Of a stretch of 43,067 bases of DNA, positions 1 through 43,067 are shown in pieces. Every line of letters starts with the position of its first letter. Positions within the stretch are counted from its first letter, which is position 1. The position numbers and the translations under genes are program-made. The notes beneath the pieces are model-generated. The model did not search any database. It was given only the letters and a program-made list of their open reading frames with translations, and was not told the DNA's origin. This DNA comes from Pseudomonadota bacterium (lineage in GTDB: Bacteria > Bdellovibrionota > Bdellovibrionia > Bdellovibrionales > JACTMU01): the NCBI GenBank assembly GCA_014584465.1, contig JACTMU010000021.1, positions 73,743-116,809 on the forward strand, written 5' to 3'.

Positions 1-975
1 CTGACGTTCACTGTAAGGAAAGACGTGGAGGCGTGTCCAAGGGTGATCGGCGAGAAGGCGATAGGTGGTCTCAAAGGAGTCTTGGGTCTCCCCTGGAAAT
101 CCCGTGATCATATCCATTCCAACATAGGCCTCAGGAAATGAGCTCTTGATCTCGCCTAGAGTTTCCATGATCTTTTCCGCCTTGTATTTGCGCCTCATGG
201 ATTTAAGGATCAGGTTGCAACCACTTTGAATGCTCAAATGAAAGTGCCGACAGAGGCGATCATCTCTCTTCATCAAATCGAGGAGTCGTGGGGAGATCTC
301 CTGCGGTTCAAGACTCGATAGACGCAGGCGTGGAAGCGATGTCTGATTGAGAAGCTCTTCAACCAAATCTTCAAAATCGTGTCTGCCATCGTGATAATCG
401 GCAAGATGGACTCCTGTAAGGATCACCTCATTTTTTCCACTTGAGAGAATCTCATTTGTGAGGGAGATGACCTCACTCAGAGGGAGGCTGCGACTCTTTC
501 CACGAGCAAAAGGGACAATGCAATAACTGCAAAACTGATTGCACCCATCTTGAACCTTCAAAAAGGCTCGAGTCTTTTGAAGTTGATGGCCAAGCCCACC
601 CGCCATGGACTTCTCTTCGAATATGTTGGCCTTAAATACTCGAGTCGACTGAGGACGCATCAAGTGGTCACGCAAAATAGTTGCAAGATCCTCCTTGTGA
701 GAATTGGCTACAATCAGATCGACCTCTTTAAGATCTTCAAAGATCTTGGTGTCCACCTGGGCACCGCAGCCAGTTACGACAATGCAACTCTTCTTTTCAC
801 CTTTAAGCCGTCGGATCTGTTTGACCGCAGTGGAAATTGCCTCTTGAGTGACGGCGCAACTGTTGATGATGTGAATCTCTTGATCTGCAAGCTTGAGATC
901 GGAAAGTCTCTCCTCAAGAACACCCGTGTCAAAGGTGTTGACCTTGCAGCCATAGGTGTGAAAGTGAAGACTCAA
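1..975 (-). CDS. mtaB: tRNA threonylcarbamoyladenosine methylthiotransferase MtaB (partial, C-terminus off the left edge)
   Basis: This is a radical-SAM methylthiotransferase. MtaB enzymes add a methylthio group to t6A37 in ANN-decoding tRNAs. Reading the minus strand without interruption gives an N-terminal HTYGCKVN motif (UPF0004 cluster cysteine), NSCAV and TGCGAQ cysteines, then the radical-SAM triad CNQFCSYC followed by IVPFARGKSRS, and later GFPGET and HVFPYSER, as in MtaB rather than MiaB or RimO. The gene runs off position 1 with 325 codons visible, so the C-terminal TRAM-type region is missing. I place the start at a TTG (975-973) that overlaps the mnmA stop codon (TTGA). It has a GGAGG nine bases upstream, and the encoded start (M-S-L-H-F-H-T-Y-G-C) matches where the family begins. 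It is translationally coupled to mnmA. Confidence 0.9.
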   Translation of the reverse strand, partial: MSLHFHTYGCKVNTFDTGVLEERLSDLKLADQEIHIINSCAVTQEAISTAVKQIRRLKGEKKSCIVVTGCGAQVDTKIFEDLKEVDLIVANSHKEDLATILRDHLMRPQSTRVFKANIFEEKSMAGGLGHQLQKTRAFLKVQDGCNQFCSYCIVPFARGKSRSLPLSEVISLTNEILSSGKNEVILTGVHLADYHDGRHDFEDLVEELLNQTSLPRLRLSSLEPQEISPRLLDLMKRDDRLCRHFHLSIQSGCNLILKSMRRKYKAEKIMETLGEIKSSFPEAYVGMDMITGFPGETQDSFETTYRLLADHPWTRLHVFPYSERQ

Positions 976-2048
976 GTGATCCAACCTCCGCCAAGAAGTT
1001 CCTCTCCACGATAACAGACGGCCACTTGGCCTGGTGTGATCGCACGTTGTGGTTCATCAAAACAGATTCGAACGCGCTCTGTTTCTCGATCGTAAAAGAG
1101 TCTTGAAGGCGCACCCTTATGGTGAAATCGAATCTTCGTGGTCACCGTTTCTCCAGGAGTTACCGGATTGATCCACTTTGGATTCTGAAGCTCTAGCTCT
1201 TGCTTATAGAGATAACCTTCAGGTCCGACCCAAACATTACGGGTTTGAGGATCGATCTTGAGGACATAAAGAGGTTCCGAGTGAGAGAGGCCAAGCCCCT
1301 TTCTTTGTCCGTAGGTAAAGTTGTGAACTCCACTGTGTTCTCCCAGGACTCGTCCAGAGGGGTAAAGGCGAACGACCCCTGGTTCAAGTAAATTCCTAGA
1401 AACTTCATCTTCAATAAATCGAGCGTATCCCTTATCTCCTACAAAACAGATTCCCACCGAATCCTTCTTTTTGGAGTTCACAAGACCCATCCGCTCTGCA
1501 ATTTTTCGAACCTCTTCCTTTTTCAGGTCTCCAAGCGGGAAGAGAATTTTAGGTAAGATTGCTCGCTCGGTCGTGAAGAGAAAGTAGGTTTGATCCTTTT
1601 CGTCATCCCCACTTCGGTAAATGGCATATTCATTTCGCTCATTGAGTGAGATTTTGGCGTAGTGGCCAGTCGCAAGATAACTGCAGTCGAGCTCTTCCAT
1701 CTTTCGAATCAGCAGATTGAACTTCAAAAATGTGTTGCAGTTCACACACGGAGATGGGGTTTGACCTTGAAGGTAGGACTTAATGAATGGGTCGACGACA
1801 AAGGTGCGGAAAGGCTCTTCGCAATTGATCACATAAAAAGGTATCCCCAAGTGATTTGCAACTTGGCGTGCATCGTCTACATCTGTCGTTGAGCAACAGG
1901 TTCCTACTCCTTCATTTGTGTTGCAAACCGAGTAGTCCCACACCTGCATGGTCACACCCACAACATCATAGCCCTGTTCGACAAGAAGCCCCGCTGCCAC
2001 CGAGCTGTCAACACCACCACTCATCGCAACCAAAACACGCTTTTTCAT
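972..2048 (-). CDS. mnmA: tRNA-specific 2-thiouridylase MnmA
   Basis: MnmA activates U34 of tRNA Lys/Glu/Gln with ATP and inserts sulfur to give s2U34. The 358-residue length is normal for the family. The PP-loop SGGVDSS is at residues 10-16. The catalytic pair is visible as C101 in SPCVNCN and C201 in VGICFVGD, and ATGHYA and TYFLF follow the family pattern. It lies 21 bases downstream of a cysteine desulfurase gene, which is the usual sulfur donor, and its stop codon overlaps the start of mtaB, so three tRNA thiolation genes form one operon. Extra cysteines (CNTNEGVGTCC, about residues 42-52) between the PP-loop and C101 are seen in some MnmA lineages; their role is not known to me. Confidence 0.96.
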   Translation of the reverse strand: MKKRVLVAMSGGVDSSVAAGLLVEQGYDVVGVTMQVWDYSVCNTNEGVGTCCSTTDVDDARQVANHLGIPFYVINCEEPFRTFVVDPFIKSYLQGQTPSPCVNCNTFLKFNLLIRKMEELDCSYLATGHYAKISLNERNEYAIYRSGDDEKDQTYFLFTTERAILPKILFPLGDLKKEEVRKIAERMGLVNSKKKDSVGICFVGDKGYARFIEDEVSRNLLEPGVVRLYPSGRVLGEHSGVHNFTYGQRKGLGLSHSEPLYVLKIDPQTRNVWVGPEGYLYKQELELQNPKWINPVTPGETVTTKIRFHHKGAPSRLFYDRETERVRICFDEPQRAITPGQVAVCYRGEELLGGGWIT

Positions 2049-2069
2049 TGAATCACTCGATGCAGGTAT

Positions 2070-3263
2070 CTACGGAACATGGAGAACCCCTTCCTCAAAG
2101 ACTTTGGTGTCACGATCAAACTCAGATAGCGATCGCAGTCGTTCCACTGTTTTCTTAAAAACATCGCAAAATAGGTCGACCTCCTCCAAAGTGTTTCCCA
2201 ACCCCAAGGAGATTCTCAAGGACGATTGAGCCTCTCTGGCCGACAGCCCCATCGCCATCAGGGCTGCACTGGGCTGTGTGCGCCCTGAACTGCAGGCGGC
2301 CCCTGTGCTGACCGCAAATCCCTGAAGGTCGAGATTCATCAACAGGGTTTCACCGCTCACACGTGAAATGACCAGATTGAGTGTTCCTGGAACTCGGCGA
2401 GATTCACCACCAGTAACTGAAACTCCGGCATTCTCCTGAAGAATTCGATGTTGCATGTGATTGCGAAGAGATTCAATCTCAGCTCCTTTGGAGAGGAGGT
2501 CACCCATCATCTCACACATAAGACCTAGAGAGGCAATCGAGAGTAGGTTTTCAGTCCCACCTCTTCGTGAGCGCTCCTGCCCCCCACCGTGAATCAATGG
2601 TTCCAACGAGATTCCTCGTCTGCAGTAGAGGGCTCCGGCTCCCTTGAGAGCGTAAAACTTGTGTCCCGAAAAGGAGGCCAAGTCGACACCCAGGTGTTTT
2701 ACATCCAGTGGAACCTTTCCCAATCCCTGGACTGCATCCGTATGGAAAAGTGCTCCTACTTTGTGAGCCATCCGAGTCATCTTTTTGATGGGGAAAATAT
2801 TTCCTGTCTCATTGTTGGCAAACATCACACTGACCAATGTGATTGGGGCAGAGGTCTTCTCGTTCAAAAGTCGATCATAGGTTTCAAGATCAACCACCCC
2901 TTTTCGATCCACCGGTATGATTCGTGACTCCACACCCAGTTTATGAAGGAAATCCAGAGAGCTGGAGAGGCTGGGATGCTCTACAGAGCTGATCAACAAA
3001 CGTCCACCCGAGCCCTTTTGAAAGAGCCCTTTGAGAGCCATATTATTGGCCTCACTCCCTCCGCTTGTAAAAATCACCTCAATAGGATGGGCACCGATCG
3101 ATTGAGCCACACGGCGGCGGGCTTGGTCAAGGAGGCCCTTGGCAAGACGGCCAGGCTGGTGGATCGAACTCGGGTTTCCCCAGGCGTGGATCCATTCGGA
3201 CAGGGCATTTCGAACCTGGTCTGAGGGCTTAGTTGTGGCGTTGTGGTCAAAGTAAATCGACAT
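2070..3263 (-). CDS. Cysteine desulfurase (IscS/NifS family, class V aminotransferase)
   Basis: This PLP enzyme converts cysteine to alanine and a protein persulfide for Fe-S cluster assembly and tRNA thiolation. Counting from the chosen start, the PLP lysine is K202 in SGHKFYALKG, the catalytic cysteine is C324 in GAACSSGRTQ, and the N-terminus YFDHNATT is the family hallmark. The open frame extends 13 codons upstream to a TTG at 3302, but the ATG at 3263 places the start directly before YFDHNATT, so I use it, giving 397 residues. No iscU, iscR or hscA lies beside it; the neighbours are mnmA and mtaB. That context suggests tRNA modification as a main client. Whether it should be named iscS or nifS cannot be settled from the sequence. 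A 79-bp divergent promoter region separates it from the next gene. Confidence 0.93.
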   Translation of the reverse strand: MSIYFDHNATTKPSDQVRNALSEWIHAWGNPSSIHQPGRLAKGLLDQARRRVAQSIGAHPIEVIFTSGGSEANNMALKGLFQKGSGGRLLISSVEHPSLSSSLDFLHKLGVESRIIPVDRKGVVDLETYDRLLNEKTSAPITLVSVMFANNETGNIFPIKKMTRMAHKVGALFHTDAVQGLGKVPLDVKHLGVDLASFSGHKFYALKGAGALYCRRGISLEPLIHGGGQERSRRGGTENLLSIASLGLMCEMMGDLLSKGAEIESLRNHMQHRILQENAGVSVTGGESRRVPGTLNLVISRVSGETLLMNLDLQGFAVSTGAACSSGRTQPSAALMAMGLSAREAQSSLRISLGLGNTLEEVDLFCDVFKKTVERLRSLSEFDRDTKVFEEGVLHVP

Positions 3264-3342
3264 AGGGGAGCGAGCTATACCATAGAATAGGTCAAACCTC
3301 AAGATTTGAGCAGGATTCGTTTACAACCGATAAGAATAGGTC

Positions 3343-4377
3343 ATGAAAAAGTATCCTTGGCAAGAGCCCTTTCAGATCAGTGAGGCCCAGATTTCTCAGT
3401 GGGAGACCGAAATGGGATCCAGTTCGGACAGCCTCTTGTGCTGGTGTCTTGAAAAGCAGAAAATCCCAGAGCATGCCTACCTCAAGTGGGCTCAAGCCCT
3501 TTACGGCTTACCCATCCTCAAAGAGGACTACTTTGGTTCCGCCCTCGGAAAAGTTCGCTTTGATCTTGACAGCCATGGCCCGTGGAAGGCCCATCTTTTT
3601 CCCGTGGGTCAGTGGGAAGAGGTGCTTTTTCTTGCCTGTGTGGAGCCGCCCACAGAACTTAAGATCAACAAAGATTATCAACTGGTGCTGGCAGCGTGGA
3701 GTCATCTTCGACCATGTTGGGAGCAACGACATCCCGACACCCGTAAAGAGGAGTCGGTTTCCACATCGAAAAGAGCCGTCTCCCATGCGTTCAAGGAGCT
3801 TGATCTTCCTCCTGTACCCGAGAGCTCCCATCTGAAGCTTGAAACGTTCGAAGTTGAGAAGCCTGAGGAGCGAACTCTCGCTGTCGAGACTACGTTGACG
3901 CCACTACCTAAAAACAAGTTGAGCCACTATGAACGCACTCTTCTGGATATCGATCAGGTGCTAAATTCTATCCGAGTCTATTTTGATAAAGTCATAGTCT
4001 TTCGGTTCAAGAGCAGTTCTCTTTTTCCTATGAAGTGGGATGATTCGTGGAAACCACTCGGAGACCCTTCAAGTCTCAGAGTTAAGGTTGATTCACCAAG
4101 CATCTTTCGAACTTGTGTGACCTCACTTCATCCTTATCATGGCCGAATTGTACCTAATGCTGTGAACACTCAATTCTTCAACAACTGGAATGGATCTCAG
4201 ATTCCGGTTCATGCAACCCTGGTGCCGGTGATCAAAGAGAAAAAGGTCATTGCGTTGGTGATGGGCATCAAGCATACGGCGATGGATCACTCTGAACGTG
4301 TCCTACGCGACAGTGAGGAAGTTGCAAGAAAGATCGGTCACCTTTTGGTCGCCAATGGCCTTGGAGAGGCTGCCTAA
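3343..4377 (+). CDS. Protein of unknown function, 344 aa
   Basis: I do not recognise this soluble protein with certainty. The N-terminal 60 residues (SEAQISQWETE, then WAQALYGLPIL) loosely resemble the N-terminal domain of type II secretion/pilus ATPases, which reads an inter-subunit signal, but no Walker motifs follow, so it is not an ATPase. A charged linker spans about residues 125-195. The C-terminal half, from YERTLLDIDQVLNSIRVYFDKVIVFRF to the end, has the alternating pattern of a GAF-like sensory fold. No signal peptide or membrane segment is evident. The start ATG at 3343 has a nearby AGG. It diverges from the cysteine desulfurase and converges with the small secreted-protein gene across a long inverted repeat. 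The functional reading is weak inference. Confidence 0.7.
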   Translation: MKKYPWQEPFQISEAQISQWETEMGSSSDSLLCWCLEKQKIPEHAYLKWAQALYGLPILKEDYFGSALGKVRFDLDSHGPWKAHLFPVGQWEEVLFLACVEPPTELKINKDYQLVLAAWSHLRPCWEQRHPDTRKEESVSTSKRAVSHAFKELDLPPVPESSHLKLETFEVEKPEERTLAVETTLTPLPKNKLSHYERTLLDIDQVLNSIRVYFDKVIVFRFKSSSLFPMKWDDSWKPLGDPSSLRVKVDSPSIFRTCVTSLHPYHGRIVPNAVNTQFFNNWNGSQIPVHATLVPVIKEKKVIALVMGIKHTAMDHSERVLRDSEEVARKIGHLLVANGLGEAA

Positions 4378-4384
4378 CTTATTT

Positions 4385-4549
4385 AGTGTCTGGCGCGAAA
4401 CCTCATTCCGGTGAATTTGTCATAAGTTTTCCTTATACCTTTGTTGAGCCTCCTCGAGTTAGCGCCTCGGGCTAGCCCTTCGTCGGCTCGCCTCGGTATA
4501 AGCAAAACTTATGCAAATTCACTCGAAAGCAGGTTTCGCGCCAGACACT
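4385..4549. repeat. Long inverted-repeat element 1 (nested hairpin)
   Basis: The outer arms 4385-4403 and 4531-4549 are perfect 19-bp inverted copies (AGTGTCTGGCGCGAAACCT). Inside them 4411-4439 and 4495-4522 form a second, almost perfect inverted pair (GTGAATTTG..ATAAG..TTATACC). The loop and right inner arm contain a 53-bp core (4461-4513) that recurs in opposite orientation at 8329-8381 with 49 of 53 identities. The element fills the gap between two convergent genes and ends 2 bases before the stop codon of the minus-strand gene. It looks like a non-coding MITE- or REP-like element that could also serve as a bidirectional terminator; no T-tract is present. Confidence 0.85.
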
Positions 4550-4551
4550 AT

Positions 4552-5133
4552 CTAGGGATAGACGCTTCGACTGGCTTGCCAGAGCACTTTACGTTTGAGG
4601 TACTCAACCTGCTGAGGATGGCGTCGACTCTGCCACTGATGATCAATCTTGGAGACTTTATGGTGAAGTTCTTCGATTTTTTCATTTTCATAGGCACGTT
4701 GGATTTCAATCTGACGCTTGATGGTTGACTCGAGCTCTCTTTCAATGAGCTGACGGTGAAACTGTGTTGGAGATGCATAGTACTGGTTTGCCAACCGCTC
4801 GATCTTTTTTCGGTTTGCCGCCAACTCACGTTTCTTAGGATCTAAACCACGCAACCGCATGCGATAATCCTTCAAGCGTTGCCGATGAAGTAGTTTGGCG
4901 GTGATGCGAAAGAATTTCTCATGGTCCCGTTCCTTTATCTCCATGAGCTTTGCGTAGCGTTTGGGCTTTTGCAGCTTGTAGATTTCAAAGAGACGGCGAA
5001 GCTCCCATGGTTCTGGGGGAATGAATTTGCTCACTTTTTGACTCTTTGTGGATGTATTTGCGTGTGAAGAGTTTGCAGAGAACGTTGTGATGCTAAGGCC
5101 CATCAAGATGGCCCATTTCAAGATCTGATTCAT
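4552..5133 (-). CDS. Small secreted basic, helix-rich protein of unknown function
   Basis: This 193-residue protein has a clear Sec signal peptide (MNQILKWAILMGLSITTFSANSSHA, cleavage probably after SHA). The mature part is very rich in Lys, Arg, Glu and Gln with almost no glycine (LFEIYKLQKPKRYAKLMEIKERD, then RQLIERELESTIKRQIEIQRA), so it should be long alpha-helices or a coiled coil. It is probably periplasmic. The pattern resembles small periplasmic helical proteins of the DUF3106 or Spy type, but I cannot assign it to a family. It is a single-gene unit on the minus strand. Its stop codon sits immediately beside inverted-repeat element 1, which may end its transcript. Confidence 0.72.
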   Translation of the reverse strand: MNQILKWAILMGLSITTFSANSSHANTSTKSQKVSKFIPPEPWELRRLFEIYKLQKPKRYAKLMEIKERDHEKFFRITAKLLHRQRLKDYRMRLRGLDPKKRELAANRKKIERLANQYYASPTQFHRQLIERELESTIKRQIEIQRAYENEKIEELHHKVSKIDHQWQSRRHPQQVEYLKRKVLWQASRSVYP

Positions 5134-5349
5134 CTTGATACTATTTTACATGAATCTTCGAGATCTTGCACGAGTTAGGCTGATCTTCTGAAAGTTCCAC
5201 ATCTAAGGCCCAGTACAGTTCGACTCTGGTTTAACTGTTTACGAATTGATTTGGATTCACTCATGAACTCATTTGTCTCGCTGATCGTGCTATAGAATAT
5301 AGCACTGGTTTATTGGCTTGGGCTGGACCTAGCACTAGTGGTTGAACCA
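5134..5349. promoter_or_regulatory. Intergenic stretch with two perfect hairpins
   Basis: No gene is visible here. At 5287-5305 there is an 8-bp perfect inverted repeat with a 3-base centre (GTGCTATA-GAA-TATAGCAC). At 5334-5354 a 9-bp perfect hairpin (ACTAGTGGT-TGA-ACCACTAGT) contains the serA stop codon (5350-5352) and may be its terminator, although no T-run follows on the minus strand. The 5287 palindrome lies about 155 bases upstream of the small secreted-protein gene and could be an operator or another mRNA hairpin. Confidence 0.5.
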
Positions 5350-6564
5350 CTAGTAGAGAATCCGGGTGCGAATGCTGGTCGATAGCTTACGGACACGCTC
5401 ATTCACACTTTGCGCTTCGGCCTTCTCAAGATCCATAACCATGTAACCAATGTGGGCATCTGTGGAGAGATATTGGGCCGTAATGTTGGCCCCAACTGAA
5501 GAGACAATGCCATTGATCTCTTTGAGAACGCCAGGAACGTTGTGATGAATGTTGATGACTCGATGAACATTTTGGATGACCGGGAGATCCACGTTGGGAA
5601 AGTTGACAGCCCCTGAAGTTACGCCACTTCTGAGGTACCGAATGAAGCTCTCTGCCACCTCATTGCCAATGGCCTCTTGAGCCTCCTCGGTGCTTCCCCC
5701 AATGTGAGGAGTCAATATCACATTTGAAACTCCTTGGAGTTGAGATGAGAAGTGTTCCTCTTTGGAGTTGGGCTCTTCTGGAAAAACATCAATCGCAGCC
5801 CCACCCAAAAGATCTCCCTTTAAGGATTCGACAAGATCCTCAATGACCACCACGCTTCCACGGCTTGCATTGATGAGAAAACTTCCCCTTTTCATCAAGG
5901 AGAGTTCTCGCTTCGAAATCATCTTATGCGTCTCTTTAGTGGCGGGTACATGCAATGTGACAAAGTCCGAATTCTTTAGGAGCTCTTCGAGAGAATCCAC
6001 GGACTTTGAGTTTCCAAGAGGAAGCTTTTTGACAATATCAAAGAAGATGACCTTAAGTCCCATCGCTTCGGCAAGAATGCTGACCTGACTCCCGATGTGT
6101 CCGTAACCGACGATGCCAACGGTCTTTCCTCGAACTTCACGAGAACCTGTTGCACTTTTATCCCAGAGTCCTTGATGGGTCGAACGGTTGCGATCACCAA
6201 GTTGGCGCGCAAGCGCGATCATTTCGCAAATGATCAACTCCGCAACGCTTCGTGTATTGCTGTAGGGAGCATTGAAGACTGGAATGCCTAATTTATTTGC
6301 AGCTAGGGTATCGATCTGATTTGTGCCAATGCAGAAGGCACCTATGACTTTAAGATGCTTTGCTTCTTCAAGAATCTTCGAAGTGATTTGAGTTTTGGAT
6401 CGAAGACCCACAGCATCGAACTCTAGAATCAGGTTTCTGAGCTCCCCCTCATCCAGAGCGCCTCTTTTTTGAACAACATCAAATCCCACGGCTCGCAGAC
6501 GATCTGCAGCGACCGGGTGAATGCCCTCCAGCAATAAGATTCTTAAGATCTTTTGAGACTCCAC
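5350..6564 (-). CDS. serA: D-3-phosphoglycerate dehydrogenase
   Basis: SerA oxidises 3-phosphoglycerate with NAD+, the first step of serine synthesis. The 404 residues match the short, E. coli-like form. The Rossmann motif VGIVGYGHIG lies near residues 149-158, followed by an acidic FFDI for NAD+. The substrate-binding stretch FCIGTNQIDTLAA and the catalytic LTPHIGGSTEEAQ, with its essential histidine, are present. Residues from about 330 to the end form an ACT domain (INIHHNVPGVLKEINGIVSS), the serine-binding regulatory module. It diverges from the secreted phosphatase-fold gene across 68 bases. The extreme C-terminus (RTRILY) is as expected. This is a housekeeping gene with nothing unusual except that its stop codon lies inside a perfect hairpin. 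Confidence 0.96.
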   Translation of the reverse strand: MESQKILRILLLEGIHPVAADRLRAVGFDVVQKRGALDEGELRNLILEFDAVGLRSKTQITSKILEEAKHLKVIGAFCIGTNQIDTLAANKLGIPVFNAPYSNTRSVAELIICEMIALARQLGDRNRSTHQGLWDKSATGSREVRGKTVGIVGYGHIGSQVSILAEAMGLKVIFFDIVKKLPLGNSKSVDSLEELLKNSDFVTLHVPATKETHKMISKRELSLMKRGSFLINASRGSVVVIEDLVESLKGDLLGGAAIDVFPEEPNSKEEHFSSQLQGVSNVILTPHIGGSTEEAQEAIGNEVAESFIRYLRSGVTSGAVNFPNVDLPVIQNVHRVINIHHNVPGVLKEINGIVSSVGANITAQYLSTDAHIGYMVMDLEKAEAQSVNERVRKLSTSIRTRILY

Positions 6565-6632
6565 GTTATTACATTAGGTGAGCCCTTTTGATCTTGTCAA
6601 CTGTTCGATCGGAAGGTAGCGTTTGCCCTTAG

Positions 6633-8228
6633 ATGAAGCATCTTTGGCAAATCACCTTCTTGTTGATCTCAATGAGTTTTGCTCTGAGGTCTTTCTCTTA
6701 TGATCCATCCTACCCTTCGAAAGAGCCTCCGCAACTCGACGAGGAGTTTTATTGTCGTGTTGCACGTGAACTGGCTTCCAATTATGAGAGGGGAGATTTT
6801 TCTTGCAATGACGGTGGGGATTCCGACTTTCTCTTTTATCATGTCAAGAGAGTCCAAGGGGGGGAGGGTCGAGTTCAAGACAAACCCTCTTCGATTCAAA
6901 TTGCCTCATTCAATCTCCTCCATTTGGGCGATGATGTGGGACAACTGAAGGATCTAACGTTAGTTGCAGAGGTTATGAATCTTTGGGATGTGGTAGTGGC
7001 GAGTGAACTTAAATCACTTCCGGTGACAGGAAAAATTCAGAACCACAATCAGCATGCCTTGGAGCAACCAAGGGCTTGGTCGAGTCGCTTTTCCAAGTTG
7101 ATTTTGCCTGTCTACTATCAGCTTCTGGTTGCTCTGAGAGAGTTAGATTCAAGTTGGTCCCTCGTGCTGACCACCGTGCCCCAAGGAGATGGCCCCTACC
7201 GAGAACTCACGGGCTTCTATTTGAGAAGTTCTCGGGTGAAGCTCGTTGAGGATCGAGCAAAGTTGGTGGACATCGATCCCCATTACCGATCTCTTCTATT
7301 TCGAACTCCCTCCCAAATTTTTCTTCAAAGTGGATCGTTTCAGTTTTCGGTCGTGGCCACCCATATAAGATATACGGTTCCGCCCGACGATGTGAAACGC
7401 AAAAATGCGATGGCTCTTGCAAAGGAGATCCTGAGCAGAGATTCTCCCAAAGAGGTTAAGTACCTGCCATTTTTGAAGAGAGCAGATTACCAGCTTCGCT
7501 TTGCAGAGTTGAAGACCATTTTGACCTCTCTTTTTGAAAGAACCTCTAAGTCTGGAAATCGTAAGGTGATCCTTGCGGGGGATCTCAACTTGGACTCTTC
7601 CGGAAAGAGATTGGCCCTGCAGCACCATCCTGAGGTAAAAGGAACCGTGGAGATCGAGGCTCTTTGGGAGGAACTCCTAAGTCGTTTTGGATCGATCAAA
7701 CTCTTTGTGGATCAACCGACAACCATCTCTGAAAAAAGTGGGCGATCGAGCTCGTTGGACCATTTTATTGCAGATCCCGATGAAATAGAGGAGTGTGACT
7801 TTTCGGGCTCTGAGGCATGGGACTTTTCGTCCCTCTTTTTTGAGAGTGAATCCCGTCAGGAGCAAGAGAAAAAAAGTCCGAGAGTTCATCGAGTTCAATC
7901 TATGATTGCGCAGGCCGTGGGAGACTTAAGGAGGCAAGGAGCATCCTACTTTCTTTCAGAAGGAAGGAGCCATCGCTCTTTTTATGGGCTTACATTGGAC
8001 CGCATTGGAGAGCTTTCCGAGAGCAGTCCAGCTCTTGCTGAAGAATTTAGCAGAGACTCGCTGAAGGAAAAAGTTGAGGAGCGAGTTGTCTCTTTATTAA
8101 GGGCCAAACCCGGAAGTTCTGATTACCATCGGCGTTTTCGAGCAGTCTATCAAGTTTTGAGTGATCATCTTCCGATTGTAGTGAAATGTTGGGTTGACGG
8201 ACGTGCACCTCATCAGCTTCAATGGTAG
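6633..8228 (+). CDS. Secreted endonuclease/exonuclease/phosphatase-fold protein
   Basis: The N-terminus MKHLWQITFLLISMSFALRSFS is a Sec signal peptide, so the protein is exported. The fold follows from the motif order IQIASFNLLHLGDD (asparagine of strand 1), VVASELK (metal glutamate), ATHIRY, LAGDLNLDSS (catalytic D-x-N), SLDHFI and LSDHLPIVV (terminal catalytic DH pair). Together these are the DNase I/exonuclease III/sphingomyelinase superfamily signature. The substrate (DNA, phosphoinositide or sphingolipid) cannot be told from sequence. At 531 residues it is much longer than a minimal domain. A charged insert at about residues 400-470 (ESRQEQEKKSPRVHRVQ) splits the last two motifs and is unusual. 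It stands alone, downstream of the serA divergent promoter and upstream of inverted-repeat element 2. Confidence 0.82.
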   Translation: MKHLWQITFLLISMSFALRSFSYDPSYPSKEPPQLDEEFYCRVARELASNYERGDFSCNDGGDSDFLFYHVKRVQGGEGRVQDKPSSIQIASFNLLHLGDDVGQLKDLTLVAEVMNLWDVVVASELKSLPVTGKIQNHNQHALEQPRAWSSRFSKLILPVYYQLLVALRELDSSWSLVLTTVPQGDGPYRELTGFYLRSSRVKLVEDRAKLVDIDPHYRSLLFRTPSQIFLQSGSFQFSVVATHIRYTVPPDDVKRKNAMALAKEILSRDSPKEVKYLPFLKRADYQLRFAELKTILTSLFERTSKSGNRKVILAGDLNLDSSGKRLALQHHPEVKGTVEIEALWEELLSRFGSIKLFVDQPTTISEKSGRSSSLDHFIADPDEIEECDFSGSEAWDFSSLFFESESRQEQEKKSPRVHRVQSMIAQAVGDLRRQGASYFLSEGRSHRSFYGLTLDRIGELSESSPALAEEFSRDSLKEKVEERVVSLLRAKPGSSDYHRRFRAVYQVLSDHLPIVVKCWVDGRAPHQLQW

Positions 8229-8287
8229 CTTGCAAAGGCGCAGTTCGTAATGGCGACTGTTTTAAAATTGCTGAGGAGTGATAGCAC

Positions 8288-8415
8288 TAAATAGGGGCTG
8301 TCCGGTAATTCGCTTTTTGATCGATTTTGATAAGTTTTTCTTATACCGAGGCGGGCCGACGAAGGGCTAGCCAGAGGCGCTAGCAAAAATGGAATTACCG
8401 GACAGCCCCTAAATA
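8288..8415. repeat. Long inverted-repeat element 2, in the nosZ leader
   Basis: Arms 8294-8310 (GGGGCTGTCCGGTAATT) and 8393-8409 are perfect inverted copies. They are bounded on both sides by the direct hexamer TAAATA (8288-8293 and 8410-8415), which could be a target duplication. The interior (8329-8381) is the same 53-bp core as in element 1 but reversed; the flanking arms are unrelated to those of element 1. The element ends 45 bases upstream of the nosZ start codon, so it lies in the leader or promoter region of the nos operon. It is probably a non-autonomous repeat; whether it affects expression is unknown. Confidence 0.83.
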
Positions 8416-8460
8416 GATGGTCCATAAGGCCATCGCAGCTTTAGAAGGAGAAGAGTCACA

Positions 8461-10419
8461 ATGAAGAAACAAGATGAAACCAAAGCAGATCAGCAGCAGG
8501 AGAGATCTTCCAAATCCGCAAAGGACGCACCCAACGGAGACGAAAATGGTTCAGGGATCTCGGGGTTTAAGGTCAGCCGCCGGGGGCTCATTGGAGGGGC
8601 GTTGGCTGGGACCGCAATGGGTGTCGTGGGCCTCTCCTCACTCCCAGAGATTTCATTTGCAGACAAAGGGAGCGATTCAGAAGTTCCTCCAGGTAAACTC
8701 GACGGTTACTACGGGTTTTGGAGTGGAGGTCAGTCGGGAGAGATTCGCGTGCTCGGCGTCCCTTCCATGAGGGAACTGAAGCGGATTCCCGTTTACAACT
8801 TTGATTGCACTACAGGCCATGGATTGACCGATCGATCCAAAGAGATGATGAGCGGACTGAAGTGTGGAGACACTCATCACGTCCATCTCTCCTACGACAA
8901 TGGAACCTATGATGGAAAGTACATCTATGTGAATGACAAACTCAATGGTCGTCTTGCCCGGGTTCGAATTGATTACCTTGAAACTGACTCGATTGTGAAT
9001 CTACCTCATTGTCAGGGGACTCATGGTATTTTTCCCATGAGGATCCGACGTCCTGGGAAGCCCTATTTGGTCTTTTGCAACTCGGAGTTTCGAAATCCGC
9101 TCCCGAACGAAGGGCAGGATCTTCACGATCCAAAGAAATATGGAGCTTTGCACACGGCCGTTGATGGTGAGACCATGGATGTGTTGTGGCAGGTCCGCGT
9201 ATCTGGAAATATGGATCTTTGTGCGACCGACTATAAGGGACTCTTTTCGATGGCCACATGCTACAACTCCGAAGAGGCAGTTACGTTGGCTGAGATGACC
9301 AAGGCGGATCGTGACTGGGCAGTCTTTTTCAATGTGGAAAAGATTGAGGAGGCCATTCGCAACAAAGCCTTCAGCTACATCGGAAAGAGTAAGGTCCCCG
9401 TCCTTGATGGAAGAAAGGGGACGCCCGGTGCAGGGAAGTACACACTCTACGTGCCAGTTCCAAAAAGTCCTCATGGGATCAACGTGGATCCGACGGGACG
9501 TTATGCCATCTGTTCTGGAAAACTGTCGCCAACCTGCACCGTCATTGATCTCGAAAAGGTGAAGCAGGCCTTTGCGGGTGAGATCAAACCTGAGGATTGC
9601 ATCGTCGCAGAACCAGAGGTCGGTCTTGGACCACTGCACACAGTTTTTGACGGCAAAGGCAATGCCTACACCTCCATCTTTATCGACAGTGTCATTACAA
9701 AGTGGAACATTGCCGAGTCCATCAAACAGTACGCGGGTGATAAAAAGGCGAAGCCCATTGTAGAGAAGATCGACGTCCACTATCAGGTGGGTCACACCAA
9801 CGCTTCCATGTCGGAGACGAAAGAGGCCGATGGGAAGTGGCTTGTAGCTCTCTGCAAATTTTCAAAGGATCGATTTTTGCCTGTGGGCCCAAGGCGATCG
9901 GACAACGATCAGTTGATTGACATTTCAGGGGACAAGATGAAGCTTGTTCATGATGGATCGGTCCATCCCGAACCTCATGATGCGGTGATTGTTCGTCGAG
10001 ACATCATTCAGAGTAAAACCAAAAAGGTCTATGATCCTAATGATCCTATGTTTGACAGTTATCGAAAGATGGCCAAGAAGGATGGAGTGGATCTCGGAAA
10101 AGAGAACAAGGTGGTTCGAAAAGGGAAAAACGTGACGGTCTACATGACCTCGGCGGCCCCCAATTTTGGACTGACCGAGTTCAAGGTCAAGAAAGGTGAT
10201 ATGGTCAAAGTGGTCATCACCAATTTGGATCAAGTTGAAGATCTCTCTCACGCCTTTACATTGGGTGGAGGGTATGACATCAATTTTGGGATTCATGCGG
10301 GTGAAACCAATTCGGTGACTTTTAAGGTCGATCGACGAGGCGTCTATTGGTACTACTGTTCTTGGTTCTGCCACGCTCTTCATCTGGAGATGAGAGGAAG
10401 GATGATTGTAGAGGGTTGA
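8461..10419 (+). CDS. nosZ: Nitrous oxide reductase NosZ, Tat-exported (clade I type)
   Basis: NosZ reduces N2O to N2 in the periplasm using a binuclear CuA site and a tetranuclear CuZ cluster. A twin-arginine signal (VSRRGLIGGALAG, Arg40-Arg41) follows an unusually long polar n-region of about 38 residues. The seven CuZ histidines are visible: two in DTHHVHL (139-140), then TH in CQGTHGI, KSPHGIN, GPLHTVF, VGHTNAS and HPEPHDA. The C-terminal cupredoxin domain has DLSHAF and the CuA motif CSWFCHALHLEM. The length of 652 is normal. A GAAGGAG ribosome site lies 15 bases upstream. NosZ leads the operon and its stop overlaps the nosR start (TGATG). In many clade I clusters nosR comes first, so this order is notable. 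Confidence 0.97.
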   Translation: MKKQDETKADQQQERSSKSAKDAPNGDENGSGISGFKVSRRGLIGGALAGTAMGVVGLSSLPEISFADKGSDSEVPPGKLDGYYGFWSGGQSGEIRVLGVPSMRELKRIPVYNFDCTTGHGLTDRSKEMMSGLKCGDTHHVHLSYDNGTYDGKYIYVNDKLNGRLARVRIDYLETDSIVNLPHCQGTHGIFPMRIRRPGKPYLVFCNSEFRNPLPNEGQDLHDPKKYGALHTAVDGETMDVLWQVRVSGNMDLCATDYKGLFSMATCYNSEEAVTLAEMTKADRDWAVFFNVEKIEEAIRNKAFSYIGKSKVPVLDGRKGTPGAGKYTLYVPVPKSPHGINVDPTGRYAICSGKLSPTCTVIDLEKVKQAFAGEIKPEDCIVAEPEVGLGPLHTVFDGKGNAYTSIFIDSVITKWNIAESIKQYAGDKKAKPIVEKIDVHYQVGHTNASMSETKEADGKWLVALCKFSKDRFLPVGPRRSDNDQLIDISGDKMKLVHDGSVHPEPHDAVIVRRDIIQSKTKKVYDPNDPMFDSYRKMAKKDGVDLGKENKVVRKGKNVTVYMTSAAPNFGLTEFKVKKGDMVKVVITNLDQVEDLSHAFTLGGGYDINFGIHAGETNSVTFKVDRRGVYWYYCSWFCHALHLEMRGRMIVEG

Positions 10420-12464
10420 TGGATTTGAATTTCTTTTGGAGAAGAGGGAGAGTGGTTTTTCTCTCCCTGCTTCTTTTTCTGTTGAATCTATGCGAAGTTC
10501 GTGCCGAATTTGATTGCGCCCTGATCTCGTGTGATGAGTTTTTCCCCCAGGCAACCTATTTTGATCGTGTGAAGGAGATAGAGCCCCCTCTTTGGCAGGC
10601 ACTAACCAAAGAGAAGAAGCTTTTGGGATATCTCTTTGACTCCTCCGATTGGAGTGATGTCAAAGGTTATTCGGGGCATCCCATGGCAACGATGGTTGGG
10701 ATGGATCTTCAAGGAACTCTTGTTGGTGCAAAGGTGCTCTCTCACTCAGAACCCATTTTGTTGATCGGGATCCCCGAAAGTGAGTTCTTGAGTTTCGTCA
10801 ACCAGTTTCAAGGGCTTAAGATCACCGATCAAGTACGATTGAGCCACAAAAAAAAGGGGGGTGAACCATCATCCTCCCAATCTCATGACGGTATTCACAC
10901 GGTCGATGCCATCAGTGGGGCCACAGTGACCGTCTTGGCTGAAAACCGAACCATTCGTCAAAGTGTGCGAGCGGTCTGTGAGTCTTTAGGAATAGTTCAA
11001 AAGGTCAACCACCGCACTGGAAAGCTTGTGACTGAGTTTCGAGAACTTGATTGGACCGAGATTCGTCGTGAAGATCTTTTGGGTCATCTTTTGATCGACC
11101 CCGAATTGGTGAATGAACGGGGCAGTGAACCTTGGATCGAAATCTATTTTGGATACCTCAATCTTCCGATTGTGGGCAAGAATCTAGTGGGAGATCACTA
11201 CTACAAATGGCTTGAGGAGCGTTTTGCAAAGGGGGAACAGATCTTCTTGATTGTGGGGCGCGGAATCTCCTCCTTTAAGGGATCTGGATTTGTTCGAGGA
11301 GGTCAATTTGACCGCTTTCACATCAAACAGGGAGAGAAGGTCTACACCTTCGAGGATAAAGATTATGATAACTTTTTGGATTTAGCTCTTGAAGGGGTTC
11401 CTGCCTTTAAGGAAGGTGGGCTCTTTTCAATCAAAGATCCGAGTTTTACTCCCTTTGAGCCATTTGAATTTCAATTTTTAGGTTCTAAGATTGTCGGTTC
11501 TGTCGAGCGTGAGTATTTTGAGTTTTCTGCACCCTTTTCGATTCCAGAACGTTATCTCCAGAGGGACTCCCAGTTTTTGGGTGGAACTTGGAAGGACATT
11601 TGGAAAAAAGCGTGGTTGGACCTATTGCTTACGATCTTGTTGCTCGCACTGGTCTTTGCAGTTTCAGTTAAGAGGGATCTTCTATTTCGAGTTAAGAGGG
11701 TTGAGACGGTAAGATATGTGATCTTGATTCTGGCCCTCTTTTATTTTGGATTTTATCGAAAAGCCCAACTCTCAATCACCCAGCTTCTGACCCTCGTTCA
11801 AAATCTATTTCATGACTTTAAGATGGACGTCTTTCTCTCTGAGCCAGTGATCTTTTTAATTTGGACCTTCACAGCGGTTGCCGCTCTCTTTTGGTCTCGA
11901 GGACTCTTTTGCGGGTGGATTTGCCCCTTCGGTGCATGGACCGAAATGCTCTATCGCATTCGCCATCGTCTGTTTCCAAAAGCGAAGGTGGAGTTCTCTC
12001 AAAAGGTTCATTCGAACTTAGTTCGAGTGAAGTACCTGATCTTTCTTATTCTTCTTGGAGTCTCCTTTATTTCAATGGCCTGGGCAGAGCGATTCTCTGA
12101 GATTGAACCCTTTAAAACTGCTTTTTTGTTGGGTTTTCGCAGAGATTGGCCCTACCTGGTCTACTTTTTGATGGTTGTGTTTGTTTGTCTTTTCAATTAC
12201 CGGTTCTTTTGTCGCTACCTTTGCCCTTTGGGAGCAGCCCTTGCGATACCAAGTCGTTGGAGTCTAAGTTCACTTCGAAGGCACGGGTTTTGTCAGAAGT
12301 GTCGGATTTGTGCCAAGGGATGTGAATCTCGTGCCATCAATGAAAGGGGAGAGATCGACAAGATGGAGTGCTTCTACTGTTTGGAGTGTGAGCAGACCTA
12401 CATGGATGAAGCCAGGTGTCCTGCGTTGATTTCTAAGAGGAGTTCCAGTGCAAAAAAGTCTTAG
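10419..12464 (+). CDS. nosR: NosR-type membrane flavoprotein/polyferredoxin for N2O reduction
   Basis: NosR is thought to pass electrons to NosZ and to be needed for its expression or activity. I start it at the ATG overlapping the nosZ stop, preceded by GAGGG and giving a signal sequence (FLSLLLFLLNLCEVRA). The frame is open 24 codons further upstream, but that start lies inside nosZ. The periplasmic FMN-binding domain contains DAISGATV (about residues 163-170), the ApbE flavinylation motif, with the threonine as likely FMN attachment site. Several hydrophobic segments follow, then CGWICPFGA and CRYLCPLGA, the paired membrane cysteine motifs. Near the C-terminus are two [4Fe-4S] ferredoxin motifs (CQKCRICAKGC and CFYCLECEQ..CP). 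The length of 681 fits the family, and the downstream nosX/apbE gene agrees with covalent FMN loading. Confidence 0.93.
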   Translation: MDLNFFWRRGRVVFLSLLLFLLNLCEVRAEFDCALISCDEFFPQATYFDRVKEIEPPLWQALTKEKKLLGYLFDSSDWSDVKGYSGHPMATMVGMDLQGTLVGAKVLSHSEPILLIGIPESEFLSFVNQFQGLKITDQVRLSHKKKGGEPSSSQSHDGIHTVDAISGATVTVLAENRTIRQSVRAVCESLGIVQKVNHRTGKLVTEFRELDWTEIRREDLLGHLLIDPELVNERGSEPWIEIYFGYLNLPIVGKNLVGDHYYKWLEERFAKGEQIFLIVGRGISSFKGSGFVRGGQFDRFHIKQGEKVYTFEDKDYDNFLDLALEGVPAFKEGGLFSIKDPSFTPFEPFEFQFLGSKIVGSVEREYFEFSAPFSIPERYLQRDSQFLGGTWKDIWKKAWLDLLLTILLLALVFAVSVKRDLLFRVKRVETVRYVILILALFYFGFYRKAQLSITQLLTLVQNLFHDFKMDVFLSEPVIFLIWTFTAVAALFWSRGLFCGWICPFGAWTEMLYRIRHRLFPKAKVEFSQKVHSNLVRVKYLIFLILLGVSFISMAWAERFSEIEPFKTAFLLGFRRDWPYLVYFLMVVFVCLFNYRFFCRYLCPLGAALAIPSRWSLSSLRRHGFCQKCRICAKGCESRAINERGEIDKMECFYCLECEQTYMDEARCPALISKRSSSAKKS

Positions 12465-12509
12465 TTCTGTCGCTTTTTCCCCTAATTTACTGCAATTGCG
12501 TAGATTACG

Positions 12510-13778
12510 ATGAAGATCCATCTTTCGGTTCTACTCATTTCATTTTTGGAATTGGTGAATTTGAAGTTGGTTTTCGCTAGAGAGCTTGTGGTTGATTCTG
12601 ACAAGGGCCCCTATTTTTCGATTGCTTCGGCACTCAAGAGAGCCCACGATGGTGATCTCTTGACCATCAAATCTGGAATTTACCGTGAGACGATCACGAT
12701 TTCGCGAACGGTTGGACTCAAAGGGGCCGCAGGCGCTACGATCGACGGTGAAGGTAAGGGCCATGTGGTGCGAATTGAAGCTCCTGGAGTTAAGATTGAG
12801 GGTTTAAGAGTGATCCATAGCGGAATGGATCTTGAGAGAAGCGATGCAGCCATCTTCATCGCAAAGAGAGCAAACGGGACCACTCTTGAGAGGATCGTTA
12901 TTGAATCTTCCCTCTTTGGAATTTGGGTGGAGGGAGCCAATCAAACTACTGTCTCGGGCAGTCGAATCATTGGCGATTCTGAACTGATATCGCAAAAACG
13001 CGGCAATGGGATCCAGCTTTGGAATTCCAAAGGAAATGTGATCCGTGACAATGAGATCTCTTTTGTGAGAGATGGGATCTACGTCTTTGCGACAAGCCAG
13101 AGTGAGATCCGCAAGAACAAGATGGTTTCGGTAAGATTTGGCATTCACTACATGCACTCAGATTCCAATGACATAGAAGAGAACAGAGTCACTCAATCTC
13201 GTGTGGGTTTGGCCCTTATGTTTTCTAAGGAGCTGAATGTCAAAGGCAATGTGGCCATTGAAAATGAGGAGGATGGAATTCTCTTTCGCGATTTGAGATC
13301 AAGTAGGGTGGTGGACAACGTACTGATGAAGAATTCAAAGGGGCTTTTTCTCTACAATTCCCAGTTCAATGAGATTCAAGGGAATTTGATTGGGGGTAAT
13401 GCCATTGGGGCTCATGTCTGGGCAGGCTCGAGCGACAATAAGGTTCTATCAAATAGTTTCATCCACAATCAGGAGCAGGTGAAGTTTATGGGTGACTCTG
13501 ATCAAATGTGGTGCAGTGAGGGGCGGGGGAACTATTGGAGTAACTATGTGGGTATGGATCTCAATCAAGATCGGATTGGGGACATCCCCTATCGTTCAAA
13601 CAATGTCGTGGATCGACTGATTTGGAGCTATCCAGTTGTGCGTCTGTTGACGCACAGTCCGAGTTTTCAGCTCCTCAAAGTTATGGAGAAGGAGTTGCCT
13701 GTGATCGGTGTTCCAGCTATTGTGGATGACTTTCCAGAGATGGTGCCGTTTCACAAAGGGTGGACGACCTACTTTTAG
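12510..13778 (+). CDS. nosD: Copper ABC transporter-associated periplasmic protein NosD
   Basis: NosD is a periplasmic right-handed beta-helix protein that works with NosFY in maturation of the NosZ copper site. A Sec signal is present (VLLISFLELVNLKLVFA). The body shows CASH/NosD-type repeats of about 22 residues: GNVIRDNEISFVRDGIYV, SEIRKNKMVSVRFGIHY, NDIEENRVTQSRVGLAL, LNVKGNVAIENEEDGILF. The C-terminal GNYWSNYVGMDLNQDRIGDIPYR is the conserved NosD ending. The length of 422 is typical. It lies 45 bases after nosR and 42 bases before nosF in the same direction, consistent with one nos transcript. Confidence 0.94.
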   Translation: MKIHLSVLLISFLELVNLKLVFARELVVDSDKGPYFSIASALKRAHDGDLLTIKSGIYRETITISRTVGLKGAAGATIDGEGKGHVVRIEAPGVKIEGLRVIHSGMDLERSDAAIFIAKRANGTTLERIVIESSLFGIWVEGANQTTVSGSRIIGDSELISQKRGNGIQLWNSKGNVIRDNEISFVRDGIYVFATSQSEIRKNKMVSVRFGIHYMHSDSNDIEENRVTQSRVGLALMFSKELNVKGNVAIENEEDGILFRDLRSSRVVDNVLMKNSKGLFLYNSQFNEIQGNLIGGNAIGAHVWAGSSDNKVLSNSFIHNQEQVKFMGDSDQMWCSEGRGNYWSNYVGMDLNQDRIGDIPYRSNNVVDRLIWSYPVVRLLTHSPSFQLLKVMEKELPVIGVPAIVDDFPEMVPFHKGWTTYF

Positions 13779-13820
13779 TGGCCATGAGGTTAAGTGTGGT
13801 TGTTCTCCAGAGGGTTTGCC

Positions 13821-14726
13821 ATGATTGAGGTCAGAGACCTTTGCAAGAGTTTTGGATCCTCTTCGGTGCTCAGGGAGCTCTCCTTTAAAATTGAGCGAGG
13901 TAGTTTTACCTCTTTCATTGGGCCCAATGGGGCAGGAAAGAGCACTCTCTTTCGTATCCTGCTGGGTCTCGTCGAAAAGAGCAGAGGATCTGTTATCATA
14001 GACGGAAGTGAGATGAAACATCCTGGGTGGTCGATTGAACTCAAGAAGAGAATGGGTTTTTCGCCGGAGAATCTCTACATCCATGGCCATCTGACCGGTC
14101 GAGAGTTTCTGCAATTTGTGGCTCGAATCAAGGGAGACTCATTTTCGAAGGTCGATGAGATGTTGGACCGTTTTCAACTTACACTGGCGGCACATCGGAA
14201 GGTGGCAACCTACTCAAAAGGAATGAAGCAGCGATTGGTCTTAGCCCAAGCGCTTTTGGGGGCGCCCGATCTACTTTTTCTAGATGAGCCCACGGGTGGA
14301 TTGGATCCTCGAGGGACCTTGGATTTCTACGATATTTTGGGTGAATTGAAGTCCAAAGGCGTGACCGTGGTGATGAACTCTCACTTCTTGGAAGAGATTG
14401 AAACCCGGATGGATCGAGTGGGGATTCTCATTGGTGGAAAGCTTGTGGCTTTTTCATCACCGTCGCAATTGATTCAGAGTTCGGGTCTTAAGGAGTCGAT
14501 CACGGTTCAATTTAAGAGCATTGAAAAGGGGCAAATTCCAGAGAGGTTTCAAAGTCGTGCAAAGCAGCTTGAGGATCATTCATTTCTCATCTCTTGCTCC
14601 CGGGATGAAAAGTTGGAACTGATGAAAGAGATCTCCTCAAGGGGTTCTGAACTGCAGGACTTCCAGCTCATCGTTCCCTCTTTGTCGGATGTCTATCACT
14701 CCTATCTTCGAGGAGCAGATTTATGA
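13821..14726 (+). CDS. nosF: ABC transporter ATP-binding protein NosF
   Basis: NosF is the ATPase that energises NosY, working with NosD in CuZ assembly. Walker A is GPNGAGKST, the signature is YSKGMKQRL, Walker B is LLFLDEPTGGLDP, and the switch histidine is in MNSHFLEE. The frame is open from a GTG at 13794, but the ATG at 13821 is preceded by AGAGGG at good spacing and gives the normal N-terminus MIEVRDLCKSFG, so I use it (301 residues). A C-terminal extension of about 90 residues after the ATPase core is usual for this family. The stop overlaps the nosY start by four bases (ATGA), implying translational coupling. Confidence 0.95.
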   Translation: MIEVRDLCKSFGSSSVLRELSFKIERGSFTSFIGPNGAGKSTLFRILLGLVEKSRGSVIIDGSEMKHPGWSIELKKRMGFSPENLYIHGHLTGREFLQFVARIKGDSFSKVDEMLDRFQLTLAAHRKVATYSKGMKQRLVLAQALLGAPDLLFLDEPTGGLDPRGTLDFYDILGELKSKGVTVVMNSHFLEEIETRMDRVGILIGGKLVAFSSPSQLIQSSGLKESITVQFKSIEKGQIPERFQSRAKQLEDHSFLISCSRDEKLELMKEISSRGSELQDFQLIVPSLSDVYHSYLRGADL

Positions 14727-15562
14727 AGGGTGTTGTCCATTTTTTTAGTCGCGAGATCACTTTGGGCAGACGGAATCGATTGATTTTGGGTCTGGGGTCT
14801 ATGACTTTTTTTCTTTCCTTGATCCTTGCCTACTTTGGCACCATCCAAAACCCTGGAGCCGAGAAGGGAGTATTGGGCTTTTCCAGTTTCGAGGCCACTG
14901 TGATCAGTCTAACCGCTCTTTCAACCTATTTGATTCCGATCATCGCTCTTGTTTTGGGTTTTGACTCCACTGCCAATGAGATGGAGACAGGAAGCTTCGA
15001 ACTTTTCTTCACCTATCCTTTGAAGAAGTCTGAGATCTATTTTGGAAAGTTTTTGGGATTGGCAACGTTGTTGGTCGTCTCTACCACCACGGGCTTCTTG
15101 GTGGCGGGGTTGATCATCGGATGGAAGATCGGATGGGAGTCGTTTGGGATCTATCTTAATTTTGTCTTAGCCTCAAATCTTTTGGGCCTTACGTTCTTGG
15201 CGCTCTCCTTTTTCTTTTCGAATTTGGTGGAAAAGAGGGCTCAAATGTTGGGATTGAATCTCTTTTCATGGTTCTTTTTTGTGATTCTTTTTGATTTGGG
15301 GCTGATTCTTTTGTTAGTAGCGCTAGAGGGAAGAGTTCCTCAAGAAGTGGCTTCCGCAGTGCTCTTTTTGAATCCTGCAGATCTATTTCGTTTTATGTCC
15401 ACTGCCACCATTGAGAACATCCGAAACTCCTACGGCATTGCGGCGGTTGTGGCTCATAACTTTTTTTCCCTTAAGGTTTTGATATTGACCCTGGCGCTGT
15501 GGGTGGCTCTTCCCTTATGCGGCGGCTATCTTCTTTTTAAGAGGAGATCGATCAAGAGATGA
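14723..15562 (+). CDS. nosY: ABC transporter permease NosY
   Basis: This is the membrane partner of NosF. The 279 residues contain six predicted hydrophobic segments: LILGLGSMTFFLSLILAYFG, ALSTYLIPIIALVLGFD, LATLLVVSTTTGFLVAGLIIG, FVLASNLLGLTFLALSFFF, LFSWFFFVILFDLGLILLLV and VLILTLALWVALPLCGGYLLF. The stretch DSTANEMETGSFELFFTYPLKKSEIYFGKF is the ABC-2 permease coupling region typical of NosY. It overlaps nosF upstream and nosL downstream by four bases each (ATGA), so nosF-Y-L are translationally linked. No unusual features. Confidence 0.94.
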   Translation: MKGVVHFFSREITLGRRNRLILGLGSMTFFLSLILAYFGTIQNPGAEKGVLGFSSFEATVISLTALSTYLIPIIALVLGFDSTANEMETGSFELFFTYPLKKSEIYFGKFLGLATLLVVSTTTGFLVAGLIIGWKIGWESFGIYLNFVLASNLLGLTFLALSFFFSNLVEKRAQMLGLNLFSWFFFVILFDLGLILLLVALEGRVPQEVASAVLFLNPADLFRFMSTATIENIRNSYGIAAVVAHNFFSLKVLILTLALWVALPLCGGYLLFKRRSIKR

Positions 15563-16014
15563 AGTTCTTGATTTTAGTTTTGATGTTGATTCTCAGTGAA
15601 TCCTGCACATATGACAGAAATGGGAAGGCGCCGGTTCACCCTTTTGAACCCGATGGTGCAACCGAGTGTGCTCTTGACCGGATGATTGTTCAAAACTTTG
15701 CAGGTCCCAAAGCTCAGATTCACTATCAAGATGGACGAGTGGAGTTCTTCTGCGAGACCGAAGAGATTGTCTCTGTAATGAAACAGCCAGGGACCGGGTC
15801 TCAAGTTCTTGAGATCTTTGTGCAAGATGCCTCTCAGATCAACTGGGATCATCCTGTGGGGGGCTGGGTGAATGCAAAAGAGGTCTACTTTGTCAAAGAG
15901 AGCCGGAAGGAGGGAGCCATGGGATCAACTCTGGCCCCATTTTTCAAGAAGAGTGAGGCTGAAGAGTTTGTAAAACTTTATGGAGGCTCCATTGTTCGAT
16001 TCTCGGAGCTTTAG
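15559..16014 (+). CDS. nosL: NosL, copper-binding lipoprotein for N2O reductase assembly
   Basis: NosL is an outer-membrane or periplasm-facing lipoprotein that binds Cu(I) and delivers it for the CuZ site. The N-terminus FLILVLMLILSESC is a lipoprotein signal with Cys16 as the likely lipidated residue, although the lipobox is not ideal. The mature part has the family pattern: a CALDRMIVQNF motif (C..DRM, the copper-ligand region), AQIHYQDGRVEFFCE, and a C-terminal KKSEAEEFVKLYGGSIVRF, which reads like the NosL/MerB-type ending. The length of 151 is somewhat short but within the family. It follows nosY with a four-base overlap and precedes nosX by 16 bases. Confidence 0.88.
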   Translation: MKFLILVLMLILSESCTYDRNGKAPVHPFEPDGATECALDRMIVQNFAGPKAQIHYQDGRVEFFCETEEIVSVMKQPGTGSQVLEIFVQDASQINWDHPVGGWVNAKEVYFVKESRKEGAMGSTLAPFFKKSEAEEFVKLYGGSIVRFSEL

Positions 16015-16030
16015 AGGCTGTTGGAACGAA

Positions 16031-17098
16031 ATGGCCAAGTTCTTTGTTTTCTTTGTGATGATTGGGAACTGGTTCTATGTTGAAGGCGCGACTCAATTTC
16101 AAGGGACGACCATGGGGACCTCCTACCAGATCCTCATTGAGGATCCCCTTTCTTCTGAAGTTCAAAAGGAGCTCCCTGAAGCCATCTCACAAGTTCTAGG
16201 ACGAGTGATTGAAACTTTGTCTCACTGGGAACCTCGATCCGAGATTTCAAAGCTCAATCGTGATCCTCGATCCACCGTGGAGATTTCAGCGGAATTTTCA
16301 AAGGTGCTTCGTGAAGCGCTTTGGGTTCACCGAGTGAGTCGAGGAGCCTTTGATGTCACAGTGGCTCCTCTTGTGAAGCTGTGGGGCTTTGGTCCGATGG
16401 CCAATGTAGAGTCACCCAAGATGGAGTCGGTGATTCAAATACGATCCCAGACAGGGATGTCAAAGATCGCTCTGGATTCACAGAGACGTTTGAGGAGGCT
16501 GCATTCTGGTTTAACACTGGATCTCTCCGCCATTGCCAAAGGGTACGCCGTGGATCAGGTGGTCGAGCGACTCTCCTCTTATGGTATGAAGAATCTCCTT
16601 GTTGAGATTGGAGGTGAGGTTCGAGCCATTGGGAGAAAACATGATGGCTCCCTTTGGAGGGTTGCGATTCAGATGCCTAAGGGGATCGAGAAGGTCCTCT
16701 CGTCTGAGGAAGGTGGCGGAGAATCGTTCGGATTGTGGAAATCCATCAGTGTCATAGATCAAGCTGTGGCGACTTCTGGGACCTACGAACATAGGGATTC
16801 CAAGGGACGACATCATATCATCGATCCACGAACAGGTTTTCCCACCCAAAATGGAGTTGTCAGTGTGACTGTGATCACTCAGAGTTGCATGAGGGCCGAT
16901 GCGCTTGCCACCGCTCTTGTGGTCATGGGCGTGAAAGAGGGGCTTCAGTTGATCTCATCTCTTAAAGAGACGGACGCTCTTTTTCTAGTTGAAGAGCCAT
17001 CTTCAAAGATTCCCACGTCGCCGCTGAACATGCTTCGAGCGGTCTCATCGCCCGGATTTGCAAAGAAGCGTTTGGTAACCTCTTCCCGCTCGCACTAA
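16031..17098 (+). CDS. nosX: FAD:protein FMN transferase, ApbE/NosX family
   Basis: ApbE-type enzymes attach FMN to a threonine or serine of target proteins in the periplasm. In nos clusters the copy called NosX loads NosR, which here carries the matching DAISGATV motif. I start at the ATG 16031 so the protein begins with a signal peptide (FFVFFVMIGNWFYVEGA); the open frame begins 17 codons earlier inside nosL, which is less likely. Family motifs are present: FQGTTMGTSYQI, GAFDVTVAPLVKLWGFG, LDLSAIAKGYAVDQV, LVEIGGEVRAIG, VATSGTYEHR, HHIIDPRTGFPTQ and the metal-binding RADALATALVVMG. It has 355 residues and is the last gene of the nos run. No clear terminator follows. Confidence 0.93.
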   Translation: MAKFFVFFVMIGNWFYVEGATQFQGTTMGTSYQILIEDPLSSEVQKELPEAISQVLGRVIETLSHWEPRSEISKLNRDPRSTVEISAEFSKVLREALWVHRVSRGAFDVTVAPLVKLWGFGPMANVESPKMESVIQIRSQTGMSKIALDSQRRLRRLHSGLTLDLSAIAKGYAVDQVVERLSSYGMKNLLVEIGGEVRAIGRKHDGSLWRVAIQMPKGIEKVLSSEEGGGESFGLWKSISVIDQAVATSGTYEHRDSKGRHHIIDPRTGFPTQNGVVSVTVITQSCMRADALATALVVMGVKEGLQLISSLKETDALFLVEEPSSKIPTSPLNMLRAVSSPGFAKKRLVTSSRSH

Positions 17099-17229
17099 TT
17101 GTCGATCTCTTTGACACTTGAGTCACTTCTAAGAAAAGTTTACAAGGTATGTAATTTCTAAAGGTTTTTCGCAGATGTCTTGTTAATATTGGTGAGTAAA
17201 ACTTTTTGTACAGAGTTGGAGTGTTTCTA

Positions 17230-18789
17230 ATGAAAAAGATGATTTACCCTTTGTGGCAAGTATTGAGATGTTTGACAGCGGCAGCGGTGTTTTGGCCGTT
17301 AGTTTCGATGGCAAGAGATCCTTTTTATGTCGTTCATGATTCAACATCAAATCCTGAGATGAGCCATCAGATGCAGATTCTCAATCATGGGTTAGGGTCC
17401 TTCAAGAAGAGGTTGGACATGATTCGGTCTGCTCAGAGCTCCTTGGAGCTTGAGTACTTCATTTTCAATCATGATCAGGCAGGGAGCATCATTTTGCAGG
17501 AGTTGGTTGAAGCGGCCAAACGGGGTGTTCAAGTCAGGATCTTAGTGGATAAAGCCATCGGGGTCTTTGAACTCAATGGCTATTTTAAGAAATATTTGGA
17601 TGATCTCAGTAAAGAGCTTTCGGGAAAGGTGGAGCTTCGATACTACAACGACTCAAGCATTCTTCCTTCGACAGCCAATTTCAGAAATCATCGAAAGTTG
17701 ATTGTTAAAGATGGTCAAGAGGCCATAACCGGCGGAAGAAACATCGGGGATGATTACTTTGATTTGAGCGCTCACTACAACTTCCTTGACCGAGACGTTT
17801 GGGTTGAGGGTCCTGTTGTTCGTGACATGTTGGCAACGTTTGATGATATCTGGAACCATGAGATGACTCAAAAGACGATTCTTCTCAGCGAACCTGCCTT
17901 GCTCTATACTGGTTCCGATCCGAAAAGAAGGAGTGCCTACCTGTCGAAGTATCGAAGTGAGCTTCTTGTCTATCAGAACGGAATGAAGCCTGTATTGGCG
18001 GCATTCGAAAAGTCGCCCCACCTCGAGCAGGTGAAACAAGAGATTGATCGCATCGGCGCTGAGGCGCTCGCACGGACGGATATTCATACATGTCCAATCA
18101 CAACCTTTGTTTCAGATCGCCCAGGTGGGAACTTTGAAACAAGGCTCAATGAGGCCGGGTACTTCAAAAATCATCGAATGGTTTCGAAAGTCATCGGCGA
18201 AAAACTCTCTCAATCCAAAGAGAGAGTCTTTATTGATTCACCCTACTTTATCAACAATAAGAGCAGTCGTGAGTTGATGAACAGGCTGATTGATTCTGGG
18301 ACTAAGATTGACATCTTTACCAACAGCCTCTCATCAACCGATGGAGTTCCAGTTGCTGCCAACTTCTACAGTCAAGTATCTGAATGGATCGACCTTGGGG
18401 TCGCAGTGCACGTTCTGAGCTCGGAGTGGTTTGATTTTGGGCCTGTCTTATCGGACGAGATCAAACATGCACGATGGGGAAATCATGCCAAGAGCATTCG
18501 TTACGCCGAAGACCATGTCGGTGTTGGAACCTACAATATCGACAACCGCTCCTTCTTCTACAATATGGAGATGGTTCTCTTTTGCCAGGGGAGCAAGGAA
18601 CTGGCCGATGACGTCTTCTCAAGCATGATGTTTCGACGACAACATGCCTATCGGATCGTCGACAAGGATCGTGCGCTGACCAGCGACGGAGAGGAAGTCA
18701 GCATCTACGGAAGCGGAGCATCTGGCCTCGATGTGATGAAGATGAAGCTCTTCACTCTGCCCTACAGCATGATCAAGTTTCTCTTCTAG
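17230..18789 (+). CDS. Phospholipase D/cardiolipin synthase-like protein, exported or membrane-anchored
   Basis: This is a PLD-superfamily phosphodiesterase or transphosphatidylase. I start at the ATG 17230, which has GGAG at good spacing; an in-frame TTG at 17206 is possible but less likely. The N-terminus (CLTAAAVFWPLVSMA, about residues 14-28) is a signal peptide or anchor. The first HKD motif is canonical (H154-R-K156-x4-D161, followed by GGRNIGDDYFD). The second is altered: H419-A-K421 is followed by IRYAEDHVGVGTYNIDNRS, so the aspartate is at K+7 rather than K+5. The length of 519 resembles ClsC/YmdC-type enzymes. Its stop codon abuts inverted-repeat element 3. Substrate (lipid head groups or nucleic acid) is not determinable. 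Confidence 0.85.
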   Translation: MKKMIYPLWQVLRCLTAAAVFWPLVSMARDPFYVVHDSTSNPEMSHQMQILNHGLGSFKKRLDMIRSAQSSLELEYFIFNHDQAGSIILQELVEAAKRGVQVRILVDKAIGVFELNGYFKKYLDDLSKELSGKVELRYYNDSSILPSTANFRNHRKLIVKDGQEAITGGRNIGDDYFDLSAHYNFLDRDVWVEGPVVRDMLATFDDIWNHEMTQKTILLSEPALLYTGSDPKRRSAYLSKYRSELLVYQNGMKPVLAAFEKSPHLEQVKQEIDRIGAEALARTDIHTCPITTFVSDRPGGNFETRLNEAGYFKNHRMVSKVIGEKLSQSKERVFIDSPYFINNKSSRELMNRLIDSGTKIDIFTNSLSSTDGVPVAANFYSQVSEWIDLGVAVHVLSSEWFDFGPVLSDEIKHARWGNHAKSIRYAEDHVGVGTYNIDNRSFFYNMEMVLFCQGSKELADDVFSSMMFRRQHAYRIVDKDRALTSDGEEVSIYGSGASGLDVMKMKLFTLPYSMIKFLF

Positions 18790-18900
18790 GTGCCAGGTTC
18801 CGTTTGATGGACGCACCAAGACAAAATCGCGGAGGAGAGCATGTTGGAGAAACCCGGATCCGAAATTAACTTGCCGTGGCAAGCAAACGGAACCTGGCAC
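18790..18900. repeat. Long inverted-repeat element 3
   Basis: Perfect 17-bp inverted arms (GTGCCAGGTTCCGTTTG at 18790-18806 and its complement at 18884-18900) enclose about 77 bp of unrelated sequence. The interior holds a smaller perfect hairpin at 18870-18883 (CTTGCC-GT-GGCAAG). The element begins on the base after the PLD gene stop codon, and its last base is the first base of the stop triplet of the convergent DUF366 gene. It does not share the core of elements 1 and 2, but has the same architecture and location (between convergent gene ends). Confidence 0.83.
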
Positions 18901-19481
18901 TATCCACAGGGTAATCCTTTTACTTTATATGTTGCACATAGGATCTCATCGATTTCATGGCAAAAGCGGCGCATGAGCTCTTTTGCAAAACCCACGGGTT
19001 CAATGTTCAAATCTTCCAGTGCAAGTGTGGGAACCGGTGTGCCCGTGTTCAGAACGTTCAACGCAAAATGAATCATGGTGGAGGTTGGACTCTGGCTTGC
19101 AATGCTGATGGAGAGTTTTCGATTGCCCTCAAATAGATCATCCCCTTTTCGAATCAATGCATGGTCTGACGCAAGTTCTTCGAGAAGATCCTTACACATT
19201 GAGGCAAGAAGGCGTTGAGTGGCCACCCCAAAAGCCAAAGTCGAATCGAATTTTTCAATGATCAAGTGGACCATGGAAGCACCACAGATCCGTGATTGAG
19301 CAATGAGATCTTCGCCATCAACCATATTTTCAAACGGTATGTCACAAGGGCCAATCCATCCGATGATGGAGTCCCCCAAAAGATTATGGTGGAGATATGC
19401 ATAGAGAGAGCGAAGTTGATGGCCATCATAAAGGGCCTCACTCTCTTTTAAAGAATCAGGGTCGATCCACTTCCACCTCAT
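18900..19481 (-). CDS. DUF366 family protein
   Basis: I recognise the DUF366 pattern: DGHQLRSLYAYLHHNLLGDSIIGWIGPCDIP, then MVDGEDL, SMVHLIIEKFD and QRLLASMCKDLLEEL, ending in IASQSPTSTMIHFALNVLN. The family is conserved in some archaea and bacteria and has no established activity that I know; the shape is compatible with a ligase-like or phosphate-handling enzyme, but this is guesswork. I chose the ATG at 19481, which overlaps the queC stop (TGATG); the frame is open 22 codons further into queC. It is the last gene of a queuosine/secretion operon, so a role linked to 7-deazaguanine metabolism is a reasonable hypothesis. Confidence 0.75.
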   Translation of the reverse strand: MRWKWIDPDSLKESEALYDGHQLRSLYAYLHHNLLGDSIIGWIGPCDIPFENMVDGEDLIAQSRICGASMVHLIIEKFDSTLAFGVATQRLLASMCKDLLEELASDHALIRKGDDLFEGNRKLSISIASQSPTSTMIHFALNVLNTGTPVPTLALEDLNIEPVGFAKELMRRFCHEIDEILCATYKVKGLPCG

Positions 19482-20185
19482 CAGCTTGCCCCACCATTTT
19501 TGAAAGAGTGCTGCAGACTCAATTTGGCTCGTAAGAATCTCTGGCAAGATTCACAGAGTTGGCACGGACTTGGGCCGTCCTCGTAGCAAGGCCAAAGATG
19601 TTCCATCGGGATGTTGAGAGCAAGGGCTCGGCGAAAAATTTCATCCTTTCTCATTTGAAGCGTGAAGGAGTGGACTTTAACGTGATTGGAGGTTGAAAAT
19701 GAGAAGGCTTGGTTCAGTGAGAGAAGATAGGGTTCGCTATTGTCTGGAAAGGTTTCAGCTTCTTCAAGATTGAAACCCGTCACAACAACAGAGGCCCCCA
19801 ATCCTTCAGCAAAGCCTGCTGCAATATTGAGAAAGATGCCATTTCGATTTGGGACCCAGACAGCTTGAGCCGTCTTTTGAGAGTGATCCAGATCTGAAAT
19901 TTGAACTTCAATACCCTTAGGCAAAGATTGCGAATTTGATCCGGATCTTTGTACGAGAGCGGTCGAAGTGAACTCCTTAAACCAAGGAAGTTCAACGATC
20001 CTCACAGGGACCCCCAAAGTTTTACAAAAGAGCTTTGAGGATTGCACCTCACGCTCCGCCGCTCGCTGTCCATAATCAAAAGTAAGAACCAAGCCAATCT
20101 TGTAAGCATGGTGAGCTTCAAAAAGATTCACCGTGGAATCAAGACCACCAGAGAGAAGAATGATGGCAGATTCTTTTACCCCCAC
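19481..20185 (-). CDS. queC: 7-cyano-7-deazaguanine synthase QueC
   Basis: QueC converts 7-carboxy-7-deazaguanine to preQ0 using ATP and ammonia, upstream of Tgt and QueA in queuosine synthesis. The PP-loop LLSGGLDSTVNL is at the N-terminus. PNRNGIFLNIAAGFAEGLGA and the zinc-binding cysteines CYEDGPSPCQLCESCQRF near the C-terminus are family hallmarks. It has 234 residues. The start is a GTG at 20185 overlapping the stop of the preceding gene (TAGTG), so the two are coupled. The first strand region (AIILLSGG) confirms nothing is missing at the N-terminus. Other queuosine genes (tgt, queA) lie upstream in the same operon; queD, queE and queF are not in the window. Confidence 0.96.
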   Translation of the reverse strand: MGVKESAIILLSGGLDSTVNLFEAHHAYKIGLVLTFDYGQRAAEREVQSSKLFCKTLGVPVRIVELPWFKEFTSTALVQRSGSNSQSLPKGIEVQISDLDHSQKTAQAVWVPNRNGIFLNIAAGFAEGLGASVVVTGFNLEEAETFPDNSEPYLLSLNQAFSFSTSNHVKVHSFTLQMRKDEIFRRALALNIPMEHLWPCYEDGPSPCQLCESCQRFLRAKLSLQHSFKNGGAS

Positions 20186-20511
20186 TACGACTCCCTTTTT
20201 TTGGGTGGCGTGACCTTTTTTGAGCTCCTTTTTTTGCGCTTAATGGAATCTTGAGGGATGGTCATGGCAGAGGCCAACTGCTGTTTGAGAGTTGCACGAA
20301 CCTTCTTTGCCTGCTTAAGAATGTTTTCGCCAATTCGAAAGCTAAGCTTTTCCTGATTCCAAGATGGGAGGTCAATCAACAGTGAGGCTTTTTTTAATTT
20401 ATTAAATCGCCTCTTGATGCTCTCATTTTGGAGACTGAGCAAGACGTCATCGAGATGTTCCTTTAATTTTCGTTTGACTCTCGTTCTCTTAATCGCTTTT
20501 CTTCTTCCCAC
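20185..20511 (-). CDS. Small, highly basic protein of unknown function
   Basis: This 108-residue protein is dominated by Lys and Arg (MGRRKAIKRTRVKRKLKEH at the start, IKRKKRSSKKVTPPKKRES at the end) with a more ordinary middle (IDLPSWNQEKLSFRIGENILKQAKKVRA). There is no signal peptide or membrane segment. It could bind RNA, DNA or membranes by charge, but no family is recognisable. It is 33 bases downstream of secF and overlaps the queC start, so it is very likely expressed with the operon. Its basic tail resembles disordered nucleic-acid-binding tails; function not assigned. Confidence 0.62.
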   Translation of the reverse strand: MGRRKAIKRTRVKRKLKEHLDDVLLSLQNESIKRRFNKLKKASLLIDLPSWNQEKLSFRIGENILKQAKKVRATLKQQLASAMTIPQDSIKRKKRSSKKVTPPKKRES

Positions 20512-20544
20512 AAAAAACTTTCAAATCCAATGGATTTGGATGGA

Positions 20545-21501
20545 TCAGGCTGCCCTTTTTTGGCCAGAAAAGCGGTCAAAAAAGATAAGCAGAGGGTTTG
20601 CAACATAGATCGATGAGTAGGTTCCAATAACAATACCAAGACCCAAGGTGAACGCGAAATCCTCGATCACGCCTCCAGCAATAAAATAGAGAGAGGCTGC
20701 CGCGAGCAGGGTGGTTCCAGTCGTCAAAATGGTTCGTGCTAAGACATCGTTGACCGACTTGTTGACAATCTTAGGAAGACTTAAGCTTCGAAAGATCTCC
20801 GAATTCTCCCTCACCCGATCAAAATTGATGATCGTATCATTCAGTGAGTATCCAATCAGCGTTAAGATCGCAGCCATTGTCTCGACATTCACCTGTTTAC
20901 CAAGAAGAGAAAAAATACCAAGCGTTATAATTGCATCATGGAAGAGGCAAATCACCGCCCCTGGTGCATATTGGTAGTCGAACCGAAGTCCAATGTAGAT
21001 GAGAATAAGGAGAAGGCTATAAAATGCCGCCAACAACCCATTTCGTTTAAGTTCTTCTCCGACCTGAGGACCTACCGAATCCACCCTGCGAACGCTCGGG
21101 ATCTCAGCAACAAAAGTGGATTTGATTCCTTCCGTGATCTTGTTGATGAGGAGGCTTGTCTCTTCACTGGTCTCTTTGGCTGTGCTTCCGGGTCGAGTGT
21201 TGTTTTCAAATCGCAAAAGAAACTCAGGCTTTTCACCTTGAAGGGCCTGAATCTCTGCATCTTGAAAGCCCATCGTCTTAACAAAATCCCGCACTCGATC
21301 AATCGTGACACGTTGATCAAATTGGACCTGAATCTCAGTGCCTCCCGCGAAATCAATTCCGTAAACCAACCCTTTGGTCAAAATGAGACCAAGGGAGATG
21401 ACTACGGCTAGGGCCGAAATGCCATAAAAGATAGGAGCCTTTCCAATAAAGTCTATCTTACCTGTGTCGATGTTCTTGGTGCCTTTATTTCCGTTTGCCA
21501 T
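20545..21501 (-). CDS. secF: Protein translocase subunit SecF
   Basis: SecF partners SecD in the inner membrane and uses the proton gradient to aid late steps of Sec export. The 318 residues show the usual layout: a first transmembrane helix (IFYGISALAVVISLGLIL), the GIDFAGGTEIQVQF motif, a short periplasmic domain, then GPQVGEELKRNGLLAA and five further helices with FDRVRENSEIFR and the conserved NKSVNDVLARTILTTGTTLLAA. It lies 11 bases after secD. Its C-terminal helix runs to FDRFSGQKRAA. Confidence 0.96.
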   Translation of the reverse strand: MANGNKGTKNIDTGKIDFIGKAPIFYGISALAVVISLGLILTKGLVYGIDFAGGTEIQVQFDQRVTIDRVRDFVKTMGFQDAEIQALQGEKPEFLLRFENNTRPGSTAKETSEETSLLINKITEGIKSTFVAEIPSVRRVDSVGPQVGEELKRNGLLAAFYSLLLILIYIGLRFDYQYAPGAVICLFHDAIITLGIFSLLGKQVNVETMAAILTLIGYSLNDTIINFDRVRENSEIFRSLSLPKIVNKSVNDVLARTILTTGTTLLAAASLYFIAGGVIEDFAFTLGLGIVIGTYSSIYVANPLLIFFDRFSGQKRAA

Positions 21502-21512
21502 ATCTTCCTCGA

Positions 21513-23207
21513 TTAAATGGATAGCTTCATCTTCATCTTACCAATGAAGAGGTCCAAAAAAGTGCGTGTTACAAATATTGCCGTAAACATTGAAGCCGCC
21601 AGACCAATGATCAGCGACACGGCAAAGCCTCGAACTGGTCCCGTGCCGTAGTACATAAGAACCACACACGTTGCAGCCGTTGTGATGTTGGAGTCAAAGA
21701 TGGCCGAAAAGGCACGGGCAAAACCCTCTCGGATCGCTCCTTGAAGTTGCGCCCCTTTTTGAAGCTCCTCTTTGATCCGCTCAAAGATGATGACATTTGC
21801 ATCCACGGCCATACCCACAGTCAGAGCAATGCCGGCGATGCCAGGAAGCGTGAGTGTTGCCCCAAGCGAGGTGAGCACTGCAAGGAGGATCAAAATGTTA
21901 AAGGCAAGCGCTAGGTTTGCAAAAAGGCCAAAGCTCTTGTACCAGACGACCATAAAGACAATGACCAGTATGGCTCCAATCAAACTTGCCTTGATCCCTC
22001 GGTCAATCGAATCCTTTCCAAGTGATGGCCCCACGGTTCGCTCTTCGAGTTGTTGAAGAGATGCGGGAAGAGCCCCTGCCTTAAGAGCCGTACTGATGAG
22101 CTTGGCTTCATCCAAGAGGGCTTGACGATCTTTACCAGCAGATCCCAACGTGATCTGGGCACGACCATTTCCAATGCGTGTTTTGATAACTGGAGCTGAT
22201 TTTACGACTTTATCCAGTACGATCGCCATCAGCTTTCCAACGTTGTTCCCTGTAAGGTCACCAAACTTCTTTGCTCCAATCGGATTGAAACTCAAATCCA
22301 CGGTCGGAGCTCCATACTCATCAAAACCGATTGAGGCGTCTTGGAGATCTTCTCCTGTAAGTCCTGTATCTGTTCTTAAGAGGTAGGGAATCTTTCCAGC
22401 TTCCATCTTTTTGGCATTGTCTGCCAATCCAAAGTGAACGACCGTCTTTTCGGGGAGTTTGTCCCTTAAGTCTTCATTTAGGCGCTTCACATAATCAGAA
22501 TAGGAGAGTTTACCCAGAGAGTAGTCACCTGCTTTTTCGGCATCTGCGATCCACTGTTGAAGTTCTCCTGCTTTGGAGTCCTCTGAGACCATCATGAAAT
22601 CAAGTTTGGCCGTTCGATTGATGAGATCTTTGGCGTGTTTTGCATCTTCAATCCCAGGAAGCTGAACAAGGATTCGATCATCTCCTTGTGCCGTGATGCT
22701 GGGCTCAGCGACTCCAAATTCGTCAATACGATTGCGAAGAGTCTCGATGGATTGGGAGATGATCTCTTGTTTGTATCGGATGAGCCAGGTGTCGAGAAAG
22801 TGAACCACAATCTTCTTGTCACTGGTGCTTAAGACTTGCAAGACCCCAGCATAGTTTTCTGAAATGAAATCTGAGATGTCAGAACCATTTCCAGATACAA
22901 CCTCCACCTCAATCTCAGGTTCTTCTGCCTCTGCGGCCTTCACACTTCCAAATCCGACCACATTCTTCTCGGTCATAAACTTGTGAAGATCCTCGGCCAT
23001 CCGGCGAGTCTTCTCTTTTAAGCTTCCTTCAATGTCGACTCCCATAACGATGTGGAGTCCACCTTGAATATCAAGTCCGTAATTGATCTTCTTTTGTGGA
23101 AGCCATGAGACTGAGCTTAAGTTGACCACATTGGGTGCAAACCAAAGCAGACACATTGCAAAGATGATAAAGACAATCCACAGTCGTACTTTGAGATTTT
23201 CGATCAT
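21513..23207 (-). CDS. secD: Protein translocase subunit SecD
   Basis: SecD is the larger subunit of the SecDF complex. A first helix (LWIVFIIFAMCLLWFAP) is followed by INYGLDIQGGLHIVMGVD, the conserved D1 start. A large periplasmic P1 region (about residues 60-380) contains TLRNRIDEFGVAEPSITAQGDDRILVQLPGI, and the C-terminal block has LPASLQQLEERTVGPSLGKDSI, then helices with VGMAVDANVIIFERIKEEL, the family signature. At 564 residues it is normal in size. It overlaps yajC by four bases (ATGA), so the two are translationally coupled. Confidence 0.97.
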   Translation of the reverse strand: MIENLKVRLWIVFIIFAMCLLWFAPNVVNLSSVSWLPQKKINYGLDIQGGLHIVMGVDIEGSLKEKTRRMAEDLHKFMTEKNVVGFGSVKAAEAEEPEIEVEVVSGNGSDISDFISENYAGVLQVLSTSDKKIVVHFLDTWLIRYKQEIISQSIETLRNRIDEFGVAEPSITAQGDDRILVQLPGIEDAKHAKDLINRTAKLDFMMVSEDSKAGELQQWIADAEKAGDYSLGKLSYSDYVKRLNEDLRDKLPEKTVVHFGLADNAKKMEAGKIPYLLRTDTGLTGEDLQDASIGFDEYGAPTVDLSFNPIGAKKFGDLTGNNVGKLMAIVLDKVVKSAPVIKTRIGNGRAQITLGSAGKDRQALLDEAKLISTALKAGALPASLQQLEERTVGPSLGKDSIDRGIKASLIGAILVIVFMVVWYKSFGLFANLALAFNILILLAVLTSLGATLTLPGIAGIALTVGMAVDANVIIFERIKEELQKGAQLQGAIREGFARAFSAIFDSNITTAATCVVLMYYGTGPVRGFAVSLIIGLAASMFTAIFVTRTFLDLFIGKMKMKLSI

Positions 23208-23530
23208 TTTTTCCCCTCGTTGATCTCTTGTGCTGAAGTTGCAATTTGATTTTTCAACATTTTGATGCGAACGCCGTCGGCAATTTCAAGTGTAACCCAT
23301 TGGTCGGTGATCCCCTCAACCGTTCCTAAAATCCCACTTGCCGTCAATACAGAATCACCACGTTTGAGTTGGCCCATAAACTCTTGATGTTTCTTCTGTT
23401 TCTTTGTTTGAGGTCGAATGATCAAAAAATAGAAGATGGCAAAGAGAAAGAGGATGGGTGCAATCTGCTCAATGAGATTTGGGCGGGCAGCTGCCCCGTC
23501 TGCCTGTGCCAACGCAATAGAATAGAACAT
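23204..23530 (-). CDS. yajC: Preprotein translocase accessory subunit YajC
   Basis: YajC is a small single-pass inner-membrane protein associated with SecDF. The 108 residues include one strong helix (IAPILFLFAIFYFLIIRPQ), then the diagnostic RPQTKKQKKHQEFMGQLKRGDSVLTASGILGTVEGI. It precedes secD with a four-base overlap and follows tgt by 66 bases, the classic tgt-yajC-secD-secF order. Confidence 0.96.
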   Translation of the reverse strand: MFYSIALAQADGAAARPNLIEQIAPILFLFAIFYFLIIRPQTKKQKKHQEFMGQLKRGDSVLTASGILGTVEGITDQWVTLEIADGVRIKMLKNQIATSAQEINEGKK

Positions 23531-23596
23531 AACTCTCCTTATGAGTGGATTTTCTTTTGAGTGTTAAAATGAACATTAAAAGTCAAAATAATCAAG

Positions 23597-25737
<2,141 letters not shown>

Positions 25738-25820
25738 TCATTGCTGCCATACAACAAGGCTATCCAGGAAGTCATGTCATTTTTCTCAGCCCGATCGGAG
25801 TTTCTCTCTGTGAGGAAAAG

Positions 25821-25842
25821 GGCCGGGGAGGGGGCCCCGGCC
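25821..25842 (-). terminator. Strong GC-rich terminator hairpin
   Basis: A perfect 8-bp stem (GGCCGGGG/CCCCGGCC) with a 6-base loop is followed on the minus strand by CTTTTCC. It lies 75 bases past the stop of the tiny minus-strand gene 25917-26045 and before queA, so it should end the small two-gene transcript. An A-rich stretch on the other side (GCAAAAAAGG) means that it may work weakly in the other direction. Confidence 0.78.
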
Positions 25843-25916
25843 AGAGCAAAAAAGGAGGAGCCATCAACAGCAAAGCCTTCCGAGTGTGAGATCGAGTTGG
25901 CGGAGCGTGAGAACGG

Positions 25917-26045
25917 TCAGCTTGGTTGATCCTTGGTGCCTTGCAACCAACCCTCTTGTTTCGTGGACAACAAGAGATGAAGGTAGGTCAAAGCCCAAAA
26001 TAGAGAGATCGTTAAGAGCAGGCAGAACAGATAAACTGGGATCAT
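25917..26045 (-). CDS. Tiny single-pass membrane peptide, 42 aa
   Basis: The ORF runs from an ATG that overlaps the stop of the upstream gene (ATGA) to TGA at 25917. It encodes one strong hydrophobic segment (PVYLFCLLLTISLFWALTYL) and a short polar tail (TKQEGWLQGTKDQPS). The overlap with the upstream small gene, the strong ribosome site there, and a terminator 75 bases downstream support real expression. I cannot name it. Small membrane peptides of this kind often sit in electron-transfer or division complexes, but no partner is evident here. Confidence 0.58.
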   Translation of the reverse strand: MIPVYLFCLLLTISLFWALTYLHLLLSTKQEGWLQGTKDQPS

Positions 26046-26215
26046 CGGTTGAGCACCTTTCTGATTTCTAGAAAGATCTGTGAAGATCTTTCAAACATGA
26101 GCTGCCGTTCTAGGGCGCGAGTCTCCTTGCGGAGGTTTTGATAGAGCTCAATAAGCTCTTGCTTAAGTTCCTCAACCTCCCTGAGTTCATTGAGTTTATG
26201 CTTGGGCGCGGCCAT
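26042..26215 (-). CDS. Small helical coiled-coil protein, 57 aa
   Basis: Starts at an ATG preceded by AAAGGAG at ideal spacing, one of the best ribosome sites in the window. The protein is a charged amphipathic helix (LNELREVEELKQELIELY, then NLRKETRALERQLMFERS), most likely a coiled coil of 40-50 residues, with no membrane segment. Its stop overlaps the start of the membrane peptide gene by four bases, so the two are co-translated. Function is unknown; a coiled coil paired with a membrane peptide suggests a small complex. Confidence 0.6.
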   Translation of the reverse strand: MAAPKHKLNELREVEELKQELIELYQNLRKETRALERQLMFERSSQIFLEIRKVLNR

Positions 26216-26540
26216 CGTTGCACTCCTTTGACCGAAGTCTAGTGAGCATCCCTGCTCTACAGAATAGGACCTTGAAAGGTCGTCAAAGGGTTAGTGGCCA
26301 TTCAAAATCAGGACCTGCCTCATTTTCGCAACAACAGACATTTCGCGCCACATCAGATCCTCCTTGTTCCAAAGAGTTCCTGATGACAAGCTTGAGAGAG
26401 CTCTGTTATACAAAGTTCTATAATATTGTGGATTTTAAAGAGAATTCGGAGAATAGAAAAGACGGCAGGTGGATGAGTTGTGATCCCTCTGGTAGATGCA
26501 TCGATCGAGCCGAGATGAAATAGAGTGGTCTTTAAATCGT
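26216..26540. other. Gene-free stretch upstream of the tRNA locus
   Basis: I see no convincing gene. A TATAAT hexamer at 26419-26424 follows TTGAGA at 26392, but the spacing (21 bases) is too long for a standard promoter, so it is only a weak candidate for transcription towards the tRNA. From about 26475 onward the sequence is the diverged duplicate of the tRNA-Leu upstream region described separately. Confidence 0.4.
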
Positions 26541-26606
26541 GCGCGCGTGGCGAAATTGGCAGACGCACCAGCTTGAGGGAATTGTGGGGTTTACCGCAAT
26601 GCGCGC
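26541..26606 (+). pseudogene. Truncated tRNA-Leu-like copy
   Basis: Bases 26541-26579 match the 5' half of the intact tRNA-Leu(GAG) (acceptor strand GCGCGCG, D-arm GGCAGACGC, anticodon region CAGCTTGAGGG) with few changes. The 3' side of the anticodon stem and the normal T-arm are missing. Instead a 7-bp hairpin (26581-26600, ATTGTGG with CCGCAAT) is followed by GCGCGC (26601-26606), which can pair with the acceptor strand. It is not a functional tRNA by normal criteria, but it retains a closed tRNA-like outline. Confidence 0.68.
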
Positions 26607-26626
26607 TGAAGAGTGAGACTTGTTGT

Positions 26627-26656
26627 TTGAATTTGAGGGCTTAGGAGATTTATAAA
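26627..26656 (+). promoter_or_regulatory. Possible promoter of tRNA-Leu
   Basis: TTGAAT (26627-26632) and TATAAA (26651-26656) are separated by 18 bases, a standard sigma-70-like arrangement. The tRNA begins about 80 bases downstream. It is a pattern match only. Confidence 0.4.
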
Positions 26657-26738
26657 ATACGATTGGTAGACGAGTTTTGATCCCTCTGGTAGACGCGTCG
26701 GCCGGTCCAAATAAAATATAGTGGTTCCCCTGAACTGT

Positions 26739-26825
26739 GCGCGAGTGGCGAAATTGGTAGACGCATCAGCTTGAGGGGCTGACGCCCGCAAGGGTGTGCT
26801 GGTTCAAGTCCAGTCTCGCGCACCA
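26739..26825 (+). tRNA. tRNA-Leu, anticodon GAG
   Basis: The 87 bases form a type II tRNA with the long variable arm of tRNA-Leu. Acceptor strands GCGCGAG and CTCGCGC pair. The D-arm contains GGTAGACGC. The anticodon loop TTGAGGG lies between TCAGC and GCTGA, giving GAG. The variable arm is CGCCCGCAAGGGTG-like, the T-arm is GGTTCAAGTCC, and ACCA is encoded at the 3' end. The accessory island starts directly after it, so it is the probable integration site. Confidence 0.95.
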
Positions 26826-26854
26826 ACTTTCATTGGAGCCACTAACGGGAAAAA

Positions 26855-27031
26855 ATGAAGCTCATCGAAACAAAACCCTCAATCAAACCCAAAAAGAAAA
26901 AATCCCACAAAGATTACTCCTCATGGGATCCGCTTACTCAGGCAAAATATCTTTATGATCTCGGCGTTGCCACTGGCGAAAAAATCACGATGACTGAAGC
27001 CTACGAACTCGCCCGAAAAGCTATCGGTTAA
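26855..27031 (+). CDS. Small basic protein of unknown function, 58 aa
   Basis: The first gene after the tRNA. It starts MKLIETKPSIKPKKKKSHKD and continues with a helical stretch (WDPLTQAKYLYDLGVATGEK, then TMTEAYELARKAIG). The C-terminal half looks like a small helical domain that could bind DNA or a partner. The ribosome site is weak (CGGGA about 6 bases upstream). Its position next to the attachment site and facing away from the integrase fits a small island gene such as an excisionase-type accessory, but no family is recognised. Confidence 0.5.
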   Translation: MKLIETKPSIKPKKKKSHKDYSSWDPLTQAKYLYDLGVATGEKITMTEAYELARKAIG

Positions 27032-27037
27032 TAAGCC

Positions 27038-27325
27038 TTATTGAAGACCCACATTCGCAGGAAGCTCGTCAGTTCGGATTCCCAACCATATTGGCTCTTC
27101 ATCGTTATCAACATATTGTGCTGTTGATACAGGATCAAATACCTCGAACATAATTTGCTCTGCCCCGTCCTCATTGATCCACCTGAATTTTTCGACTAAC
27201 TTCACGTGGGCTTTCTCATCCCCCACCAAAATTCCCGACGTCTCAATTACCTTCCTGTGTTGACTGAATATTTTTGGTTGATCGTTATAAAGATGATTCG
27301 CTTTTTTCTTCTTTCTTTTCGCCAT
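27038..27325 (-). CDS. Hypothetical protein, 95 aa
   Basis: I start at the second methionine (27325), which has GAGAGG just upstream; the first possible ATG at 27337 lacks a site. A lysine-rich N-terminus (MAKRKKKKANHLYND) precedes an acidic, soluble body (ETSGILVGDEKAHVKLVEKFRWINEDGAEQIMFEVFD). It converges with the 58-aa gene and diverges from the 110-aa gene. No family recognised; it is typical of island cargo of unknown role. Confidence 0.55.
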   Translation of the reverse strand: MAKRKKKKANHLYNDQPKIFSQHRKVIETSGILVGDEKAHVKLVEKFRWINEDGAEQIMFEVFDPVSTAQYVDNDEEPIWLGIRTDELPANVGLQ

Positions 27326-27391
27326 GTAACCTCTCATGTTTATTTAGGGCGGAATTACCCTTTCCCATATTTATATCGAGTCCAACGTTAA

Positions 27392-27429
27392 TGACGGTGA
27401 TTGACGGAATAATACCTTGGTCCTATTAA
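27392..27429 (+). promoter_or_regulatory. TGACGG doublet overlapping a promoter
   Basis: TGACGG is repeated with a 4-base gap (27392-27397 and 27402-27407). The second copy belongs to a TTGACG -35 hexamer (27401-27406), which is exactly 17 bases from TATTAA (27424-27429), a good promoter for the plus-strand gene starting at 27461. The same doublet occurs at 29258-29273 upstream of another divergent pair, so it may be an operator of an island regulator. Confidence 0.55.
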
Positions 27430-27460
27430 GACTTGGGCCGGATAACCCGAAAAATCAAAA

Positions 27461-27793
27461 ATGAAATGCCAAAAACTGGGCGATGTCGGTTCATTGTATG
27501 AATGGCTGCAGGAATGGCTCTCCACTTCCGAAGAAAGAACCCTCGGCAACACACGTTATCCCCCTGTCAGTTTTTACTACAAAGACAAACGGTATTATCT
27601 GCAAGGAGACACCACCCGAAAAGCCGTTGAGACATTCATTAAACTCTACGAACTGTCACCTCAGGAAATATTCCTGATCGTCGGTCCCACATCCAATGGC
27701 AACGCCTGCCTTCGCTTGATCGGTCTAGAATCCGGCGGCGGATGGTACTGCTATCTAAGACCACCAGAAAAATTCCGATCCAAGGCTGCTTAA
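27461..27793 (+). CDS. Hypothetical island protein, 110 aa
   Basis: A soluble 110-residue protein (GSLYEWLQEWLSTSEERTL, then YPPVSFYYKDKRYYLQGDTTRKAVETFIKLYELSP, ending in GGGWYCYLRPPEKFR). It is aromatic-rich and may be a small alpha/beta fold; no motif is recognised. It has a promoter match at 27401-27429 but no obvious ribosome site. It converges with, and overlaps by four bases, the 99-aa gene on the other strand. Confidence 0.55.
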   Translation: MKCQKLGDVGSLYEWLQEWLSTSEERTLGNTRYPPVSFYYKDKRYYLQGDTTRKAVETFIKLYELSPQEIFLIVGPTSNGNACLRLIGLESGGGWYCYLRPPEKFRSKAA

Positions 27794-28089
27794 TTTTTTC
27801 TTCTTTTTAGGCATGGCACAGGAAATAGAATCGTACCTTCCCCCAAAGCCACACATTCAGTTAGTTGCAACAGCCAATTAAAATAGATGGTTGCTTCAGC
27901 AATAGTTGGGAAAGCAGACCAATGATAGACCTCTATGAAATCGATTAACGCACCTGCAACACGCGGTGAAAACCGATGAATAGTTACCGTAAATCTTTGC
28001 TTGGCTGACTCTAGCCATTCAATATCTTCGCAATCTGTTAAGACGATCTCGTAGTCCGCACTGATCTTTTGTTTCGTTATGACAGTCAT
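27790..28089 (-). CDS. Hypothetical protein coupled to integrase 1, 99 aa
   Basis: Its ATG overlaps the integrase stop by four bases (ATGA) and GAGGAG lies at good spacing, so it is probably co-translated with the integrase. The sequence (ISADYEIVLTDCEDIEWLESAKQRFTVTIHRF, then ALIDFIEVYHWSAFPTIAEATIYFNWLLQL) shows no known motif. Its place downstream of the recombinase fits an excision or recombination directionality helper, but it has no visible helix-turn-helix, so this is only an idea. Confidence 0.6.
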   Translation of the reverse strand: MTVITKQKISADYEIVLTDCEDIEWLESAKQRFTVTIHRFSPRVAGALIDFIEVYHWSAFPTIAEATIYFNWLLQLTECVALGEGTILFPVPCLKRRKN

Positions 28090-29189
28090 ATTTTTGCTCT
28101 CCTCACAATAGCATCTATGGCCTCAATGGATTCGTTCGTCAGTTCGAAGCCCACATAATATTGCTGACAAACCGAAAGCGTATTTCCCAAGGATTGGGCA
28201 ACCAGACTCATGGACACACCTTTATTCAACAAGTTGATTGCATAACAATGGCGTAAAGCATGAAAGGTGATTTGTTTTTCAGGTTGATTCGGAAATGCCA
28301 TACTACTGTATTTTTTCATGATTTTGCGAGAAGCCTCATCACGATCAATGGACGCCTTTTCATTTTCAGGAAGACTAACCCAATCATGAAATGCCTGAAG
28401 CCCTTGAGGACATAGATATGCAATTCGACTTTTTCTATTTTTTGTATGCCGTCTGCGGCCTTGACGATCCACTTGAGAAGTCACTTTCAACCTGTTACTC
28501 GCTATCAGACTATGGGATTCTAAAGAATATGCTTCGCCAATCCGAAGGCCGGAGTAATAGCAAAGTTTAACAAGAGCTCTTTCAGCTTTGTTATTTATAA
28601 AAACTAAAACTTTTTTAAAGTCTTCTTCATTCAGATAAGTGACTTTTTTGAATTCCTCGGGTTGCTTGCGCAATTTGATTCTGTCGCGCCCGATAAATTT
28701 CAAAATCTGAGTGAGCCGTCCGACCATCCGCCTCTGGGTGTTGCCCAAGAACTTACGATCAATCTGCTGTTGAATTTCATCACGGCTCGCAGAGTAAATC
28801 GATAGGGCACCAAGGCACTCGATGGCTCTTTTCAGTTCGCAACGAGCCGTCGCCTCGTTAATCAGGCCACGGAACGAATAGACCTGCTGCCAATATTCAT
28901 CGAGCACTTTATAATTCTCGCTATTGTGGACAACGATCCCGCGACGTTTGCGATCTTCTTTGTAAAAGTCTTTTACAATTTCTTTTACCTGAACACGACA
29001 GGCGTTAATATCTTGGAGCCCCGATTTAAGAGCTCGGTTGATCGCATCCAATCTGTCGTCTTTGATGGTTTCTGTGACTCGTTTGCCGTCAGGGGTTTTG
29101 ACGTCCTTGTATATCGTGAAAGAAACCCGACCATGGCCTGGGCCTTTCATGGAGTACCGAATTAAATTTTCCGTTCTTACCTGTTTCAT
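28086..29189 (-). CDS. Tyrosine recombinase/phage-type integrase (integrase 1)
   Basis: This is the likely integrase of the island, 367 residues. The N-terminal part includes an arm-binding-like region (about 1-50) and a SAM-like core-binding region (about 75-170). The catalytic part has the first arginine in YYSGLRIGEAYSLE, a beta-hairpin lysine region (KNRKSRIAYL), the box II motif FHALRHCYAINLL, and the nucleophile region LGNTLSVCQQYYVG. The usual LGH histidine is replaced by asparagine (LGN), seen in some active members. It is about 1.3 kb from the tRNA-Leu 3' end and points towards it, the common layout of tRNA-integrating elements. Confidence 0.88.
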   Translation of the reverse strand: MKQVRTENLIRYSMKGPGHGRVSFTIYKDVKTPDGKRVTETIKDDRLDAINRALKSGLQDINACRVQVKEIVKDFYKEDRKRRGIVVHNSENYKVLDEYWQQVYSFRGLINEATARCELKRAIECLGALSIYSASRDEIQQQIDRKFLGNTQRRMVGRLTQILKFIGRDRIKLRKQPEEFKKVTYLNEEDFKKVLVFINNKAERALVKLCYYSGLRIGEAYSLESHSLIASNRLKVTSQVDRQGRRRHTKNRKSRIAYLCPQGLQAFHDWVSLPENEKASIDRDEASRKIMKKYSSMAFPNQPEKQITFHALRHCYAINLLNKGVSMSLVAQSLGNTLSVCQQYYVGFELTNESIEAIDAIVRRAKI

Positions 29190-29257
29190 TTGCCGCCATT
29201 ATCCGGTCAGTCCCAAAGCGGACTTCCCAAACATCTTTATATTGCGGCAATCTTAAA

Positions 29258-29273
29258 TGACGGCAGTTGACGG
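29258..29273 (+). promoter_or_regulatory. Second TGACGG doublet, upstream of integrase 1
   Basis: TGACGG (29258-29263), four bases, TGACGG (29268-29273): the same spacing as at 27392-27407. The context is also similar (AATGACGG, then TTGACGG). It lies in the intergenic space between the integrase start and the divergent 177-aa gene. The 10-bp period places both copies on the same face of the helix, as expected for a dimeric or cooperative DNA-binding protein or an integrase arm-type site. Confidence 0.5.
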
Positions 29274-29300
29274 TAAATTCCACATGGCCGAACATAAACT

Positions 29301-29834
29301 ATGGCCAACGACGACCAGAACCCTAAAAAATCTGCCCCTAAACGCAAAGCAATTACTTCCCTTGATGAGCTGCCAGAATATCGTAATCAGCCCCAACAAA
29401 AATCTCCTGAAGTTCAGGCACTCGAAGATGCGCTAGGTGACCACAATCAACAGGTTAGAGATCTTGAAGATGCTTTGGATGGACGAACTCGCGGCCCTGT
29501 TCTTGGACCCGTATTTGATTTGCGCTCTACGAAGAAAAAGAAGGCAAAGTCTGTTGAAGGCAAAGAGCCGTGGCTCCGAGCTCACAAATTCCAGTTTGCC
29601 ATGTTGATTATCGGCCTTATCAGTCTAGGAATTGTCATCTACGTGAATTTCCTAAAACCAAGCAGCCCCACACCTCAATCTCCACCCCAAACCCAGCCAA
29701 CTGTGCCGCACATTGAGCCAGCCGATCCTTCACATCCTATCCCTAAAAAACCCGAAATCTGGAACAAGCCTGAGGATTGGCATAAGCGAAACGGCTCTCA
29801 AACCGACTCAAATCCATCCTCGAATGGAAAATAG
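29301..29834 (+). CDS. Single-pass membrane protein of unknown function, 177 aa
   Basis: A charged N-terminal cytoplasmic region with predicted coiled coil (EVQALEDALGDHNQQVRDLEDALD, about residues 34-60) is followed by one transmembrane helix (FAMLIIGLISLGIVIYVNF, about 100-118). A proline-rich tail follows (SSPTPQSPPQTQPTVPH, then KPEIWNKPEDW). No ribosome site is visible in front of the ATG, and a -35-like TTGACG lies only about 30 bases upstream, so the mRNA could be leaderless or nearly so. No family recognised. Confidence 0.58.
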   Translation: MANDDQNPKKSAPKRKAITSLDELPEYRNQPQQKSPEVQALEDALGDHNQQVRDLEDALDGRTRGPVLGPVFDLRSTKKKKAKSVEGKEPWLRAHKFQFAMLIIGLISLGIVIYVNFLKPSSPTPQSPPQTQPTVPHIEPADPSHPIPKKPEIWNKPEDWHKRNGSQTDSNPSSNGK

Positions 29835-30066
29835 CAAAAACAATTTAGCAATAATATCAGTCATTGAAGTATCTCCCGATACCATCCAATCGCTGCTTGT
29901 TGTTCTTGCCGAGGGAAAATCTCACTTTGAAGTATGGGTAGATAAACAAGAAGTGGATGGAATGAAAGAAGTGATCCCTTCAAAAAGTTTCCTGACCGAG
30001 GCTGAGGCAAAAATTTATTTTAAAATTCTAACCAAGCAACTCTCAGAAGGACATGATGCTGATTGA
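29824..30066 (+). CDS. Small hypothetical protein, 80 aa
   Basis: I start at the ATG 29824, which overlaps the end of the 177-aa gene by 11 bases. The longer open frame from 29713 lies mostly inside that gene. The protein (NNLAIISVIEVSPDTIQSLLVVLAEGKSHFEVWVDKQ, then SKSFLTEAEAKIYFKILTKQL) looks like a small alpha/beta fold of unknown role. It is convergent with the restriction operon's last gene. Confidence 0.5.
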   Translation: MENSKNNLAIISVIEVSPDTIQSLLVVLAEGKSHFEVWVDKQEVDGMKEVIPSKSFLTEAEAKIYFKILTKQLSEGHDAD

Positions 30067-30102
30067 TTATTTTGGTTCCCATAATGGCGATTTTGGGACC
30101 CA

Positions 30103-31029
30103 TCAAGGCTCAACTTTTAAATTAGAAAATTTGTCGCCAATATTTTTTAAAAACTGCTGGAGGCCTTGAGGGGTCATGAACAACACAATACCTTCGCCAA
30201 CACCCGAATTGTGCCACGCAAGATTATTTGCAGTTCTACCTAAGCCATTTTTAAGCTCTTCCCACTGTATACGCAAATCTGGAATTTGAGGCATTTCTAA
30301 GGCTACCATCTCAAGCTTTTCAAAGATTTCATCCTCAGACTTGGCAGCATCGACCTTAGCAACATCAATATTAGGGCGCAACATCAGCAAGGGGCTGTTT
30401 GTTACTACTACGGGGAAAAAGAAGTGAGCATTTCGTTTGTATGAACTATCGCTTTGAGCAACGCCACCAATTTGACTCTGCTCTGACTTAAAAAAGTAAG
30501 CCAACCCCTGACAAACTTGAAGAACTGCACTTGCGACAGAATCTCGCTCGCGGCTCTGCTCCTTAACTTTTCTTCCTCCAACAGCAATGGGAACCCCATC
30601 GAGTTGACTGAATTCCAAGAAATCCCTTCGACATATCTTTACTTCTTCTCGAAAACTGTCTTTAGTTAAAACAGGAATCAAACTTGGAAAGGAATACTTC
30701 TTCTCCCCAATGGTCGGAGTAAAAAGGAGTGATTCATCGATAGAAAATTTCGCATCGATAACCAAATTAAGTTCGATGCATTCTTCAACACCACGGCGCC
30801 AATTCGGATGAGGAATATTCTTTGAGTCCTTTTTCAAGCGGCAAAGGAAATCAACGGACCTGATGCTCATTTCTCGTTCTTCGTTTCTTGCTTCAAACTC
30901 TATATTCCGTTCAATCTTAACTGATGTGCCGAAGATGGATGAAATAATAGAAAAAACATCATTTTCAAACGGATATCCCGATTTTAGAGCCCATTCCTGG
31001 GCCTTTTTTAAATCTCTATTAGCCATCAT
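30103..31029 (-). CDS. Putative PD-(D/E)XK-like protein at the end of the restriction operon
   Basis: 308 residues, not a family I can name. The N-terminus fits a nuclease-like core: Glu22 in YPFENDVF (helix, then VKIERNIEFE), Asp60 in SIRSVDFLCRL, and Asp92-x-Lys94 in LNLVIDAKFS, the order and spacing of a PD-(D/E)XK site. The remainder (VCQGLAYFFKSEQSQ, then NAHFFFPVVVTNSPLLMLRP) is unfamiliar. Its ATG overlaps the stop of the metallopeptidase gene (ATGATGA), so it is the last gene of the hsd operon. Whether it cuts DNA or has lost activity cannot be told. It could be a restriction-linked effector or a regulatory protein. Confidence 0.6.
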   Translation of the reverse strand: MMANRDLKKAQEWALKSGYPFENDVFSIISSIFGTSVKIERNIEFEARNEEREMSIRSVDFLCRLKKDSKNIPHPNWRRGVEECIELNLVIDAKFSIDESLLFTPTIGEKKYSFPSLIPVLTKDSFREEVKICRRDFLEFSQLDGVPIAVGGRKVKEQSRERDSVASAVLQVCQGLAYFFKSEQSQIGGVAQSDSSYKRNAHFFFPVVVTNSPLLMLRPNIDVAKVDAAKSEDEIFEKLEMVALEMPQIPDLRIQWEELKNGLGRTANNLAWHNSGVGEGIVLFMTPQGLQQFLKNIGDKFSNLKVEP

Positions 31030-31742
31030 ATTGCCTTCAAATCTTTCTCGCGATCTCGCCAGTCGGGCATCATTAGCTCAACAAGTTTATAAAACTGCGG
31101 ACCATGGTTTGGATGAACTAGATGACAGAGCTCATGCAAAATAGCGTACTCAATAAGGTGTTCAGAAAATGCTATCAGATCAGGATTTAAAAAAATAACA
31201 CCTTCAGGAGTGCAACTGCCATACCTTGAGCCCATCTTTCTCAATCTAAATGGCGTCCACTCAACATTATACTTGTGAATCATTCCAAAGCATCGATCAT
31301 AGATAGGAGTAATGATCTCAAGTGCCTTTTGCCTCTTCCATCTTTCAAATGTTTTTCTCGCAGTCGTTTCATTAGATAAAATATCAGCCGTGACATTGAT
31401 AAACTTGCCACGAACAGAAACCGAGCTAAGAACGCCCTGTTCTACTATCACCAGATAATCACGCCCAAGAAATCGAAACGATGATCCACTTTTAAGACTA
31501 TCGGAATCTTGCGGCAATGGATTACTCTCAAAAAAATCAAGTTGCCGGAGAATCCATTTGCTCTTAGATGAAATCTTTTCTTTGATCTCACTCAGACTTT
31601 TTCCGCTGGGTACTTTTACAAAAATCTTTTGCTCTGGCGAAACCTTAATGTCCAGTCGATCACGATCTTGATAGGTGACGGCAACAGGAATGTATTTCTC
31701 CCGAAATAAAAATGATAACTGCTCATCCTTAAGAATAAACAT
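31026..31742 (-). CDS. M48/YgjP-type (DUF45) metallopeptidase
   Basis: A zinc metalloprotease of the YgjP/SprT-like group, 238 residues. The active site is HELCHLVHPNHGPQFYKLV (HExxH plus a third histidine), preceded by the family stretch WTPFRLRKMGSRYGSC and VIFLNPDLIAF. Such genes commonly accompany hsdR in type I restriction loci; what they cleave there is not established. Its ATG overlaps the hsdR stop (TAATG), and its stop overlaps the next gene. It probably acts in the cytoplasm. Confidence 0.88.
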   Translation of the reverse strand: MFILKDEQLSFLFREKYIPVAVTYQDRDRLDIKVSPEQKIFVKVPSGKSLSEIKEKISSKSKWILRQLDFFESNPLPQDSDSLKSGSSFRFLGRDYLVIVEQGVLSSVSVRGKFINVTADILSNETTARKTFERWKRQKALEIITPIYDRCFGMIHKYNVEWTPFRLRKMGSRYGSCTPEGVIFLNPDLIAFSEHLIEYAILHELCHLVHPNHGPQFYKLVELMMPDWRDREKDLKAI

Positions 31743-34700
31743 TACGCCAACCTCACTCTGGCAATACTCAAAACACCCTCAAGAACAATGTCGATCTCAT
31801 CATAATCTATAGCAACTCCCAAGTGAGTAGCATTATCCAAGAGATAATCCTCGACCTCATTTTTTATTGCATTTTGAACGTCAGCGTCCTTTGTCCAATC
31901 GACTTTTCTATGCGACTCAATAATCTTTTCGATTCTTAGTGCAGCTTCTCCAGCGACACCACGAATATCAATGTTATCCGACTGCTCTTTACCTTCGAAA
32001 ACCTTTTTTATGATCCCGTAATATGCAAGGGCGACACCCTTACCATTTAGAATATCTGGAATTTCGTCCCCTGATCGCGTCGAAATTTTTTGTTCAAGAT
32101 CATTTGCGGCATTAATAGCCTCAGCGTCACGTAAACGCTTCTCTCGAATTTGCTCAATTGTCTCAGCAAGAAGAACTGAGAATTTTTCATAGTATTCGGG
32201 GTCGTGGTCTTTCCACTTCTCACTTAAGTGTTTTTCAAGCCTTGTGAGTTTAGTTAAGGCTTTTGCCGTATCACTTTTGCCCTCAAGGTCTTTATTGAAG
32301 TCCTTACTGTACACATCGACTGGCGGAACAACAGTTGTTACTTCCGTGGCAAGTACGTGAGTATCTAAGATATGTTCAATTTGCGGTTCATACTCCGCAT
32401 AATCAATAGTTTCCGAAAACACTGTCTTGATGTACTTTCTAAGTTTACGAAAGAATACCAAATCAGACTTATACGTCTTTAATTGGTCGTCTGAGGTCTC
32501 AAGAAGAAATTTTGCCGATGCCAAGGCCGTTGCTAAAGATCGGGAATACAGGCTTAACTTCTTATAGAAATCCTCTCGAACCTCCTCATCACTAAGAACG
32601 TCGATATACGCGTTTAAATCGCCCTTCTCTTTAACATCAACAAACAGCCCCAAGAGGTCAGAGTGATATTGGGGAAGTAGCTCAAGCTCCTTATCAACGG
32701 TGAAAATGACATCTTTTAAGTCTTCTTCATCATAATCAGCCAGCACATCGTACAAATTAATAGCTTTTGAGAGTGTGCCAAGGTTCCCACGATAATCGAT
32801 AATCAAACCGTGATCTTTACCTTCCATTTTTCGATTCACACGTGCAATAGCTTGTAGCAAATTGTGTTCTTCATTCATTTGTTTATCTAGAAAAAGAACA
32901 GCGTTTCGTGGCACATCAAATCCCGTAAGCAAGCGATGTGCAACAATCAGTAACTCCGGCTCATCAGGGCCTTTAAACTTACTAATGATCGAATCGTCTC
33001 GTGTTTTTTCATTGCGATACTTGATCATCTCACGATCCCAGAATCCACGAACAATATTACTCGACTCCGTTTGATCCAGGGGATCTTCATGCCCTTCAAT
33101 TTCATTAGGGGGTGAAATTACGACCTCTGCACTAATAATTTTCAGCTCCTTAAAGAGCTCGTACATTCTTACGGCGGTCTTTCGCGAATCAACCGCAAGT
33201 TGGCCCTTAAAACCCGTACCCTTAAAATTACGTTCAAATGTGAGGCTAATATCGAGAGCGACTAAATAAAGTCTCTGTTCGGTTTTAGAAAGGTTGTCCG
33301 CCGTATTAAACTTCTTTTTGAGATCAGCTTTTTGTTTGTCTGTTAAACCTCGGCTGTGCACTTCAAAAAGTCTGTCAATAATATCCTTATTTAGATCCTG
33401 CTCAACAAGTCGTCCTTCATAAATAAGCGGCACAACGGCTTTGTCTCGAAGTGCATCACGGCCCGTATAGTGGTGAATTATCCGTTGATACTTCTTAAGT
33501 GTATTCTTCCTTTCGGACTTTGTAAGTGGGGTTCCAGTAAATGCTATAAAGCAAGCATTTGGAAATACCTTATCCACCATCGCAGCCAAAGACCCATATT
33601 GGGTTCTGTGGGCCTCATCAACCAAAATAAATACATCTTTTGATTTGTTACGGTATTCACTATCTTTACTGACTGTTTTGAATTTATTAATAACGGTCGT
33701 AATGATACTTGCCCTAGTATCGTTCAAGAGTCGTGCTAAGTGTTCACCAGTATCCGCCTGTTCCAATTTTGAATTACAGCTTTTAAATGTTCTGTATATT
33801 TGGTCGTCAAGATCCACGCGGTCAGTAAGTAAAATAATTTTTGGATTCGTTATATTTGGCTCAAGAGCGATGGCCTTTGCCAACATCACCATTGTAAGGG
33901 ACTTACCGCTACCTTGGTGATGCCATACAATACCTCCTGGCCTTTCAACAGTTGCAGCTGAATTTCGAATCTCATTCATTATATCTTTAACGGCAAAGTA
34001 TTGCTGAAATCGCGCGATCTTTCTTTCACCACCATCAAACAAGGTGAAATTCTTGATCAGATCCAAAGCTCTAGTTGGCTCGAATAACCCGCATATAGCT
34101 TCTTCTTGCGACTTAAAGTCGATTTTCTTTTCTTGAAGAGCTTTATATCTAGAAAATTCGCCTGAGAATAATTTTTTGGCGACATCATTTGCTAGCGGTT
34201 TGGCTAAAATGTTCTGGATATTGCTTTTAAATTTACTGTCTTCTTCAAGCCACGGAAACCAGAAGGGGCGTGATGTTCCGACGGTTGCGTACATTGCATC
34301 TTCTTTCGCAATCCCCAAAAGAATCTGCGAATAAAAGAAAAGCCTTGGTATGTGAGCTTCCTTTTGATTCCTAATAAGTTGAGAAATAGCATCTTCGATT
34401 GCATCTGGGTAAACAGCTTTACATTCAATAACTCCAAAGGGAATACCATTTACAAATGTAACAATGTCAGGACGCCTAGAGCCATCAGTATTAGACTTAT
34501 CAACACTGAATTCAGCTGTGACATGAAAAACGTTATTAGCTGGGTTTTCCCAATCAATAAATTTAAAATCAAAGCTTTCACGACGAGCGCCAACAAACTC
34601 AGGAAGACTTCGCCCAAGGGTTAATAGGTCATAAACTTTTTCATTCGTTAAAACTAGTCCCTCATATGTGATGTCCCTGAGGCTCTTGATTGCAGATTTG

Positions 34701-34933
34701 ATATTGGCTTCGCTGAAAGGCTTAGATTCGTTACCATCTTTGTATGAATTAATTTTTCTAACTTGATGGTCTAAAATTTTTGTAAGGATAACTTCGTTTT
34801 CATATCCATCTCGCGCCTCAAGTGCTTCCGACGGTGTAAGATATGAATATCCCATTTTTATAAGTGTCATTAGCGCAGGTATTTGTGAAATCGCAGACTC
34901 TGAGAGCTCAGGGCGTTTGTCTTCGTGTTTCAT
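31742..34933 (-). CDS. hsdR: Type I restriction enzyme, R subunit
   Basis: HsdR translocates and cuts unmodified DNA as part of the R2M2S complex. At 1063 residues it is full length. The nuclease site is Asp156 in RRPDIVTF with Glu170-Cys-Lys172 in VIECKAV. Helicase motifs follow: Walker A HHQGSGKSLTM (about 338-348), DEAHRTQYGS (439-448), FTGTPLTK, and a later QAIARVNR (motif VI). The sequence is intact. It lies downstream of the small membrane-protein gene with a four-base overlap and is followed at once by the metallopeptidase. Confidence 0.96.
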   Translation of the reverse strand: MKHEDKRPELSESAISQIPALMTLIKMGYSYLTPSEALEARDGYENEVILTKILDHQVRKINSYKDGNESKPFSEANIKSAIKSLRDITYEGLVLTNEKVYDLLTLGRSLPEFVGARRESFDFKFIDWENPANNVFHVTAEFSVDKSNTDGSRRPDIVTFVNGIPFGVIECKAVYPDAIEDAISQLIRNQKEAHIPRLFFYSQILLGIAKEDAMYATVGTSRPFWFPWLEEDSKFKSNIQNILAKPLANDVAKKLFSGEFSRYKALQEKKIDFKSQEEAICGLFEPTRALDLIKNFTLFDGGERKIARFQQYFAVKDIMNEIRNSAATVERPGGIVWHHQGSGKSLTMVMLAKAIALEPNITNPKIILLTDRVDLDDQIYRTFKSCNSKLEQADTGEHLARLLNDTRASIITTVINKFKTVSKDSEYRNKSKDVFILVDEAHRTQYGSLAAMVDKVFPNACFIAFTGTPLTKSERKNTLKKYQRIIHHYTGRDALRDKAVVPLIYEGRLVEQDLNKDIIDRLFEVHSRGLTDKQKADLKKKFNTADNLSKTEQRLYLVALDISLTFERNFKGTGFKGQLAVDSRKTAVRMYELFKELKIISAEVVISPPNEIEGHEDPLDQTESSNIVRGFWDREMIKYRNEKTRDDSIISKFKGPDEPELLIVAHRLLTGFDVPRNAVLFLDKQMNEEHNLLQAIARVNRKMEGKDHGLIIDYRGNLGTLSKAINLYDVLADYDEEDLKDVIFTVDKELELLPQYHSDLLGLFVDVKEKGDLNAYIDVLSDEEVREDFYKKLSLYSRSLATALASAKFLLETSDDQLKTYKSDLVFFRKLRKYIKTVFSETIDYAEYEPQIEHILDTHVLATEVTTVVPPVDVYSKDFNKDLEGKSDTAKALTKLTRLEKHLSEKWKDHDPEYYEKFSVLLAETIEQIREKRLRDAEAINAANDLEQKISTRSGDEIPDILNGKGVALAYYGIIKKVFEGKEQSDNIDIRGVAGEAALRIEKIIESHRKVDWTKDADVQNAIKNEVEDYLLDNATHLGVAIDYDEIDIVLEGVLSIARVRLA

Positions 34934-35445
34934 GGTTTTTGACCTTTACCCGTCAAAACGTACTTACCTCCTAGATAAGACGTATCAATTTCAAGAAATT
35001 CAAATGAGTTGTCGTAATACATAACTTCAAAGCGAAGCTGACCAGAGTTACATTCAGCCTCGACAAAACAGATCTGGTTCGGCACCAGAATTAAGTCAGT
35101 CATCTGATTTTTTATCTGCTGCCTCCCAATGAGGTGTTTTTCTTTTCCCTCAATGGTGTACGCAGATATGTGGGTGGACTGACTTGTTTTCTCTGGGCCA
35201 TAAAGTACTCGTAGAGTCCGAATAGGCATTGCAGAACCGCCGATATTGACCATGGTAAATGTTTGAATATGACCAAGATCAGAGCGAGGAATGCCATTGT
35301 ACCAGATATGAACAAGGGGCTTTTTAGCATCTTCCACTGACGCTTGTAGATTTAGGGTGTTTCTTGAGACTCGCCATATCGCATAGGCAGCCCACGCAGA
35401 AATCGCCGATGCTATAGCTGTAATCCAAGTTGATAAGTCGATCAT
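34930..35445 (-). CDS. Small membrane-anchored protein between hsdS and hsdR
   Basis: 171 residues, one N-terminal transmembrane helix (WITAIASAISAWAAYAIW, about residues 7-24) followed by a soluble beta-rich domain (PLVHIWYNGIP, QTFTMVNIGGSAMPIRTLRVLYG, FEVMYYDNSFEFLEIDTSYLGG). The gene overlaps both neighbours by four bases, so it is a built-in part of the hsd operon rather than a chance insertion. I do not know this family. A membrane anchor within a restriction operon is unusual; it could place restriction at the envelope or sense entry of DNA, but that is speculation. Confidence 0.68.
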   Translation of the reverse strand: MIDLSTWITAIASAISAWAAYAIWRVSRNTLNLQASVEDAKKPLVHIWYNGIPRSDLGHIQTFTMVNIGGSAMPIRTLRVLYGPEKTSQSTHISAYTIEGKEKHLIGRQQIKNQMTDLILVPNQICFVEAECNSGQLRFEVMYYDNSFEFLEIDTSYLGGKYVLTGKGQKP

Positions 35446-36635
35446 ACCTTAACCCTCTTCTTTCCCGTGAGGAGTTGTTGCATGAGTCCATGTTTTTGCG
35501 AGTTTAATAGACACAGATGCTTGTTATATATTGCGATTGATCTTTCAATCGCATCAAACAAATCGCAAATCAAACGTTGCGCTTTTACATCCGGCAAATT
35601 TAACGGGATGCTCTCAATGTTCGATGAACTTATATTTGGCTGAGCTCCACCTGCTGCAATGTCATATATTTTAGGTTGCAGATGATAAAGCACATACCTG
35701 ACAATTCTGGGATCTACAACTTTACGGTCGATCGCCTGAAACTTTCCAACACGTTGATTTAGTAGACTTGGATTATCATATTGATAAATTCCAAATTTTC
35801 CTGTCGTTGCTCCTGACATAGCGATTAAAATATCGCCTTTCTCGACTTGAAAGTCTTTGTACATTTCTAGGTATTCATTAGGAAGAAAGGCTCCGTCTAT
35901 ACTAACAATTCCACCATTTATATTTGAAATCCTAATCAACGGAGTACCTGATTTTTTAAAATCCCGGCTTTTAAAAGCAAAACCATTTTTAACTTGAAAG
36001 TAATCACCAAGAACCGTATTGCCCTTCTCTTTCTGGCCCAAAAGCAAACTGAGAAAAAATAACTGTTCGCCCTTTAAACACTTAATTAGCGAAGTCAATT
36101 TCTCAATTCCTACATCCCACGTGGAAAGGATCTTGGCGATTTTTTCTTGTTCTCGTTTCGAAGGTATTTGCAGGCAGACATCCGAAAGATCACCCTGACC
36201 TATGTTTGTCCTGATTGCACCTTGCCCCCTCTTAATTATTTCTTTGCGGACAGTACTGGTTGAGAAACAATATTTACAAAAATTTTGGTCAAGTTCCTTT
36301 CCAATGGGTCTTGCTCGTATAACGAACCCACCAAAGGTGACGGGCTTATCGTCGAGATAGACTGCCGTTAGCCCTATTTCTTCCGGAGTTTCTGATGTTC
36401 TATTAAAGAGAACATCACCCTTTCTTACTGAATAGAGGTCAAAACTATCGTCCGATATATCAACTTGACCTGGAATATCCTTTTCGTAGAGGCTCTGCTT
36501 ATTAATTACCTCCACAATGTTGATAAATTTTCTACCTCTGCCGTACATAGATCTGTCGGCATTAAATCCGTTTTTGAACTCAAATAGTTCACCAAGAGAT
36601 TTAGTAGTCCAACCATCTGGAAGCCTATGACTCAT
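35442..36635 (-). CDS. hsdS: Type I restriction enzyme, specificity (S) subunit, two target-recognition domains
   Basis: HsdS recognises the split DNA target and holds two HsdM subunits. I use the ATG at 36635 with AAGGAG upstream (397 residues); a TTG two codons earlier is also open. Two target-recognition domains are visible, each with the typical opening: LPDGWTTKSLGELFEFKNGFN at the start and KGNTVLGDYFQVKNGFAFKSRDF in the middle, each ending before a helical spacer (EQEKIAKILSTWDVGIEKLTSLI, and later AQRLICDLFDAIERSIAIYNKHL). It overlaps hsdM by 11 bases. Target sequence not predictable from this alone. Confidence 0.92.
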   Translation of the reverse strand: MSHRLPDGWTTKSLGELFEFKNGFNADRSMYGRGRKFINIVEVINKQSLYEKDIPGQVDISDDSFDLYSVRKGDVLFNRTSETPEEIGLTAVYLDDKPVTFGGFVIRARPIGKELDQNFCKYCFSTSTVRKEIIKRGQGAIRTNIGQGDLSDVCLQIPSKREQEKIAKILSTWDVGIEKLTSLIKCLKGEQLFFLSLLLGQKEKGNTVLGDYFQVKNGFAFKSRDFKKSGTPLIRISNINGGIVSIDGAFLPNEYLEMYKDFQVEKGDILIAMSGATTGKFGIYQYDNPSLLNQRVGKFQAIDRKVVDPRIVRYVLYHLQPKIYDIAAGGAQPNISSSNIESIPLNLPDVKAQRLICDLFDAIERSIAIYNKHLCLLNSQKHGLMQQLLTGKKRVKV

Positions 36636-38136
36636 ACCCAAGCTCCTTCAAATAACCTTTCATTTTGGCTTGGACTACAGACAGTTCCTTCTCTAGCTGA
36701 TTAATTTCTTTCTGGACGGCATTTATGTCGACTTCTGCTTCTTCCTCAAAAGTATCTACATAGCGGGAGATATTGAGGTTGAATTCGTTCGCTTCAACGT
36801 CTTTGACGCTTACGACAGCCGCATATTTATCAACATTTTTTCGCTTCTTGTAACACTCAAAAATTCTAGGAATGTCCGCATTGGGACCATCCATGCGAAG
36901 TTTGTTCTGGCGCTTTCCAGGCTCAAAATCACGACTGGCATCAATAAAAAGTATGTCTTTATTCTTGCGCCCTTTCTTTAAAACTAGAATCGCGGCAGGG
37001 ATACCTGTTCCATAAAATAAATTCGATGGCAATCCAATCACTGCATCGATCAAATTTTCCTTTATGAACGATTCACGAATACGACCCTCCGAGGCTCCAC
37101 GGAACAACACCCCATGAGGAACAACCACAGCAGCAGTGCCTCCTTCGAGTAAACTTTCAACCATGTGAATGATAAAGGCATAGTCACCCTTAGTTTTAGG
37201 TGGGAGATCACGCTTTTTGAATCGACCATAAGGATCAACTTCAGCCTCTTCGTAGCCCCATTTATCAAGGCTGAATGGTGGATTAGCGACGACTTTATTG
37301 AATTTTTTAACTGAATTGCCTTCAAGAAAGATGGGGCCACGAATGGTGTCACCACGCTCAATGTTTGCGTTGTCAATTCCATGCAAAAACATATTCATTT
37401 TGCATAGGGCATAGGTTGCAGAGTTCGACTCCTGTCCATAGATCGAAAAATTTTTTGATTTAACAAGATTTGCTGCTCGAACAAGTAAAGATCCCGATCC
37501 ACAAGTGGGATCATAAATGGTTTCCCCGTCCTTTGGCTCAATAAGCTCAGCAAGGAGCTGAGCTACACCGGCCGGCGTATAGAACTCACCACCTTTTTGA
37601 CCACCGTCTTCAGCAAATTTCGCAATAAGATATTCGTAAGAGTTACCTACAATATCCTGATCCCCAATGACGGATGGACGCAGATCAATATCATGAAAGA
37701 GGTTAATAAGATCACGAAGCCTTGCGTTTTTTTCTGCTGGTCGGCCTAAGTTAGCCTCAGAGTTAAAATCAATGTCACCAAAAACTTGGCCAAGTTTTTT
37801 TGGATTAGCCTGTGCGATTCCACGAAGAGCTTGGTTAATGATTTCACCAATATTGTCTTTATTTTTATTTTCAAAAACAAAATTAAATGAGCAGTGGTCC
37901 GGCAAAACGAACCTTTCACGCTCAAGACGACGTTTTATCCGTTCATCATCCTTGCCATATTGATCTTTTAACTTTTCATAGGCTTCTTGATGTACGTCTG
38001 AGACATATTTTAGGAAGAGAAAAGTTAAAATATAGTTTTGATACTGATTTGAAGGGATTGCGCCACGAAATGTGTCACAGGCCGACCAAAGTTTCTTATT
38101 AATTTTTTCTTGGATGTCATGATGTGTGTTTTTCAT
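36625..38136 (-). CDS. hsdM: Type I restriction enzyme, methylase (M) subunit
   Basis: HsdM methylates adenine N6 in the S-defined target. The 503-residue protein has an N-terminal HsdM helical domain (about 1-140), motif I DPTCGSGSL (209-217), and the catalytic NPPF at about 285-288 (ANPPFSLDKWGYE), all intact. Its ATG overlaps the stop of the half-length HsdS gene by four bases, and it overlaps the full hsdS gene by 11 bases. All type I genes are therefore on one transcript in the order M-S-R. Confidence 0.96.
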   Translation of the reverse strand: MKNTHHDIQEKINKKLWSACDTFRGAIPSNQYQNYILTFLFLKYVSDVHQEAYEKLKDQYGKDDERIKRRLERERFVLPDHCSFNFVFENKNKDNIGEIINQALRGIAQANPKKLGQVFGDIDFNSEANLGRPAEKNARLRDLINLFHDIDLRPSVIGDQDIVGNSYEYLIAKFAEDGGQKGGEFYTPAGVAQLLAELIEPKDGETIYDPTCGSGSLLVRAANLVKSKNFSIYGQESNSATYALCKMNMFLHGIDNANIERGDTIRGPIFLEGNSVKKFNKVVANPPFSLDKWGYEEAEVDPYGRFKKRDLPPKTKGDYAFIIHMVESLLEGGTAAVVVPHGVLFRGASEGRIRESFIKENLIDAVIGLPSNLFYGTGIPAAILVLKKGRKNKDILFIDASRDFEPGKRQNKLRMDGPNADIPRIFECYKKRKNVDKYAAVVSVKDVEANEFNLNISRYVDTFEEEAEVDINAVQKEINQLEKELSVVQAKMKGYLKELGYES

Positions 38137-38735
38137 ATTTTTTCTCCAAATACTTGCTTTCCTAAAGCACTTTCTATGAGTTGATCCTTTAAAAATTCTA
38201 TTTTTGTTACCAAGTCCTTTTCCTTGAGTCGCAGATTCGCCAAATTAAAAACCATGTCCTGCGTTTCCTCAGAGGGAATTGGGATTTCAATTTTTCCCAA
38301 GTCTGACCTACTTATGAAAGGCATCATCGAGCCTCTCATGTCGCTTTGAACCTTATTGGCCAAGCGGCGGTCATTCAAAATCCACCAAAGATAAGTCGTA
38401 TGAACTCTAGCGTCCTTCCCTGGACGAAGAATAAAAAAGTGGGCGAGAGGAATGGTTGGAGTGTCAAAATCTGGGATTCTGTAAGCACCAAATTTTGAAC
38501 CACGAGAGAGATACAAGAGATCATTGCTGGAAATCCTATAATTCTCGAAGCTCTTTTCAGTTCTTATCTTCCAAAGTCCATCGGGTTTTACAACCCGTTG
38601 ATTGTGATCCAGGTCTTGGACCTGGATACAACTCAAATTTCCTCCAGGATCATCCGTCATCTGACCTTTGTGCTGATAGCCAGGCTGTATTTCCACGATG
38701 TCTTCTAGTTTCTTGGTCAGATTTTTCATGCCCAT
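38133..38735 (-). CDS. Half-length HsdS-like protein (single target-recognition domain)
   Basis: 200 residues with one target-recognition domain (LEDIVEIQPGYQHKGQM at the start, LLYLSRGSKFGAYRI and MPFISRSDLGKIEIPIPS towards the end) and one helical spacer (ETQDMVFNLANLRLKEKDLVTKIEFLK). This is half the size of a normal S subunit. Half-S proteins can dimerise to make a symmetric specificity unit. It lies directly upstream of hsdM with a four-base overlap, while a full HsdS follows hsdM, so the locus carries 1.5 S genes. A truncated leftover is unlikely as the start and ribosome site (AGGAAG) are sound. It could provide a second specificity, or regulate the system. Confidence 0.8.
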   Translation of the reverse strand: MGMKNLTKKLEDIVEIQPGYQHKGQMTDDPGGNLSCIQVQDLDHNQRVVKPDGLWKIRTEKSFENYRISSNDLLYLSRGSKFGAYRIPDFDTPTIPLAHFFILRPGKDARVHTTYLWWILNDRRLANKVQSDMRGSMMPFISRSDLGKIEIPIPSEETQDMVFNLANLRLKEKDLVTKIEFLKDQLIESALGKQVFGEKI

Positions 38736-38750
38736 TTCATCTTCCTAAAG

Positions 38751-40235
38751 TTAAGCTTCAACTTTCTCTTTCGCATCTTCAATAAGTGCAACCTGAGGCA
38801 TCTGAAGCTCTTCAATCTTTGGAGCTGAAGATCCAGCGATGCCTTCAATATCACCATAAAGAGAGCTTGCTGAGTCGATTACGTTATCTAAGAGCTTTTC
38901 ACGCGCTGACCAAATGCGCTTGTACGCACGCTTCTCAGTTTCAATATCATCTTTCAATGATCTGAAAGCTGAGACGATCGCCTTAATTTTGGTCTTAAAC
39001 TGATTGCCCGTAAGATAGTTGTAAATGAGATGGATCTTTTGGTCTTGTCCTTGTGTGACAAGCTGAGCATAAGAAAGATCATCAATCGACTTTCTAAGTA
39101 CACTAGCTATAGGAATTGCAAGGGAAAAAGAAACTACCAGGACACCATCAATCATTTCCACTTCTTGAGCATCCTTAGGCAAGGTTCTGGTGACTAAGAC
39201 AGCGACATCTGCGTTGGCTTGCTGCTGATCTTTTTTAAGCTTTGCGATCCAATCACCGCTGAAGCTCTTGGTATTTTTAAATTCCCAGATAATAGAACCC
39301 GTTTTTCTTCCAGTGGCATTGACAACATACTGAATGAGATCAGCACCATCAAAGCCTTTAGGAACAGGTGAAATTTGATCGAGTGGAAATTTGGCGGCTA
39401 AGACCTTTTCGAATTCTATCTCAACAATTTCACCCTGAGACTGCTGCGATCCCTGTTCGGCAGTTCGACGGGCTGCCTCAAGCTGTTGTTCTATGTCTTT
39501 AATCTTTTTGTCTCGTTGAGCAAGCTGCAGTTTATATAGTTCTTCGGCTCTAGTTTGTGCATCCGACTGAACCGCATCCAGTCTTTCAAGAACTTTTTGT
39601 TCGATTTCAATATCCACTTTCTGTTGACGCTCATTTGCTTCCCGAAGCTGCTTAGCAAGAATAAGCTGTTGCTGGTTGGCAGAATAGACGGCCAATTCTT
39701 TTTCGTTGAGCTGACTTTCCATGTCCTTAAGCTTCAACTCAAACTTTTTATTTTCTTCGATTTTTGCTTTTTGTTGCGCCTCTGCCAGCCTTGCCTTTAG
39801 CTCGGCGTCAATGCGATCAGTGACTTTTTGCTCAACTTCCAAATCTAACTTTTGTTGTCGCTCATTTGCCTCTCGCAATTGGCGTGCTAATTGAAGCTGA
39901 AGTTGGTTCGCTTCTTTAACCGCTGAGTCCTTTTCGGTAAGCTGACTCTCCAAGTCCTTAAGTTTTACTTCAAACTTTTTAGCTTGTTCGATCTGGGCCT
40001 TCTTTTCGGCCTCTGAAACTTTGAGTTTCACAGCTTCTTCGACTCTTGCCGCCACTTCATCGTCTGATTTGATGATTGCAGCTTCCCAGGCCTGAAGCTC
40101 TTTTTGCTTCTGACTTAGGACAGACTTTTCCTTTGCAAGAGATGCTTCAACCTCTTTAGCAATAAATTGTGCCTGTGCCTCTATTGGCTCAAACTGATGA
40201 CTGCAGGCGGGACATGAAACAGAAAACGTTTTCAT
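38751..40235 (-). CDS. DUF2130 protein (coiled coil plus PD-(D/E)XK-like domain)
   Basis: 494 residues. A short N-terminal CPAC motif (residues 8-11) precedes a long coiled coil (about 25-265) containing a near-identical duplicated unit (about residues 79-143 and 156-220, each with KKFE(V/L)KLKD(L/M)ESQL and QLREANERQQK). The C-terminal DUF2130 region has FDGADLIQYV, then IIWEFKNTKSFS (Asp299, Glu318-x-Lys320), resembling RmuC/PD-(D/E)XK nucleases. RmuC-like proteins limit recombination between repeats; the role of DUF2130 is not settled. It is first in the restriction operon, 15 bases before the half-HsdS gene. Confidence 0.87.
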   Translation of the reverse strand: MKTFSVSCPACSHQFEPIEAQAQFIAKEVEASLAKEKSVLSQKQKELQAWEAAIIKSDDEVAARVEEAVKLKVSEAEKKAQIEQAKKFEVKLKDLESQLTEKDSAVKEANQLQLQLARQLREANERQQKLDLEVEQKVTDRIDAELKARLAEAQQKAKIEENKKFELKLKDMESQLNEKELAVYSANQQQLILAKQLREANERQQKVDIEIEQKVLERLDAVQSDAQTRAEELYKLQLAQRDKKIKDIEQQLEAARRTAEQGSQQSQGEIVEIEFEKVLAAKFPLDQISPVPKGFDGADLIQYVVNATGRKTGSIIWEFKNTKSFSGDWIAKLKKDQQQANADVAVLVTRTLPKDAQEVEMIDGVLVVSFSLAIPIASVLRKSIDDLSYAQLVTQGQDQKIHLIYNYLTGNQFKTKIKAIVSAFRSLKDDIETEKRAYKRIWSAREKLLDNVIDSASSLYGDIEGIAGSSAPKIEELQMPQVALIEDAKEKVEA

Positions 40236-40388
40236 AGGATTCTCCTATTTGTTAAAGACCTGCAGCGCCTAAAACTAAAGACTCCACATTGGATCCGAAA
40301 CGTGTTATCTTTAACTTCTGGCCGTTAAGGTCAGGTTGTTATTTGAGCTCCCTCAGGCCGCAAACCAAGGGGAGCTCGACTTCTTAAA

Positions 40389-40477
40389 GATTCATTATCA
40401 CAATAATGAATCTGAATATAGTCTAGGTTAATCTTTGTGGAATTGCAAGAGCAATTTCATTATCTCAATAATGAAAT
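40389..40477. promoter_or_regulatory. Pair of near-identical 20-bp palindromes
   Basis: TTCATTATCACAATAATGAA (40391-40410) and TTCATTATCTCAATAATGAA (40456-40475) differ only at one base of the 4-base centre, and each is extended by 2 more paired bases. They are 65 bp apart in direct orientation. A further perfect hairpin AATTGC-AAGA-GCAATT (40441-40456) abuts the second. They lie upstream of the DUF2130-hsd operon and just beyond the 3' end of integrase 2. A separate 8-bp inverted repeat (GAGCTCCC at 40345-40352, GGGAGCTC at 40370-40377) is nearer the gene. They look like paired operator sites or recombinase core sites. The rest of 40236-40541 holds no gene. Confidence 0.7.
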
Positions 40478-40541
40478 TATTGATATTGCGAAAAAGCTAT
40501 AGGAATTTCAGGTACTTGAGAAATCAGAAAATTCTTTGAAC

Positions 40542-41474
40542 TTAGAGCTTTTGGGCTACCAACTCGGCTATCCGACCCCGAATATCCTCGTTTTGATCCC
40601 GGTAAATTAGAAGGGTTGAAAGCGATTTATGGCGGGAAAAGGTCAAAATCTCTTCAATTGGTATCCCGTTTTCCTGGGCGGCTTTGCAGGCCTCGGTGAT
40701 CGACAAGTGGCGAATCCCATGAGGCCATGTTTGCCGGCCGGCCTTAATTGAAAAACTCACGACCAGCTTATGAATTCCTCTGCGAGTGATTCTCTCGCCA
40801 TTCCCTTGCCGATCTAAATTGTAAAACAAGTTTGTCTTATTCAAAGCTCGCACATTTATCCATGCCTTGATCGCTTCCACCGTCACAATAGGAAGTGTGA
40901 TTTTCATTTTTTCGCGCCGACCTTTAGCCAGAATGTTGATTGATCGACTTTCTATATTCACATCTGCAAATTCCAATGCCGTGATTTCGCTAACTCGAAG
41001 CCCGAGGTCAAACATTAGTCGGAAAATCGCCACATCACGCGCAGCCTTTGCTCTGTTCCTCTGTGATGATGCAAGCTGTACCATTTTTTTGAATATACTT
41101 AGACCAGGACCACTTGTGTCTCGATAAGAACTGCTTGGTAAATTACCGGTTTCAATGCTCCAGTTTATAAGCCCGAAGGTTCTTGCCAGCTTCAGCAAAC
41201 TCCTGAGCGCCGACAGACGACGGTTTATCGTGGACGAAGCCAATCCTTGCTCCATCATCACAGATCGATAGCGGTGAGTTTCCAAATTTGCTTTTGCTTG
41301 CCCCATGCCGATCAAGGTAAGAGCAGCATCCTGGATAGTTTGCACCCCAAGAAATTTAGTAAATTCAGTGAGGTCTGAAGAATAGGATAGCAATGTTGTT
41401 TTCTTTCGTCCTGATAGGAATACGGATAGCAACTGCTCAACATCGATCGATGATTTTAGAACTAAATTGCTCAT
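40542..41474 (-). CDS. Tyrosine recombinase, XerC/D-like (integrase 2)
   Basis: This recombinase has an N-terminal SAM-like core-binding domain (LSVFLSGRKKTTLLSYSSDLTEFTKFLG) and a C-terminal catalytic domain. I use the ATG at 41474 (310 residues); the frame is open to a GTG at 41516, but that extension does not look like the family. Catalytic residues: Arg in FDLGLRVSEITALE, Lys in KGRREKMKI, HGIRH in box II, and SRHKSLSTLLIYRD with the nucleophile tyrosine. It is near the right-hand end of the island and beside the VapE gene, so it may belong to a second, nested mobile element. No ribosome site is obvious. Confidence 0.85.
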   Translation of the reverse strand: MSNLVLKSSIDVEQLLSVFLSGRKKTTLLSYSSDLTEFTKFLGVQTIQDAALTLIGMGQAKANLETHRYRSVMMEQGLASSTINRRLSALRSLLKLARTFGLINWSIETGNLPSSSYRDTSGPGLSIFKKMVQLASSQRNRAKAARDVAIFRLMFDLGLRVSEITALEFADVNIESRSINILAKGRREKMKITLPIVTVEAIKAWINVRALNKTNLFYNLDRQGNGERITRRGIHKLVVSFSIKAGRQTWPHGIRHLSITEACKAAQENGIPIEEILTFSRHKSLSTLLIYRDQNEDIRGRIAELVAQKL

Positions 41475-41490
41475 GCACAAGAAGCGAGTC

Positions 41491-41514
41491 GGTCGGGATA
41501 TGTGCATCCCGACC
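41491..41514. repeat. Perfect 9-bp hairpin between vapE-like gene and integrase 2
   Basis: GGTCGGGAT (41491-41499), a 6-base loop, ATCCCGACC (41506-41514). It sits in the short gap between the VapE-like stop (41530) and the integrase start (41474). No T-run follows on the minus strand, so it is not a typical intrinsic terminator. It could be an mRNA hairpin that controls integrase translation or an operator. Confidence 0.62.
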
Positions 41515-41529
41515 ACTCATTTTTACGTT

Positions 41530-42891
41530 TCAATCTTTTGACACGATTTTTGGCTCGATGATTGTGCTTCCATTTTTATCTTTGATAATCCTCTGGGCAG
41601 TGCCCCTGAGTTGATCGCGCACAGCCTCGTATTGAGATCTGTAGTTGTCAGAAAGAACCAGATAGCGCATCGAACTATCTCTTTGCGCTCCAACTCCAAG
41701 AGCATACGCTAGCTTGGAAAATGTGTTCTTGTTCATAGGATCAAATTTTCCACATTCACACCACGCCACATAGTCGCGAAATACGTCATCGACAGGAATT
41801 TTAAGAGATCCCACACCTAGTCCGTTAGTTTCCTCCAAATATAGCTCGACAGAATTTTTGAAGCGAGACGTCTCCTGTTCGGCTCTAAGCTCTTTCATGA
41901 CTTCAGAAAGGTATCCTCCGGCTATATTCTCATCGATGGCGAGCCACATTTTTTTAGGATCGCAGGATCTGATCACCGCCCAATCAATGTTTTCACAATT
42001 TATCGGAAAAAACCGGCGCATACCAGTATCATCCCTGATAATCAGTTCCAGCATTTTATTTGATGTCCCTATAAATGATGCGTTTTGGGGAATTCGATCT
42101 CGAATATTCGTATACAGTTTTCTAGCGGTGACATTTGTCGCGGTAATCATGTTCTTCAATTGATCGATGTCGGCTCGCGCACAACCCTGCATTTCATCGC
42201 ACACGATCACAAATGTCTTTTCGAGCGAGTGATAATTTCTCTCGTCAGCCAACGCACTGATCGACATTTCACTTCGATAATCTTCTAGAGGGGTAAGGAG
42301 CGTATTGACAGCACTTGATTTGCCGACTCCTTGTTTGCCAATCAAAATAGGCATGATGTGATCCGCTACACGAAGGCCGAACATCTTTCTTTTCACCTGC
42401 CACATGAATTGAGCCATGACCATCACATCAAGTTTTCTATTTCTACCTGTGCAAGCGATAATAAATCTTTCTAGCTCACCAAAGTTCAATTCAGGATTAA
42501 AGGAAACTTCTTTTTTCTTCTCTGACAGATAGCAGTGCCACTTATCATCGACAAGTTTTTCAAAGCCATATCCTAAAAGCTGATCTGAAACACGCAAAGG
42601 GGCATTTTTCTTTCCCGTTCGCCTTACAATCTGTTTGAACTCAATATCGTACTTCAAAAGCACTTCTCGAAAGATCTCAGTGCTTCTATGCCTTCTAATT
42701 GGCCCGCTGATGTCTGTATTCGGTAAAATAGCGTACGATTTTCTGTCAAGGAAATCGCTAACCCAATGCTCGGCATTCTCTATCCGATCAATGATATATT
42801 CTTCGTCATCCATAGCTTGCTTCGCGACGACCTCAGAAGGTATCTCTACGGGCTCGGGGCCTGCTATTGTGGTATTTATATTCTCATCCAT
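41530..42891 (-). CDS. VapE-family (virulence-associated E) ATPase/helicase
   Basis: VapE-type proteins are AAA+ superfamily-3-like ATPases that are common in phage satellites and islands, often acting in replication of the element. I start at the ATG 42891, preceded by AAGGAG (453 residues), as the upstream extension lacks one. Walker A is LIGKQGVGKSS (about 183-193), Walker B is VIVCDEMQG (about 228-236), then FIGTSNKMLELIIRDDTGMRRFFPI (sensor and arginine-finger region). There is no recognisable primase domain at the N-terminus, so a partner may lie off the right edge. It is upstream of integrase 2 on the same strand. Confidence 0.85.
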   Translation of the reverse strand: MDENINTTIAGPEPVEIPSEVVAKQAMDDEEYIIDRIENAEHWVSDFLDRKSYAILPNTDISGPIRRHRSTEIFREVLLKYDIEFKQIVRRTGKKNAPLRVSDQLLGYGFEKLVDDKWHCYLSEKKKEVSFNPELNFGELERFIIACTGRNRKLDVMVMAQFMWQVKRKMFGLRVADHIMPILIGKQGVGKSSAVNTLLTPLEDYRSEMSISALADERNYHSLEKTFVIVCDEMQGCARADIDQLKNMITATNVTARKLYTNIRDRIPQNASFIGTSNKMLELIIRDDTGMRRFFPINCENIDWAVIRSCDPKKMWLAIDENIAGGYLSEVMKELRAEQETSRFKNSVELYLEETNGLGVGSLKIPVDDVFRDYVAWCECGKFDPMNKNTFSKLAYALGVGAQRDSSMRYLVLSDNYRSQYEAVRDQLRGTAQRIIKDKNGSTIIEPKIVSKD

Positions 42892-42983
42892 TATAAACTC
42901 CTTCGGGAGTACAAATGTCGCGCTTAATTGCGCGCACACATCTCCCAAAGTGGTGTTGTAATGAGTTGACCGTTGTCTCTCAG

Positions 42984-43022
42984 TAAAATTGACCCACCTG
43001 TTCTCGCTAAAATTGACCCACC
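42984..43022. repeat. Direct repeats resembling an insertion-sequence end
   Basis: TAAAATTGACCCACC occurs at 42984-42998 and 43008-43022, a 24-bp period, and the bases in front of each (TCTCAG and TCTCGC) also agree. Multiple short copies of AAAATTGACCCACC-like sequence are typical of IS21-family ends, so the body of such an element may start beyond the right edge. No transposase is in the window. Confidence 0.45.
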
Positions 43023-43067
43023 CCTTTCAGCCTGTTGATACTTAAATTTGCATTTGCACAAAATGCA

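Follow-up and report, generated by a model that had tools for sequence, protein, structure and literature searches.

Hairpin elements with a shared core and two kinds of inverted ends in a Bdellovibrionota genome, and related hairpins in other genomes of the phylum

MITEs are usually classed by their ends, since the ends name the transposase. The bacterial MITEs RUP, ERIC/IRU, Correia/NEMIS and QMITE are described, in passages of two papers, as short, non-coding elements with inverted ends and a target duplication that are mobilised in trans (PMC2229807, PMC10969869). REPs are given as 20–40 bp long in a passage of PMC3733652, and the direct repeats of IS1634 as 5–6 bp in a passage of PMC6352166. 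The hairpins described here resemble bacterial MITEs in that they are short and non-coding, have terminal inverted repeats and a target duplication, and are present in many intergenic copies. A search of the literature on Bdellovibrio repeats, and on bacterial MITEs that keep a core but differ in their ends, found no description of the element (preprints and most subscription papers lay outside its scope).

The window, i.e. the whole stretch of DNA that was analysed, is 43,067 nucleotides long and comprises positions 73743–116809 of contig C66 in a 120-contig, 3.75-Mb assembly. At two sites (Table 1) it carries inserted MITE-like hairpins, non-autonomous and about 163 bp long, which belong to two high-copy subfamilies, termed A1 and A2. 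Full-length copies are 162–163 bp and their terminal inverted repeats form perfect 18-bp stems. No open reading frame spans either hairpin within the window.

Table 1. Parts of the two hairpin elements and their flanks, in window positions
Feature	Positions	Strand	Remarks
Element 1, A1-type hairpin, full length, 163 bp	4386..4548	+	core forward; ends GTGTCTGGCGCGAAACCT
Left target duplication of element 1, TATTTA	4380..4385		5/6 bases match the right one
Right target duplication of element 1, TATCTA	4549..4554		
A1 left arm of element 1, 36 bp	4386..4421	+	
Shared core of element 1, ATAAG...CTTAT	4422..4512	+	91 bp in A1 consensus; borders set by sequence
A1 right arm of element 1, 36 bp	4513..4548	+	complementary to left arm
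Element 2, A2-type hairpin	8294..8409	-	core reversed; ends GGGGCTGTCCGGTAATT
Left target duplication of element 2, TAAATA	8288..8293		
Right target duplication of element 2, TAAATA	8410..8415		identical to left one
Probable assembly join in element 2	8382..8383		46 bp absent between two matching parts

Element 1 lies amid two convergent open reading frames, which end at position 4377 on the plus strand and at 4552 on the minus strand. The final three bases of its right target duplication, read on the minus strand, are TAG and form the stop codon of the latter open reading frame (4552–5133). Element 2 is flanked by the end of an open reading frame at 8228 and, from 8461, by the start of a nosZ-like gene (Pfam nos_propeller). 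The open reading frame 6633–8228 had no relative in a protein scan of genome contigs. A covariance model of the hairpin (R1) gives element 1 a score of 194.3 bits, this copy being part of the training set, and gives element 2 a score of 37.5 bits on the plus strand and 26.3 on the minus strand.

The earlier note on this DNA reported a 53-bp core common to the two elements, and the match is as described: positions 4461–4513 and the reverse complement of 8329–8381 are identical at 49 of 53 positions. A shared core thus exists, although its length is about 91 bp and not 53. The window shows a shorter core because element 2 lacks 46 bp; as assembled it has 116 bp versus 162 bp in full-length A2 copies, and an alignment to these copies gives 91 matching bases from position 8292 and 29 from the opposite end.

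The shortening of element 2 is very probably the work of the assembler. Among the matches listed, 45 of the 84 A2 ends on the low-coordinate side break at 91–97 bp into the element, and the elements concerned are oriented one way in 29 cases and the other way in 16. On the high-coordinate side only 4 of the 49 ends listed break likewise, and three of these four are contig starts. Contigs C10 and C71 end at the same break base, and C25, C49 and C64 start there. The orientation of a contig has no meaning to a cell, and the break distance is fixed to the low-coordinate side in both orientations of the element; it was therefore made by the assembler, probably through a k-mer of about 95 together with an imperfect joining of gaps. 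True deletions or truncated insertions were considered as a source of the shortened A2 copies and rejected, since the break is constant from the low side whichever way the element lies. Element 2 is one of these shortened copies. Its insertion, with a perfect duplication, is real, and its short middle carries no biological evidence. More generally, short lengths of MITEs in draft genomes can be products of the assembler.

Copies of both types are numerous in the genome of the window. The core word GCTAGCCCTTCGTCGG, with at most one mismatch, is found at 112 places (0 for a backward control), the A2 end at 153 and the A1 end at 155 (0 for the control in each case); these counts lie far above chance. 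A set of 155 stretches was fetched around places among the matches listed (the first 100 per pattern) and around BLAST matches, and in these, 181 clusters of ends and cores were seen. In 55 of these clusters a single core has a recognised end on either side: 27 are A1/A1, 25 are A2/A2 and 3 are mixed. The others consist of single-end, core-only and compound clusters and of two-end clusters with no recognisable core, the last with eight A2 pairs, most of which retain part of the core, and six A1 pairs, three of which are 35-bp hairpins (all among the matches listed). A pair of A1 ends 2.8 kb apart on contig C73 was considered as an autonomous element, but each end turned out to belong to a short hairpin of its own. 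Some of the elements have a very short palindrome, for instance GTGCCAGGCAC, beside them.

The earlier note suggested that the core is a cassette carried in different hairpin frames. The pairings in the 55 elements agree with this: the outcome that the note named as a refutation, a core always joined to the same arm, is not what is seen.

The bases that flank the elements display a characteristic duplication. Among the matches listed, the six bases on either side are identical in 31 of the 55 elements, while shuffled partners give a mean of 3.8 and a maximum of 10. The flanks have the form TANNTA in 42 of the 55 on the left and in 39 of the 55 on the right. A direct target duplication of this kind arises when a DDE-type transposase makes a staggered cut, and is not expected of Y1 transposases such as those of REP and IS200/IS605 elements. 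The duplications seen here accord with a DDE transposase and not with a Y1 enzyme.

Consensus sequences were made from 19 A1 copies of modal length and from 5 A2 copies. They differ at one position across the core of about 91 bp, while their arms (35–36 bp) show about 55% identity. The right arms have the same base at 19 of 36 ungapped positions (p = 0.0003 against shuffles, by alignment score), and the alignment score of the left arms gives p = 0.0012. When the terminal nine bases are removed, p is 0.006 for the right arm and 0.017 for the left. The arms had been called unrelated in the earlier note; there are indeed two kinds, and to the eye the description nearly holds, but they are of equal length and have a weak, significant similarity.

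The two arms of an A1 element covary. Changes at both members of a pair are seen in 20 cells, whereas shuffles give 6.1 (0/500) and slid controls 1–3; kinship among the copies inflates such counts. Several pair types are present at the A1 pairs 4/160, 5/159 and 27/136.

The mixed copies carry one end of each type. The hybrid at C97:27303 (A2..A1) has TAGTTA on both sides, lies within a 157-kb contig and displays private substitutions. The identical repeats, the position in the interior of the contig and the private substitutions show that it is not an assembly chimera. The flanks of the other two hybrids are TATTTA/TATTTC (C47:16837) and TAAATA/TACTTA (C81:341).

Outside this genome, the exact core word is absent from 84,980 species genomes, a set from which the genome of the window itself may be missing; a looser core pattern gave no match in viral contigs, and element 1 gave none in plasmids. 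With element 1 as the BLAST query, 3 of the 195 other genomes of the phylum give weak matches, none of them from the same genus or family. A covariance model, for which 38 sequences were used, detects hairpins in 18 of these 195 genomes, in several orders (19 of 196 with the genome of the window included). The central 60 bases of 28 elements that the model did not include were compared with the core described above, and in 26 of them, from 16 genomes, they scored higher than all or nearly all dinucleotide shuffles; the two failures are locus L350 of genome G002 and locus L325 of G190.

Between genomes, the mean identity of the centres is 0.677 versus 0.592 for shuffled sequences (503 pairs), and that of the outer 30 bases is 0.564 and 0.560 on the two sides versus 0.558 (503 pairs). 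This set omits 15 of the 47 foreign loci fetched, which were near-duplicates or cut copies. The search for foreign elements used a model that contains the core, so that the contrast at the centre partly reflects selection; this does not apply to the randomness of the ends. The same pattern is present within single genomes: two loci of G002 (L316 and L334) have an identity of 0.85 at the centre and 0.60 at the ends, and two of G104 (L320 and L340) have 0.75 at the centre versus 0.53 and 0.50 at the ends. In genome G138 a related core lies between A1-like ends, and the 6-bp repeats at L314 and L333 are exact. The overall length is about 150–165 bp in most genomes while the arms vary. Thus, in the phylum as well, the centre is common and the ends are not, in keeping with a core carried in different frames.

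Of the 368 genomes of the phylum searched, six have A1-type ends with at most one mismatch, three of them as single matches; G190 has 21 such ends and G031 has 26. In G190 the A1-ended element is 178 bp and has an unrelated centre (score 15 against the core described here, and 14.9 for shuffles). In G031 an element of about 128–140 bp has another centre, and that of G245 has a third. Where both flanks can be read in these three genomes, they are again 6-bp TANNTA sequences, with exact repeats at L367, L376, L368, L371 and L365. The elements of G134, by contrast, have other ends and are flanked by TTA or CTTAG repeats and not by 6-bp TANNTA. Across the genomes read, the type of end goes with the type of target duplication, whatever the core. 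The earlier note had held that ordinary MITEs keep their ends and vary the middle, and that the opposite applies here. The middle is indeed kept while the ends differ; the ordinary pattern is found as well, with A1-type ends on other middles in G031, G190 and G245.

In the search of the phylum, A2-type ends outside the genome of the window were seen in G134 only, twice. One belongs to an A2-like element that ends abruptly past the first half of the core. The other is 50 bp upstream of a 607-aa open reading frame that scores 204.2 bits for the IS1634 family, where the cut-off is 100; a second A2 end of this IS1634 copy was not recognised. The 5–6 bp direct repeats of IS1634 fit with the 6-bp duplications observed here. 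An IS1634-type transposase is thus the best candidate for an enzyme that may move A2 ends, judged from the sequence context. The genome of the window has five IS1634-family genes above the cut-off. A1 and A2 ends are absent from the flanks fetched around these five genes, and those with visible ends have ends other than A1 or A2. An intact autonomous element bounded on its two sides by A1, or by A2, was not found. G190 has an A1-ended sequence in six identical copies, each cut off where a contig ends, and the same TAGTTA is present at one left and one right end of the repeat; its gene is absent from the assembly. This suggests an autonomous element that was collapsed by assembly.

The best reading of these data, and one that we consider fairly probable, is that the core is a non-autonomous cargo that repeatedly changes its ends, and hence its transposase. 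The ends would serve as the handle for a DDE transposase that works in trans, and the core would be re-housed repeatedly in new ends. In the first step, recombination or gene conversion within the shared core would leave an element in which one end is old and the other new; recombination products are seen, and the three hybrids resemble this stage. In a second step, template switching or cruciform repair would copy one arm onto the other, and the ends would again be complementary. Such arm-to-arm copying is possible because the element is a long palindrome, and covarying arms are observed. The new family would then be spread by whatever transposase fits the new ends. The families that result are most likely moved by different DDE transposases, one of them probably IS1634-like. 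A wider version may apply, which we put forward tentatively and rate at somewhat below even chances: the hairpins would be parasites found throughout the phylum, in which the core is the selected unit and persists by means of the terminal repeats of different transposons, with arm copying restoring symmetry. Several points weigh against the preferred reading. Intact autonomous elements with A1 or A2 at both ends were not found, the IS1634 copy of G134 has a single recognisable A2 end, and A1 and A2 ends were not seen in the flanks fetched around the IS1634 genes in the genome of the window. Matching duplications at a hybrid could also arise by gene conversion in place, the weak similarity of A1 and A2 arms would also fit arms that diverged step by step beside a core that was now and then converted, and the conservation of the core among the foreign elements is in part a product of the model used to find them.

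The strongest alternative is that of one old MITE family with one transposase, in which the arms drift with compensatory change and gene conversion homogenises the core, with no exchange of ends. The equal length and weak, significant similarity of the A1 and A2 arms are consistent with this, as are the compensatory changes within A1, the use of TANNTA by both types and an element in G134 with an A1-like inner arm. It is nonetheless rather unlikely, as the hybrids reveal exchange inside the core, A1-type ends with the same duplication are found on unrelated centres in G190 and G245, and the TTA or CTTAG flanks of the G134 families point to another enzyme.

The core could also function as a structured RNA, or as a regulatory hairpin that is transcribed; it would then be under selection and just be spread by the mobile ends. 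The core is recognisable across families of the phylum and the hairpin folds are stable. In addition, among arm mismatches in copies of this genome, those that give G-U on the minus strand are in excess (40 to 13 in A1, 26 to 7 in A2); however, 32 foreign elements show no such bias (36 to 39), nor do the columns of the A1 alignment (18 to 27), and most of the mismatches in copies of this genome are consensus positions shared by descent. With these mixed outcomes the strand bias was set aside as evidence. No credible Rfam family was found either: for six loci, with E-values up to 5, the hairpin matched only MIR7996, at 46.8 bits versus a gathering score of 119. We regard an RNA function of this kind as unlikely, less so than the two readings that remain.

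The earlier note also raised core-in-hairpin insertion. On this reading the core is a mobile unit of its own which enters the centres of existing palindromes. The coreless 35-bp A1-type hairpins of this genome (three, among the matches listed) might be seen as such palindromes, and the similarity of A1 and A2 ends sharply and symmetrically at the core borders. These short hairpins, however, consist of the left 9 bases fused to the right 26 and resemble deletion products rather than empty sites; no duplication was seen at the core borders, and the length stays at about 150–165 bp in most genomes despite the change of arms, as if the element were one unit. Core insertion is thus very improbable. 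Least credible of all is the Y1 (RAYT) transposase of REP-like elements, also raised in the earlier note and favoured by the palindromic form, the high copy number and the adjoining very short palindromes, in view of the 6-bp direct duplications (31 of 55 elements), the length of 163 bp and the lone transposase beside an A2-type end, which is IS1634, of the DDE type.

A core that changes its ends, the preferred reading, has consequences for the way in which MITEs are sorted. If the core outlives the ends, a classification by ends splits one lineage into many, and the conserved middle requires an explanation, such as binding of a host factor, a structure that aids several enzymes, or a transcript. 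Hybrids, together with arm-to-arm copying, would provide a testable path by which MITEs switch transposase.

MITE-like elements are a known kind; a long-lived middle with changing ends is unusual. Here the middle is conserved across the phylum and the ends change, unlike bacterial MITEs, whose ends are described in the passages cited above as coming from one parent IS. The hairpins resemble the IS1634 family in their 6-bp direct repeats and in the A2-type end that lies, in G134, 50 bp upstream of an IS1634-type transposase, but no intact IS1634 copy with A1 or A2 at both ends was found, and the five IS1634 genes of the same genome lack them in the flanks fetched. They are palindromic and of high copy number like REP/REPIN elements with their RAYT, and differ in their length of 163 bp and their 6-bp target duplications. 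The tails of CORE-SINEs, V-SINEs and DeuSINEs match different partner LINEs. A conserved domain in these non-autonomous elements is described in a passage of PMC3899998. The comparison is an analogy only, as SINEs move via RNA and a reverse transcriptase and the hairpins here are DNA elements with inverted ends. If the hairpins are parasites throughout the phylum, as tentatively put forward above, they would be a DNA-level counterpart of CORE-SINEs.

Several matches to the covariance model (built from 38 hairpin sequences) in the genomes G138, G134 and G052 are 79-84 bp in length and are located at contig starts or ends. Thus the draft assemblies of these relatives also break within the element.

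A second conserved motif pair was seen by eye in the relatives' hairpins, with a left-arm motif of approximately GCTTGGTCTTTT and a right-arm motif of approximately AAAATCC..TGCGC. This pair repeats across elements of G104, G134, G002, G138 and G146, and was noted in the fetched stretches L320, L335, L345, L349, L343 and L327, among others. In G064, paired core-like units are adjacent and in opposite orientation at two genome sites (L328 and L341). In G002, a hairpin element and a 6S RNA (84.4 bits) are separated by about 100 bp.

The positions of features are listed in the table. The open reading frame next to element 1, the A1-type hairpin, has its stop codon provided by the right target duplication of this element. 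Farther along the window, a single tRNA-Leu (gag) was called; 198 bp upstream of it is a 41-base stretch, 93% alike to this tRNA and without a tRNA call, which is perhaps a decayed copy.

Positions of features in the window and in other stretches
Sequence	Positions	Strand	Feature
Window	4549-4554		Right target duplication, element 1
Window	4552-5133	minus	Open reading frame
Window	5335-5355		Short palindrome ACTAGTGGTTGAACCACTAGT
Window	18790-18900		Third hairpin, ends GTGCCAGGTTCCGTTTG / CAAACGGAACCTGGCAC
Window	26539-26579		41-base stretch, perhaps a decayed tRNA copy
Window	26739-26825		tRNA-Leu (gag)
L310 (G002)	1701-1886		6S RNA

The right end of the third hairpin also directly adjoins an A2 element elsewhere in the genome (C109:96567), and strings resembling the short palindrome adjoin A2 elements in L036 and L038. 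IS1634-family genes in L416, L424 and L411, stretches of the window's own genome, display inverted ends CCTACATTCCG... and a CCTAATTTGACCTGATTTTTATTG-type end.

The right flank of L035 (C107:56346) displays a minimal palindrome, TATTTA-GTGCCAGGCAC-TATTTA. It has the look of either an excision footprint or an A1-type element of which just the end bases are left.
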